Of a stretch of 53,093 bases of DNA, positions 1 through 53,093 are shown one piece after another (position 1 is the first letter of the stretch; each line of letters starts with the position of its first letter). Below the pieces are notes generated by a model. The model searched no databases. It was not told the origin of the DNA and saw nothing but the letters and a program-made list of their open reading frames with translations. The position numbers were made by a program, and so were the translations under genes. The stretch comes from Actinomycetes bacterium (GTDB taxonomy: Bacteria > Actinomycetota > Actinomycetes > Propionibacteriales > Propionibacteriaceae). The stretch lies in assembly GCA_021803025.1 (NCBI GenBank), contig JAJZQV010000010.1, positions 1 through 53,093 on the forward strand. The letters run 5' to 3'.

Positions 1-1401
1 GGCGGCCTCCTCGTCGACGACGGGCTCTCCCGAGACGGTCCCGTCCGAGGCCGGCACCTCCTTCTCGTCGGCCACCTGCTCCTGGGTCGCCGTCTCCTGA
101 GTCGCGTCCGGAGCCGGCTCCTCATGAGCCGTCGCCTCGGCGCGAGTCTCCCGGGTCGTCGTCCCGCCAAGGGCGTCCCCCTCGACGCCCGTGACCGAGC
201 GGCGCGGCTGGTCGGCGACCGGTGCTGAGGCGTCGAACGAGTAGAGCGAGGCGCCCGGCTCAGAGACCGAGCCCACCGCATCCGCCGCGGGCTCGACGTC
301 GTCCTGCGTCGCGTCGGCGAGCACGGGCTCCTCGGCACTGGTGCGCGGGTTCGACGCGATGAGGGCGTTGAGCCAACGTGCCCGGGGGTCGGCGTCGACG
401 ACGAGCGCCTTGACGAAGAGCGTGGCGGGCAGGGCCAGGAGAGCGCCGAGGGGGCCGAGGACGACGGCCCAGACGAGCAGGGACAGGAACGAGACCGTAC
501 TCGTCACCCCCACGGCCTCCCCGGTCACCTTCGGCTGGATGACGCCCTGGATGACGAAGTTGAGCACGGCGTACAGCACGATGACGAAGACGGCGCCCCA
601 GGGGCCCTTGGCGAGCAGACCCATGACGGCGGCCGGGACGAGGCCGAGGATGAAGCCGACGTTCGGGATGTAGTTCGTGACGAAGGCGAGCACGGCCCAC
701 ACGACGGCGAGCGGGATCCCGTACGCGGCGAGTCCCATCCACGTGAGGACCGACACGACGAGGCCGAACGCGGTGGAGGTGACCCAGTACCGGCGGACGC
801 CCAGCGCGAACGACTCCAGTGCGCGGACCATCACGGGGTCGTGACGGCGCCCGAGCCGCTCCATGCGTGACTCGAAGTCGACCGAGTCCACGACCATGAA
901 CAGCAGGACCGTGATGACGATGACGAACAGCGACAGGGCGCTGCCGACGTTCGAGATGAGCGACGAGACGACGCTCACGACACTGCCCGGGTTGATCGTC
1001 TTGAGCTGGTCGATGATCTGGCTGCTCGTGATCCCGAACTGCGACGCGATGGTGAGGGCCTGGTCGTACATGGTCTGGAACTGGCCCTTGTACTGAGGGA
1101 TCTCCTGGACGAACAGCGACGCCGCCCAGCCGATCGCCCAGAACAGGAGCCCGATGATGATGATCGCCAGCAGCCCCGACAGGATCGCCGCGAGCACGCG
1201 AGGGACGCGGCGAGAGAGGAAGCGCTGGACGGGCCAGACGACGACCATGAGGTTGAGCGCGAGGAAGAACGGGCCGACGATCCGCGACAGCTGCGACAGC
1301 CCGAGCAGGAGCACCACGACGGCGGCCGCACCGACCGCGAGTCGCAGGGCCCGGTGCGACCCCTGTTCGGGCGCAGCGGCAGGAGTGTCGTAGCCAGTCA
1401 T
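1..1401 (-). CDS. AI-2E family transporter (UPF0118/PerM type), C-terminus cut by window edge
   Basis: Reading down from the ATG at 1401, the frame stays open to base 1 (467 codons), so the C-terminus lies outside the window. The N-terminal two thirds is strongly hydrophobic with many predicted membrane segments, and the order of segments fits the AI-2E/PerM exporter family (PF01594), including the conserved NYIPNVG stretch and the later NFVIQGVIQPK motif. From about residue 355 the protein changes to an acidic, Ala/Glu/Thr-rich cytoplasmic tail of more than 100 residues, longer than is usual for this family. The family exports small solutes or signals; the substrate here cannot be told. It is divergent from fumC across a 243-bp spacer. 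The family call is firm; the role is not. Confidence 0.85.
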   Translation of the reverse strand, partial: MTGYDTPAAAPEQGSHRALRLAVGAAAVVVLLLGLSQLSRIVGPFFLALNLMVVVWPVQRFLSRRVPRVLAAILSGLLAIIIIGLLFWAIGWAASLFVQEIPQYKGQFQTMYDQALTIASQFGITSSQIIDQLKTINPGSVVSVVSSLISNVGSALSLFVIVITVLLFMVVDSVDFESRMERLGRRHDPVMVRALESFALGVRRYWVTSTAFGLVVSVLTWMGLAAYGIPLAVVWAVLAFVTNYIPNVGFILGLVPAAVMGLLAKGPWGAVFVIVLYAVLNFVIQGVIQPKVTGEAVGVTSTVSFLSLLVWAVVLGPLGALLALPATLFVKALVVDADPRARWLNALIASNPRTSAEEPVLADATQDDVEPAADAVGSVSEPGASLYSFDASAPVADQPRRSVTGVEGDALGGTTTRETRAEATAHEEPAPDATQETATQEQVADEKEVPASDGTVSGEPVVDEEAA

Positions 1402-1601
1402 GTGCCCATGGTGCCGTAGCGGCCGGTGCCTCGCACGACCGGCTCCCGTTATGTGGGCCATGTGGTCGTCCCCGGGAACCGCCGTGCTCCTCGCCGGCGT
1501 CCGGGTTGCGACCAGCCTGTCCACCCCATGCCCCGGAGGCTGGGCGGCGCAGTTCCTCCCCTTGTGAACCGGTCATCGGGACTGCCTTCGGATGCCGGTT
1601 C

Positions 1602-1638
1602 CCCCACCCGGAACGACCGGGTGGGGCGGCAATAGACT
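1602..1638 (+). promoter_or_regulatory. fumC promoter with a perfect 10-bp inverted repeat over the -35 region
   Basis: CCCCACCCGG (1602-1611) and CCGGGTGGGG (1617-1626) form a perfect inverted repeat with a 5-base loop. A -10-like TAGACT (1633-1638) follows, and the fumC ATG is 6 bases further on, the geometry of an actinobacterial leaderless promoter. The repeat lies where the -35 would be, so it may be an operator. A terminator for upstream transcription is less likely because no T-run follows. The regulator is unknown. Confidence 0.45.
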
Positions 1639-1644
1639 GCCGCC

Positions 1645-3039
<1,395 letters not shown>

Positions 3040-3066
3040 GGTTCTCTCGCGCCTGAGGAGGCCGTG

Positions 3067-3930
3067 ATGAGTGATGACTGGGGACGCAAGCTCTCGAGGT
3101 TCGGCAACGACCTCGCCGCGGGGCTGAAGGACACGGGGAAGCTGCTCAAGAGCGACATCGAGAAGGCGCGTGGCTACGTCGCCGAGCAGCAGCACCAGTC
3201 CGAGGCGCAGCGACAGGCCGAGCAGCAGCGCCGCTGGGTGCGCGCGAGCTCGCCCACCTGGGCCGCGCCCACGCAGGCGGCCGACACGACGGAGTGGGCG
3301 ACGTACGAGCTCGTCGACCCGCGGTCGCAGCAGGTGGCCGTGACGTTCCGCCATCCCGCCGACTGGCAGGCCGGCGGCCAGGTCATGTGGCCGGCGGGGC
3401 CGGGGCTCCCGGTGAAGTACGCGATCGGGTCGAGCCCGGTCGACGGCTCGTGCGTCGCGGAGCGCTTCCCTCGTACGGACTTCATCAGCGGGGGGCTCAT
3501 CACGACCCCCGAACCGGGCCGTGAGACAGCGTCGGGCGGCCTCATGCAGGACGTCATCGCGACCACGCTCGTGCCGAGGCTGCGCCCTGGTGCGTTCGTG
3601 GTGTCCATCGACGCGGTCGACCCGGCGCTCTACGTGAGCCAGCGCGTGGACCCGCGTCTCATGGGACAGGGCTACCTCGCCTGGCTCGAGTACGACAGGG
3701 GCGGGGTCCCCTGGGCCGACGAGCTCGTCGTGCTGCGCTACCAGCTGCCGCCGACGGGCGGCCTCGTGCAGGAGGTGCGCTTCGGCGCGGCCGTCTGGAG
3801 CCTCAACGCGCACCGGGACCTCTTCCCGTCGGTACGCAGCACGCTCCGAGCCATCGCCCTCAGCGCCGCGAGCCGTCCCGAGTGGGACGGCTACGCGTCG
3901 CAGCAGACGGGCTGGCCGGTCCTCATCTAG
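3067..3930 (+). CDS. hypothetical protein with charged N-terminal helix
   Basis: I do not recognise a named family for this 287-aa protein. Residues 1-60 are charged and Gln/Lys-rich (a likely amphipathic helix or coiled coil), followed by a globular, Trp/Val/Pro-containing region of about 210 residues with no signal peptide or membrane segment. The ATG at 3067 is preferred over the GTG one codon earlier because GGAGG (3057-3061) then sits 5 bases upstream. It follows fumC closely on the same strand, which suggests co-transcription, although no functional link is visible. It is probably cytoplasmic. Confidence 0.7.
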   Translation: MSDDWGRKLSRFGNDLAAGLKDTGKLLKSDIEKARGYVAEQQHQSEAQRQAEQQRRWVRASSPTWAAPTQAADTTEWATYELVDPRSQQVAVTFRHPADWQAGGQVMWPAGPGLPVKYAIGSSPVDGSCVAERFPRTDFISGGLITTPEPGRETASGGLMQDVIATTLVPRLRPGAFVVSIDAVDPALYVSQRVDPRLMGQGYLAWLEYDRGGVPWADELVVLRYQLPPTGGLVQEVRFGAAVWSLNAHRDLFPSVRSTLRAIALSAASRPEWDGYASQQTGWPVLI

Positions 3931-3981
3931 CCGGGTCCCGTCGGGGAGCAGGCTCGACGGAGACCCCTCCGGGCCGTCGTC

Positions 3982-4152
3982 TCAGCCGAGCAGGCGGCTG
4001 AAGAACCCACCGCTCGAGGACTGCGCCTTCTGCGCGGGCGAGCAGCTGCAGCGCTGGGACTTCGGCACACCCGCGAGCGCGGTCTCGATGTGGTTGCCGC
4101 AACCGGCCCAGGTCGGCTTGTTGCAGGTCCTGCAGGTGGTGCGATGGCACAT
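3982..4152 (-). CDS. small Cys-rich protein (56 aa) with TCxxC...GCGxH pattern
   Basis: The 56-aa product has six cysteines (2, 7, 10, 18, 35, 37) and His at 3 and 21, in the pattern MCHxTTCRTCxKxTWAGCGxH. This resembles a widespread family of uncharacterised small proteins, recalled from memory only. The Cys/His spacing suggests metal binding. A good ribosome site (GAGGAG, about 7 bases upstream) supports the ATG at 4152. Just upstream lies a perfect CsoR-type inverted repeat overlapping the -10 box, so expression is probably relieved by copper or by reactive sulfur. The gene is convergent with the hypothetical gene that ends at 3930. Function is inferred only from Cys content and operator. 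Confidence 0.8.
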   Translation of the reverse strand: MCHRTTCRTCNKPTWAGCGNHIETALAGVPKSQRCSCSPAQKAQSSSGGFFSRLLG

Positions 4153-4185
4153 AGTGGCGACTCCTCGTCGGTGGATGGTGACATC

Positions 4186-4204
4186 AATATACCCCAGGGG
4201 GTAT
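4186..4204 (-). promoter_or_regulatory. CsoR/CstR-like operator and -10 box of the Cys-rich gene
   Basis: ATACCCC-AG-GGGGTAT (4189-4204) is a perfect 7-2-7 inverted repeat. On the minus strand it runs straight into TATATT (4191-4186), a good -10, so a bound repressor would block the promoter. AT-flanked C/G runs of this type are the known operator style of CsoR/RcnR/CstR repressors. An identical half-site pair occurs at 40327-40342. No csoR-like gene is present in the window. Confidence 0.7.
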
Positions 4205-4420
4205 CTGATTCCCAATCGGGCGGCTGCCGCTCATGCAGGTATGAGCCTCTGGATCGATCTCGGGTGGGACCCGGCTCGCGCCGGACGATGATGGGGGCGC
4301 GAAGGATCCGGTGGCGGAGTCGATGGCGTAGGCAAGAACTTCAGGCATAACGCCGACGTCGTGATGTCGACGCGCGACAATAGGCGCCAGCGCTACCTGT
4401 ACGCACCTGCGCTACCACAC

Positions 4421-4436
4421 CGCGCGAGTTCGCGCG
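4421..4436. promoter_or_regulatory. inverted repeat upstream of the LacI gene, possible autoregulatory operator
   Basis: CGCGCGA-GT-TCGCGCG is a perfect 7-2-7 palindrome 34 bases before the LacI-family ATG. LacI-family genes often bind an operator in their own promoter. The rest of the 318-bp spacer (4153-4470) holds the CsoR-like site and no other recognisable gene. Confidence 0.35.
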
Positions 4437-4470
4437 TACATTCCCGATGGTCACATTCGCAAGGAGACTG

Positions 4471-5496
4471 ATGGCGCGGCCCACCCTGATCAGCCTGGCC
4501 AAGGAGCTCGGAGTCTCCCGCCAGACGGTCTCGAACGTCATCAACGCGCCACACCTGGTCAAGCCGTCGACTCGCGAACGTGTGCAGGAGCACATCGAGC
4601 GCTCGGGCTACAGGCCCTCAGCGGCGGCGAGAGCCCTGCGGACGAACCGGACGCGCATCGTCGGGATGCGGATGTCGCCCGTCCTCGACGGGATCAACGG
4701 GTCCGTGATGGACCGCTACATCCACGCGGTCACCGAGGCGCTCGAGGAGCGCGGCTACCACCCGGTCCTCGTCACGGCGTCCGGTGAGCAGGAGGAGCTC
4801 GCGGCGCTCATCGGGCTGTACGAGACGGGGCTGATCGACGCGGCGATGCTCGCCTACACGTCCCCGCTCGATACCCGGCCCGCTGAGCTGCGACGCATCG
4901 GGATGCCGTTCGTCTCGTTCGGACGGCCGTGGGGTGACGAGGATGCGCCGCACCCGTGGGTGGACATCGACAACGCGACGGGCGTCGAGGACGGCACCCG
5001 GCTCCTGCGCGAGCGCGGGCACACCAAGATCGGCTTCATCGGGCCCAGCGACTTCTCGATGATCGACCGTCACCGCCATGAGGGCTGGCTTCGTGGGATG
5101 GCAGGGCTGGACGAGGACCTCGCGGAGCTCGACATCTGCGTGGCGGAGGGCATCCAGAACGGGTTCCGTGCCATGCGCGTGCTGCGCGAGAGGGGCATCA
5201 CCGCGGCCGTGTGCGGTACGGACTCTCTGGCTCTCGGAGCGCTCAGCGTCCTGTACGAGTCGCCGGTCGAGGGCTTCGCGCCGGCAGAGTCCATCGTCGG
5301 GTTCGACGACTCGCCCGTCGCCTCCGCGCTCGGCTTCTCGAGCGTCGCGCAGCCGGTCGAGCAGGTCGCGTCGCTCCTCGTCACGCAGCTCATCAGCGAG
5401 CTCGAGGACGACGTCGAGCAGTGCGAGCGCCGGGTGCTGCTGCCGTCCGTGCTCAGGGTCCGGCTCGGTCGCGGCCTGCCGGTACGACTGGGGTAG
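4471..5496 (+). CDS. LacI family transcriptional regulator
   Basis: The 341-aa protein begins with a classic LacI helix-turn-helix (residues 5-25, including LAKELGVSRQTVSNVIN) and hinge region, followed by a periplasmic-binding-protein-like effector domain (about 60-335) with the usual GFIGP and VGFDD segments. The ATG at 4471 is chosen over an in-frame ATG 24 bases earlier because AAGGAG ends 6 bases before it and the HTH would then start at the usual place. Such proteins repress sugar-use genes until a sugar binds. No sugar operon adjoins it, so the effector is unknown; the nearest sugar-related genes are tens of kb away. Confidence 0.93.
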   Translation: MARPTLISLAKELGVSRQTVSNVINAPHLVKPSTRERVQEHIERSGYRPSAAARALRTNRTRIVGMRMSPVLDGINGSVMDRYIHAVTEALEERGYHPVLVTASGEQEELAALIGLYETGLIDAAMLAYTSPLDTRPAELRRIGMPFVSFGRPWGDEDAPHPWVDIDNATGVEDGTRLLRERGHTKIGFIGPSDFSMIDRHRHEGWLRGMAGLDEDLAELDICVAEGIQNGFRAMRVLRERGITAAVCGTDSLALGALSVLYESPVEGFAPAESIVGFDDSPVASALGFSSVAQPVEQVASLLVTQLISELEDDVEQCERRVLLPSVLRVRLGRGLPVRLG

Positions 5497-5521
5497 CCGT
5501 ACGGAAAGGGCCCGTCGGACG

Positions 5522-6181
5522 TCAGGGCCTGGCGAGGCCCGTCTCGTAGGCGATGAGGACGAGCTGGACGCGGTCGCGGGCCTGGAGCTTGGCCAGCAGG
5601 CGGCCGATGTGGGTCTTCACCGTGCCCTCCGCCATGTACAGCCCCTTGGAGATCTCGGCGTTCGTCGCACCCCTGGCGATCTCGACGAGCACCTCGCGCT
5701 CCCGGTCCGTGAGCACGTCGAGCCGGGTGTCCGTGCTGCTTTCGCCCGGCGCGGGCAGCAGCGGCACGACGTGGTCGAGCAGTCGGCGCGTGGCGCTCGG
5801 CGCCATCACGGCGTCCCCGCTCGCGACGCTGTGGATCGCGTGGAGGAGCTCGGCGGGATGGCTGTCCTTGAGCATGAAGCCGCTGGCGCCGGCGCGCAGC
5901 GCCGCGTACACGTACTCGTCGGCGTCGAAGGTCGTGAGCACGAGGACGTGCGCGCCCGACCCCGACGCGACGATGCGCCGCGTGGCCTCCACGCCGTCCA
6001 TGACCGGCATCCGGATGTCCATGAGCACGACGTCCACCGGCGTCCGGGAGAGGACGTCGAGGGCCTGGGCGCCGTTGTCGGCCTCGCCCACGACCTCGAT
6101 GTCGTCGCTCGACTCGATGAGCATGCGGAACCCGCTGCGGACGAGAGCCTGGTCGTCGACGAGCAGCACGCGGATGGTCAC
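5522..6181 (-). CDS. NarL/FixJ (LuxR-type) response regulator
   Basis: The 219-aa protein has a receiver domain (about 3-120) with the acidic pair D9-D10, phospho-acceptor D55 (VLMDIRMP) and the conserved Lys in MLKDS, then a LuxR-type HTH near the C-terminus (LTDREREVL...GTVKTHIGRLL). It should bind DNA when phosphorylated by the upstream kinase. The GTG at 6181 overlaps the kinase stop codon (GTGA), which indicates translational coupling, and it puts the start right at TIRVLLVDD. An in-frame upstream start would add residues that overlap the kinase and is unlikely. The regulated genes are not evident. Confidence 0.95.
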   Translation of the reverse strand: MTIRVLLVDDQALVRSGFRMLIESSDDIEVVGEADNGAQALDVLSRTPVDVVLMDIRMPVMDGVEATRRIVASGSGAHVLVLTTFDADEYVYAALRAGASGFMLKDSHPAELLHAIHSVASGDAVMAPSATRRLLDHVVPLLPAPGESSTDTRLDVLTDREREVLVEIARGATNAEISKGLYMAEGTVKTHIGRLLAKLQARDRVQLVLIAYETGLARP

Positions 6182-7410
6182 GCGTCGATCCTTCCTGATG
6201 CGCCGGCGTGCGACGGGAGCCACGCGTGGACCCGGTAGCCCTTGTCCTTCTCGGGGCCCGCCTCGATCGTGCCCCCGAGCGCCGCCAGACGCTCGGCCAT
6301 GCCGCGCTGGCCGTGGCCGACTCCGTCTGTCGTGGCTCTCGCGCCGAGGCCCGAGTCCACGACGTCGAGGTCGATGCCTCGCGGGGAGTACGTGACGTGG
6401 ACGTGGGGGTTCGCACGCGGGCCGGCGTGCTTGAGCACGTTGGTGAGCGCCTCCTGGACCACGCGGTAGGCCGTGAGGCCGACGGCGGCGGGGACGTCGG
6501 GCATGTCCCCGGTGACGGTGAGCGCGGCACCGGTCTTGTCAACCATCGGCGGGATGTCGGCGAGTGTCGGCACCGGCGTGTACGGCTCCGAGGCGTCGTC
6601 GCCCTCACGGAGCACCGCCACGATGCGGCGCATCTCCGTGAGCGCCTCGCGACCGGTGGCCGCGATGGTGCCGAGGGCTGCCGCTGCCGCCTCGGGCTTC
6701 TTCGTGGCCAGCGCGTACCCGCCTTCAGCCTGGACCACCATCACGGACAGCGAGTGGGCGACGACGTCGTGGAGCTCGCGGGCGATCTGGTTGCGGGTGC
6801 GGGCCTCGATCGCGCGGGCCTCGTGCTCACGCTGCGACATGAGGGTACGGGAGTGCTCCGCCTCCGCCTCGAGCAGTGTCTCCCGGGCGTGGACGACGTC
6901 GCGCTGGCGACGGCCGAGCGCGTACGGCGTGACGACGACGCCGACGCAGACGCCTGACGCGAGGATTGCGGCGACGGTGACGACCGGCTGCCCGAAGCCG
7001 AACGGCACGACGATCCAGCGCAGCGGCGCGACGACGGCACCGACCGCGCCGAGCACCACCACGAGGCGGGCGCGGCGACCGGGCACCCAGCGGGCGACCG
7101 TGTACGCGACGAGCGGCACCACCGCGATCCCCACGCCGGGCACGGGAGTGAGCGCGACCTGTACGAGCAGGGCGGCCGACGTGACGGACAGGAACACCAT
7201 GGGGAACGCGCGCCGGATCGAGATCGACAGGAACGCGATGAACGACGTGACGACCGCGACGGTCAGGTTCCTCTGCAGGTGGTTGAAGAGAGAGTCGAGG
7301 ACCACGTACGGGATGAGGCCGAGCGCCACGAAGACCCCGGCGAGGAGGAGATCGACCCGCCAGTCGTCGTTGGCGTCCGTGTAGGCCCGCAATGCCCGTA
7401 ACGCGCTCAT
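6178..7410 (-). CDS. sensor histidine kinase, NarL-type two-component partner
   Basis: The 410-aa protein has several hydrophobic membrane segments in residues 20-165, a linker coiled coil (about 170-210), a HisKA_3 dimerisation box with phospho-acceptor H214 (RELHDVVAHS) and an HATPase_c domain (about 310-400) with VVQEALTNVLKHAG and the G-box HGQRGM near 366. There is no large extracellular loop, so the stimulus is probably sensed in or near the membrane. It forms an operon with the response regulator through a 4-base overlap. Divergent across 208 bp is the unknown gene at 7619. Confidence 0.95.
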   Translation of the reverse strand: MSALRALRAYTDANDDWRVDLLLAGVFVALGLIPYVVLDSLFNHLQRNLTVAVVTSFIAFLSISIRRAFPMVFLSVTSAALLVQVALTPVPGVGIAVVPLVAYTVARWVPGRRARLVVVLGAVGAVVAPLRWIVVPFGFGQPVVTVAAILASGVCVGVVVTPYALGRRQRDVVHARETLLEAEAEHSRTLMSQREHEARAIEARTRNQIARELHDVVAHSLSVMVVQAEGGYALATKKPEAAAAALGTIAATGREALTEMRRIVAVLREGDDASEPYTPVPTLADIPPMVDKTGAALTVTGDMPDVPAAVGLTAYRVVQEALTNVLKHAGPRANPHVHVTYSPRGIDLDVVDSGLGARATTDGVGHGQRGMAERLAALGGTIEAGPEKDKGYRVHAWLPSHAGASGRIDA

Positions 7411-7618
7411 CGGCGCCCAGCCTAAACAGAACCGGCGCCGGCGGGCGCGGTCGTGGGGATGCCCTCACGAAGGCCGCTCTTCCCTCCGCGCGGGGCATGG
7501 GATCCGGGGCCCGCTGCGCCCTGAGGCCCGTACCTGGCTTCCCCGAGGCTGACGCGTCCCCGAGACGGCGCGCTCGACCCACAGCGGTTCACGGAAGGAT
7601 GAGACCCCTGGAGGTGGG

Positions 7619-9475
7619 ATGAGGAACCGGACGTCGCCCGTGAGGGTCGTGCAGGCTGGGCCCGTCAGCGGCTCGTACGCGGCGCTCGCCGCGCTGCTTC
7701 CCGGGGACGAACCTGTCGTCGACGGGGAGACCCTGGCAGCCGCGGTCGCAGACCTGTGCGCCTTCGTCGACACACGCCGAGACTGCTCCGACTTCCGCGC
7801 CGTCGCGCTCCTCGCCGTCCTGCTGGCGGGGAAGGTCCCCGAGGAGTCCCTCGACCAGGTGCGGCGCTCCCTCACGGGCTTCAAGTACTGGATGGCCGAG
7901 CCCGGCGACGACGCCATGTGCTTCTGGTCGGAGAACCACCAGCTGCTGTTCGCGACGGCGGAGTACCTCGCGGGCGCCGCCTTCGCCGGCGACGTCTTCT
8001 CCAACGACCGGCGCACGGGGGCCGAGCACCGCGACGACGGCCGGCGCCGGCTCGAGCGCTGGCTCGACCTGCGGTTCCGGTTCGGCTTCTCCGAGTGGCT
8101 GTCCCCCGTCTACTACGAGGAGGACGTGGCCGGGCTCACCCTGCTCGTCGAGCACGCTCCCGACCCGGAGGTGGCCGACCGGGCGGCCGGGGTGCTCGAC
8201 CTGCTCCTCCTCGACTGCGCGCTCCATCGCTTCGACTCCCACTTCGTCGCGAGCGCAGGCCGCGTGTACGAGATGCAGAAGAAGCATCCCGCGTCATCCG
8301 AGATGCAGGCGATAGTCGACCACGCGTTCACCGGCCGGGACGTCGTCGCCGACTGGGACCGGATCGGGATGGTGTTCTGCCTGCGCCGTATGTACGAGGT
8401 GCCGGACGTCCTCGTGGAGATCGCCGCCGACCCGGCTCCGCGGACCGTACGGTCGGGCCACGGCCTGGACATCGCCGACGCGGCCGCCCTGTACGGTGCG
8501 CCCGGCGACCCGGAGACCACCGGCGCCCTGCTGTGGGCGATGGAGGCGTTCGTGAACCCGGGGGCGGTACGGACGACGATGGCCGCCTTCGAGGCCTGGC
8601 ACATGGCGACCAACCCCTTCGTCTCCGCCCTCAGGTCGCTGGAGTGGGTGCCACGGCGCCTCCTGCCCGTCGCGATGCGGCTCCTGCGCCCGGTCGTGGC
8701 GGGAACCGCCCTGGAGCGGGCCCACGTCACGACGACGCGCGCCGCCTCGTACAGCCTCAGCTGCGCGCAGCACTACCGACCGGGCCACTTCGGCGACCAG
8801 CAGCACCTGTGGCACGTGGTGCTGCCCGGGGGCGTACCGGTCTTCGCCACGCACCCCGGCGGCCCGCTCGTCGACGACGCGACGAGGCAGCGCACACCGT
8901 CGGCATGGGTCGGCAACGGCGTCAACCCGGATGCGGCCGCAGCGGGTCCGGTACTGCTCGCCGTCCACGACACCCGGGGACGACGCGGCTACGGCGAGGC
9001 GAAGCGCCGCCACGGGAGCCACCTGTACGTGCCGTTCGCGCAGCTCGACGACTCGGCGCGGGGCAGCCATTGGCTGGCTGTGCGAAAGGGGGACGCGCTC
9101 GTCGGCGTCCTCGCCACCTCTGAGCTGTTCACGGAGTCGGAGGAGGCGCTGCGTCAGGACGGGCCCGTCACGGCGTGGGTCGTCGTGTGCGCCGAGCTCG
9201 GAACCCACGGCTCCCTGGAGGCGTTCAGCACGTGGCTCTCCCGCTGCAGCGTCACGCTGAGCGGCGCGACGCTCGACGTGACGACCCCCGACGCCACGTA
9301 CCGGCTGGCTCGCGGCGCGCTCTTCCTTGACGGTCGGCGCGTCACGACCGACCACGGGCGGTACGACTGCCGCTGGGTGCGGACCCCCTTCGACGCGGAC
9401 CGGATCGTCGTGCGGGGCGAGACCGGGACGCTCATGCTCGGCCGTGACGGCAGTCGTGTCGTGACGCGGTCCTAG
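7619..9475 (+). CDS. large uncharacterised protein, possible helical-toroid plus beta-sandwich fold
   Basis: I do not recognise this 618-aa protein by name. The first 360 residues look mostly helical, with aromatic clusters such as FKYWM, MCFWSENHQ and RFGFSEWLSPVYYEED. The last 230 look beta-rich, with a HGSHLYVPF segment. Helical-toroid plus beta-sandwich is an architecture found in heparinase-like and other carbohydrate-active proteins, but that is only a fold guess. No signal peptide is visible, so it is likely cytoplasmic. GGAGG lies 4 bases before the ATG at 7619. The 40-aa gene follows 20 bases after the stop. Its GTA valine codons from 8401 to 9400 all fall within GTAC. Confidence 0.75.
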   Translation: MRNRTSPVRVVQAGPVSGSYAALAALLPGDEPVVDGETLAAAVADLCAFVDTRRDCSDFRAVALLAVLLAGKVPEESLDQVRRSLTGFKYWMAEPGDDAMCFWSENHQLLFATAEYLAGAAFAGDVFSNDRRTGAEHRDDGRRRLERWLDLRFRFGFSEWLSPVYYEEDVAGLTLLVEHAPDPEVADRAAGVLDLLLLDCALHRFDSHFVASAGRVYEMQKKHPASSEMQAIVDHAFTGRDVVADWDRIGMVFCLRRMYEVPDVLVEIAADPAPRTVRSGHGLDIADAAALYGAPGDPETTGALLWAMEAFVNPGAVRTTMAAFEAWHMATNPFVSALRSLEWVPRRLLPVAMRLLRPVVAGTALERAHVTTTRAASYSLSCAQHYRPGHFGDQQHLWHVVLPGGVPVFATHPGGPLVDDATRQRTPSAWVGNGVNPDAAAAGPVLLAVHDTRGRRGYGEAKRRHGSHLYVPFAQLDDSARGSHWLAVRKGDALVGVLATSELFTESEEALRQDGPVTAWVVVCAELGTHGSLEAFSTWLSRCSVTLSGATLDVTTPDATYRLARGALFLDGRRVTTDHGRYDCRWVRTPFDADRIVVRGETGTLMLGRDGSRVVTRS

Positions 9476-9495
9476 GCTGGCCCCGAGGAGGAGCC

Positions 9496-9618
9496 ATGAA
9501 GCGACTGGTGGTGTTCGCCGTGGTCGTCGCGGTAGGGATCGTGATGGGCGCCAAGGCGCGAGAGCGGGACGAGAGGGCCAGGCGCTGGGCGGCGGCGACC
9601 GACCCGCACCCGGGATGA
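9496..9618 (+). CDS. 40-aa single-span membrane peptide
   Basis: A short frame with a good ribosome site (GAGGAG, 9486-9493 region) encodes MKRLVVFAVVVAVGIVMGAK followed by a highly charged Arg/Glu tail: one membrane helix with a basic cytoplasmic or periplasmic segment. The stop overlaps the ATG of the following M20 amidohydrolase by 4 bases (ATGA), indicating coupled translation. Its role is unknown. It may be a small membrane partner of the upstream protein or just a coupling leader. Confidence 0.6.
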   Translation: MKRLVVFAVVVAVGIVMGAKARERDERARRWAAATDPHPG

Positions 9619-10707
9619 GCGCGCCGCTGCTCGACGCGTACGACGACGTGGCGGACCTCGTCGCCGACCTGTGGGCACATCCCGAGGTCGGGTACCAGGA
9701 GACGTACACGTCCGCCCGGATCCGCGACTTCCTCGCCCGCCACGTACCGGGAGTCGAGGTCGCCTCGTTCGCCCGGACAGGCCTGAGGCTCCGGCTCGGT
9801 CCCGGGCACAGCCGTGCGGTCGCCCTCGTCGCCGAGCTGGACGCGCTCCTCGTAGCGGCGCACCCGGATGCCGACCCGGTCACGGGCGCGGTGCACGCGT
9901 GCGGCCACCACACGCAGGTCGGGATCGCGTGCGCCGTCATCGCCGAGCTCGCGCGCCGCCCGTGGGACCTGCCGTTCGACCTCGTCGTCGTGTTCGTGCG
10001 CGCCGAGGAGTACAGCGACCTCGAGACCCGTCGCGGGCCGCGGGACGCCGGGGAGATCGTGTGGTTCGGAGGCAAGCCCGAGGGGATGCGGCTGGGGGCC
10101 TTCGACGACGCCGACGTGGCGGTCCTCACCCACACGATGGGTGGTCTCGTCCGCGCCGATGACGACCAACGTGGTCCCGGACACCGCGAGGGTCTCCACC
10201 GACGTACGGGCGATCGACGTGGAGTGCATGTCGGAGCTGTCCGCGAAGCTCGACGCGATGGCGCACGGGGCCGCACTCGCGCTGGGCGGCGTGGCCGAGG
10301 TCGAGACCGAGGTCGGCTACCTGCCGTTCCGCCAGCATCGGCCCTTCTCGCAGCCGTTCCGTGAGGCGTTCCTCGCTGGGCTGCCCGGCGTGGAGGCGCT
10401 CCTCGACCATCGCGGGGGCTCCGCGGCTGCCGGCGACGTGGGAGACCTCTCGGTCATGCTGCCCTGCATCCAGATCGGCTACTCGGGTCTGGAGGGCACC
10501 GTCCACGGAGCCGACCTCCGCCTCGTCGACCCGGTCACGGTCCTCGACGCGGTGCCCAGGTTCGTGATCGGGGGCCTACGGAGGCTGGGCCCGGTGTGGG
10601 ACGAGGTGGCGACGTACCGGCGCTCGTACGAGGATTACGCGGAGCAGGTGGCGGGGGCTGGGGGAACGGTGGCCACAAGCTCGACCCGGAGCGCCCCGAC
10701 GGCCTGA
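9615..10707 (+). pseudogene. M20-family amidohydrolase/peptidase, disrupted by internal deletion and frameshift
   Basis: The first half (9615 to about 10150) reads as an M20 zinc hydrolase, with HACGHH metal ligands, the catalytic region VRAEEYSD and VLTHTMGG. The second half continues in another frame from about 10160 with TTNVVPDTARVSTDVR and ends with a VHGADLRL His region. In intact M20 enzymes the lid/dimerisation domain of roughly 100 residues lies between THTMGG and NVVPD; here both joins are about 20 bases apart. So a deletion of about 100 codons plus a net frame shift has inactivated the gene. A simple sequencing error cannot explain the missing domain. The intact family removes acyl or amino groups from amino-acid derivatives. 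Confidence 0.82.
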
Positions 10708-10742
10708 GCAGCCCTGCAGACGCTGCGGAGGATCCTGGAGCG

Positions 10743-10966
10743 TTCACGGAGCCGTGAAGCGGCAAACCTAGAACAACGTTAAATCTGCGTCATTTCCGTT
10801 TCATGTACCGCGGTTCGGTTCGAGGTTCTTGGCGGGTCAACAACAGACTGGACAGCGCAGCAGACCCGTGGATGTTTCCCAAGACGTCCCCCGCCAGGTG
10901 TTCCCCAAGGCAATGTGGCAGGTCTGCTGGGCCCGGTCGGAGTCTCCTTTCCGACCGGGCCACACC
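10743..10966 (+). ncRNA. candidate structured RNA between the M20 relic and the Roadblock-like genes
   Basis: This stretch fills the 308-bp gap 10708-11015, which has no convincing gene. It has a perfect palindrome TTCACGG-AG-CCGTGAA (10743-10758), an unusually AT-rich patch with -10-like hexamers (TAGAAC, TTAAAT, about 10769-10785), a 9-bp stem CAGCAGACC (10858-10866) with GGTCTGCTG (10921-10929), and an abutting 11-bp hairpin (10930-10961). Inside the long stem are C-rich loops (TTTCCC, TCCCCC, TTCCCC). Adjacent nested stems suggest a folded transcript of about 100-180 nt. The C-rich loops recall actinobacterial C-rich sRNAs, but it does not match the 6C consensus as I know it. Confidence 0.3.
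10930..10961. terminator. 11-bp perfect hairpin at a convergent gene end
   Basis: GGCCCGGTCGG (10930-10940) pairs perfectly with CCGACCGGGCC (10951-10961) around a 10-base loop. It lies between the end of the plus-strand region and the stop of the minus-strand gene at 11016, so it could terminate from either side. No T-run follows on either strand, as is common in high-GC actinobacteria. Confidence 0.5.
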
Positions 10967-11015
10967 ATTCTCCGAGCGGGTCACACCACCACTCTGAAGC
11001 GCCTGGCGCGAGCGT

Positions 11016-11369
11016 TCAGCAGGCTCCCAGTGCGGCCCTCACGGTCTCGACGACGCCCGTCACCAGCTGTCCGGGGCCGACCTCGTCCGTGAGGTGGACC
11101 GCGGCGGTCACCGTCCCGGTCGTGACGACGACGACGCTGCCGCCGTGAACGGTCAGCACGAGGTGGTCGCCCAGCTCCGAGCCGGCCAGGGCGGCCGCAT
11201 CGCGCATGTCCTCAGCGAGGCGGCCGAGCGAAGGTCCGGTGGCGGCCCGACTGTGGAGGCCCGACACCGTGAGCGCCGAGGCCGAGTCCCAGATGTCGAC
11301 GGCGACGATCGCCGAGCCGAGGCGCTCCTGCAGGCCGGTCACTGCGGCGTCGAGGGCGGGGACCGGCAT
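11016..11369 (-). CDS. Roadblock/LC7-like small protein
   Basis: The 117-aa protein has the size and helix-strand pattern of a Roadblock/LC7 domain: an N-terminal helix (LDAAVTGLQERLG), strands SAIVAVDIW and ALTVSGL, a central helix with AEDMRDAAALAG, strands LVLTVHGGSVVVVT, and a C-terminal helix. In actinobacteria these domains commonly form dimers with small GTPases or sensor proteins (MglB/CvnB style), but no GTPase is present here. Its ATG lies 2 bases after the stop of the longer upstream gene, whose C-terminal half has the same layout, so the pair may form a heterodimer. The domain assignment is by pattern only. Confidence 0.55.
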   Translation of the reverse strand: MPVPALDAAVTGLQERLGSAIVAVDIWDSASALTVSGLHSRAATGPSLGRLAEDMRDAAALAGSELGDHLVLTVHGGSVVVVTTGTVTAAVHLTDEVGPGQLVTGVVETVRAALGAC

Positions 11370-11371
11370 GG

Positions 11372-12103
11372 TCAGTGCTCCCCGCTCGCCGAGACGAGGG
11401 CGCTGCGGAGCCTCGGTACCGAGGAGTCCAGCACGTCGTCCAGGTCGACGAGGTGGCGGTGGACCGTCAGACAGGCCCCGAGCGTGGGCGAGCCGTGCAG
11501 CAGGATCGCGATCCTGCCATCGCGGAGGCCGACGAGGTGCTGCGACCCGGGGTCGCGCAGTCCCGCTTCGGGCAGGGCCGCCTGTACGTCGCGCAGCGCA
11601 CGGTGCCAGACCGGTGCGAGCCGCTCGTACGCGTCGCCCCGGCCGACGAGGGCCAGGCCCGTGCCCGCGTCCCACACGACAGCCTGGTCGAGGCCCTGAC
11701 CGAGTGAGTCGGCAGCTGCGTCCAGCGCGTTCTCCACCGCGGGCAGGTCCACGTGGGTGCGATGCGCGGAGGAGTGGTCGTGCCGGCGTGCCCTTCGGTG
11801 CCGTCGCATGATGATGGCCGCAAAGCCACGGCCGTTGCGGGCGCGGGCCTCGGCCGCGCTCAGGGCCGGCAGCCCGGGGTACCGCTGCGACGGCTTCTGT
11901 CCGCCCGGCCGTGACGCCGGGGACGTCCCATGGGTCTCCTCGCCCTCGAGGCCCCCTGCCTCGGTGGCCTCGTCGTCGAGGGGCTCCGGGGGTGGGGCCG
12001 GGGAGTCGGGGCTGTCCATGCCCTTCGCCCGCCGGGGCTGCGGCCTGGGGCTGCCGAAGAGCGACCAGCGGGAGGAGACCCCGCGGTCCCGGAACAGCCC
12101 CAT
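11372..12103 (-). CDS. hypothetical protein with Pro-rich N-terminus and Roadblock-like C-terminal domain
   Basis: The 243-aa product (from MGLFRDRG at 12103; an in-frame ATG 45 bases earlier is possible but adds only Arg/Gly-rich residues) has a disordered Pro/Glu/Arg-rich stretch (about 1-95), a basic RRHRRARRH patch, and a C-terminal domain (about 120-240) resembling Roadblock/LC7: helix VENALDAAADSLG, strands AVVWDAGTGLALVG, helix, strands HLVGLRDGRIAILLHG. It precedes the shorter Roadblock-like gene by 2 bases, so both are surely one transcript. The basic patch could contact membrane or nucleic acid. The function is unknown. Confidence 0.55.
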   Translation of the reverse strand: MGLFRDRGVSSRWSLFGSPRPQPRRAKGMDSPDSPAPPPEPLDDEATEAGGLEGEETHGTSPASRPGGQKPSQRYPGLPALSAAEARARNGRGFAAIIMRRHRRARRHDHSSAHRTHVDLPAVENALDAAADSLGQGLDQAVVWDAGTGLALVGRGDAYERLAPVWHRALRDVQAALPEAGLRDPGSQHLVGLRDGRIAILLHGSPTLGACLTVHRHLVDLDDVLDSSVPRLRSALVSASGEH

Positions 12104-12193
12104 GCGTCGCGTACCTCCTCGTCGGCGACCTTCCGATCGCCCGCTCACTGTAGGTCGAGGCAGTGACTCGGCAGGGGCTCGGTGGCAATCGTC

Positions 12194-12445
12194 TCACCGC
12201 CTTCGGCGCGACGGAATCACGCGGACTGACTCACCGGCCTCGGCGCGACCGACTCGTGGGGGTGCCTCATCGGCCTCGGCGCGACCGACTCGTGGGGGTG
12301 CCTCACCGGCCTCGGCGCGACCGACTCGTGGGGGTGCCTCACCGGCCTCGGCGCGACCGACTCGTGGGGGTGCCTCACCGGCCTCGGCGCGAACGACTCG
12401 TGGGGGTGCCTCACCGATCTCGGCGCGAACGACTCATGCGGACCT
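12194..12445. repeat. 36-bp tandem repeat (minisatellite), about 7 units
   Basis: The unit contains CTCGGCGCGACCGACTCGTG preceded by CTCACCGGC and followed by GGGGTGC. Unit starts are at 12194 (degenerate), 12230, 12266, 12302, 12338, 12374 and 12410 (degenerate). The inner copies are almost identical while the end copies have diverged, as expected for slippage or unequal crossing over. There are no spacers, so it is not CRISPR. It lies upstream of the Roadblock-like genes and downstream of the tRNA. The stretch 12104-12518 holds nothing else I can identify. Confidence 0.9.
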
Positions 12446-12518
12446 GGCTCAGCGCCCCCTGCACGAGGTTGCGGGGAGGAGGAAGGACTTGGCCACGCCG
12501 GACTGACGCTCGGCGGCC

Positions 12519-12594
12519 TGGTGGAGAAGACGGGACTCGAACCCGCAACCCCCGCCTTGCAAAGGCGGTGCGCTACCAATTGCGCCACTTCCCC
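12519..12594 (-). tRNA. tRNA-Ala (anticodon TGC)
   Basis: On the minus strand the gene starts GGGGAAG and ends CTTCTCC-ACCA, giving a 7-bp acceptor stem with the alanine identity pair G3-U70. The anticodon arm CGCCTTTGCAAGGCG has TGC in the loop, the T arm carries GGTTCGAGTCC, and CCA is encoded. TGC reads GCA/GCG alanine codons. A -10-like TATGCT (12626-12621) lies upstream. No neighbouring tRNA or rRNA is present. Confidence 0.95.
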
Positions 12595-12620
12595 GGGCCC
12601 GCCCGGCGGCGAGCAGGAGA

Positions 12621-12626
12621 AGCATA
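12621..12626 (-). promoter_or_regulatory. -10 box of the tRNA-Ala gene
   Basis: TATGCT on the minus strand lies 27 bases before the first base of the tRNA, which would give a leader of about 20 nt to be trimmed by RNase P. No clear -35 is visible. Confidence 0.4.
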
Positions 12627-12724
12627 CTTGCCGAGCGCCCCGGGGCGCCTGTCGCCGACGACGAGGCGGCCGGTCGGGTCGTCGAGGAGCCCTGCCACCT
12701 CCCCCGCGGCGCCCTATCTGGCAC

Positions 12725-12818
12725 GTCGGTTCACCACGTTAACCCGGTAAACAGGATGTTCTCATGGCAGATCTGCCATGAGAACATCCGGTTTGCCCAC
12801 TTAACATGGTGAACCGAC
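12725..12818. repeat. 94-bp palindromic element, copy 1
   Basis: The element is palindromic over almost its whole length. The centre CATGGCAGATCTGCCATG is a perfect palindrome, ATGTTCTC/GAGAACAT and GGATG/CATCC extend it, and the outer arms GGTTCACCACGTTAA and TTAACATGGTGAACC also pair. A second copy of equal length is at 18553-18646 (81 of 94 bases equal by hand alignment). Several differences are paired changes that keep the stem. Its right end (GTGAACCGAC) is also the start of the adjacent 20-bp tandem repeat. This copy lies between divergent transcription units, so a plain terminator role is unlikely. Confidence 0.85.
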
Positions 12819-12985
12819 ACACGACCTCGTGAACCGACACACCACCTCGTGGACCGACACACCACCTCGTGAACCGACACACCACCTCGTGAACCGACAC
12901 ACGACCTCGTGAACCGACACACCACCTCGTGGACCGACAGGCGACCTCGTGAACCGACAGGCGACCTCGTGGACCGACAGGCGAC
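12811..12985. repeat. 20-bp tandem repeat (minisatellite), about 8.7 units
   Basis: The unit is GAACCGACACACCACCTCGT with minor variants (G for the second base, CAGGCG in the last units). The array begins inside the end of the 94-bp palindrome, so GAACCGAC of the palindrome is the first part of unit 1, suggesting the array grew from the element's edge. Variant types cluster toward the right end. The remaining spacer up to 13085 shows only the -10 of the DUF5318 gene. Confidence 0.9.
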
Positions 12986-13085
12986 CAACCGACGACCTTG
13001 ACGCGAGGGGCGCGGCGAGAAGCCGGGGAGATCCCTGAGGTGCTGCCCTGGAGCCCGTACAGACCGAGCGCCTACCCTGGACGCC

Positions 13086-13505
13086 ATGTGGTCCAAGCGG
13101 CAGACGGTCGACTACGCCTTGCAGCGCCGCCATGCGCTGGAGAGGCTGCGCAGTCGAGTGCGTACGCTGAGGCGTGAGGATCTCTGCGACGCCGACCCGA
13201 TGCTCATCAGGGCGGCGCTCCATCACGGAGAGCTCAGCTCCGTACGGTGCCCGGTCGGCAACTGCGGGCGGCTCGTCACGTTGAACTACACGTTCGGCGA
13301 GCAGCTCGGCCAGTACAGCGGTCGCATCAAGTCGGTGCATGAGCTTGAGGAGATGGAGAATGAGGTCGGCGAGTTCCGCGTCTGTGTCGTCGAGGTGTGC
13401 ACGGAGTGCGGCTGGAACCACATGATCACCTCCTACTTGCTCGGCGACGGCGTGAAGCGCCGGCCACCGCGCCGACAGAGGACCGTCGAGGACATCTATG
13501 GCTGA
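13086..13505 (+). CDS. DUF5318 family protein
   Basis: The 139-aa protein matches DUF5318 as I know it: N-terminal MWSxRQxVDYALxRR, a CPVGNC pair and a later CTECGWNH, suggesting a zinc-ribbon-like metal site formed by four Cys, and the EVCTECGWNHMITSYLLG ending. The gene sits directly before ponA, as Rv0049 does before ponA1 in Mycobacterium, so a role linked to cell-wall synthesis is likely but unproven. The ATG comes 7 bases after TACCCT (13073-13078): a leaderless start. Its end overlaps the ponA start by 8 bases. Confidence 0.9.
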   Translation: MWSKRQTVDYALQRRHALERLRSRVRTLRREDLCDADPMLIRAALHHGELSSVRCPVGNCGRLVTLNYTFGEQLGQYSGRIKSVHELEEMENEVGEFRVCVVEVCTECGWNHMITSYLLGDGVKRRPPRRQRTVEDIYG

Positions 13506-15720
13506 ACGCACGACCGGGGCCCGTCGAGGCAACAACGGCCCCGCCCGCGCTGCATCACCGACAACCGGTGGTTCGCGCACGACCGGAAAGACTGCCAAGA
13601 CGCCCCGACCGCGATGGCAGAGGAGGCTCCTCACGGGCCTCAAGGTGGCTACGATCGCCGTCCTCGTCATCGCCCTGCTCGGCATGGGGGGTCTCGCGAT
13701 CGCCTACCAGCGCACGAGCCTGCCCGACCCCAACGCGGCGTTCCTCACAAACAAGTCGAACGTCTACTACCGGGACGGGACGACGGTCATCGGCTCGTTC
13801 GCCGACCAGAACCGCACGTCGATCCCGTACTCCGACATGCCGCAGACCATCAAGGACGCCGTCGTCGCCGCCGAGAACCGCTCGTTCTGGACGGACAAGG
13901 GCATCTCGCCGACCGGCATCGCGCGGGCCGTGTGGGGGATCCTGCGCGGCACGAGCGCCCTGGGCGGCGGGTCGACGATCACGCAGGAGTACATCAAGAT
14001 CCTCTACCTGACAAGCGACCAGACCGTCAGCCGCAAGGCGAAGGAGATCTTGCTGGCGATCAAGATGGGCCGGTCGATGCCCAAGGAGCAGATCCTCCAG
14101 GGCTACCTCAACACCATCTACTTCGGGCGAGGCGCGTACGGGATCCAGGCCGCCGCGAAGGCGTACTTCAACGTCGACGCCAAGGACCTCACCCTGCAGC
14201 AGTCCGTCGCCCTGGCGGCGATCCTCAACTCCCCGAGCCTGTTCGACCCCGCCGACGGCGAGAAGAACGTGGCCCGGCTCACGAAGCGGTACGCGTACGT
14301 GCTCGACGGCATGGTCCAGATGGGCACGGTCACGCAGGCTCAGGCCGACGCCGCCAAGGCCCTGCCGGTCTTCCCGGACGTGCCGAAGAGCTCCCGCTAC
14401 GGGGGGCCCAAGGGGTTCCTCCTGAAGATGGTCGAGGCGGAGCTCGCTGCCGACGGCTTCGCCCCCGCGACCATCTCGGGCGGCGGTCTCCAGATCACGA
14501 CGACGTTCGACGAGAAGGCACAGGCGGCGGCCGTCGCGTCGGCGCAGAAGTACACCGAGGCCGCCGCGACAGGTGCCAGGACGAAGCAGGACCCCGCCCA
14601 GCTCCACGCTGCGATCGCGTCCGTGGCGGTGGGCAGCGGCGAGGTGCTCGCGCTGTACGGGGGGCCCGACTACCTCACGAGCTCCCGCAACTGGGCGACC
14701 ACGGACAGGCCGGCCGCATCGACGTTCAAGGCGTACGCGGTGGTGGCCGGGCTTCGCAACGGCTTCAGCCTGCGCTCCACGTTCAACGGCAACACATTCA
14801 CGCCGAGGGGCGACACCACCACGATCCGCAACGAGTTCAACAACCAGTACGGGACGGTGTCGCTCGTCAAGGCGACCGCCGACTCCATCAACACCGCGTT
14901 CGTCGACCTCACCCAGCAGATCCCGAACGGCCCGGCACAGGTGATCAAGGCCGCGAACGACGCCGGCGTGACGACCGGCGCCGGCTGGGACGCCAACAAC
15001 CGCATCGCCCTCGGCACCGCGGAGGTGAGCCCGCTCGACCAGGCGACCGGCTACGCGACGCTGGCGAACGGCGGCACGTACGTACCGACGCACGTCGTCA
15101 AGGAGGTCAAGGACTCGACGGGCAAGGTGCTCTACACGGCCAAGCCCCAGGCACAGCCGAACATCGACCCGAAGATCGCCATCGACACCACGTACGCGCT
15201 CGAGAACGTGGTCAACGAGGGTACGGGGGCGAGGGTCTCGAGCCTCGGCCGCGACATCGCCGGCAAGACGGGTACGGCCGACGTCAACGGCCATGTGGTG
15301 TCCAGCTGGTTCATCGGCTACACCAAGCAGGTGTCGACGGCCGTCATGTACGTGGCGGGTGACGGCGGCAACGGGAACCTCGACGTGTACGCGAAGAAGG
15401 GCGACGCGACGTTCTTCGGCGGTACGTACCCGGCACTGACGTGGCTCGACTACATGAAGGTGGCGACCGAGGGACAGCCGAAGCTCACGTTCGACCCGCC
15501 CGTGTACGTCAACGCGACGGCGACCCCGGCCCCGGTGACCTCCTCGCCGCCGACGCAGGTGCCCACGCCGTCGTCGGCGCCGTCGTCGGCCCCGCCGTCG
15601 TCGGCCCCGCCGCCGCCTCCGCCCCCGTCGACCAAGCCGACGCCGTCACAGAGCCCGTCGAGCAAGCCGTCTTCGTCCCCGAGCCTGGGCGGCGGCAAGC
15701 CCTCCGCATCAGCGGGGTAG
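13498..15720 (+). CDS. ponA: bifunctional class A penicillin-binding protein (transglycosylase/transpeptidase)
   Basis: The 740-aa protein polymerises and cross-links peptidoglycan outside the membrane. A basic, Thr/Gly-rich cytoplasmic tail precedes one membrane anchor (about 46-70). The GT51 transglycosylase domain has AENRSFW (catalytic Glu about 126) and GGGSTITQEY (about 157). The transpeptidase has SxxK at S408-K411 (STFK), SxN at S463-N465 (SIN) and KTGT at 590-593. From about residue 675 the tail is Ser/Pro/Thr-rich, as in mycobacterial PonA1. The ATG at 13498 lies inside the end of the DUF5318 gene (8-base overlap), so the two are translationally coupled. Confidence 0.97.
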   Translation: MAERTTGARRGNNGPARAASPTTGGSRTTGKTAKTPRPRWQRRLLTGLKVATIAVLVIALLGMGGLAIAYQRTSLPDPNAAFLTNKSNVYYRDGTTVIGSFADQNRTSIPYSDMPQTIKDAVVAAENRSFWTDKGISPTGIARAVWGILRGTSALGGGSTITQEYIKILYLTSDQTVSRKAKEILLAIKMGRSMPKEQILQGYLNTIYFGRGAYGIQAAAKAYFNVDAKDLTLQQSVALAAILNSPSLFDPADGEKNVARLTKRYAYVLDGMVQMGTVTQAQADAAKALPVFPDVPKSSRYGGPKGFLLKMVEAELAADGFAPATISGGGLQITTTFDEKAQAAAVASAQKYTEAAATGARTKQDPAQLHAAIASVAVGSGEVLALYGGPDYLTSSRNWATTDRPAASTFKAYAVVAGLRNGFSLRSTFNGNTFTPRGDTTTIRNEFNNQYGTVSLVKATADSINTAFVDLTQQIPNGPAQVIKAANDAGVTTGAGWDANNRIALGTAEVSPLDQATGYATLANGGTYVPTHVVKEVKDSTGKVLYTAKPQAQPNIDPKIAIDTTYALENVVNEGTGARVSSLGRDIAGKTGTADVNGHVVSSWFIGYTKQVSTAVMYVAGDGGNGNLDVYAKKGDATFFGGTYPALTWLDYMKVATEGQPKLTFDPPVYVNATATPAPVTSSPPTQVPTPSSAPSSAPPSSAPPPPPPPSTKPTPSQSPSSKPSSSPSLGGGKPSASAG

Positions 15721-15848
15721 CCGCTCTGAGGCAGGCCGGGTCCTGAGTGGGTGCCCGTGACTCGGGTCCCTCGCACTCGGTGCTCGGACTCTTCACGGCG
15801 GGCGCCGTGCGCCGGATCGCGGACAGGCTCTGCCCGTACGATGGCGGC

Positions 15849-17390
15849 GTGACCGCCCCGACCGTGACCGTACCCGCAGGGGAGCCCGCGGAGCGCGGCG
15901 GCTGGTCGGAGGTGATGCTGCGGCGTCTCGGCGGCCCGCTGGGTCGTCACGCGGGGTCACGGCTCGTGCTCGGGCCGGCCGTCGTCATGGTCCTCGCCAC
16001 GCTCAGCTGGCTGCTGCTCATGGCGCACCAGACCTCGTGTCGCCAGACGGACCCCACGACGTCGATCAACGCCATCGCCCGCCTGTGCTACACGGACATC
16101 CCTGTCCTGTACCAGGCGCGGGGGCTCAGCCAAGGAGCCGTCCCCTACATCACGGCTCAGTGGGAGTATCCCGTCCTGACAGGGGGCTTCGTCGAGGTTG
16201 CGCGGCGCATCACGGACGTCCTGGGCGTTCACGCCTCGCCTGACCTCAGCGGCCAGCAGGTGCTGACGAACGCGGACATCTTCTACTCCGTGTGCGCCGT
16301 GATGCTCTTCGGCTGCTTCCTCGTGCTCGTCCTGCTGCAGCTCCACATGGGGGGCCGACGCTGGTGGGCCACCAGCCTCATGGTCGCGGTCGCTCCCGTC
16401 GTCATCGCCGAGGGCCTCATCAACTGGGACATCTTCGCGGTCACCCTGACGGCTGCCGCCTTGTTCGCGTGGGGACGGAGACGGCCGTACGTCGCGGGAC
16501 TGTTCTTCGGCCTCGCCGTCGCCGCGAAGCTGTACCCGCTGTTCATCCTGGGGCCGCTGCTCCTGCTCTGCCTGCGCTCGCGGCGGCTCCGCGCCTTCGG
16601 GCAGCAGCTCGCAGCCGCGGTCGTCACGTGGGTACTCGTCAACGCACCCGTGTTCGTCGCGTCGCCCTCGGGCTGGCTGTACTTCTGGCAGTTCAACATC
16701 GACCGGGGAGCGGACCTGGGATCGATCTGGTACGTGATGAGCCTCGCCGGCCTCCGGCTGCCGAGCCCCGGCACCTGGTCGCTGCTGTTCATGCTCCTGG
16801 GCTGCCTGGGGATCGGCGCCCTGGTCTTCCTCGCCCCACGCCGCCCCCGGGTCGGGCAGGTGGCCTTCCTCGTCGTGGCGCTGTTCTTGGTAGTCAACAA
16901 GGTGTACTCGCCGCAGTACGCGCTGTGGATGCTGCCGCTTCTCGCATTGGCCCGCCCGACGTGGCGCGAATGGGCCGTCTTCAACGTCGCCGAGGTGGCG
17001 TACTACTTCGTGATCTGGGGACATCTCGCCGGCACGCTGCACCCCGGAGACGGCGGGCCGGACCGCGTGTACTGGCTGGCGGTCTTCCTCCGGATGGGTG
17101 TGAGCATCTGGCTCATGGTCGTGGTCGTCAACGACATGCTGAACCCGGGTGAGGACCCGGTGCGCGAGGACGGCGTCGACGACCCGATCGGCGGTCCGCT
17201 CGACCGCGCGGCCGACGCCTGGAGCCTGCGCCTCGTGTCGTTCGGTGCGGAGTCGCCGGCTTTGCGTCCGTCACCCTCGGGCAGCGTCGTGTACGGACCT
17301 GTCGAGGACCCCGACGGGAAGCAGTCGGGGAGACCCAGGCGTGCCCTCGTCGACGACCTGCTCGACGACGGGTCCGACCAGCCGAGGTGA
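15849..17390 (+). CDS. GT-C membrane glycosyltransferase, GT87-like (Rv0051-like position)
   Basis: The 513-aa protein has about 10-12 hydrophobic segments between residues 40 and 445 and a soluble Asp/Pro-rich C-terminus. The INWDIFAV segment and the YSPQYALWMLPL segment fit polyprenol-phosphate-dependent GT-C enzymes (DUF2029/GT87). It follows ponA, as Rv0051 follows ponA1, so it probably adds sugars, perhaps mannose, to a lipid-linked cell-envelope glycan. The GTG at 15849 follows TACGAT plus six bases, the leaderless pattern; an in-frame start 102 bases earlier would add an unlikely leader. Donor and acceptor are unknown. Confidence 0.8.
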   Translation: MTAPTVTVPAGEPAERGGWSEVMLRRLGGPLGRHAGSRLVLGPAVVMVLATLSWLLLMAHQTSCRQTDPTTSINAIARLCYTDIPVLYQARGLSQGAVPYITAQWEYPVLTGGFVEVARRITDVLGVHASPDLSGQQVLTNADIFYSVCAVMLFGCFLVLVLLQLHMGGRRWWATSLMVAVAPVVIAEGLINWDIFAVTLTAAALFAWGRRRPYVAGLFFGLAVAAKLYPLFILGPLLLLCLRSRRLRAFGQQLAAAVVTWVLVNAPVFVASPSGWLYFWQFNIDRGADLGSIWYVMSLAGLRLPSPGTWSLLFMLLGCLGIGALVFLAPRRPRVGQVAFLVVALFLVVNKVYSPQYALWMLPLLALARPTWREWAVFNVAEVAYYFVIWGHLAGTLHPGDGGPDRVYWLAVFLRMGVSIWLMVVVVNDMLNPGEDPVREDGVDDPIGGPLDRAADAWSLRLVSFGAESPALRPSPSGSVVYGPVEDPDGKQSGRPRRALVDDLLDDGSDQPR

Positions 17391-18538
17391 GGCGGGTCGA
17401 GGAGGTCGTGGTCCCCGGGGAGCGGGAGAGGGCGGTACGTCTCGGAGATGGGCCGCGCCTCGTCGTACAGGCTTGGCTGGGCAGCCGGGTCCTGCTCGCC
17501 CTCGTCCTCGTCTGGACGGTCTGGTCGACCGGGGCGACCTGGCAGGCCGCCGCGGGCAACTGGGACGTCGCCCACTTCCTGCGGATCGCCCGTGACGGCT
17601 ACGCGGCCGAGAACGAGGCGGCGTTCTTCCCCGGACTGCCGCTGCTGCTGAGGGCTGTGGGTGCGGCCGGTGTGGACATGACGGGCGGCGGCATCGCGGT
17701 CTCGGTCGTGGCGTCGGCGTTCGCCGCCTGGGCGCTGTGGCGGCTCGGCGGCCCTCGTACCGGCGTCGTCGCCGCGGTGCTCTGGCTGTTCGCGCCGACA
17801 GCCGTGTTCACGGTGGTCCCTTACACCGAGAGCATCTTCGCGGCATTCGCGTTCTGGGCCTGGCTGCGGGCCCGGGAGGGGCGGTGGCCGTGGGCCGCGG
17901 TGCTGGCCGCAGGAGCCTGCTCCGTCCGGGTGTCCGGGCTGTTCCTCCTCGTCGCGCTGGGGGTGCTGGCCCTCACCGGGTCGTACGAGGGGGACCGGCG
18001 CTGGTCGGGACGAGTCCGCGCCCTGGCCTGGCTCCTCGTGCCGGCGGCCGTCCCCGCGGCGTACGCCACGTACCTGCGGGTGACGAAGGGGTCGTGGCTC
18101 GCCTGGTACACCGCCCAGGCGGACGGGTGGGGGCGTCGGCTCACGTGGCCGTGGGACGCGTTCGCCCACACCCTCCGCGCCGTCGTGCCCGGCGCCTACG
18201 CCGACCACCCCGGCTGGGCCTGGGTGTTCCGTGGCGAGGTCGTCTCGGTCGCGGTCGGCATCGCGGTCACGGTCGCCTGCCTCGTGCTCCGCCGGTGGGC
18301 GGAAGCCACCTGGGTCGGCGTCCAGGTGGCAGCCTTCGCGACCTCCTACTGGTACATGAGCGTCAACCGGGCCGTGCTCCTGTGGTTCCCGCTGTGGCTT
18401 CTCCTCGGGTCCTTCGCCACCCGCGCGGGACGAGGCCCGACGGCGCGCCTCGCGGTCATCGCCGTGTGGGGGCTGGTCAGCACGATGCTGCTGGTCTGGT
18501 GGGCGGCGCGCTTCTTCTCCGGGCAGTGGGCGAGCTGA
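17387..18538 (+). CDS. GT-C membrane mannosyltransferase, PIG-V-like
   Basis: The 383-aa multi-span protein has the motif WDVAHFLRIARDGY (about 59-72) followed by FFPGLPLLLR, the luminal-loop pattern of PIG-V/GT76-type mannosyltransferases, where the Asp in WD is catalytic. About nine membrane segments follow. Such actinobacterial enzymes use polyprenyl-phospho-mannose to extend lipoglycans or mannosylate proteins. Its GTG overlaps the stop of the upstream GT87-like gene (GTGA), so they form one operon. The stop is 14 bases before copy 2 of the 94-bp palindrome. Confidence 0.8.
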   Translation: MRRVEEVVVPGERERAVRLGDGPRLVVQAWLGSRVLLALVLVWTVWSTGATWQAAAGNWDVAHFLRIARDGYAAENEAAFFPGLPLLLRAVGAAGVDMTGGGIAVSVVASAFAAWALWRLGGPRTGVVAAVLWLFAPTAVFTVVPYTESIFAAFAFWAWLRAREGRWPWAAVLAAGACSVRVSGLFLLVALGVLALTGSYEGDRRWSGRVRALAWLLVPAAVPAAYATYLRVTKGSWLAWYTAQADGWGRRLTWPWDAFAHTLRAVVPGAYADHPGWAWVFRGEVVSVAVGIAVTVACLVLRRWAEATWVGVQVAAFATSYWYMSVNRAVLLWFPLWLLLGSFATRAGRGPTARLAVIAVWGLVSTMLLVWWAARFFSGQWAS

Positions 18539-18552
18539 CCGCTGGAGAACCG

Positions 18553-18646
18553 CGAGGTTTACCACGTTAACCCGGTGAACTGGATGTTCTCACGGCAAAT
18601 CTGCCGTGAGAACATCCAGTTCACCCACATAACATGGTGAACCGAC
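18553..18646. repeat. 94-bp palindromic element, copy 2
   Basis: It has the same length and layout as the element at 12725-12818. The centre is CACGGCAAATCTGCCGTG and the inner arms are GGTGAACTGGATG and CATCCAGTTCACC. Compared with copy 1, a T-A pair became C-G near the centre (CAT/ATG to CAC/GTG), and A-T became G-C in the inner arm, so the stem is preserved. It sits in the 121-bp gap between two convergent genes, where it could also act as a two-way terminator. No tandem repeat follows this copy. Confidence 0.85.
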
Positions 18647-18659
18647 GAGGCAGCGCTCG

Positions 18660-19775
18660 TCAGGCGAGCCACTCCCCGGCGCGCATGACGCGGGTCACGG
18701 CCCAGTCCTCGTCGAGGACGACGGCGTCGGCGCGGCCTCCCACCCGGAGGTCGCCCGCGTCGAGGCCGAGCCACCGGGCGGGACGGACGGTCGAGGCTCG
18801 CACCGCGACAAGCGGGTCGACCCCGTACGCCACCGCGTTGGCCAGGGCTTTCGAGAGCGTGAGCGTGGACCCGGCGATCGTGTTCGTCCCGGCGATGCGC
18901 GCCACCCCTTCCCGGACCGCCACGGACAGCGTGCCGAGGATGTAGTCGCCGTCAGCCGCACCCGCGGCGGCCATCGCGTCGGTGACGAGGACGACCCGCT
19001 CGGGGTGTGTCCGTGCGATGTACGCGACGAGCGCGGGGTGCGTGTGGGTCCCGTCGACGATGAGCTCGAGAGCTGCATCGGGGTCGGCCAGGAGGGCGAC
19101 GATCGGTCCGGGCTGGCGGTGGTGGATCGGCCGCATCGCGTTGAACAGGTGGGTGGCCCCCGAGGCGCCCGCCGCAAGAGCGGCGACCGTGGTCTCGTAG
19201 TCCGCGTTGGTGTGGCCCACCGCGGCGACCACCCCACGCGCCGCGATCCGGCGACAGGCCTCCACGCCGCCCGTACGTTCGACCGCGATCGTCACCATCT
19301 TCACGGGTCCCGCGTCGAGCAGCCTCTCGACCTTGGGCCACTTCGGGTCGCGAAGCAGGGCAACGGGGTGGGCGCCGTGGAACTCCTCCGCGAGCCACGG
19401 CCCTTCGAGGTGGATCCCCGCGAGCTCACCCGACGCCACGTACGGGGCCAGCATCCGTACCTGCGCCTCGAGGTCGTCGTACGTCTCCGTGACGAGGCTC
19501 GCTACCTGGGTCGTCGTGCCCGTACGGCGGTGGGCTTCGATCGCCGTCACAGGGTCCGTCGAGAAGGACGCGCCCCCACCGCCATGGCAGTGCACGTCGA
19601 CGAGACCAGGAGCCAGGGTCCCGACCTCGACATCCGGCCTCCCAGAGCCTCCTGACCCGAGTCCGGAGGAGTGCCAGGGCCCGACGTCGACGACGCGGTT
19701 GCCCTCGGTGCGGAGCAGCCCCGGCTCGTACACCTCGTCGGCCGTCACGAGTCGTTCGGCGTGGATCAGCATCAT
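18660..19775 (-). CDS. nagA: N-acetylglucosamine-6-phosphate deacetylase
   Basis: The 371-aa protein is of normal length for NagA, which removes the acetyl group from GlcNAc-6-P in amino-sugar recycling. Metal and catalytic features are H62-x-H64 (DVHCHGG), E124 in HLEGPWL, H188 in GHTNADY, H209 in THLFNAMRPIHHR and the LVTDAMAAAG Asp. The start codon (ATG 19775, or the next ATG at 19772) overlaps the stop of the upstream O-antigen-ligase-like gene (ATGA) with AAGGAG just before it. The link to envelope genes suggests cell-wall sugar turnover. Confidence 0.95.
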   Translation of the reverse strand: MMLIHAERLVTADEVYEPGLLRTEGNRVVDVGPWHSSGLGSGGSGRPDVEVGTLAPGLVDVHCHGGGGASFSTDPVTAIEAHRRTGTTTQVASLVTETYDDLEAQVRMLAPYVASGELAGIHLEGPWLAEEFHGAHPVALLRDPKWPKVERLLDAGPVKMVTIAVERTGGVEACRRIAARGVVAAVGHTNADYETTVAALAAGASGATHLFNAMRPIHHRQPGPIVALLADPDAALELIVDGTHTHPALVAYIARTHPERVVLVTDAMAAAGAADGDYILGTLSVAVREGVARIAGTNTIAGSTLTLSKALANAVAYGVDPLVAVRASTVRPARWLGLDAGDLRVGGRADAVVLDEDWAVTRVMRAGEWLA

Positions 19776-21148
19776 CGCTCCTTGTCAGGTGGCGTCGGCG
19801 GTGCCGTCGCGAGGTTGCGGAGCTCGGCCTCGGACGGGCGAACCCGTCTACCGAGGGGGCGCTCGATGTGACGCGCCCACATGGCGATGGTCGCGACGAA
19901 CAGGGCGGCGACGGACTGGTCGAGGTAGGTGGGCCCGAGCATCCCGAGCCATGGCCACATGAGCGTGGCCACGAGCGTCCACATCGCCACGATGCGGGGC
20001 GCTCCACGCAGCGGCTGCCGGGCGGTTCGCCGCAGCCGGTCCACCGCCCACTTGACGAGGCCGATGCCGGCGAGGGTGACCAGTACGAACATGCTGATGC
20101 CGTACTGGCTGGCGACCTCGACGACCGCGCTGTGGGGGGTGACGACGCCGTGGGTGAAGTAGGGGGTAGAGCGGGTCGTCATCGCGTGGGGGAAGCCCGC
20201 CGGACCGACCCCGAGCCAGGTCGAGCGTACGAGCAGGACGGCCCCGTCGCGGAGCAGGTTGAACGCGTCCCCGCCGGTGAACGACGCGCTGGTCGTGCCG
20301 CCGAACAGGGACCCGACCTGCTCGGCGACCGCCACGAGGAACGCGCGGCCCTGGGGCAGGGCGACGACCACGACCGCCAGGGCGGCGATGCCGACGCGGC
20401 GGCCCCAGCTGTACACCGCCAGCCAGCACACGCACACGACGAGGAACAGCAGCAGCCCGAGCGTCGAGCCTGTGCGCCACAGGAGGTACGGCATGGGGAC
20501 GCACACGGCGAGGTAGGCCCAGCGCAGTCTCCGGTCGTGCTCGAGGGACCAGCCGACAGCCATGACGAGCGCGGCCGCGACGAGGACGCCCGCGAGCCGG
20601 CTCGGGGTCCCGAACAGACCGGCGATGTCGGTCCAGCCCGGCGTGCCCTGCCGGTCGGCCGCGAGGTGGTAGTTCGAGAGGTGACGGCCTGTGACGAGCT
20701 CCCAGAGCCCGACCGCCTCGACGAGCACCGCCATGTACAGCCAGCCGCGGGCGATGGTGAGCACGGTCTCGGCGGTCCGGTAAAGCTGTACGAGGGCGGC
20801 GGCCAGGGCGAACATGAGCCCGACCGCGAGCAGCTCGTTCCAGGCGGAGCCCGCTGGAGGCTTCGACCAGGCCAGCGCGACGAGGCCCGACACCTGGAAC
20901 GCGAGACCTAGCCCGAGTGCGGTGAAGAAGGTACGGGATCGGTCCTGGAAGCGCCACCAGTCCCAGGCGGCGGTGAGGAAGAGGACGGCCGCGGCGACGC
21001 GGAACGACGTCCACGGACCCGCGCCCCAGAGGGGCCCGGCCGCAGCGAGGCTGGGCGTCACGATGAGGAACCAGCCCACCCAGCGCGGGGTCGGCCGCTG
21101 GGTGGCCCCGCGTACTGGCTTGGTGACGTCATCGATCCGCTCGCTCAT
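19772..21148 (-). CDS. O-antigen ligase/polymerase-like membrane protein
   Basis: The 458-aa product, read from MSERIDDVTK at 21148, has about 10-12 membrane segments and a larger extracytoplasmic loop near residues 280-340 (VGPAGFPHAMTTRST), the layout of the Wzy/WaaL O-antigen ligase superfamily (PF04932). Such proteins polymerise or transfer polyprenol-linked glycans. The in-frame extension up to 21265 is Arg/Gly/Pro-rich with no ribosome site, so the inner ATG is preferred. It is translationally coupled to nagA. Sequence conservation in this superfamily is low, so the call rests on topology. Confidence 0.7.
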   Translation of the reverse strand: MSERIDDVTKPVRGATQRPTPRWVGWFLIVTPSLAAAGPLWGAGPWTSFRVAAAVLFLTAAWDWWRFQDRSRTFFTALGLGLAFQVSGLVALAWSKPPAGSAWNELLAVGLMFALAAALVQLYRTAETVLTIARGWLYMAVLVEAVGLWELVTGRHLSNYHLAADRQGTPGWTDIAGLFGTPSRLAGVLVAAALVMAVGWSLEHDRRLRWAYLAVCVPMPYLLWRTGSTLGLLLFLVVCVCWLAVYSWGRRVGIAALAVVVVALPQGRAFLVAVAEQVGSLFGGTTSASFTGGDAFNLLRDGAVLLVRSTWLGVGPAGFPHAMTTRSTPYFTHGVVTPHSAVVEVASQYGISMFVLVTLAGIGLVKWAVDRLRRTARQPLRGAPRIVAMWTLVATLMWPWLGMLGPTYLDQSVAALFVATIAMWARHIERPLGRRVRPSEAELRNLATAPPTPPDKER

Positions 21149-21314
21149 CGCGGACCAGTCTTCACCCCTCGGGGACCGTCCGCCACGCGGGCGCGCGGCT
21201 CGTCCGCCGGGCGGCGGTTCGGCGCCTGCCGCACAGCAGGTCCTGACGGGGTCAGCGTGGTTCACGTGGACCGCCCCCGCCGTCCGGCGGGATCGCCCGC
21301 GTGGCCGGCCGGGG

Positions 21315-21920
21315 TCAGCCCTTGAGCAGCTGGTCGAACGGGGTCACGTTGTCGAACGGGTCCGCGGGTACGGCCCGGGGAGCGCCCACGACGAGGTCCG
21401 CCAGCTCGCCGGCTGCGGTCTCCATACGCGCGGCGAACTCGCCCGACCGGGCCCCGCCGAAGTCCTCGGTGGCGGCGAACACGGCGGTCGGCACGGTGAC
21501 GGCCCGCAGGTACGAGAACAGCGGGCGCATCGCGTGCTCGAGCACGAGGGAGTGCCGAGCCGTCCCTGCGGTCGCGGCCAGCAGCACCGGCTTGCGGCGG
21601 AGAAGGTCCTTCTCGATGACCTCGAAGAACATCTTGAACAGGCCCGAGTACGACGCGGCGAACACCGGGGTGACGACGATGAGCCCGTCGGCGTGCCGTA
21701 CCGTCTCGATGGCCTCCGCGAGATCGCCTGTCGGGAAGCCCGTGAGGAGGTGGTCCACGAGCGGGTGCGCGAGCTCGCGGAGCTCGATGACGGCGACGTC
21801 GGCCGCCTCGCCGTGGCTGCGGAGCGCGACGTCCGTCGCGGTGGCGAGCTGGTCGGCGAGGAGCCTGGTCGAGGACGGGTTTGCGAGGCCGGCGCTGACG
21901 ACGACGATGGAGCGGGTCAT
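21315..21920 (-). CDS. NADPH-dependent FMN reductase (CE1759 family)
   Basis: The 201-aa flavodoxin-like protein starts with SIVVVSAGLANPSSTRLLAD, a phosphate-binding loop of FMN reductases, and has VVTPVFAASYSGLFKMFFE and TAGTARHSL segments. It should supply reduced FMN to the luciferase-like monooxygenase encoded directly upstream; its ATG overlaps that gene's stop (ATGA). The pairing matches Corynebacterium CE1758/CE1759. The physiological substrate of the pair is unknown. Confidence 0.88.
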   Translation of the reverse strand: MTRSIVVVSAGLANPSSTRLLADQLATATDVALRSHGEAADVAVIELRELAHPLVDHLLTGFPTGDLAEAIETVRHADGLIVVTPVFAASYSGLFKMFFEVIEKDLLRRKPVLLAATAGTARHSLVLEHAMRPLFSYLRAVTVPTAVFAATEDFGGARSGEFAARMETAAGELADLVVGAPRAVPADPFDNVTPFDQLLKG

Positions 21921-23008
21921 ACGGCCACCGCCTCGGCCTGGCGGGCGGCGACGAGCGACTCATGTGTCGGCGCGTCGGGAACCCCAGGCTTCGCAAGCGC
22001 GGCGAACTCCTTGCGCAGCACGGGGACGACCTCGCTGCCGAGCATGTCGAGCTGCCTGAGGACCGTGCTCAGCGGGAGGCCGGCGTGGTCCATGAGGAAC
22101 AGCTGGCGCTGGTAGTCGCCGACGTAGTCGCGGAAGCCGAGCGTGCGCTCGATGACCTGCTGCGGCGAGCCGACCGTCAACGGGGTCGCCTCCATGAAGT
22201 CCTCGAGGGACGGGCCGTGCCCGTACACCGGCGCGACGTCGAAGTACGGCCGGAACTCCCGTACGGCGTCCTGGCTGTTCTTGGCCATGTACACCTGGCC
22301 GCCGAGCCCCACGATCGCCTGGTCGGCGGTGCCGTGGCCGTAGTGCTCGAAGCGCCGGCGGTACAGCGCGACCATCTGCTTGGTGTGCGAGGCAGGCCAG
22401 AAGATGTGGTTGGAGAAGAAGCCGTCGCCGTAGTAGGCCGCCTGCTCGGCGATCTCAGGGCTCCGGATCGAGCCGTGCCACACGAACGGCGGCACGCCGT
22501 CGAGCGGCCTCGGGGTCGCCGTGAACCCCTGCAGGGGCGTCCGGAACCTGCCCTCCCACGTCACGACCTCCTCGTCCCAGAGGCGGCGGAGCAGCGCGTA
22601 GTTCTCGACGGCCAGCGGGATGCCCTCGCGGATGTCCTTCCCGAACCAGGGGTAGACCGGCCCGGTGTTGCCGCGGCCGAGCATGAGGTCAACGCGGCCG
22701 TCGGCGAGGTGCTGAAGCTGTGCGTAGTCCTCCGCGATCCGTACCGGGTCCGTCGTCGTGATGAGGGTGGTCGAGGTGGAGAGCAGGATCTTCGAGGTCT
22801 GCGCGGCGACGTACGCCATCGTCGTGGTGGGAGAGCTCGCGGCGAACGGAGGGTTGTGGTGCTGGCCGAAGGCGACCACGTCCAGGCCGACCTCCTCGGC
22901 CTTCTTGGCGATGGCCACGGTGTTCTTGATCCGCTCGTGCTCACTGGGCGTGTACCCGGTGGTCGGGTCCGTGGTCACGTCACCGACGGTGAAGATACCG
23001 AACTGCAA
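21917..23008 (-). CDS. FMN-dependent luciferase-like monooxygenase (CE1758 family)
   Basis: The 363-aa protein is a bacterial-luciferase-type TIM barrel with QFGIFTVGDV at its start, FGQHHNPPFAASSPTT, the GRVDLMLGRGNTGPVYPWFG strip and TVGSPQQVIERTLGF. The best start is a TTG at 23008 with AGGAG 8 bases upstream, which puts QFGIF right at the N-terminus; longer in-frame extensions upstream are Arg/Pro-rich and unlikely. It shares an operon with the FMN reductase. The role may be oxidation or desulfonation of a small organic substrate, not determinable here. Confidence 0.88.
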   Translation of the reverse strand: MQFGIFTVGDVTTDPTTGYTPSEHERIKNTVAIAKKAEEVGLDVVAFGQHHNPPFAASSPTTTMAYVAAQTSKILLSTSTTLITTTDPVRIAEDYAQLQHLADGRVDLMLGRGNTGPVYPWFGKDIREGIPLAVENYALLRRLWDEEVVTWEGRFRTPLQGFTATPRPLDGVPPFVWHGSIRSPEIAEQAAYYGDGFFSNHIFWPASHTKQMVALYRRRFEHYGHGTADQAIVGLGGQVYMAKNSQDAVREFRPYFDVAPVYGHGPSLEDFMEATPLTVGSPQQVIERTLGFRDYVGDYQRQLFLMDHAGLPLSTVLRQLDMLGSEVVPVLRKEFAALAKPGVPDAPTHESLVAARQAEAVAV

Positions 23009-23133
23009 CTCAACGCTCCTAGGATGTTGTTGAAACCTAAATGACATCACGGCGTCCGGATATTCCCCTCGCAACACCAGCACGTGCGCGGTGCATGTCC
23101 TCGCGACCCCGTCACCGCGTCTACTGTGCACCC

Positions 23134-23952
23134 ATGACCTTCTCGATCGCCGCCCGTTCCGGTCCCGCCTGGGGTGTCGCCGTCGCCAGCAAGTTCGTGT
23201 GCGTCGGCTCGATCGTCCCCGAGGTGCGGCTCGGTGTGGGAGCCGTGGCGACCCAGTCGTTCGCTCGCGTCGCCTACCGGGAGGAGGTGCTCGAGGCGAT
23301 GGCGGGGGGTACGACGGCGCAGGCGGCTCTCGCCGCGGCGGTGGCCGCTGACGAGGGCCGCGAGACGCGCCAGCTCGGCGTGGTGGGCGCGGACGGCGCC
23401 GCCACGTACACGGGTGCCGAGTGCATGGACTGGGCGGGCGGTGTCGCACGAGGCGGTGCGGACGAGGCGTACGCGATCCAGGGCAACATCCTCGTCGGCC
23501 CCCGGGTGGTCGAGGAGATGGAGCGTGCCTTCCTCGCGACCGCTGGGCAGTCACTCGACCGGCGACTCCTCGCGGCCCTGCTCGCAGGCGACGCGGCCGG
23601 TGGTGACGCGCGAGGTCGCCAGAGCGCGGCGCTCCTGGTCCGGTCGCCGGGCGCGGGGTACGACGGGTGCGGGATCGTCGCAGACGTCCGCGTCGACGAC
23701 CACCCCGATGCCCCCAGCGAGCTCGGCCGCGTCCACGACATCGCCACGCTCGTCCTCGGCGGCCCCGAGGACGTCCGTCCCCTGGAGGGTGCGCTGTACG
23801 AGGAGGTCGGCCGGCACCTTCGTCGCCTCGGCTACGAGGAGCCCGACGTCGAGACCTCGCTGGCCGCGTGGGCGGGCGTCGTGAACCTCGAGAACCGGCT
23901 CGTACCCGGTGGCGTCGACGCCCGGGTGCTGGCGGAGCTCCGCCGCAGCTAG
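23134..23952 (+). CDS. DUF1028 domain-containing protein
   Basis: The 272-aa protein matches DUF1028 (an Ntn-hydrolase-like family): MTFSIAARSGPAWGVAVASK, QSFARVAYREEVLEAM, GxDA-like GAECMDWAGG, QGNILVG and LLAALLAGDAAGGDARGRQSAALLV. Residues of the N-terminal T/S region could be catalytic after removal of the start residue, but this is not shown. The ATG at 23134 sits 6 bases after TACTGT, a leaderless start, so the in-frame ATG at 23041 is rejected. It is divergent from the luciferase-like operon across 125 bp. Confidence 0.88.
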   Translation: MTFSIAARSGPAWGVAVASKFVCVGSIVPEVRLGVGAVATQSFARVAYREEVLEAMAGGTTAQAALAAAVAADEGRETRQLGVVGADGAATYTGAECMDWAGGVARGGADEAYAIQGNILVGPRVVEEMERAFLATAGQSLDRRLLAALLAGDAAGGDARGRQSAALLVRSPGAGYDGCGIVADVRVDDHPDAPSELGRVHDIATLVLGGPEDVRPLEGALYEEVGRHLRRLGYEEPDVETSLAAWAGVVNLENRLVPGGVDARVLAELRRS

Positions 23953-24003
23953 GCCTACCCGCTCGCCCGCGCGTTCGAGGGCCGCTTGTAGGGTGGCCGC
24001 ACC

Positions 24004-24708
24004 ATGTCCTGGCTCGACCTGCCTCCCCTCGACCTCCTCGGCGTCGCCCCTGAGCCGGTCGTCGTGCCGGACGCCGACGGACGTACGGCGGGCACCCTCG
24101 GGCTGGTCGCCGGAGGGCTCGTGGGGGTCTGGGGTCCTCAGTCCGTCGAGGTCTGGCGCCCCGACAACCCCGCAGCACTGGCAGCCGTCCTCGGTGTCGG
24201 CGAGGTCGAGCGGGTCGACGTCGGCCGGGGCTTCGCGGAGTGCGGGCGCCTCGACAGGGAGAAGACGTCCCTGCAGATCCGCAACCGCAACCCGTCCTCC
24301 GGCGCCCCGCGAACGTTCCCAGGCCGGCCGGTGGGGCTGTCGGACGCGTCCCTCGACCCCCACGCCGCGTGGCAGCTTCGGCACATGCTCGACGTCGCCC
24401 TCCGGCGGGACGAGCGCTGGGCTCTCACGCCCGGTGGCCTCAGGGGCGGCGACGTCTTCCTCGGGATCGAAGCCGCCCTGTGGCAGGGGCAGCGACGGCT
24501 GGTCGTGACGGCGCAGCCGGCGGTCCTCGCCCGGCGGTGGCCGAGCGGCAGGCTGGGGGTGGCGAAGACCGGAGGAGTCCCCTCGCGGTCGGCCGGCGTC
24601 CCCCTCACCCCCCAAGGTGTCGGCGAGGCCGTGACGATGCTCGTCACCGCGATGACGGAGTCCGGCCTGTCGCCCTGGGAGTTCATGCCGGTCTTCCCCC
24701 TGGTGTGA
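24004..24708 (+). CDS. hypothetical protein
   Basis: I do not recognise the family of this 234-aa protein. It begins MSWLDLPPLDLLG, has no signal peptide or membrane segment, contains Val/Gly-rich strands (GTLGLVAGGLVGVWG) and later LGIEAALWQGQRRLVV, and ends in VFPLV. TAGGGT lies 8 bases before the ATG, suggesting a leaderless transcript. It stands alone between the DUF1028 gene and the aldo/keto reductase, both on the same strand. Confidence 0.65.
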   Translation: MSWLDLPPLDLLGVAPEPVVVPDADGRTAGTLGLVAGGLVGVWGPQSVEVWRPDNPAALAAVLGVGEVERVDVGRGFAECGRLDREKTSLQIRNRNPSSGAPRTFPGRPVGLSDASLDPHAAWQLRHMLDVALRRDERWALTPGGLRGGDVFLGIEAALWQGQRRLVVTAQPAVLARRWPSGRLGVAKTGGVPSRSAGVPLTPQGVGEAVTMLVTAMTESGLSPWEFMPVFPLV

Positions 24709-24793
24709 AGGACGCGGGTGCGAACCAGTGGTGACCTCTCGCGGCCGGCAAGAGAGGTCTCGGACTGTCGGCGACCTCGCCTAGGCTGGCGCC

Positions 24794-25744
24794 ATGATGC
24801 AGACGCGGAATCTTGGCAGCAGTGACCTCGTTGTCAGCGCCGTCGGCCTGGGGTGCAACAACTTCTCCCGGCCCGGCACGCCGACGGCGACCCTAGACGG
24901 CACGAGAGCCGTCCTCGACGCGGCGATCGACCAGGGCGTGACGTTCCTCGACACCGCCGAGCTCTACGGCGACCCGACGGGCGGCAGCGAGGAGCTCATG
25001 GGCCAGGCGCTCGAGGGGCGGCGCGACAAGGTCGTCGTCGCGACCAAGTTCGGCCACACGGCAGGAGGTCCGAGCGGGTCCGAGAGCTGGGGGTCGAACG
25101 GCTCCGCCTCGTACATCGCGCACGCGGTCGAGGGGTCGCTGAGGCGGCTGCGTACGGATCGCATCGACCTGTACCAGCTGCACATGCCCGACCCGCAGAC
25201 GCCGATCGGCGAGACGCTGCAGGCGCTCTCGGACCTCATCCGCGAGGGCAAGGTGCGCTTCATCGGCCACTCGAACCTCAGCGCCGAGCAGATCCGCGAG
25301 GCTGACGCCGTGAGCAAGGAGCTCGGACTCCTGCCGTTCGTCTCGGCGCAGAACGAGTACAGCCTCATGGCGCGCGGCGTCGAGGCGGAGGTGCTCCCCG
25401 CCGTGCGAGAGGCCGGGCTCGGCTTCCTGCCGTACTTCCCCCTCTACAACGGGCTCCTCACCGGCAAGTACACGCGGCAGGGCGGCGAGGGACGCCTCAC
25501 GCGTCAGAAGCCCGAAGTGCTCGAGTCCGTCGACTGGGACCTCATGGAGAGGTACGAGGCGCTGTGCGCCGAGGCCGGCGTCACGATGCTGCAGGCCACG
25601 TTCGCGTGGCTCCTCGCGCAGCCGGGAGTCAGCAGCGTCATCGCCGGAGCGACCCGACCCGAGCAGGTCGTGGCGAACGCCGAGGCCGGCGCCACGGTGC
25701 TTTCTGACGACGTTCTCGACGCGATCAGCGCACTGTTCGCATGA
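24794..25744 (+). CDS. aldo/keto reductase
   Basis: The 316-aa TIM-barrel oxidoreductase carries the full catalytic tetrad D53, Y58, K85 and H130 (FLDTAELYG, ATKFG, LYQLHMPD) and the C-terminal NADPH-binding region VIAGATRPEQV. It resembles the AKR11-12 group acting on small carbonyls or sugars. The ATG follows TAGGCT plus six bases (leaderless). Its stop overlaps the start of the sirtuin gene (ATGA), so the two are coupled. Confidence 0.93.
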   Translation: MMQTRNLGSSDLVVSAVGLGCNNFSRPGTPTATLDGTRAVLDAAIDQGVTFLDTAELYGDPTGGSEELMGQALEGRRDKVVVATKFGHTAGGPSGSESWGSNGSASYIAHAVEGSLRRLRTDRIDLYQLHMPDPQTPIGETLQALSDLIREGKVRFIGHSNLSAEQIREADAVSKELGLLPFVSAQNEYSLMARGVEAEVLPAVREAGLGFLPYFPLYNGLLTGKYTRQGGEGRLTRQKPEVLESVDWDLMERYEALCAEAGVTMLQATFAWLLAQPGVSSVIAGATRPEQVVANAEAGATVLSDDVLDAISALFA

Positions 25745-26616
25745 CCCTGAGGCACCGGGTGCCCAGGCCGACGCTGCCGCCTGTGAGGGTGCGCGGCGAC
25801 CTGGGCGACCTGGTGTCGATGCTCGCCGGCCGCCGGTGGGTGGCCCTCACGGGGGCCGGAGTCTCCACCGACTCGGGGATCCCCGACTACCGCGGGCCGT
25901 CGGCGCCGCGCTCGACGCCGATGATGTACGACGAGTTCGTCTCCGACGAGGCGAACCGCCGCCGGTACTGGGCGCGCTCGATGCTCGGCTGGCAGTCGTT
26001 CGGACGGGCCGTCCCCAACTCCGGGCACCACGCGCTCGTCGGCGCGGCCGGGCTCACCGGCGTCGTCACCCAGAACGTCGACGGCCTGCACGAGGCGGCG
26101 GGCAGCGCCCCGGTCGTCGACCTGCACGGACGGATCGACAGGGTCGTCTGCTTGTCGTGCCGCACGTACTCGCCGCGGGCCGACCTGCAGCACCGGCTCC
26201 AGATCCTCAACCCGGACGTCGACGGCTACCTCCCTGCTGGGGCGGCCGAGCTCGACTCAGCGCGTCTGCGCCCCGACGGGGACGCCGAGGTCGACCACTG
26301 GCAGGACTTCCGGATCGCGCCGTGCGAAGCGTGCGGAGGCGTCCTCAAGCCGGACGTCGTCTTCTTCGGCGAGTCGGCGCGCCGGGAGGTCGTCGACCAG
26401 GCGTACGAGCTCGTCGACGCCGTCGACGCCCTGGTCGTCCTCGGGTCGTCGCTCACGGTCATGAGCGGCCTGCGGTTCGTGAGGCACGCCGCCCGTCGGG
26501 GGGCCCCGGTGGCGATCGTCAACCGGGGCCCGACAAGGGGCGACGACCTCGCCACCGTGCGCCTCGACGCGGGTACCTCCGAGACGCTGCTCGCGCTGCG
26601 TGAGGCCACGCGCTGA
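25741..26616 (+). CDS. Sir2 family NAD-dependent protein deacylase
   Basis: The 291-aa sirtuin has the NAD-binding motif GAGVSTDSGIPDYRG (38-52), TQNVDGLHEAAGS (110-122), catalytic H129 (DLHG), a four-Cys zinc site (C137, C140, C195, C198), and FFGE (about 208-211). It removes acyl groups from lysines using NAD. A region between the zinc pairs (about 145-190) is longer than in CobB, as in plant/SIRT4-like bacterial sirtuins. It is translationally coupled to the aldo/keto reductase. Confidence 0.95.
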   Translation: MTLRHRVPRPTLPPVRVRGDLGDLVSMLAGRRWVALTGAGVSTDSGIPDYRGPSAPRSTPMMYDEFVSDEANRRRYWARSMLGWQSFGRAVPNSGHHALVGAAGLTGVVTQNVDGLHEAAGSAPVVDLHGRIDRVVCLSCRTYSPRADLQHRLQILNPDVDGYLPAGAAELDSARLRPDGDAEVDHWQDFRIAPCEACGGVLKPDVVFFGESARREVVDQAYELVDAVDALVVLGSSLTVMSGLRFVRHAARRGAPVAIVNRGPTRGDDLATVRLDAGTSETLLALREATR

Positions 26617-26694
26617 CACCTCCGCGCCAGGGCCTCCGGATGCGTGGCCCAGGATCACGTCCCTGGTCGGCGATCCTGTCCTCGACCTGGAAGA

Positions 26695-26900
26695 GCGTCT
26701 GCTCGAGCTCACCGGACACGACACGGCCGCCGATCTCACATGACGACCCCGGACTGGCGCCGGTCGGTGATGCCGACGAAGCCGTGCACGTCGCTGCCGC
26801 AGATGCCCACCGCGTCGACCTCGAGGACGACCTCGTCGGGCCGGGGGCGGGCTCCGGCGCGTCGGTGAGCTCTACGGTCCAGGGCGTACGGAACCGGAGT
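26695..26900 (-). pseudogene. decayed zinc-type alcohol dehydrogenase fragment
   Basis: The 345-bp gap 26617-26961 contains a relic on the minus strand. One frame reads RTPWTVELTDAP (about 26889-26850), the next DEVVLEVDAVGICGSDVHG (about 26836-26780), ending VVM-stop at 26736, and a third reads EIGGRVVSGELE. These are consecutive pieces of the N-terminal domain of medium-chain zinc alcohol dehydrogenases (the ICGSDxHG zinc motif, then GHE-IVG). So there are at least two frameshifts and the remaining 70% of the gene is gone. The frame-by-frame order supports a real relic, not chance. Confidence 0.65.
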
Positions 26901-26961
26901 GCCTCATCGTCCTCCTCGGTGAGGTCTCTGGGCGACCCTAGCGACCGCGTACGGTGCGTCC

Positions 26962-27420
26962 ATGCTCACGCACACCTATGAGACCCACCTCACCTGGACG
27001 GGTTCGACGGCGGACGGCTACCGCACGTACTCGCGGACTCACCAGGCGGTGACCGTGCCTGAGACCCAGGAGCTCACCCTGTCGTCCGACAAGGCGTTCC
27101 GCGGCGACCCGATGCTGCTGAACCCCGAACAGCTCCTCGTCATCGCGGCGAGCTCCTGCCAGATGCTGAGCTTCCTCGCCGTCGCAGCGCGACACGGCGT
27201 GACGGTGGTCCGGTACTCGGACGTGGCCCAGGGGTGGATGGACATGGCCGACAAGCCGCAGCGCGTGGGCCGGATCCGCATCGACGCGACGATCGAGGTC
27301 GAGGGGGACGTCGAGGTCGAGGAAGTCCGGCGGATGGCACACCAGGCTCACGAGGAGTGCTTCATCGCGAACTCCCTCACGTCGGCCATCGAGCTCGAGG
27401 TCACCGTGCTGCGGCGCTGA
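26962..27420 (+). CDS. OsmC family peroxiredoxin-like protein
   Basis: The 152-aa protein has the two redox cysteines of OsmC/Ohr proteins in ASSCQML (about 72-78) and HEECFIANS (about 131-139), with the conserved NPEQLL just before the first. These enzymes reduce organic hydroperoxides in the cytoplasm. It belongs to the general OsmC group rather than Ohr by its spacing. The ATG is 6 bases after TACGGT (leaderless). It is not clearly in an operon. Confidence 0.92.
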   Translation: MLTHTYETHLTWTGSTADGYRTYSRTHQAVTVPETQELTLSSDKAFRGDPMLLNPEQLLVIAASSCQMLSFLAVAARHGVTVVRYSDVAQGWMDMADKPQRVGRIRIDATIEVEGDVEVEEVRRMAHQAHEECFIANSLTSAIELEVTVLRR

Positions 27421-27503
27421 GCCGGGCAAGCGTGTGCACACGGTGGCCAGCCCTCTGCGCGGCGGTCTAGGGTCGAGACGTCCACGCCGCACAGGGAGAG
27501 ACC

Positions 27504-28544
27504 ATGCCGATCCTCGATCCGTACCGAGCCGATCCCGACCGCTACGACGGTCGCATGCCGTACAGGAGGGTCGGGCGCAGCGGCCTGGTCCTGCCGGCCG
27601 TGTCGCTGGGCCTGTGGCACAACTTCGGTGACGACGTGCCGTTCGACCGCCAGCGCGACATCCTGCGCCGGGCGTTCGACCTCGGGGTCACCCACTTCGA
27701 CCTGGCGAACAACTACGGACCTCCGTACGGGGCGGCTGAGGAGAACTTCGCGCGGCACCTCCGCAAGGACTTCCTGCCGTACCGCGAGCAGCTCGTCATC
27801 TCGACGAAGGCCGGCTGGGACTACTGGCCCGGACCGTACGGCGACCTCGGTTCTCGGAAGTACCTGCTCGACAGCCTCGACGCGTCGCTCGCCCGGATGG
27901 GCGTCGACCACGTCGACATCTTCTACCACCACCGCGCCGACCCCGACACGCCGCTCGAGGAGACGATGGGAGCGCTCGACTACGCCGTGCGCTCGGGCCG
28001 GGCACGCTACGTCGGCATCTCGTCGTACTCGCCGCAGCGCACCCGCCGCGCCGTCGAGATCCTCACCGCGCTCGGCACACCGCTCCTCATCCACCAGCCG
28101 TCGTACTCGATGCTGAACCGCTGGGTCGAGGAGGGCCTGCTCGACGTGCTCGACGAAACCGGCGTCGGCTGCATCGCGTTCTCGCCGCTCGCGCAGGGGA
28201 TGCTCACCGACAAGTACCTGGGCGGGATCCCGGAGGGCTCGCGCGCGGCACAGGGCAAGTCGCTGTCGCCCGACCTCCTGACCGAGGAGAACATCGGTCA
28301 CATCCGCGCGCTCAACGAGATCGCCGCGACCAGGAACCAGAGCCTCGCGCAGCTGGCCATCTCGTGGGTGCTCCGGCGCGCCACGGTGACGTCGGCGCTC
28401 ATCGGGGCGTCGAGCGTGCGCCAGCTGGAGGACTCGGTGGCCGCGGTGAGGAACCTCACGTTCACCGATGACGAGCTCGCGGCGATCGACCGCCACGCCA
28501 CCGAAGGCGGACTCAACCTCTGGGCGGGACCGAGCAGCCTCTGA
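27504..28544 (+). CDS. aldo/keto reductase, MgrA/YghZ type
   Basis: The 346-aa protein resembles E. coli YghZ, which reduces L-glyceraldehyde 3-phosphate and methylglyoxal: MPYRRVGRSGLVLPAVSLGLW, HFDLANNYGPPYGAAEENF with catalytic D and Y, STKAGWDYWPGPYGD with K, and the YHHRADPDTPLEETM His. The YGPPxGxAE pattern separates this group from the other aldo/keto reductase in the window. AGGGAGAG provides a ribosome site 6 bases before the ATG. It probably detoxifies reactive aldehydes. Confidence 0.93.
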   Translation: MPILDPYRADPDRYDGRMPYRRVGRSGLVLPAVSLGLWHNFGDDVPFDRQRDILRRAFDLGVTHFDLANNYGPPYGAAEENFARHLRKDFLPYREQLVISTKAGWDYWPGPYGDLGSRKYLLDSLDASLARMGVDHVDIFYHHRADPDTPLEETMGALDYAVRSGRARYVGISSYSPQRTRRAVEILTALGTPLLIHQPSYSMLNRWVEEGLLDVLDETGVGCIAFSPLAQGMLTDKYLGGIPEGSRAAQGKSLSPDLLTEENIGHIRALNEIAATRNQSLAQLAISWVLRRATVTSALIGASSVRQLEDSVAAVRNLTFTDDELAAIDRHATEGGLNLWAGPSSL

Positions 28545-28562
28545 CGCCGAGGGCGTCCGGGC

Positions 28563-29321
28563 TCAGCGGAGCTCGGACGCTGCCGGCTCGGTGATGTCGA
28601 CGGGGCTGTTGAAGCCGCCGTACGTGAGCGTCACGCGCGTCGTCGTCGGTGCGGCTCCGGTGCTGCTGAGGCTGTACGAGACCTGGCGCAGCAGGCCGGC
28701 GGAGTCGAGCCAGAGGTCCACGGTCGCGGCACCGGGCGCGCTCGGCACGAAGACGCTCGCGTCGACGAGCGTCCGCCAGCGCTCGACGCTGAGGCCGCCG
28801 ACCGTGTCGGGCCCGAGGTCGGTGAGGCCACGTACGGAGGAGCCGAGCAGGGCGGCGACCGTCGGCAGGTCCGGCCGTACGGTGACGAGCCCCAGCCGGG
28901 CAACCGAGGTGGACACGGACGACAGGACGTACTTCCCCGTCCCGGCTCTCGTGTAGAGCTTGTCGCCCACGCTGATCACCGTGAGCGGCTGCCCGTTCTG
29001 CGAGCCGTCGAGGCGGCTCCGCGGCGTGGCCGGGTCCGTCACGTCGTAGGCGCCGTTGTAGCGCAACGTCAGGTCGCCGCTGGGGAGACCCGTCCTGATG
29101 ACGAGCTGGAGGGTGCCCGTGGGCACGCTCCGTGCCGCACCGACGACGCGGGTCTTGAAGCTCGTGACGTCGACCACGCTGCTCGAGGCGGGGGTCTCCG
29201 GCGCGATCGCTGCGGACGACGACGTGACAGTGGGAACGGGAGGAGAGCGGTCGGGTCCGAGCGGCATGCATCCCGCCACCAGGGTGAGCACTCCGAGGCA
29301 CGCGACCCCTCGCAACGACAC
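28563..29321 (-). CDS. LppX/LprAFG-like (LolA-fold) lipoprotein
   Basis: The 252-aa protein has a lipoprotein signal peptide with lipobox LVAGC (Cys at about 18), a Ser/Thr/Pro-rich linker, then a beta-rich domain with SFKTRVVGAARSVPTGTLQL and YVLSSVSTSVARLG. The layout matches the LppX/LprAFG family, whose hydrophobic cavity carries lipids across the envelope of actinobacteria. The start is the GTG at 29321; no better ATG is in frame. It is convergent with the aldo/keto reductase (18-bp gap). Confidence 0.75.
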   Translation of the reverse strand: MSLRGVACLGVLTLVAGCMPLGPDRSPPVPTVTSSSAAIAPETPASSSVVDVTSFKTRVVGAARSVPTGTLQLVIRTGLPSGDLTLRYNGAYDVTDPATPRSRLDGSQNGQPLTVISVGDKLYTRAGTGKYVLSSVSTSVARLGLVTVRPDLPTVAALLGSSVRGLTDLGPDTVGGLSVERWRTLVDASVFVPSAPGAATVDLWLDSAGLLRQVSYSLSSTGAAPTTTRVTLTYGGFNSPVDITEPAASELR

Positions 29322-29672
29322 CCGTCCATTGAATGGTTCTGATGCTCAAGGCGACGTCTTGAGTTGCTAAGAATCCCCGAGAAACGTTCTCAGGTTTGAT
29401 GTTCGGTCAAGGGGTCCCCACGCAAGCGGTGCAGGAAGCGAACACCACGATGACGATCGGCGGCTCGTGCGCGGGGGCAGCGAGCCGACGCCCCCCGGCG
29501 CCCGCCCAGCGTGCCTCCCTGCACGGCGTCGACGAGTGTGTGACCGCGGCCTCGCTGCTGTGGGGGTGACGTTCTACCGGGCCTTGCTCTCCGGCGAGCG
29601 GGAACCCGGCGGGACATCTCTCACAAAGCGAGACCTCGAAGAGGTTTTGACCGACTCCCCTAAGGTGACGGA
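29322..29672. other. 351-bp spacer upstream of gluA, no gene seen
   Basis: This divergent region separates the lipoprotein gene from gluA. It holds small inverted repeats, CTCAAG-n7-CTTGAG (29347-29365 area) and GAGAA-ACG-TTCTC (29380-29392 area), either of which could be a regulator site, and the -10-like TAAGGT (29661-29666) directly before gluA. No convincing open frame, riboswitch or tRNA was found. Confidence 0.4.
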
Positions 29673-30416
29673 ATGATCGCCACGCCCCTCGTCGAGGTCC
29701 GGGATGTCCGCAAGGCATTCGGGAGCTTCGAAGCGCTCCGGGGGGTGGACCTGGACATCGGTCGCGGCGAGAAGGTCGCGCTCGTCGGCGCCTCGGGTTC
29801 GGGAAAGTCGACCCTGTGCCGGTGCATCAACCGGCTCGAGACCGTCACCAGCGGGACGATCACGTTCGACGGCCAGCCCCTCCCCCAGGAGGGCAGGGCG
29901 CTCGCCGACCTCCGCGCCCAGGTGGGGATGGTCTTCCAGGCGTTCAACCTGTTCCCGCACTTCACGGCCTTGCAGAACATCGCCCTGGCCCCCGTGCGCG
30001 TCCGGAAGGTGCCCAGGCCGGAGGCGGAGGAGGAGGCCCGGGAGCTGCTGGCCCGGGTCGGGCTCGCCGACAAGGCGAACAGCTACCCGGCGGAGCTGTC
30101 GGGCGGCCAGCAGCAGCGGGTGGCGATCGCGCGAGCCCTGGCCATGCACCCGCAGCTCATGCTCTTCGACGAGCCGACGTCCGCTCTCGACCCCGAGATG
30201 ATCTCGGAGGTGCTCGACGTGATGAGCGAGCTCGCGGACGGGGGGATGACCATGCTCGTCGTCACCCACGAGATGGGCTTCGCCCGTCACGCCTGCGACC
30301 GGGTCTGCTTCATGGACGCGGGCCAGATCGTCGAGCAGGCACCGCCCGGCGAGTTCTTCGACAACCCTCGATCCGAGAGAGCCAAGGACTTCCTGTCCAA
30401 GCTGCTCCACCACTGA
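29673..30416 (+). CDS. gluA: glutamate/amino-acid ABC transporter ATPase
   Basis: The 247-aa protein is a GlnQ-type ATPase with Walker [10 protein letters not shown] (39-47), Q-loop MVFQAFNLF, signature LSGGQQQR, Walker [13 protein letters not shown] and a switch His in VVTHEMGF. It energises import of polar amino acids. The ATG is 6 bases after TAAGGT (leaderless). It heads a four-gene set in the Corynebacterium gluABCD order, so glutamate is the likely substrate. Confidence 0.93.
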
Positions 30417-30428
30417 AAGGAAGAACCG

Positions 30429-31409
30429 ATGTACACCTTCAGCCGTCGTGGCCTCCTGTACGTCGCCGCGGGATCGAGTGCGGCAGCCGCCCTCGCCGCG
30501 TGCTCCTCCGGGACCCCTCCGGTGGGGGGCGGCAGTCCCGGTGCCTCCGGCTCGTCGGCCGGTGGCAGCAAGCAGATGTCGCAGGCCGACTACGACACCA
30601 TCATCAAGGCGGGACCTGTCGCCGACGCCGCCACGGTCTCCGCGAGCCCCTGGGCCACGAAGATCAAGAGCCAGGGCTTCATCAAGCGGGGCGGTACGAC
30701 GACGAGCGCCATCTTCTCGCTCAAGGACCCGGTGACCGGGCGCATCGCCGGCTTCGACGCCGGCATCGGCGACCTGCTCGCCCACTACATCACCGGCGGC
30801 ACGGACGTGGCCAAGCTCACCCAGGTGTCGCAGACGAGCGTCGACACGCGCGAGACGATGCTGCAGAACAACACCGTCGACATCGTCGTCGCGACGTACT
30901 CGATCACGACGGCCCGTGCTCAGAAGGTCGCCTTCGCCGGCCCGTACTACTCGTCGGGCGACTCGATCCAGGTCAAGAAGGACAACACGACGATCAAGTC
31001 GGTCTCCGACCTGCAGGGCAAGAAGCTCGTCACGGAGTCCAACTCGACGGCGATCACGGCTCTCCAGAAGTTCGTGCCCGGCAACACGCCGACCCTGTTC
31101 GCGGACAACGACTCCTGCGTGGCGGCCGTACAGCAGGGCCGGGCGGACGCGTACGTCCTCGACGAGGCGATCCTCCTGGGCAACGCGGTGAAGAACCCGG
31201 ACCTCAAGGTCGTCGGGACGCCGTTCACGACCGACCCGTACGGCGTGGGCGTCAACAAGGACGACCCCACGGCGAAGGCGTTCGTCAACGCGTTCCTGCA
31301 GAGGATCTTCGACTCGGGCGACTGGCTGAAGCTGTGGAAGGCGACCGTCGGCCTGTACGTGGACGCCGTTCCGACCCCGCCGAAGATCGGCTCGGTGCCG
31401 GGCAGCTAG
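30429..31409 (+). CDS. gluB: glutamate-type substrate-binding lipoprotein
   Basis: The 326-aa protein begins with a twin-arginine-like SRRGLL and a lipobox LAAC (Cys at about 25), so it is a membrane-anchored binding protein, possibly Tat-exported. A Ser/Gly-rich linker precedes a PBP type 2 domain with IAGFDAGIGDLLAHYI and VDIVVATYSITTARAQKVAFAGPYY, typical of polar amino acid receptors. It lies 12 bases after gluA with AAAGGAAG as ribosome site, and just before the two permease genes. Confidence 0.92.
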   Translation: MYTFSRRGLLYVAAGSSAAAALAACSSGTPPVGGGSPGASGSSAGGSKQMSQADYDTIIKAGPVADAATVSASPWATKIKSQGFIKRGGTTTSAIFSLKDPVTGRIAGFDAGIGDLLAHYITGGTDVAKLTQVSQTSVDTRETMLQNNTVDIVVATYSITTARAQKVAFAGPYYSSGDSIQVKKDNTTIKSVSDLQGKKLVTESNSTAITALQKFVPGNTPTLFADNDSCVAAVQQGRADAYVLDEAILLGNAVKNPDLKVVGTPFTTDPYGVGVNKDDPTAKAFVNAFLQRIFDSGDWLKLWKATVGLYVDAVPTPPKIGSVPGS

Positions 31410-31477
31410 CGGGCGGTACGGCGGGCGGAACGGCGGTGGCCGCCCTCACGACAGGCGGCCGCCCAGGGAAGGACGCG

Positions 31478-32149
31478 ATGGACACGATCTGGACGATGCT
31501 GCGCGACAACGCGACGTTCCTGCTGAACGGCGTCCTCACGACGATCGGCCTCACGGTCCTCGGCTTCACCGGGGCCCTGGTGCTCGGCACGCTGGTGGCG
31601 ATCTTCCGCGTCAGCCCTGTCACGCCGCTGCGCGTCCTCGGCACGGTCTACGTGGAGTTCTTCCGCAATGTGCCGCTGCTCACGCTGCTCATCCTCATCG
31701 TGTTCGGCCTGCCCGACATCGGGCTGCTGCTGCCGCTGTTCTGGTGCGGCGTGCTCGGCCTCGTGCTGGCAGGGTCGGCGTTCGTCTGCGAGACCGTACG
31801 GTCGGGCATCAACACGATCGGGGTCGGTCAGTCGGAGGCCGCTCGGGCACTGGGGATGTCGTTCACGACGCAGCTGCGGCTCATCATCCTGCCTCAGGCG
31901 TTCCGCACGATGGTCCAGCCCCTGGTCAACAACTTCATCGGCATCCTCATCGGCTCGTCGCTCGCTGCGGCGGTGGGCGTCTCGGACATCACGAACGTCA
32001 CCCAGCAGCTCAACATCCGCTACGCCGAGGCCGTCGTCCTCTTCCTCATCGCGGGCGCGGTCTACCTCGTCTTCGCGCTCGGGGCGGGCGGCGTCGGTGC
32101 GTGGCTCGAGCGGCTCGTGACCCGGTCCCGGATCGGCGGGACCCGCTGA
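31478..32149 (+). CDS. gluC: glutamate ABC transporter permease
   Basis: The 223-aa protein has about five membrane segments and the EAARALGMSFTTQLRLIILPQA coupling (EAA) motif of HisMQ-type permeases. The ATG at 31478 follows AGGGAAGG by 6 bases; upstream extension in frame would run back through gluA and is rejected. GluC pairs with GluD in the membrane. Its stop overlaps the gluD start by 1 base (TGATG). Confidence 0.93.
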   Translation: MDTIWTMLRDNATFLLNGVLTTIGLTVLGFTGALVLGTLVAIFRVSPVTPLRVLGTVYVEFFRNVPLLTLLILIVFGLPDIGLLLPLFWCGVLGLVLAGSAFVCETVRSGINTIGVGQSEAARALGMSFTTQLRLIILPQAFRTMVQPLVNNFIGILIGSSLAAAVGVSDITNVTQQLNIRYAEAVVLFLIAGAVYLVFALGAGGVGAWLERLVTRSRIGGTR

Positions 32150-33006
32150 TGGCCGCCGACACCGCCACCCGCGTCCTCTTCGACGAGCCGGGACCCCGCG
32201 GCCGGGCCACCATCCGCCTCGCCACCGTGGTCGCGCTCGTCCTCGTCGCACTGCTCGTGGCGGGAGCCGTCCGGCAGTTCGCGGTGAGCGGCCAGCTGGC
32301 CCCGTACCGGTGGCAGTTCTTCACGTACACCGCCATCGTCCAGCGCCTCGTCGTCGACGGGATCGGGAACACGTTCCTGGCGACGGCCGTCGCCGCGGTC
32401 TTCGCCTTCCCGCTGGGGCTCGTCCTCGCGCTGGGCAGGATCTCGCACGCACGGATGCTCCGCAGCGTCAGCACCGGCTGGATCGAGTTCTTCCGGTCGA
32501 TGCCGATGATCCTCGTCGTGTACGCGTTCCTGCTCGCCCTGCCCCGCTTCGGGATCGTGCTCCCGGTCTTCTGGATGCTCGTCGTGCCCATGATCCTCGT
32601 CTCGAGCGCGACGACGGCGGAGGTGTTCCGGGCCGGTATCCGCGCGATCGACCGGGGACAGTGGGAGGCCGCCCAGTCGCTCGGCATGGGTCGAGCGCTC
32701 GTGATGACCCAGATCGTGCTGCCCCAGGCGTTCCGGATCGTGCTGCCGAACCTGCTCACCGGCCTCGTGTCCCTGCTCAAGGACTCGACCCTGGGCTACG
32801 TCGTCAGCTACGGCGAGCTCATGCAGCAGGGCAAGGAGCTCGTCGCCTACTACCACTACATGATCCAGACGTACCTGGTCATCGCCCTCGTCTACGTCCT
32901 CATCAACTGGCTCCTCACCCGCCTCGCCTCCTGGCTCCAGGCCAGGATGGGCACGCGTCGCACTGCGGCCAGGCCCATCGAGGTGGACCTCGAGCCCGCA
33001 CAGTAG
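32149..33006 (+). CDS. gluD: glutamate ABC transporter permease
   Basis: The 285-aa protein has a longer cytoplasmic N-terminus than GluC, about six hydrophobic segments and the EAA loop EAAQSLGMGRALVMTQIVLPQA. It completes the transporter (ATPase, receptor, two permeases). The ATG at 32149 overlaps the gluC stop, fixing the start. A class II glutamine amidotransferase gene follows 9 bases later and is probably in the same operon. Confidence 0.93.
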   Translation: MAADTATRVLFDEPGPRGRATIRLATVVALVLVALLVAGAVRQFAVSGQLAPYRWQFFTYTAIVQRLVVDGIGNTFLATAVAAVFAFPLGLVLALGRISHARMLRSVSTGWIEFFRSMPMILVVYAFLLALPRFGIVLPVFWMLVVPMILVSSATTAEVFRAGIRAIDRGQWEAAQSLGMGRALVMTQIVLPQAFRIVLPNLLTGLVSLLKDSTLGYVVSYGELMQQGKELVAYYHYMIQTYLVIALVYVLINWLLTRLASWLQARMGTRRTAARPIEVDLEPAQ

Positions 33007-33015
33007 GAGCTCACC

Positions 33016-33789
33016 ATGTGCCGTCTTCTGGGTGCCGTCGCCGAGAACCACGCGTCGCTGCGTCGCGTGCTGGACTCGTCGGACGGCTTCTGCGAGCTGT
33101 CCCACCGTCACGCCGACGGCTGGGGGATGGCGTCGTACGAGTCCGACGGTGCGCTCCGGATCGTCAAGGGAGCACTGCCGGCGTGGAGCGACCCCGCGTA
33201 CGAGCCGGCGCTCGACGGGGTCCAGGGCGACATCGGCATGGTGCACCTGCGCCGGGCATCGGTCGGGATCCCCGTCGAGCTGCGGAACTGCCACCCGTTC
33301 GGAGAGGGCGACGTGGCGTTCGAGCACAACGGCCAGTTCCGCGTCACGGACCGGTTCCGCGAGTGGTACGCCGACAACGGCCTCCGGGCTCCGGAGGGCA
33401 CGACCGACTCCGAGCTCTACTTCGGGCTGGTGCTCGAGTTCTTCCGGCGGGACTCCTCGTGGCCCGCGGCGATCACCGACGCCGCGGCGTTCATCACGAG
33501 CGACCTGTGGGTCGACGACGTCCACGACAACCCGGAGGCCCTCAACTGCCTGCTGCTGACCCCGGATGCCCTGTACGGCTACAGCCAGTGGGAGCCGAGG
33601 AAGCTCAAGCCCGAGTCCACGCCCGACACGTACGTGCTGCGACTCGCGCAGCGCCCGGGCTCCGTCGTCGTCACCTCGACGCACTGGGAGGTCGACGACG
33701 CGCAGCCGCTGCCGGAGCGGGCCGTGGTCGTCGTCGAGAGAGGGTCGCTGGCCGTGACCGTCCACGAGCCCGTGCCGCTCGGAGGCTGA
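33016..33789 (+). CDS. class II glutamine amidotransferase (Ntn-type)
   Basis: The 257-aa protein starts MCRLLGAVA, so Cys2 becomes the N-terminal nucleophile after Met removal, with the HADGWGMA and HNGQFR segments of GATase class II (YafJ-like). It should release ammonia from glutamine for an unknown acceptor; it has no fused synthase domain. Its ribosome site (AGGAG) is 7 bases before the ATG, and it directly follows gluD, so its link to glutamate/glutamine uptake is plausible but inferred. Confidence 0.88.
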   Translation: MCRLLGAVAENHASLRRVLDSSDGFCELSHRHADGWGMASYESDGALRIVKGALPAWSDPAYEPALDGVQGDIGMVHLRRASVGIPVELRNCHPFGEGDVAFEHNGQFRVTDRFREWYADNGLRAPEGTTDSELYFGLVLEFFRRDSSWPAAITDAAAFITSDLWVDDVHDNPEALNCLLLTPDALYGYSQWEPRKLKPESTPDTYVLRLAQRPGSVVVTSTHWEVDDAQPLPERAVVVVERGSLAVTVHEPVPLGG

Positions 33790-33906
33790 CCTCGGGGGCG
33801 CCGGCAAGCCTGCTGGTCGACAGCGTCTCGGGCCCGCACCCGAGACGCCCTCCACCCGCACTCACGGCTCTGGGACACCGCCCCGGGGAGTCACTACGGT
33901 GGGCGC

Positions 33907-36153
33907 ATGACCGTGAAGGAGCAGGCGACGGGAGTCGGGGACGCGGCTGCCCCGAAGGTGAGCGACGACCTCGTGGCGGAGGTCAGTGACGTCGTCCCCG
34001 AGATCAGCTACGAGGCCCAGCGGTATCCCGCCCGACCGAAGAAGCTGCGCCCCCGGGCGAAGCGTCGCGCGCTCGAGCAGGTCGTGCCGCCGCCCCCGTT
34101 CGCCGCCGACGCACGCAACCCTGCTTACGTGTCATGGCTGCTGGAGCAGTCGATGCTCATCGACGCGAAGATGATGGCTCGCCAGCTCGCGGGCAACCAC
34201 CTCATGTGGTCGAACTCGTACGCCCAGCCCGACCCCCGTGCCGCGGTGCAGAAGACCTCGGTCTGGTACACGGCGTACCCGCTGTCGCACATCACGGGCC
34301 GCGGCACGTCGTTCCTCGCGGCGCTAGGGTCGGAGGAGCTGTGGGACGCGTTCGAGCAGATCGGCATCGACGGGCTCCACACCGGACCGCTCAAGCTGTC
34401 GGGTGGCATCACCGGCTGGGACCACACGCCGAGCATCGACGGCCACTTCGACCGGATCAGCATGGCGATCGACCCGCTGTTCGGCACCGACGACGAGTTC
34501 CGCGTCCTCACCGAGGTCGCCCACCTCCACGGGGGCACGATCATCGACGACATCGTCCCTGGTCATACGGGGAAGGGCGCCGACTTCCGGCTCGCGGAGA
34601 TGGCGTTCCGGGACTTCCCCGGGCTCTACCACATGGTCGACATCCCCGAGGACGCCTGGCATCTGCTGCCCGAGGTGCCGGACGGTGCCGACTCTGCCAA
34701 CCTCGACGCCGCCACGGAGGCCGCTCTCGCGGAGGCCGGCTACATCATCGGCGCGCTCCAGCGCGTCATCTTCTACGAGCCCGGGCACAAGGAGACGAAC
34801 TGGTCGGCCACCCGGGTCGTGTACGACATCCAGGGCCACCCCCACCGCTGGGTCTACCTCCACTACTTCAAGGACGGCCAGCCCTCGCTCAACTGGCTCG
34901 ACCCCACGTTCGCGGGCATGCGTCTCGTCATGGGCGACGCGCTCCACTCGCTGCTCGACCTCGGCTCCGGCGGTCTGCGGCTCGACGCGAACGGCTTCCT
35001 CGGCATCGAGAAGACGGTCGGCGCGCCGGCCTGGTCGGAGGGCCACCCCTTGTCGGAGGCGGCCAACCAGCTCATCGGCTCCATGGTCCGCAAGGTCGGC
35101 GGGTTCACGTTCCAGGAGCTGAACCTCTCCATCGACGACATCGCCCAGACCGGCCGCACCGGCGCGGACCTCAGCTACGACTTCATCACGCGACCCGCCG
35201 CGCAGTACGCGATCGCGACGGGCGACACGGAGTTCCTCCGGCTCATGCTCAACGCGGCCATCACGGCGGGGATCGACCAGAGCTCGCTCGTCCATGCGCT
35301 GCAGAACCACGACGAGCTCACGTACGAGCTGGTCCACTTCGAGACCAGGCACCGCGACGACGCGTACGTCTTCGGCGGAAAGGAGATGACCGGCCACGAG
35401 CTCGCGGCGACCGTGCGGGAGACGCTGCAGAAGACCATCACGGGCGAGGCGGCCCCGTACAACCTCACCTTCGTCCAGAACGGCATCGCGTGCACCACCG
35501 CGTCCGTCGTCGCGGCGAGCATGGGGATCCGCGACCTGTCGGCGCTCTCGCTGGATGAGGTGGACCGGATCAAGGCGGCCCACTTGCTGCTGGCGGCGTA
35601 CAACGCCTGGCAGCCGGGAGTGTTCGCTCTGTCGGGCTGGGACCTCATGGGCGCGCTGCCGCTCGACCCGGCCGAGGTGAGGTCGCTGGTGTCGTCGGGG
35701 GACACGCGCTGGATCGAGCGCGGCGCGTACGACCTGCTGGGCCACGCGGCCGAGTCGACGGGGTCCGCCGCGGGGATGCCGAGGGCGAGATGCCTGTACG
35801 GGTCACTGCCCGACCAGCTCGCGGACCCGGAGTCGTTCGCGAGGAAGCTGTCCGAGCTCCTCACCGTACGGAGCGTCCACGCACTGGCGACCGGATCGCT
35901 CGTGGCGGTGCCGGAGGTCTCGGCGAAGAGCCTGCTCGTCATGGTGAACCGGCTCGAGTCGGGGCGCACCCAGGTGACGGTCTGCAACTTCGCCGGTGAG
36001 GAGCACATGGCGCGCGTCCAGTCGGAGCACATCCCGGACGGCCGGGTCGTCGACCTTCTCACGGGTGACCAGATCGACGTCGTCGACGCACTCGGGGGGT
36101 TCACGATCGCGATGGCCCCGTACGGGGCCCGGGCGGTCATCGTCACCGAGTGA
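33907..36153 (+). CDS. GH13 family enzyme, trehalose-synthase-like
   Basis: The 748-aa protein carries GH13 signatures: region I DDIVPGH (H220), region [11 protein letters not shown] (nucleophile D360), region III TFQELN (acid/base E404) and region [11 protein letters not shown] (H468, D469), the last closely resembling TreS (maltose alpha-D-glucosyltransferase). The first 65 residues are a basic disordered extension not usual for TreS, and the C-terminal beta domain ends in YGARAVIV. The reaction is probably isomerisation or transfer on an alpha-glucoside, but the exact one is uncertain. The ATG is 6 bases after TACGGT (leaderless). Confidence 0.8.
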
Positions 36154-36359
36154 CGCGCGGCGGGCGCGGGCCGGGCAGGGTGATCGCACGCGGCGGCCGT
36201 CGAGCTCGTCCTCGCTCCCCACGCCGCGAGGTCCCGGACGCCTGCAGGCCAGGCGTACGTGAACGTCCTCGGTCCACACAGGCGTCCGGAGGTGGAAGCC
36301 CGTCCACGTGCTGTGCCACCGCCTCCCGGTCCTGCAGCCTCCCAGCCTGCGTTCGGGGC

Positions 36360-36992
36360 CTACGGGGCGAGCCGCTCCTTGACCCACCGGCCGTCGACGA
36401 GCCGGAACCGGACGCGGTCGTGGAGGCGGCTCTTGCGACCGGCCCAGAACTCCCACGTGTCGGGGACGAGCCGGTAGCCGCCCCAGTGCGGCGGCCGCGG
36501 CGGGTTCACCCCGTACGTGGCGGAGGCCTTCGCGGCGTTCGCGAGGAGGACCCCACGGTGAGGGATGACCTCGCTCTGCGGCGACGCCCACGCGCCGATG
36601 CGCGAGTCCAGCGGGCGGGTGACGAAGTACGCGTCCGACTCGGCCTCGGAGGTGCGCTCCACGCGGCCCTCGATCCGGACGACCCGCTCGAGCTCCACCC
36701 AGTGGAACTGCAGCGCGGCGAACGGGTTCGCCTCGAGCTCGCGGCCCTTGCGGCTGGCATAGTTCGTGAAGAACACGAGCCCTGAGGCGTCGAAGCTCTT
36801 GACGAGGACGATCCGCGTCGACGGCCGCCCGTCGGCGCCGACCGTGGCAAGGGTCATGGCGTTGGGCTCGGGCACCTTGGCCTTGACGGCATCGGCGAAC
36901 CACCGCTCGAACAGGGCCAGCGGCTGCCCGCCGGCCGACTCCTCGTCGAGCGAGTCGCGCTCGTAGCTGGTCCGCATGCCTCGAAGGTCCAC
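36360..36992 (-). CDS. pdxH: pyridoxamine 5'-phosphate oxidase
   Basis: The 210-aa protein is full length for PdxH, an FMN enzyme that makes pyridoxal 5'-phosphate. Motifs: [24 protein letters not shown] (FMN binding), [26 protein letters not shown] and the C-terminal [14 protein letters not shown] with the PLP-binding RxHxR. The start is a GTG at 36992, 6 bases after TAGCCT (leaderless); the ATG five codons later would also fit. It is convergent with the GH13 gene across 206 bp in which nothing else was seen. Confidence 0.96.
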
Positions 36993-37070
36993 GGCTCCAG
37001 GCTAGTGGCGAGGGCTCGTCAGGCCCGGGCGCGGCGAGGGACACTGTCGACGGCGGGCACGGTTGCGGGC

Positions 37071-38408
37071 TCAGTCGCGGCGCGTCGGGACCTTGGAGGG
37101 GTCCGGCAGCTGGGGGTCGGGCCGCGTGAACGCCCACTCGGGGTCGGTGAGCATGCGTGCGCCCGACAGCCCGGCGATCATCGCGATGACGACGAGGACC
37201 GTCGAGACTCCGGACTGGATCGCGCTGTTCACATCTGCGCGGTCGAAGTAGATGAGCGTGCGCAGCGCCGAGGACCCGGGGATCGAGACGAGCAGGGTCG
37301 GCACGGTCATGATGATCTTCGTCATCGAGAACAGCCGGGCCGCGAGCGCGCAGAGCAGCCCGAAGATGACGCAGGCCACGAACGTCGCCACGTGAGCCTT
37401 GACGCCGTTGTCGAGCATGACGAGCCGCGGTACGTTGCCGAGCACCGCGACGACGCCGGACGCGAGCGCCGTCGTGAAAGGCACGTTGAACATCGTCGCC
37501 CACCCGAAGACGGCGAAGAAGCTCGCCGCCACCCGTGCGGTCCACACGAGCACGGGACTCCCGGTCACCGCCGCCACCGGGTCGGGGGACACGCCGGCGA
37601 GCACCGCGACCAGCCAGACGCCGATGGCGATTGCGAGCACGACCAGGGCCGCGTACGTGAGGCGCGGAACTCCGACGTCGAGGTCGACGCGGGTGAGGTC
37701 CAACCCCGCGGTGACCAGGGGGAACCCCGGGATGAGGAAGATCGAGGCGCAGATGAAGCCCGCGGCGAAGCGAGGGCTGGGAGAGCCGAGCAGGCCGGTG
37801 AGGACCGCGTCGAAGCCCACGTACGCTCCCGACGCGATCGCGGCCGAGGTGAGGACGACGGCCAGCGTGTTGAGCTGGAGCCTCGTGAACGTCCGGTGCA
37901 GCCCGTACGCGAGAGCGGATGCGGGGAGGACCGTCACCGCCTCCCGTACCCCGCCGTTCGACAGCACCGCCACGGAGGCGCACGCGAGGGCCACGAGGAC
38001 GACGAGGAGCCAGCCGGGGTAGCGGCGTGGCGTCCGCTCGATGACGTCGAGACGGTCCTCGACGTCCGCGACGGTGGCCCGCTGCGGCAGGTCGTGGGCG
38101 AACGACTGGAGCATCGAGATCCGGTCGGCGTTGACGCCCGGGCGGGTCTCGGCCACCTGGGTACGGAAGATGCCCCGTCGGCCCACGGTCAGCACGATGT
38201 TCGTGAACGTGACCTGGGCGTGGTGCTGCTCGACCCCGACCGTCCGGGCGACGGCGCCCATGACCTCGCGCACCCGGAGCCCGCTCGTGCCGGCGCCCAG
38301 CATGAGGCTCCCGGCGCGCAGGACGACGTGGGAGCGCCGGATCAGGTGGAGCGGCTCGAGCCTGTCCTCGTACTCGTGCTCGCTGTACTCGGGGTCCCGG
38401 TCCTCCAC
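37071..38408 (-). CDS. ThrE family threonine/serine exporter
   Basis: Read from the GTG at 38408, the 445-aa protein has a soluble N-terminal half (about 1-140) and ten or so membrane segments, the two-part ThrE layout (PF06738 plus PF12821). Motifs such as SLMLGAGTSGLRVREVM and FLIPGFPLVTAGLDL are typical. The family exports threonine and serine by proton exchange in Corynebacterium. The GTG follows TAGCGT plus 7 bases (leaderless). A longer frame starting at 38663 would translate the 21-bp minisatellite as LSPSAQV repeats and overlap the next gene, so it is rejected. Confidence 0.88.
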   Translation of the reverse strand: MEDRDPEYSEHEYEDRLEPLHLIRRSHVVLRAGSLMLGAGTSGLRVREVMGAVARTVGVEQHHAQVTFTNIVLTVGRRGIFRTQVAETRPGVNADRISMLQSFAHDLPQRATVADVEDRLDVIERTPRRYPGWLLVVLVALACASVAVLSNGGVREAVTVLPASALAYGLHRTFTRLQLNTLAVVLTSAAIASGAYVGFDAVLTGLLGSPSPRFAAGFICASIFLIPGFPLVTAGLDLTRVDLDVGVPRLTYAALVVLAIAIGVWLVAVLAGVSPDPVAAVTGSPVLVWTARVAASFFAVFGWATMFNVPFTTALASGVVAVLGNVPRLVMLDNGVKAHVATFVACVIFGLLCALAARLFSMTKIIMTVPTLLVSIPGSSALRTLIYFDRADVNSAIQSGVSTVLVVIAMIAGLSGARMLTDPEWAFTRPDPQLPDPSKVPTRRD

Positions 38409-38450
38409 GAGGACCACGCTAGCCCTGCGGCGCCTCGCCGGTCCGCCCCC

Positions 38451-38556
38451 GCTCGGGGAGAGAACCTGTGCGCTCGGGGAGAGGACTTGTGCGCTGGGGG
38501 AGAGAACCTGTGCGCTCGGGGAGAGGAGCTGTACAGGTCGGGGAGGGGAGCTGTAC
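38451..38556. repeat. 21-bp tandem repeat (minisatellite), 5 units
   Basis: The unit is GCTCGGGGAGAGAACCTGT plus GC, with units at 38451, 38472, 38493, 38514 and a diverged 22-bp unit at 38535-38556. It lies between the VOC gene's stop and the ThrE start (both minus strand), 43 bases upstream of the ThrE GTG. It may influence the spacing of an upstream promoter. There are no spacers, so it is not CRISPR. Confidence 0.88.
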
Positions 38557-38584
38557 GGACTCAGCCCCAGTCGTACAGGCGGCG

Positions 38585-39310
38585 TCAGCGGGGCGAACCG
38601 GTGCCCGGGTCGCGGTCCGTGAGGCAGTAGACCCTGCCGACGGGGTCGCGCATCACCGTCCACTGCGGGTACGTGGCGACGACCTCCGCCCCCGCCCGTA
38701 CATGGCGAGCCGTCTCGGCTGCGCGGTCCCGCGTGGCGAAGTCGACGTGGGCGGACGCCGGCGTCTCGTCATCGCGGCGCTGGAGCAGGATCCGTACGGG
38801 CATCTCCTCCGGCCGCCCCAACGAGACGAACTCGTCGTCGTCGCGGATCTCGGACGCCGTCCACGACGTGAGGTCGCGCCAGAACGCGACCTCGGCCTCG
38901 AACTGGGAGCGGGGGATGTCGAGGCAGGCCTGGTCGGCGATCGAGTCGACGTCCCTGTCGACCTCGCCGCCCTCACCGACAGTGGCACAGAAGACGATCC
39001 CGGCCGGCGATCGTAGGACTACGACGTCGTGGTAGGTGGCCTGTACGGTCGCACCGAGCTCCAGCGCTCGCTCCACGAGGACGGCGCGGTCGGCGGTGTC
39101 GAGGTCGAGGTGGACGCCGCCTGGCCCGTCATCCACGGCCTGTACCTTGAGCCACGGGTGCCCGGACCTCGGGAGGAGCGTGGCGAACTGTCCGTGCTCA
39201 CCCCGTACGGGCGACAGGGTCGACGACGTGACGTCCCCCCAGAACGCCCACGACTCGGCGGCCTGGGGCGCGGGGGTGTCGAGGAACAGGTACATCCAGC
39301 GGATCGTCAT
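38585..39310 (-). CDS. two-domain VOC (glyoxalase/dioxygenase-fold) protein
   Basis: The 241-aa protein contains two consecutive VOC-like domains (about 1-115 and 120-230), each with the beta-alpha-beta-beta-beta pattern and ending in VVVLRSPAGIVFCA and WTVMRDPVGRVYCLTDRDP. This tandem arrangement is found in many uncharacterised actinobacterial VOC proteins. Candidate metal ligands are few, so it may bind a ligand without catalysis. The start is the ATG at 39310. It precedes ThrE on the same strand, beyond the minisatellite. Confidence 0.8.
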   Translation of the reverse strand: MTIRWMYLFLDTPAPQAAESWAFWGDVTSSTLSPVRGEHGQFATLLPRSGHPWLKVQAVDDGPGGVHLDLDTADRAVLVERALELGATVQATYHDVVVLRSPAGIVFCATVGEGGEVDRDVDSIADQACLDIPRSQFEAEVAFWRDLTSWTASEIRDDDEFVSLGRPEEMPVRILLQRRDDETPASAHVDFATRDRAAETARHVRAGAEVVATYPQWTVMRDPVGRVYCLTDRDPGTGSPR

Positions 39311-39374
39311 GCGGCGATCCTGCCCGGCAGGGTTCGCCGACGCGAGGAGGCCCGACGTGAGGAGGCCCGAGGCG

Positions 39375-40271
39375 TCACGTGGGGAGTCCTTCGCGGAGCT
39401 GAACCTGACGAGGGCCGGACCGCGGGCTGTAGCTCGTGACCTCCTCGGGCACGCGCAGCCGGTCGATGTGGAGCCACGACCGTGCGAGGTCGGGGTCGAC
39501 CTCGTCGCTCGTCACGCCTGCGACCTCGTCGAGCAGCTCCAGGTCCGTCTCCTGCAAGGGGCCGGTCAGCAGCCCATACTCGTCCCAGAGCACCATCTTG
39601 CGTCGTCCGAGAGCGGCGAGGTCGAGGACGAGGTTGTGGGCGAGGTACGGCCAGGACCGGAACGCGGGCTCCTCGAGGCCGGGGTTCACCACGAAGCGCT
39701 CGTGGTCGAGCCGGCCCGTACGTGCGGCCCGCCACGCCACCCCGCCCGTGAGGAACCGGTCGCGGGCGACGTCCAGGACGGGGAGGACGTCGGTCACGGC
39801 GTCGCGGAAGTCGGCCGGCACCTGCGCCTCGACGAGCCGCCACCGGTTCTGGTCGGCGTCCCAGACCTCCGCGACGACGTGGTCGAGCCACCATCCGTCG
39901 ACGAAGTAGCCGGAGAACCCCACCCTGCTGCGGGCGGGGATCCCGTGGGCGCGCGCGAACGAGACGAAGAGCGCCGTGAAGTCTCGGCAGCAGCCGACGA
40001 ACCGCTCGGAGGGCTGCCGGGGCTCACTCAAGGGCGCCGAGGACCGCTCGTGAAGGATCGCAAGGATGTCGTCGCCGTAGCGGGTGTCGACCTCCTTCGC
40101 CCGCTCCGGCGGGATGCCGTTGGCCTCGAACTCCCCGTCGGCCCAGTAGTGGAAGACGAGCTAGGAGGACGCCCGGCGCAGGGACGCCACATCACCCGGA
40201 AGCTCCGCGACCCAGGAGGCGAACGCGCCCGGGTCCGTCACGGGGCTCTGCGCGAGGTACCTCTCGGTCAT
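39375..40271 (-). pseudogene. transglutaminase-like domain gene interrupted by an in-frame TAG
   Basis: The frame from the ATG at 40271 is open for 298 codons apart from a TAG at codon 37 (40163-40161), between LRRASS and LVFHYWADG. After the stop it reads a transglutaminase-like protein: FVGCCRDFTALFVSFARAHGIPARSR (catalytic Cys), WWLDHVVAEVWD (His) and the following Asp region. Gln (CAG) to TAG is a one-base change and would suit this position. TACGCT lies 7 bases before the ATG, so the promoter and start look intact. Reinitiation at GTG/ATG sites downstream (for example 40031) could give a truncated but catalytic-domain-complete protein, so it may not be fully dead. Confidence 0.75.
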
Positions 40272-40326
40272 GAGGCCGAGCGTAATTCGGCACAACGACA
40301 GATCCCAGGCGCCAGCCCAGTTCTAC

Positions 40327-40347
40327 ATACCCCATGGGGTATACGAT
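40327..40347 (+). promoter_or_regulatory. second CsoR/CstR-like operator with -10 box
   Basis: ATACCCC-AT-GGGGTAT (40327-40342) is a perfect 7-2-7 inverted repeat whose half-sites are identical to those at 4189-4204. It touches TACGAT (40342-40347), a -10 box 6 bases before the GTG of the membrane protein. The geometry is the same as at the first site: operator directly upstream of and overlapping the -10. A CsoR-family repressor encoded elsewhere would control both. Confidence 0.7.
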
Positions 40348-40353
40348 GGGCAC

Positions 40354-40773
40354 GTGACCGAGACACCGCAGGCTTCTGGCTCCTCACTCATCCCGCGGAC
40401 TCCATCGGCGCTGCCCCGACGAGTGGTCGTCGGTGTCGTGCTGGCGCCGATCGCGTTCTGGGCGCTCGTCACTGCGGCTGGCGGCCTGGCAGGTGCGTCG
40501 GTCGAGTGGGTCGTCCTCGTCGCGCTCGCCTCGGCGTTCGGGGCGGCCGGTCTTGCCACGTACGTACCGGGACCAGGTGCGGGCCGTACTCCCGTCTGGG
40601 GCTGCGCCCCGTGCGCCGCGGCGGCGGCAGCGTCGCTGCCGCTGGCAGCCCTGATGCTCCACCTGAACCCGCTCCAGATCTCCTCTGCGGGCATGTCCGC
40701 CCTCGTGACGGGGCTGGGACTCGTGCAGCGCCTCCGCGACCCCAAGGCCTGTCCGACGCGGCCGACGGCCTGA
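40354..40773 (+). CDS. small membrane protein with CxxC, under a CsoR-like operator
   Basis: The 139-aa protein (GTG at 40354; a 28-codon longer frame would run through the operator and -10) has about three to four hydrophobic segments and a WGCAPCAA motif near residue 84, plus a C-terminal Cys. I do not recognise the family. The CxxC in a membrane segment, with the copper/sulfur-type operator overlapping its promoter, suggests a role in metal or sulfane-sulfur handling. The transcript is leaderless. It is divergent from the transglutaminase-like pseudogene. Confidence 0.7.
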   Translation: MTETPQASGSSLIPRTPSALPRRVVVGVVLAPIAFWALVTAAGGLAGASVEWVVLVALASAFGAAGLATYVPGPGAGRTPVWGCAPCAAAAAASLPLAALMLHLNPLQISSAGMSALVTGLGLVQRLRDPKACPTRPTA

Positions 40774-40829
40774 AGGCTCGATGCCGGCGCCGCCGGGCCC
40801 CGCTCACGCATCGCGGATCAGACGCGTCT

Positions 40830-40899
40830 CCACTGAGTGGCAGAAACTCGGTCTGCGATTCACAGAGGGATCCGCGGCCCGATTTCCGCCACTCAATGG
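40830..40899. repeat. 70-bp hairpin element A, downstream of the DUF559-like gene
   Basis: Arms CCACTGAGTGGCAGAAA and ATTTCCGCCACTCAATGG pair around a central loop. It begins CCA and ends TGG, and its end is 6 bases from the stop codon of the nuclease-domain gene. It aligns without gaps to the element at 41824-41893 (70 versus 70 bp, about 73% identity by hand). Confidence 0.75.
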
Positions 40900-40905
40900 C
40901 GGGCG

Positions 40906-41721
40906 TCAGCTCGCGAGCGGCGGCCGCCGGTACCGCCGCGTCCGCAGATGCTGCAGGAGCAGGGCCTGCGTGTCGGTCCAGGTCAGGAAGACCTGCTCCC
41001 ACGTCAGTCTCACGACGCGGTAGCCGAGCGCGGTCGCGTGGAGGTCGCGGGAGCGGTCCCCGCGGTAGTGGGCCTCTCCCGTGTGGTGCGCATGCGAGTC
41101 GCACTCGACGATGAGCGACTCGCCGACGAGCAGGTCCACACGACCCACACCGAGGATGCGCACCTGTGGCCGTACGCGGTAGCCGAGCCGAGCCAGGAAC
41201 AGCCGCACCCGCGTCTCGGTGCCGGACTCCGAGCGCGCGTCGAAGCGGGCCAGCTGCTCCGCGACCGGCTTCGGGCGTTCAGCGATCAGCTCGGACACTG
41301 TTGCCTCGGACACGAGCCGCAGGTGGCACGCGGACTCCAGCACGATCAACGACGTCTCCACGTCATGGTGACGCAGGACCTGCCTGAGGCACTCGACCAC
41401 GTCGTAGCGGATCGCCTCACGTTCCCAGAGTCGCCCGCGGGGTAGCGGGTGATGTATGCCGGTGACGCCCGCCCGCTGCCAGCGGGGCGTGATGAGGTGG
41501 GGGTGTGTGGTCGGGGGGACCCACACGCCGTGGTCGCGAAGCGCAGTGAGGCAGCCGATCCGGCCACCCCGTGCCGCAGCCGCCAGCTCGTCGCCGGAGC
41601 AGCCACCCGCGTCGTACCAGCCGCGTGACAGTCGGCGAAGAGACCCGCGTGCGATCGCCTCGCGGATGGCGTGTCTCGTCCATCCGCACTCGAGCAGGGC
41701 TGCATACGTCACGGGGGGCAT
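40906..41721 (-). CDS. AbiEi-like N-terminus plus DUF559/Vsr-like endonuclease-fold protein
   Basis: The 271-aa protein has an N-terminal winged-helix-like region (about 1-80) with WTRHAIREAIARGSLRRLSRGWY, the style of AbiEi antitoxin-type domains, and a C-terminal nuclease-like region (about 190-260) with the pattern GRVDLLVG...IVECDSHAHH...RDLHATALGYRVVRLTW, as in DUF559/Vsr-type PD-(D/E)XK proteins. Actinobacterial genomes often carry many such paralogues of unknown function. It is bracketed by two related 70-bp hairpins. The ATG at 41721 is the natural start. Nuclease activity and targets are unproven. Confidence 0.75.
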   Translation of the reverse strand: MPPVTYAALLECGWTRHAIREAIARGSLRRLSRGWYDAGGCSGDELAAAARGGRIGCLTALRDHGVWVPPTTHPHLITPRWQRAGVTGIHHPLPRGRLWEREAIRYDVVECLRQVLRHHDVETSLIVLESACHLRLVSEATVSELIAERPKPVAEQLARFDARSESGTETRVRLFLARLGYRVRPQVRILGVGRVDLLVGESLIVECDSHAHHTGEAHYRGDRSRDLHATALGYRVVRLTWEQVFLTWTDTQALLLQHLRTRRYRRPPLAS

Positions 41722-41823
41722 GCGGGGAGCATGCCGTTGCCGGGATGCCCAGCGAAAGGGAAGCGAGGCCGTCCTGTGGACAAGTCCGGGAACTCGAACC
41801 AGACGCGAGGGGACCGCCTACAT

Positions 41824-41893
41824 CCATTCAGTGGCAGACAGCCGCACCGCGATGTGTAGAGCGATCAGCGGCGCGGTTTCTGCCAGTGAATGG
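41824..41893. repeat. 70-bp hairpin element B, upstream of the DUF559-like gene
   Basis: Arms CCATTCAGTGGCAGA and TCTGCCAGTGAATGG pair, extended by GCCGC/GCGGC. It has the same length as element A. At position 6 and its partner 65, A has G-C and B has C-G, so the pair is kept by two changes. It lies between the nuclease-domain gene's start and the end of rmlCD. Confidence 0.75.
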
Positions 41894-41905
41894 ATGCGAC
41901 CTCGC

Positions 41906-43279
41906 TCAGAGCACGCCGAGGTCGTACACGGGCACGACGTACCCGGTCGCCTCCAGCTTGGACAGGTCCAGCGTGCTCCGCGCAGGGCGGGGGGCGATGT
42001 GGCCCTTGCCGGCGTAGTACGTCTCGGTCGAGACGGGCGTCACGTCGTCGGCCGAGCGTCCCGCCCGCGCGAACACGGCCTTCGCGATGTCCGCCCAGCT
42101 GATCTCGTCGCCACCGTCCGTGCAGTTGTACGTGCCGTACGGCGCGTTCGTCCTCACCAGGTGCGCGATCGCGGCGGCCAGGTTCGAGGTGTGCGTGAGC
42201 CGTCCCACCTGGTCGTCGACCACGCTCGGGGAGATGCCGCGCGCCGCGAGGTCGGCCATCGTGCGGAGGAAGTTCTTGCCGTCCCCGACGACCCAGCTCG
42301 TACGGAGCAGGTAGTGGCGCGGCGTCACCGAGACCGCGAGGTCGCCGGCGGCCTTGGACTGCCCGTACACCGACAGGGGCGCCAGGTCGTCGTCCTCCGT
42401 CCAGCCACTCTTCGTCCCGTCGAACACGTAGTCGCTCGACACGTGCACGAGCGTCTGCCTGTGCTGGGACGCGATCCGGGCGAGCATCGCCGGTACGGTC
42501 GCGTTCGCCTTCCACGCACCCGCCCGCCCGTCGGGGGTCTCGGCCCCGTCGACGTTCGTCCAGGCGGCCGCGTTGAGGACGAGGTGGTACTCCGCCCACG
42601 GCCACGCCTCGACCTGCGCCGGGTCCGTGAGGTCGAGCTCGTCGAGGTCGACGCTCGTCGCGCCGGGGAACTCGACGGCCAGCGCGCGTCCGAGCTGGCC
42701 CTTGCCACCGAGGATGAGCGTCTTGAGCGGCGGGACGTGCCTCGCGTCCGCGAGCCGCGGATGCGCGAGGTCCTTCTCCGAGATCTGCACCTGGTTGAGC
42801 GGGATCGGCCAGGGGATCGCGATGGTCTCGTCGGCGAGGTTCACGTACGAGTACTCGCTGATGAGCGCGGGCGACCAGTGGTCGTTGACGAGGTAGCTGT
42901 ACGTGACGTTCTCGGTGAGCGTCTGGTACGCGTTGCCGACTCCGCGCGGCACGAAGACGGCGACCGACTCGTCGACCTCGGTGGTGAAGACCGTCCCGTA
43001 CCCGGGCCCCTCACGCAGGTCGACCCAGGCACCGAAGTAGCGGCCCTGCGCCGACGAGACGAACTTGTCCCACGGCTCCGCGTGGATGCCGCGGGTCGTG
43101 CCGACCTCGGCGTTGTACGACATGTTGTTCTGCACCGGGCCGAAGTCCGGCAGCCCGAGAGCCACCATCTTCTCCCGCTGCCAGTTCTCCTTGAACCAGC
43201 CGCGGTTGTCGCCGTGCACCACCAGGCGGACGACGAGCATCCCCTCGATCGGGGTCTTCTCGACGGTCAGCTCAGCCAT
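41906..43279 (-). CDS. rmlCD: bifunctional dTDP-4-dehydrorhamnose 3,5-epimerase / reductase fusion
   Basis: The 457-aa protein joins an RmlC-like cupin (about 1-180; GTTRGIHAEPWDKFVS with the active-site His, then the VTYSYLVNDHWSP Tyr region) to an RmlD reductase (about 187-457; Rossmann motif ILGGKGQLGRAL, LVHVSSDYVFDGT, YGQSKAAGD with the YxxxK). Together they convert dTDP-4-keto-6-deoxyglucose to dTDP-rhamnose. The fusion is known in actinobacteria. It follows rmlB by 4 bases, so they form one operon. Confidence 0.93.
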   Translation of the reverse strand: MAELTVEKTPIEGMLVVRLVVHGDNRGWFKENWQREKMVALGLPDFGPVQNNMSYNAEVGTTRGIHAEPWDKFVSSAQGRYFGAWVDLREGPGYGTVFTTEVDESVAVFVPRGVGNAYQTLTENVTYSYLVNDHWSPALISEYSYVNLADETIAIPWPIPLNQVQISEKDLAHPRLADARHVPPLKTLILGGKGQLGRALAVEFPGATSVDLDELDLTDPAQVEAWPWAEYHLVLNAAAWTNVDGAETPDGRAGAWKANATVPAMLARIASQHRQTLVHVSSDYVFDGTKSGWTEDDDLAPLSVYGQSKAAGDLAVSVTPRHYLLRTSWVVGDGKNFLRTMADLAARGISPSVVDDQVGRLTHTSNLAAAIAHLVRTNAPYGTYNCTDGGDEISWADIAKAVFARAGRSADDVTPVSTETYYAGKGHIAPRPARSTLDLSKLEATGYVVPVYDLGVL

Positions 43280-43283
43280 CGCG

Positions 43284-45213
<1,930 letters not shown>

Positions 45214-45282
45214 GGCGCTCGGGCAGAGCCAGGACCCGGGGCCGCTCGTCGCAGGGAAACTCGGCGGCAGAAGGGGCCTCCC

Positions 45283-46278
45283 TCAGTACCCGAGCAGCTC
45301 CTTGCGCTTGGGGATCCAGGCGATCGCGTCGCGGATGCCGTCGGCGACCGTCAGCTCGGCCGTCCAGCCCAGCTCACGGCGGGCCGTGTCGACGACCGCG
45401 TACGCACCGAGCACGTCGCCGGGACGCGCGGGCCCCTCGGCGATCTTCAATGGCTCGCCCGTGGCGGCCTGGAACGCCTCGGCGAGCTCACGTACCGAGA
45501 CTCCTTCACCGCGGCCGATGTTGATGACCCGGAAGGGGTCGTCCGCGACCACGGTGTCGAAGCGCTCGATCGCCGCGACGTGGGCCTTCGCGAGGTCCCA
45601 CACGTGCAGGTAGTCGCGGATGCCCGTGCCGTCGGGGGTGTCCCAGTCGCAGCCGGTGATCGTGAACGTACCGCCCTCGAGCCACGCGTCGAGCATCTTG
45701 CCAAGGACGTGGGACGGGTGGGGGCGCTGCTGGCCCGTACGCATCGAAGGGTCGGCGCCGATGGGGTTGAAGTAGCGCAGGGCGACCGCGCGGAGGTCCG
45801 AGCCGTGGGCCACGTCGGACAGCGCCATCTCCATGACGAGCTTCGTCCGTGCGTACGGGCTGCCCGGCGCGACGGGCGACTCCTCGGTGACCGCGAGCCG
45901 GCCGTCGGTGGGGGCGCCGTACAGGGACGCCGAGGACGAGAACACGATCCGGTTCATGCCATGGCGGGCCATGGCGGCGAGCAGGTCCAGCGTCTTGCCC
46001 ACGTTGTTCTCGTAGTAGAACAGGGGCTCCGCGACCGACTCCGGGACGATGATGGCTGCCGCGCAGTGGACCACGACGTCGATCTCGTGCTCCCCGAAGA
46101 CCCTGTCCATGAGCTGGGAGTCGGCGATGTCGCCCTGGTAGGCGGTACGACCGGTGACGAACTCCGGCCGTCCCTCGGAGTAGTCGTCGACGATGACGAC
46201 CTCATGGCCCGCATCGAGGCAGGCGGACGCGATGGTGCTCCCGATGTAGCCGGCGCCGCCGGTGATGAGTACGCGCAC
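45283..46278 (-). CDS. galE: UDP-glucose 4-epimerase
   Basis: The 331-aa protein has VLITGGAGYIGSTIASACL (NAD site), VHCAAAIIVPESV, SSSASLYG and SPYARTKLVME with YxxxK, and the GEGVSVRELAEAF end region. It interconverts UDP-glucose and UDP-galactose, probably feeding surface glycans alongside the rml genes. The GTG at 46278 is 6 bases after TAGTGT (leaderless). It is convergent with rmlA across 69 bp. Confidence 0.92.
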   Translation of the reverse strand: MRVLITGGAGYIGSTIASACLDAGHEVVIVDDYSEGRPEFVTGRTAYQGDIADSQLMDRVFGEHEIDVVVHCAAAIIVPESVAEPLFYYENNVGKTLDLLAAMARHGMNRIVFSSSASLYGAPTDGRLAVTEESPVAPGSPYARTKLVMEMALSDVAHGSDLRAVALRYFNPIGADPSMRTGQQRPHPSHVLGKMLDAWLEGGTFTITGCDWDTPDGTGIRDYLHVWDLAKAHVAAIERFDTVVADDPFRVINIGRGEGVSVRELAEAFQAATGEPLKIAEGPARPGDVLGAYAVVDTARRELGWTAELTVADGIRDAIAWIPKRKELLGY

Positions 46279-46384
46279 AGCGACACACTATCGGCGCACC
46301 TGTGGCCGGACCCCAGGACCGGCTGTGGTCTTCGCCCTCCCTGCGCGCGCGTGGTCCGACGCGTCCGGCACGACGTGCCTGGCA

Positions 46385-46544
46385 CCCCGAAGTTGTCGTC
46401 ATTCCTGGGGTCCCAGCGGCCGATCCCTTGGCATCCTCCGAACTTGTCGCCAAGGGGCCCGAAACCCCGGGAATGGCGACAGCTTTGGAGGACGGAGGTC
46501 TGACCGCCCGGAACGCCGGCCGAATGACGACCATTTCGGAGGAC
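46385..46544. repeat. cluster of four related ~21-bp units in two inverted pairs
   Basis: Four imperfect copies of GGAATGRCGACAACTTCGGAGG occur at 46385-46405 (minus), 46434-46455 (minus), 46469-46493 (plus) and 46522-46544 (plus). The inner pair forms a 60-base hairpin with arms of about 28 bp, and the outer pair can close around it. This fills most of the 319-bp gap between galE and the TetR gene. It resembles REP-type clusters in style and could also end tetR transcription. No open frame was found here. Confidence 0.7.
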
Positions 46545-46597
46545 AGCCCCGACATAATGTGCGCAGCCGGACCGGAGCCCGCCCCGCCAGCGGGCCG

Positions 46598-47248
46598 TCA
46601 GCCCCCGCACCCGGCCTTCTTGTCGATGATGACGTCGAGCAGGCGGCCCAGACGCTGGACCTGGGCGTCGGGGTCGACCCTGCCGAGCTCGAGGTAGCTC
46701 ATGACGCTGCCCTGGTCGAAGAAGCCGAGCAGGATGTCCATGGTGATCTCGGGCGTCGCCCGGATCTGGACCTGCAGCCCGGTGAACAGCGTGTCGAGGA
46801 TCTCGTACACACCCGTCATCGTCTCCCGCACGGCCTTGACGTAGCCGGCCCGCACGCTCTCGTGCCGCAGCGCGTACAGCCTCAGCTCCGCCTGCAGCAG
46901 CACCTTGTTCATGGGCGGCTGCAGCAGGTGGACGATGTCGCGCACACCGCCCTGCAGCGCGGAGTCGATGGTCACCTGGCCCGGTTCGCGGTGGGCCGTG
47001 AACCGCGCCGCCGCGTCCCGCACCTGGGCGATCCGCGTCTCGCCGACATCGCGGATGACGTCGACGATCAGGTCGTCCAGGTCGGCGTAGTTCGAGTAGA
47101 AGGCACCCCGTGTGAACCCCGCGCGCTCAGCGATCCTTTCGACGGTGGCGCCCCCGGCACCCCGCTCCGCGATCACCTCACGGGCCGCCTCGAGGAGGCG
47201 CGCGCGTGTCGCCGCACGCCGCGGCGTCATGGTCGCGTGGTCGCTCAC
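46598..47248 (-). CDS. TetR family transcriptional regulator
   Basis: The 216-aa protein has a TetR HTH (about 12-58: AREVIAERGAGGATVERIAERAGFTRGAFYSNY) and a helical ligand domain. The GTG at 47248 has GAAGGAGG 6 bases before it. Divergent from it lies a relic of a YhgE/Pip membrane protein, which such TetR proteins commonly repress, and a GATACA-n4-TGTATC repeat between them is a likely operator. If so, its main target has been destroyed. Confidence 0.9.
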   Translation of the reverse strand: MSDHATMTPRRAATRARLLEAAREVIAERGAGGATVERIAERAGFTRGAFYSNYADLDDLIVDVIRDVGETRIAQVRDAAARFTAHREPGQVTIDSALQGGVRDIVHLLQPPMNKVLLQAELRLYALRHESVRAGYVKAVRETMTGVYEILDTLFTGLQVQIRATPEITMDILLGFFDQGSVMSYLELGRVDPDAQVQRLGRLLDVIIDKKAGCGG

Positions 47249-47365
47249 TCGCCCTCCTTCGGGCGTCCAATCTAGCGGGCGAGCGGCCTAGGATCTGGCG
47301 CCCCGCGCCCCTTGGGTCCCCTGACTTGAGCGCGAAGACCCTGGTCAGCGGCCTGTTGGATAAAG

Positions 47366-47381
47366 GATACACGTCTGTATC
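47366..47381. promoter_or_regulatory. probable TetR operator
   Basis: GATACA-CGTC-TGTATC is a perfect 6-4-6 inverted repeat next to GGATAAAGGATAC in the gap between the TetR gene and the YhgE relic. TACA/TGTA half-sites are common for TetR repressors of efflux-type genes. It is 25 bases before the first recognisable YhgE codons, so the promoter survives though the gene does not. Confidence 0.55.
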
Positions 47382-47406
47382 GAGGTTGTCCGAGGGTCAT
47401 CCCGAG

Positions 47407-47769
47407 CGGTGGGAGGGCGTTTCCCGGCTCGCGGACGGCATCCAGAAGTCGGCCGACGGGAGCAAGCATCTCGCGGACGGTACGACACGGGGCCTCGCCA
47501 AGGATGCCACGCAGGTGCCGAGCTACACGACCGAGGACCGCACGCAGCGCTCACGAGCAGCGTGCCGGGGTGGCTGGACGCGATTTCGGCCGCTGTCCCC
47601 GCTGTCGCCGGCCTACGACGCCGTACGCGCGGTCGTCACGGGCGGGCCCGGGGCCACGAGCGGTGTCTTCGCGCTCGTCGGCTGGACCCTGCTCGGCGCG
47701 CTGTTCTCGGTGGTCGCCATCCTGCGTGCGCGCACCGTCTCGCCCGCAGCGCTGGCGGCGGTGTCGTAG
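47407..47769 (+). pseudogene. remnant of a YhgE/Pip family membrane protein
   Basis: Three pieces of a YhgE/Pip protein appear in order. 47407-47545 reads SRLADGIQKSADGSKHLADG and QVPSYTTEDRT (the heptad region and its end). 47550-47605, in another frame, reads LTSSVPGWLDAISAAVP. 47602-47769, back in the first frame, reads LSPAYDAVRAVVTGGPGATSG and the last membrane segments. Intact proteins are 600-700 aa; here the N-terminal half and most of the middle are missing. It has at least one frameshift, no start codon that fits, and no ribosome site. The intact family is linked to membrane-export or phage-infection functions. Spacer 47249-47406 holds only the operator. Confidence 0.75.
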
Positions 47770-47838
47770 CCGTCCGCGCCGGCGGCCTCGAGGTGCGGGG
47801 CCGGCGCTCGGGATGTGCACCCCTGCGAGAATGGGCGG

Positions 47839-48789
47839 GTGACACGCCCCAACCTGACCCGCTTCGCCTGGCTCTCGATCGCGGCCGCCATCCTCACGAT
47901 CGGCCTCAAGACGGGCGCGTGGCTTCTCACCGGCTCGGTCGGCCTGCTGTCGGACGCCGCCGAGTCCGTGGTCAACCTCGTGGCGGCGGTCGTCGCGCTG
48001 CTCATGCTGCGCCTTGCCGCGAAGCCCCCGGACGACTACCACCACTTCGGGCACACCAAGGCCGAGTTCTTCTCGGCGGCGGTCGAGGGCGGCATGATCT
48101 TCGTGGCCGCGATCGCCATCATCATCAGCGCGGTCGACCGGTTCCTGCACCCCCAGCCGCTCGAGAACGTGGGCGTCGGCCTGCTGATCTCCGTGGTCGC
48201 CTCGCTCATCAACGGCGGCGTCGCTCTCGTGCTCCTGCGCGCCGGTCGCACGTACAAGTCACTGACCCTCCGCGCGGACGGCAAGCACCTCATGACCGAC
48301 GTCTGGACCTCGGCAGGTGTCGTGATCGGCGTCCTTCTCGTCGCCCTCACCGGCTGGCAGCGGCTCGACCCGATCATCGCGGCGGCAGTGGGCGTCAACA
48401 TCGTGATCGCCGGGTTCCGGCTGCTCGCCGAGTCCACGTCCGGGCTACTGGACCGGACTCTCCCGCACGAGGAGAACACGGAGATCGTGGCGGTGCTGCT
48501 CAAGCACACGACCGAGGAGGTCATGTTCCACGGTCTGCGGACCCGCTCCGCCGGCCGCTACGGCTTCGCCACGTTCGACGTCCTGGTGCCCGGGAGCTGG
48601 AGCGTGCGCAAGGCCCACGACCTCGTCGAAGCCATCGAGGACGACCTGCGCGACGTCGCCCCTGACCTAGACGTCCGTAGCCACATCGAGCCCCGCGAGG
48701 ACCCCCGGGCGTACGGCGACCACCCGGTCGAGATCCCGATCGTCGCCGCGGGCACGGCTGCCGAGGACACGCCTCGTCCGGCCGAGTAG
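47839..48789 (+). CDS. cation diffusion facilitator (CDF) metal transporter
   Basis: The 316-aa protein has about five to six membrane helices in the first 200 residues, the metal-site motifs SVGLLSDAAES (helix 2) and GKHLMTDVWTS (helix 5), a HHFGHTKAEFF loop, and a cytoplasmic C-terminal domain (about 210-290). It should export zinc, iron or a similar divalent metal by proton exchange. The GTG at 47839 is chosen because GAGAAT-n6-GTG is a leaderless pattern; an ATG 24 bases earlier is in frame but lacks a promoter. Confidence 0.92.
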   Translation: MTRPNLTRFAWLSIAAAILTIGLKTGAWLLTGSVGLLSDAAESVVNLVAAVVALLMLRLAAKPPDDYHHFGHTKAEFFSAAVEGGMIFVAAIAIIISAVDRFLHPQPLENVGVGLLISVVASLINGGVALVLLRAGRTYKSLTLRADGKHLMTDVWTSAGVVIGVLLVALTGWQRLDPIIAAAVGVNIVIAGFRLLAESTSGLLDRTLPHEENTEIVAVLLKHTTEEVMFHGLRTRSAGRYGFATFDVLVPGSWSVRKAHDLVEAIEDDLRDVAPDLDVRSHIEPREDPRAYGDHPVEIPIVAAGTAAEDTPRPAE

Positions 48790-48801
48790 GCACTCCTCGG
48801 G

Positions 48802-48831
48802 GCGCCGTCTTCCCTTGTCGGGAACGGCGTC
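48802..48831 (+). terminator. hairpin after the CDF gene
   Basis: GCGCCGTCTTCCC pairs with GGGAACGGCGTC around TTGTC, with a one-base bulge, 13 bases after the stop of the CDF gene. It lacks a T-run, as is usual here. Its right arm is shared with the first 27-bp direct repeat. Confidence 0.45.
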
Positions 48832-48913
48832 ATGTGCGCCCTCGGGCCACGCACCTCGAAGTCGTGCGGGTCGTCGGGGTTGCCGGGGCGTCATGTGCGC
48901 CCGCGGGCCACGC
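48826..48913. repeat. pair of 27-bp direct repeats
   Basis: GGCGTCATGTGCGCCC, then T or G, then CGGGCCACGC, occurs at 48826-48852 and 48887-48913 with one mismatch, 61 bases apart. The purpose is unknown. They lie in the 303-bp gap 48790-49092, which otherwise contains an AT-rich patch with TAGT-n7-ACTA (48964-48978) and TATGGT (about 49050), a possible -10 for the following small gene. Confidence 0.75.
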
Positions 48914-49092
48914 TCTCCGGCCGCTCGTGAGCCGCACGTCGACCCCGATTGCCCTCACGTCTCTAGTGCTATAAACTACTGACAGGAGATCGGACGCCGC
49001 AGGCGAACGGTCCCCGTCCTTCGGTTCGACGATGCCCGAGGCCGTCGCCGTATGGTCTCGTGCCTCTCCGAGCCCCACAGAGAGGAAACGCC

Positions 49093-49311
49093 ATGTCCTT
49101 CTACCTCGGTTACGACTCGTGGACGGCGTCTCGGGATGCCGCCCCTCTCCCCGAAGCCATCCGTCGCGACATCGTGCGCGATGACGACCTCGACCTCGCG
49201 GTCATCGACGAGCCCGTACGCACCAGGTTCGCCACGTTCCTGCGCCGCGCCGCCAGCCTGCAGATGGCGCTCGCCGCACGTCTCGACGACAGGCAGCCCC
49301 TGGCCGCCTGA
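49093..49311 (+). CDS. small hypothetical protein (72 aa)
   Basis: The 72-aa product, MSFYLGYDSWTASRDAAPLP..., is charged and helical with no Cys, signal peptide or membrane segment. AGAGAGGAAA ends 5 bases before the ATG at 49093, so this start is preferred over one 33 bases earlier. I do not recognise the family. A hairpin at 49334-49368 closes the unit. Confidence 0.65.
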   Translation: MSFYLGYDSWTASRDAAPLPEAIRRDIVRDDDLDLAVIDEPVRTRFATFLRRAASLQMALAARLDDRQPLAA

Positions 49312-49333
49312 CCTTCGGGCGCCACGACACACC

Positions 49334-49368
49334 AGCCCACTCCGGGTCCTCGCGACCTGGGGTGGGCT
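49334..49368. terminator. 15-bp stem-loop between convergent units
   Basis: AGCCCACTCCGGGTC (49334-49348) pairs with GACCTGGGGTGGGCT (49354-49368), 13 of 15 pairs, around TCGCG or similar. It lies 22 bases after the 72-aa gene and 15 bases before the end of the broken blaI gene on the opposite strand, so it probably terminates both. Confidence 0.6.
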
Positions 49369-49383
49369 TCGACGTGTACGGGG

Positions 49384-49732
49384 TCAGGAGGCGGCCAGAC
49401 CCGAGCCCAGCAGAGCCCTCTCCGACGGAGTGAGCCGCGCGCTGAGCGCCTGGGCGAGCGAGGTCACGTCGACCCCGTCCTGGCGGAGCGCCTCGACGAT
49501 GTCTCCTGCCAGAAGCTCCTCGCGGACCCGACCACCCTGTACAGCCAAGCCTTCCCGTCACGCTCTCGCAGCAGGATCCGCTTCCTCGCGAGCCGGTCCA
49601 GCACGGTCATGATCGTCGTGTAGGCGAGCTCCGAGGAGTCCAGCGCGTCATGCACCCCTCGTACCGACAGCGGCGCGGGAGCGGCCACAGCACCTCCATG
49701 ACCCTGGCCTCGAGAGCCCCCAGCTGCAGCAC
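49384..49732 (-). pseudogene. BlaI/MecI/CopY family regulator, frameshifted
   Basis: Three frames give consecutive parts of one BlaI protein: VLQLGALEARVMEVLW (from 49732), then PLSVRGVHDALDSSELAYTTIMT and LARKRILLRERDGKAWLYR (about 49672-49540), then REELLAGDIVEALRQDGVDVTS and SERALLGSGLAAS-stop (to 49384). So two frameshifts (about 49670-49690 and 49530-49550) break a gene of normal length (about 115-120 aa). The intact family represses genes near it. Here it is divergent from cydA, so it may once have controlled cydABDC. No M56 protease partner gene is adjacent. Confidence 0.8.
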
Positions 49733-49760
49733 ACGTGCAGCGTGCCCGGTCGAAGTGCCA

Positions 49761-49783
49761 ACTACGACGCCGCATAGTACATT
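49761..49783 (+). promoter_or_regulatory. cydA promoter with ACTA/TAGT half-sites
   Basis: TACATT (49778-49783) is followed 7 bases later by the cydA ATG, the leaderless pattern. ACTA-n10-TAGT (49761-49778) overlaps it; a TAGT-n7-ACTA site is at 48964-48978. BlaI-family operators contain ACTA/TAGT half-sites, so this may be the old target of the broken blaI gene, but the fit is weak. Confidence 0.4.
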
Positions 49784-49790
49784 CCGCGCC

Positions 49791-51260
49791 ATGGGCTCCG
49801 ACACGATCGCCAGATGGCAGTTCGGGATCACGACGGTCTACCACTACTTCTTCGTCCCCGTCACCATCGCGCTGTCGCTGCTGGTGGCCGTGCTGCAGAC
49901 CCAGTGGTTCCGTACCGGCAGTGACCGATACCTCCGCCTCACCAAGTTCTACGGGAAGCTGTTCCTCATCAACTTCGCGATGGGTGTCGTCACCGGCATC
50001 GTCCAGGAGTTCCAGTTCGGCATGAACTGGTCCGAGTACAGCCGCTTCGTCGGTGACATCTTCGGCGCGCCCCTGGCGCTCGAAGCACTGGTCGCCTTCT
50101 TCCTCGAGTCGACGTTCCTAGGTCTGTGGATCTTCGGCTGGGACAAGCTCTCGCGGGGCAAGCACCTCGCCACGATCTGGCTCGCCGCCGTCGGCACTCT
50201 CGTCTCCTCGATCTTCATCATCGCCGCGAACTCCTGGATGCAGAACCCGGTCGGAGCCACGTACCGCAACGGTCGCGCCGAGCTCGTCGACTTCGGCGCC
50301 GTGCTGACCAACCCGATCTTCCTCACCCAGTGGCCGCACACCGTCATCGCGGCGTTCATGGTGGCGGGCGGGTTCGTCGCGGGCATCGCGGGCTGGCACC
50401 TCGGCAAGCTCGCCCGGCAGGACAACCCGGATGCGGAGGACGTCTCGGCGTTCCGTACCGCCACGAAGCTCGGTGCCGTCGTCATGCTCGTGGCGGGCCT
50501 GCTCATCATCGTGTCGGGCGACCTGCTCGGGAAGCAGATGACCCGCGTCCAGCCTATGAAGATGGCCGCCGCCGAGGCTCTGTACAACACGGAGACCAAC
50601 GCCTCCTTCTCCCTGCTGACCATCGGCTCGCTGGACGGGTCGAAGGAGGTCTTCTCCATCAAGGTTCCGGGGGTGCTGAGCATCCTCGCCGGTGAGAGCA
50701 CCGTGAAGGGCGTCAACGACATCAAGGCCGACTATGCGAAGAACGGCTTCACCCAGTCCGACGGCAGCAAGGAGGCGCTCCAGAAGCAGTTCGCCGACAA
50801 GCTCGCCACGATGGGCGTCAACCCGACCCCGAACATCCCCGTGAGCTACTGGACGTTCCGGCTCATGATGGGCCTCGGCTTCCTCACCATGCTCATCGGC
50901 ATCTGGATGCTGTGGGTGACCCGGAAGGGCGCGATGCCGAAGCCCGGACCCCTGTGGACCGCGCTCATGTGGGGGCTGCCGCTGCTGCCGCTCTTCGCGA
51001 ACTCGTTCGGCTGGATCTTCACCGAGATGGGCCGCCAGCCGTGGATCGTCGCCGGCGTCATGCCCACGGCGCTCGCGGTGTCACCGACGGTGAGCGTCGG
51101 CGAGGTGTGGTTCTCGATGGTCGTCTACACGCTCCTGTACGGAGTCCTCGCGGTCGTCGAGGTGGGCCTCATGCTGCTGTACATCCGCAAGGGCCTGCCG
51201 GACGTGGCCCCCGTCGAGCAGATCGTGGACGAGGACGCGCCCTTGTCCTTCGCGTACTGA
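49791..51260 (+). CDS. cydA: cytochrome bd oxidase subunit I
   Basis: The 489-aa membrane protein has ARWQFGITTVYHYFFVP with the heme ligand H18 (E. coli H19), nine or so membrane segments, the ANSWMQNPVG segment, a short Q-loop, and the MGRQPWIVAGVM region late in the protein. It holds hemes b558, b595 and d and oxidises quinol. An upstream in-frame ATG at 49650 is rejected because it would run through blaI; the ATG at 49791 fits a leaderless start. It heads a cydA-cydB-cydD operon. Confidence 0.97.
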   Translation: MGSDTIARWQFGITTVYHYFFVPVTIALSLLVAVLQTQWFRTGSDRYLRLTKFYGKLFLINFAMGVVTGIVQEFQFGMNWSEYSRFVGDIFGAPLALEALVAFFLESTFLGLWIFGWDKLSRGKHLATIWLAAVGTLVSSIFIIAANSWMQNPVGATYRNGRAELVDFGAVLTNPIFLTQWPHTVIAAFMVAGGFVAGIAGWHLGKLARQDNPDAEDVSAFRTATKLGAVVMLVAGLLIIVSGDLLGKQMTRVQPMKMAAAEALYNTETNASFSLLTIGSLDGSKEVFSIKVPGVLSILAGESTVKGVNDIKADYAKNGFTQSDGSKEALQKQFADKLATMGVNPTPNIPVSYWTFRLMMGLGFLTMLIGIWMLWVTRKGAMPKPGPLWTALMWGLPLLPLFANSFGWIFTEMGRQPWIVAGVMPTALAVSPTVSVGEVWFSMVVYTLLYGVLAVVEVGLMLLYIRKGLPDVAPVEQIVDEDAPLSFAY

Positions 51261-51275
51261 GAGGGAGCGACCGAC

Positions 51276-52376
51276 ATGACCCTGCTCACTGTGACACCGA
51301 CCGCACTCCAGGTCCTCTGGCTCGTCCTCATCGCGGTCCTGTGGATCGGGTACCTGTTCCTCGAGGGCTTCGACTACGGCGTGGCCATGCTGCTCCCGTT
51401 CGTCGGGAGGAACGACAAGGAGCGCCGCGTCATCGTCAACACCATCGGTCCCGTCTGGGACGGCAACGAGGTGTGGCTCCTCACCGCGGGCGGCGCGATG
51501 TTCGCCGCCTTCTCGGGGTGGTACGCGACGCTGTTCAGCGCCCTGTACCTGCCGCTGCTCCTCATCCTCCTCGGCCTCATCCTCCGCGGCGTCGCCTTCG
51601 AGTACCGGGGCAAGCGGACCGACTGGGCCTGGCGCAACCGCTGGGACTGGGCCGCGGCGATCGGGTCGCTGATCCCGCCGCTCGTCTTCGGCGTGGGCTT
51701 CGCCAACTTCCTCATCGGCCTCCCGCTCAAGAACCAGCCGGTCCTCGGCGGCACCGCGACGGCTCCGCTGTTCAACGGCACGTTCCTCGGGCTGTTCTCC
51801 CTGTACGGGCTCATCGGGGGCGTGACGTTCGTCCTCGTGTTCCTCACGCACGGTGCGATCTACGCAGCGCTCAAGACGAAGGGCGAGATCAGCGCGCGGC
51901 TCAAGAAGCTCGCGGTCACGTTCGGTCTCATCACCGCCCTGCCCGCGGTGGCGTTCGTGGTGCGGGGCAACCTCCTCCCGAAGCTGCCCGGCCAGCTCGA
52001 CAGCCTGCGTACGGTCTCGTGGGTGGCCGGTCTGGCGGGCCTGGTGCTCTTCGTCGCGGCCGTGTTCGTCGTCTGGAAGGGTCGCGAGGGTTTGGCCTTC
52101 ATCCTGACCGGCGCGACGATCGCCTTGGTCGCCGTGATGATCTTCGCCCAGCTCTACCCGGGGCTCGGCTTCAACAACACCGGCCTCGCGACGCCGCTGG
52201 ACATCACGACGGCGTCGTCCTCGCCGACGACGCTCACGCTGATGACCTGGGCGGCGGCCATCCTCGTGCCGGTCATCCTGGGGTACCAGATCTGGGCCTA
52301 CACCGTGTTCCGTCGTCGTCTGGGTGTCGAGAACATCCCGGACGACGTGGAGGAGCCCGTGGTCGTCCACGGCTGA
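51276..52376 (+). CDS. cydB: cytochrome bd oxidase subunit II
   Basis: The 366-aa protein has the conserved GYLFLEGFDYGVAMLLPF, TIGPVWDGNEVWLL and RGVAFEYRGK regions and about eight to nine membrane segments. It pairs with CydA. GAGAGGGAG lies a short way before the ATG at 51276. Its stop overlaps the ATG of cydD by 1 base (TGATG). Confidence 0.97.
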   Translation: MTLLTVTPTALQVLWLVLIAVLWIGYLFLEGFDYGVAMLLPFVGRNDKERRVIVNTIGPVWDGNEVWLLTAGGAMFAAFSGWYATLFSALYLPLLLILLGLILRGVAFEYRGKRTDWAWRNRWDWAAAIGSLIPPLVFGVGFANFLIGLPLKNQPVLGGTATAPLFNGTFLGLFSLYGLIGGVTFVLVFLTHGAIYAALKTKGEISARLKKLAVTFGLITALPAVAFVVRGNLLPKLPGQLDSLRTVSWVAGLAGLVLFVAAVFVVWKGREGLAFILTGATIALVAVMIFAQLYPGLGFNNTGLATPLDITTASSSPTTLTLMTWAAAILVPVILGYQIWAYTVFRRRLGVENIPDDVEEPVVVHG

Positions 52377-53093
52377 TGCCGGGACGTTCCGGGAGGGGTC
52401 CCGTCGACCCCCGGCTCCTGTCTCGCGCCCGCGCCACGAGGTTCTTCCTCGGCGCGGGCGTCGCGGCGGGTACGGCTACGGCCGGTCTGGTCATCGTCCA
52501 GGCGTGGCTGCTGGCCCGTACGATCTCGTCCTTCGCCGGGGGCTCAAGGCCGACCGGTCTCGGGACAGCGGTCGCCCTCCTCGCGCTGGTCCTGCTTGGC
52601 AGGGCCGCACTCACCTGGCTCACGACGTGGCTGGCTCACCGAAGCGCTGCGGCAGTGAAGTCCCAGCTTCGCCACGACGTCATGGCGGCAACGCTGCAGG
52701 CGCCGGGCCGGACCGCCTCGGCGACGCTCGTCACGCTCATGACGCAGGGCCTCGACGGGCTCGACGGCTATTACGCGAAGTACCTGCCCCAGCTCGTCCT
52801 GGCCGTCACCGTGCCGCTGTTCGTCGGCGTCTCCATCCTCGTGTCCGACTGGAGCTCGGCGCTCATCATCGCCGTGACCGTGCCGCTGATCCCGCTGTTC
52901 ATGGCGATGGTGGGCTGGACGACGGAGGCCCGCGTCCGGCGCCGCTACCGCTACCAGACGCGCCTCGCCCGGCACTTCGCCGACCTCGTCGCCGGGCTTC
53001 CCACGCTGCAGGTGTTCGGACGAGCGAAGGCACAGGCCGAAGGGCTGCGACGTACGGAGGACGCGAACCGTACGGAGACGCTCGGGACGCTGC
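52376..53093 (+). CDS. cydD: thiol reductant ABC exporter subunit CydD, cut by window edge
   Basis: About 239 codons are visible from the ATG at 52376. They form the membrane part of an ABC exporter with TM segments, AATLQAPGRTASATLVTLMT, GLDGYYAKYLPQLVLAVTVP and the FADLVAGLPTLQVFGRAKAQ coupling region. The ATPase domain must lie beyond 53093. CydDC exports glutathione/cysteine-type thiols needed for bd oxidase assembly; cydC probably follows. The overlap with cydB shows one operon. Confidence 0.93.
   Translation, partial: MPGRSGRGPVDPRLLSRARATRFFLGAGVAAGTATAGLVIVQAWLLARTISSFAGGSRPTGLGTAVALLALVLLGRAALTWLTTWLAHRSAAAVKSQLRHDVMAATLQAPGRTASATLVTLMTQGLDGLDGYYAKYLPQLVLAVTVPLFVGVSILVSDWSSALIIAVTVPLIPLFMAMVGWTTEARVRRRYRYQTRLARHFADLVAGLPTLQVFGRAKAQAEGLRRTEDANRTETLGTL

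What the first reader, a model, noticed from the sequence alone, without database searches (positions are those of the whole stretch)
12725..18646. Two 94-bp near-perfect palindromes with compensatory base changes
The elements at 12725-12818 and 18553-18646 have the same length, about 86% identity and almost full-length dyad symmetry. Differences preserve pairing: a T-A pair near the centre becomes C-G (CATGGCA/TGCCATG versus CACGGCA/TGCCGTG) and an inner-arm A-T pair becomes G-C. This suggests that the folded form, not only the sequence, is under selection. Copy 1 lies between divergent units and copy 2 between convergent ones, so a simple bidirectional terminator does not explain both. I know of no named element of this sequence; it may be a mobile palindromic repeat, a nucleoid-protein site or an RNA hairpin.
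Basis: partly seen in the sequence, partly recalled or inferred. Interest (0 to 1): 0.72.

Follow-up and report, generated by a model that had tools for sequence, protein, structure and literature searches.

The report
Dispersed palindromes paired with AbiEi-nuclease gene
The two palindromes belong to a family of about thirty scattered copies that appear to be the partner sites of a single gene joining an AbiEi-type DNA-binding part to a nuclease-like part, an arrangement that recurs with different repeats in other actinobacteria and looks like a second, unrelated version of the known REPIN-RAYT partnership.

Summary
The elements are real and exactly placed, but they are 2 of 32 places in this genome; 31 complete copies share an indel-free 90-bp core. 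The arms do not covary: each is an independent copy of one half-site, so the claim of compensatory pairing fails. In two sister species a 313-aa gene lies between two copies; a third has one copy beside it; this genome keeps only its 3' end between two copies. The protein is AbiEi-like plus a C-terminus with invariant nuclease-like residues. Of the 30 best class-wide homologue loci, 30 have related repeats on both sides, against 1 of 55 control genes. Three other repeat families tested are dispersed in their own genomes. In another sister species the orthologous gene has a different flanking palindrome, and 7 of 9 dispersed elements found there are of that type. Both window copies are absent from the orthologous sites of six relatives; at least 13 of 31 sites are shared. 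Best reading: a REPIN-RAYT-like system with an unrelated enzyme; binding, cutting and copying are inferred.

The parts
12725..12818 (.). Palindromic element, copy 1 (94 bp; 90-bp core 12727-12816)
   Evidence: copies 1 and 2 are the only window sites above 10 bits of the family matrix (157 and 145 bits)
18553..18646 (.). Palindromic element, copy 2 (94 bp; core 18555-18644)
12728..12747 (+). Copy 1, left outer box (columns 4-23 of alignment A2)
   Evidence: column conservation in 31 copies
12759..12768 (+). Copy 1, left inner box (columns 35-44)
12775..12784 (-). Copy 1, right inner box (mirror of left)
12796..12815 (-). Copy 1, right outer box
18556..18575 (+). Copy 2, left outer box
18587..18596 (+). 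Copy 2, left inner box
18603..18612 (-). Copy 2, right inner box
18624..18643 (-). Copy 2, right outer box
12809..12979 (.). 20-bp tandem array (8.6 units) whose unit contains the outer end of copy 1 (GTGAACCGAC)
   Evidence: shorter end duplications at other copies

Best explanation
Each 94-bp palindrome is a double half-site recognised as duplex DNA by a protein that joins an AbiEi-type winged-helix region to a C-terminal nuclease-like domain. The gene sits between two such palindromes. Over evolutionary time the protein, probably by cutting and copying its own sites at a low rate, seeds new extragenic copies (the two window copies are recent ones) while old ones are kept under selection. 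It works like REPIN-RAYT but is built from an unrelated protein. Shown by sequence: the family, its two-box half-site, fixed length, independence of the arms, the gene between palindromes, recurrence with other repeats in other genera, co-switch of palindrome and gene, and lineage-specific insertion next to long-lived sites. Inferred: binding, nuclease activity, the copying step, and any benefit to the host. In this genome the gene is now broken, so the copies are probably relics of recent activity.
For: 32 places, 31 complete with the same 90-bp core. Conserved boxes with matching column profiles in both halves and no arm coupling. Gene between two copies in G002 and G003, with one copy in G004, at a locus syntenic with G001 and with the 3' remnant, itself between two copies, in G000. 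AbiEi_4 in 33 of 34 family members at E<=0.1, PADLOC AbiEi over residues 8-173; AbiEi binds inverted repeats at its own promoter and has a winged helix (PMC3985639, passages). E204, D237, E248, D250, K254 invariant in the 34 aligned. Related repeats on both sides of 30 of 30 class-wide loci examined and 21 of 25 family-wide ones (28 of 53 in that call), controls 1 of 55. Other repeat families dispersed in their own genome: 26 places in G106, 7 plus one partial in G059, 43 matches in G205. G001: orthologous gene (68%), different palindrome on both sides, and 7 of 9 dispersed elements found are of that new type (scores 46-73 to the flanking ones; old-type copies of G003 average 19). Species-wide change of column 10 in both halves. 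Palindrome likeness falls with protein identity (Spearman 0.69, 32 loci; not corrected for relatedness). Lineage-specific insertion: both window copies absent in 6 of 6 relatives. No relative of the query protein in phages, plasmids or viral contigs.
Against: No movement was observed and no consistent target duplication exists (30 copies). The gene is broken in G000, yet the copies are intact. G004 has no palindrome in the 245 bp between the gene and its contig end, where G002 and G003 have one within about 50 bp. Orthologous copies are not more alike than non-orthologous ones except against G003. 4 of 25 family-wide homologues show no flanking repeats above threshold, nor do 21 of 28 genus loci, many of them distant paralogues. 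In G004 the spacers of own arms are more alike than expected (0.735 versus 0.661, P 0.013). The nuclease reading rests on invariant residues and on paralogues that match DUF559 and REase_MTES_1575; only 1 of 34 core members reaches DUF559 at E<=0.1, no solved structure gave a usable match and the structure prediction failed (pLDDT 35). The weaker conservation in G006, which lacks a close homologue, rests on 7 copies, and the 21 core positions and the matrix were derived from the other species, which favours them. Only four repeat families besides this one were searched for dispersal.
Confidence: 0.6

Rival explanations
1. The palindromes are a regulon: stationary operator sites of an AbiEi-like regulator (with a nuclease-like tail) that organise transcription or the chromosome. 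They are not moved by the protein and change together because the regulator's specificity changes.
For: AbiEi binds inverted repeats at its own promoter (PMC3985639, passages); in 30 orthologous pairs palindromes are 80% identical against 56% in the adjoining 60 bp; concerted species-wide changes; arms read as duplex half-sites.
Against: Two new 94-bp sites appear whole at places where 6 of 6 relatives have none, which needs a copying process; sites lie in convergent, tandem and divergent gaps alike; catalytic-type residues are invariant.
Confidence: 0.2
2. A defence or addiction device: an AbiEi-derived nuclease whose target choice is governed or titrated by the palindromes.
For: PADLOC AbiEi models match residues 8-173 of P0001 at 1.3e-11; nuclease-like residues invariant.
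Against: The palindrome-bounded unit holds one called ORF in L129 and L130, so no AbiEii partner inside it (neighbours not scanned); no relative of the query in phages, plasmids and viral contigs; same syntenic place in several species.
Confidence: 0.1
3. Ordinary MITEs of a classical insertion sequence whose transposase is lost or elsewhere; the AbiEi-nuclease gene is a passenger.
For: Dispersed, extragenic, inverted-repeat elements with lineage-specific insertions.
Against: The same protein family is flanked by different repeats in 30 of 30 class-wide loci examined; tested repeat families go with their own gene; no target duplications; no transposase domain among 34 family members.
Confidence: 0.06
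4. An RNA hairpin or terminator selected as folded RNA.
For: Near-perfect dyad, extragenic, 13 of 31 copies between convergent called genes against 10 of 43 gene pairs in the window; weak arm coupling in G004 spacers.
Against: No covariation in G000, G003, G002 and G006, no terminator-like site at the window copies, no Rfam match there, copies also between divergent genes.
Confidence: 0.04

Closest known systems
REPIN-RAYT (REP palindromes with REP-associated tyrosine transposases)
   Same: Dispersed extragenic palindromes; a gene flanked by copies; gene kept at a syntenic place; flanking and dispersed repeats change together; not found on plasmids. The REPIN-RAYT features are from passages of PMC2817692, PMC8049555 and PMC3116915.
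   Different: Protein is AbiEi-like plus nuclease-like, not a Y1/HUH transposase (no such Pfam match); elements here are long palindromes (94 bp; 125 bp in G059) or about 80-bp terminal repeats rather than REPs of 20-40 bp (size from the abstract of PMC3733652 in a search listing); arms do not covary, whereas PMC3116915 reports common compensatory changes; found in Actinomycetes.
AbiE type IV toxin-antitoxin (AbiEi antitoxin)
   Same: AbiEi-like N-terminal region; AbiEi binds inverted repeats near its gene (PMC3985639, passages).
   Different: C-terminal nuclease-like domain, one called ORF in the unit, repeats on both sides of the gene and dispersed through the genome.
DUF559 / REase_MTES_1575 proteins with AbiEi_4 (paralogues in the same genomes)
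   Same: Homologous along the length (33-34% identity); paralogues L159 and L165 match DUF559.
   Different: L159 and L165 have no flanking repeat pair (L165 has a copy of the window palindrome on one side) and lack the KYGRLLxPG insertion seen in most palindrome-associated members.
MITEs
   Same: Short, non-coding, inverted-repeat, dispersed.
   Different: No target duplication found, fixed length, cognate gene not of a known transposase family. General features of MITEs are recalled.

Membership tests
REPIN-RAYT | Y1 (HUH) transposase, Pfam Transposase_17 | tested here: not met
   No such match among 34 family members; AbiEi_4 in 33
REPIN-RAYT | Gene flanked by two inverted copies of the repeat | tested here: met
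   G002 and G003, but only one copy seen in G004; related repeats on both sides in 30 of 30 class-wide loci. A palindrome has no orientation, so 'inverted' applies only to the other families
REPIN-RAYT | Repeats dispersed in extragenic DNA | tested here: met
   32 places; of 31 complete copies 24 clear of called ORFs, 6 overlapping an ORF end by up to 20 bp, one (C132) inside a probably miscalled ORF
REPIN-RAYT | Repeats and enzyme coevolve | tested here: met
REPIN-RAYT | Compensatory changes in the hairpin | tested here: not met
   (weak spacer excess in G004 only)
REPIN-RAYT | Enzyme copies or excises the repeat | not testable with these tools
   needs experiment or population reads
Classical MITE/IS | Target-site duplication | tested here: not met
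   30 copies; counts for k 2-5 and 7 within the permutation range; k 6 gave 2 against a null maximum of 1, at an offset I take as chance
Classical MITE/IS | Ends shared with an element encoding a known transposase | tested here: inconclusive
   No transposase domain in the palindrome-bounded gene; genes beside the other copies were not scanned for transposase domains
AbiE toxin-antitoxin | AbiEi N-terminal winged helix | tested here: met
   Pfam AbiEi_4 in 33 of 34 at E<=0.1, above the curated cut-off for L266, L284 and P0002 but below it for P0001; PADLOC
AbiE toxin-antitoxin | Adjacent AbiEii nucleotidyltransferase toxin | tested here: inconclusive
   Unit holds a single called ORF in L129 and L130; neighbours were not scanned for AbiEii
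PD-(D/E)XK nuclease (DUF559/Vsr-like) | Conserved acidic/lysine active-site set | tested here: met
   E204, D237, E248, D250, K254 invariant in the 34 aligned; that they are catalytic is inference
PD-(D/E)XK nuclease (DUF559/Vsr-like) | Profile or fold match | tested here: inconclusive
   Paralogues L159 and L165 match DUF559 above its cut-off; 1 of 34 core members at E<=0.1; fold prediction failed
Intrinsic terminator | GC-rich stem followed by T run | tested here: not met
   (window copies only)

The most novel reading that the evidence does not exclude
A second, independently evolved REPIN-RAYT-type partnership: an AbiEi-nuclease protein, spread through Actinomycetes and often kept in place, that recognises duplex palindromes, seeds new copies of them through the genome, and whose change of specificity re-seeds the genome with a new palindrome while the old set erodes.
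Probability: 0.5. Interest if true: 0.88.

Novelty: categorically new. Interest (0 to 1): 0.8.

Why it matters
Long-lived palindromic repeats with a tame enzyme are known to me as one invention, REPIN-RAYT. A parallel built on an unrelated protein would show that such partnerships arise repeatedly, and would make the open question (what keeps the repeats and the enzyme in the host) testable by comparing two unrelated solutions. It would also give a role to a large set of actinobacterial proteins with AbiEi_4 regions now filed as antitoxins or as unknown, and explain dispersed repeats in these genomes.

Tried and rejected
Tried and dropped: an IS481-like or other IS parent (a resemblance of ends from recall only; not searched as such). 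RNA family and terminator. Target duplications. A reading of the half-site as a short coding stretch (positions vary like codons) was considered and set aside because both strands follow the same profile; untested. Structure prediction from three sequences gave pLDDT 35 and was not used for a fold search. PDB sequence searches gave nothing usable. NCBIfam gave no match for 6 proteins. Viral, plasmid and phage searches gave no relative. Literature: searches showed no paper linking AbiEi or DUF559 proteins with dispersed palindromes; only open-licence PMC papers are held, and where many papers matched (39, 19, 68, 92) I saw only the 10-15 listed. One search failed for a wrong string length and was redone. 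In one search minus-strand loci were read in the wrong orientation; one search replaces it, and the ORF picks are unreliable except for the plus-strand rows quoted. Rows dropped before counts: copy C190 (cut by a contig end) from the 31-copy alignment; C43a from the target-duplication test (30 copies); a contig-end gene fragment and one locus with masked bases from the 53; 13 of the 47 homologue references were not put into A4 (34 rows), and one search used 32 of those 34. One search used 18 of the 30 orthologous pairs, which flattered the palindromes (0.83); one search repeats it on all 30 (0.80).
Full report
THE OBSERVATION. They are not a pair: a DNA search of the window's own genome (3.37 Mb, 191 contigs) gives 32 places, one cut by a contig end. 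All 31 complete copies have a core of exactly 90 bp.

NO COMPENSATORY PAIRING. In the 31-copy alignment (A2) each half has two conserved boxes, an outer one (columns 4-23) and an inner one (35-44), with an 11-column variable spacer. The left and right halves follow similar profiles column by column, but the arms of one copy are no more alike than arms of different copies (0.789 versus 0.789; 907 of 2000 permutations as high). Pair counts agree: 85.5% standard pairs against 84.9% shuffled. The test repeated per species gives the same in G003, G002 and G006; G004 has a weak excess in the spacers (0.735 versus 0.661, P 0.013). Equality of own and cross identity is also what independent mutation of copies of one symmetrical ancestor would give; the point is that nothing couples the arms.

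RELATIVES. By DNA search 6 of 7 genus genomes (own included) match; with a sequence-only profile all 7 do, plus 2 of the 140 other family genomes sampled.

A GENE BETWEEN TWO COPIES. In G002 and G003 a 313-aa ORF sits between two copies. In G004 one copy lies upstream of it, and the 245 bp between the gene and the contig end hold none. Flanks show that the locus is syntenic in G000, G001, G002, G003 and G004. In G000 only about 65 C-terminal codons survive between copies C175a and C175b. GC3 of the ORF is 0.72-0.74 while most neighbours called have 0.8-0.94.

THE PROTEIN. Pfam AbiEi_4 matches 33 of 34 family members at E<=0.1, below the curated cut-off for P0001 (19.4 versus 25 bits) but above it for P0002, L266 and L284. 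PADLOC AbiEi models cover residues 8-173 of P0001 (1.3e-11). The C-terminal third has an invariant set E204, D237, E248, D250, K254, with E272, R275, E276 and R289 (34 aligned). I read it as a PD-(D/E)XK-type nuclease because paralogues that align along the length match DUF559 and REase_MTES_1575; this is an inference. Structure prediction failed and the PDB gave no usable relative.

RECURRENCE. Scanning homologue loci showed other palindromes at the same place. In the orientation-corrected test 28 of 53 loci have related repeats on both sides (score above 30; the best of ten shuffles per locus gave 13-31): 21 of 25 family-wide loci and 7 of 28 genus loci, the latter including many distant paralogues. 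In a class-wide sample (58 of 296 genomes with a homologue at 1e-25) the 30 loci given by the tool all do (30 of 30, lowest score 31), against 1 of 55 control genes. The control genes come from the window and other loci of this genus, not from the other families. The one above threshold lies in L140 next to a palindrome copy (cause inferred). Dispersal was tested for four other repeat families: G106 (26 places on one chromosome; 24 show a palindrome of score 10 or more, 62 bp being the commonest length), G059 (7 places and a partial one; 125 bp in four of seven), G205 (43 matches; in 10 of 19 dispersed loci examined a second repeat lies in inverted order 7-59 bp away, four of these second repeats being weak, with one more locus overlapping itself), and G062 (6 places). 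In other genomes: the G106 palindrome matched 7 of 14, weakly outside G106; the G059 one matched only its own of 7; the G205 repeat matched 7 of 8.

CO-CHANGE OF GENE AND SITES. Column 10 is C in G000 (92%) and G003 (100%) and T in G002 (98%), G004 (95%) and G006 (71%), in both halves taken together (smaller set). In G001 the orthologous gene (68% identity) at the same locus is flanked by a different palindrome. Of 9 dispersed elements in G001 found through the profile search, 7 resemble those flanking palindromes (local scores 46-73, where old-type copies of G003 average 19) and two are old-type copies. At 21 core half-site positions G000, G003, G002 and G004 copies match 98.6-99.5%; the 7 G006 copies, from a genome without a close homologue (best 35%), match 88.4%, and their halves agree among themselves at 0.695 against 0.803-0.818. 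The 21 positions and the matrix came from the other species, so this comparison leans towards them. All relatives are about 82-86% identical to G000 over one ORF, so distance alone does not explain it. Palindrome likeness to the window consensus falls with protein identity (Spearman 0.69 over 32 loci; 0.59 over 29 below 60% identity; not corrected for relatedness).

OLD AND NEW SITES. Thirteen of 31 sites in G000 have a palindrome at the orthologous place in at least one relative (30 pairs over all species); this is a lower bound, because relatives' loci were fetched for carrying copies. In the 30 pairs the palindromes are 80% identical with 1.7% gaps while the adjoining 60 bp are 56% identical with 24.7% gaps (a subset of 18 gave 83% and 56%). 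Orthologous copies are nevertheless not closer to each other than to others, except against G003 (0.866 versus 0.801). The two window copies are new: no site above 20 bits at the orthologous places in six relatives (own copies score 114-170), with both flanks aligned in all six. At copy 2 the aligned ends of the two convergent genes overlap by 4 bp in G002 and G004 and lie 8-20 bp apart in three others; in G003 they are 136 bp apart, without a palindrome. No consistent target duplication is seen. Copies are extragenic; 13 of 31 lie between convergent called genes against 10 of 43 gene pairs in the window.

MECHANISM. Most likely the AbiEi-like region reads the boxes as duplex DNA; AbiEi of Streptococcus agalactiae has a winged helix and binds inverted repeats (PMC3985639, passages). 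The nuclease-like domain would open the way for a copying step of unknown chemistry. The 20-bp duplications of a palindrome end at copy 1 (8.6 units) and at a few other copies may be scars of breaks at the end of the element; that is a guess.

COMPARISON. REPIN-RAYT has the same organisation: rayt genes flanked by two inverted REPs, coevolution of the two (PMC2817692, passages), single-copy, vertically inherited genes not seen on plasmids (PMC8049555, passages), extragenic inverted doublets (PMC3116915, passages). The present system fails membership by its protein and by the lack of covariation. I rate it categorically new by homology, and like REPIN-RAYT in working. I found no print description, of which I saw listings.

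LIMITS. Most genus genomes are fragmented assemblies; no expression, binding or movement data exist here; nothing shows benefit to the host.

Noticed in passing
window 12193-12435: 36-bp tandem array (6.7 units, 92% matches) close to copy 1, a different unit from the 20-bp array at 12809-12979.
   Followed up: no
window 12809-12979; also copies C53, C80b, C43a: Tandem or near repeats of the palindrome's outer end, with a step near 20 bp, beside about 4 of 31 copies; possibly scars of breaks or slippage at the end of the element.
   Followed up: partly
L327-L344 (G205): In an unnamed family f21 the dispersed unit is often two about 80-bp terminal repeats in inverted order with 7-59 bp between, a REPIN-like doublet rather than a solid palindrome.
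   Followed up: partly
L284, L285, L286 and L274, L275, L278: Homologues in several species share the same upstream neighbour gene (alignment scores 1439-1884), so the gene seems kept in place there too.
   Followed up: partly
L155, L166, L198, L200: Homologues with long related repeats on both sides in which the scan found no strong palindrome; they may be other repeat families of the same system.
   Followed up: no
G280: The one of 8 f21 genomes without any dispersed match to the G205 repeat has a homologue with an in-frame stop; its own repeat was not searched.
   Followed up: no
L140:6883-7986: A gene outside the AbiEi-nuclease family beside a palindrome copy, the single control above threshold; shows that neighbouring copies can mimic a unit.
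   Followed up: partly
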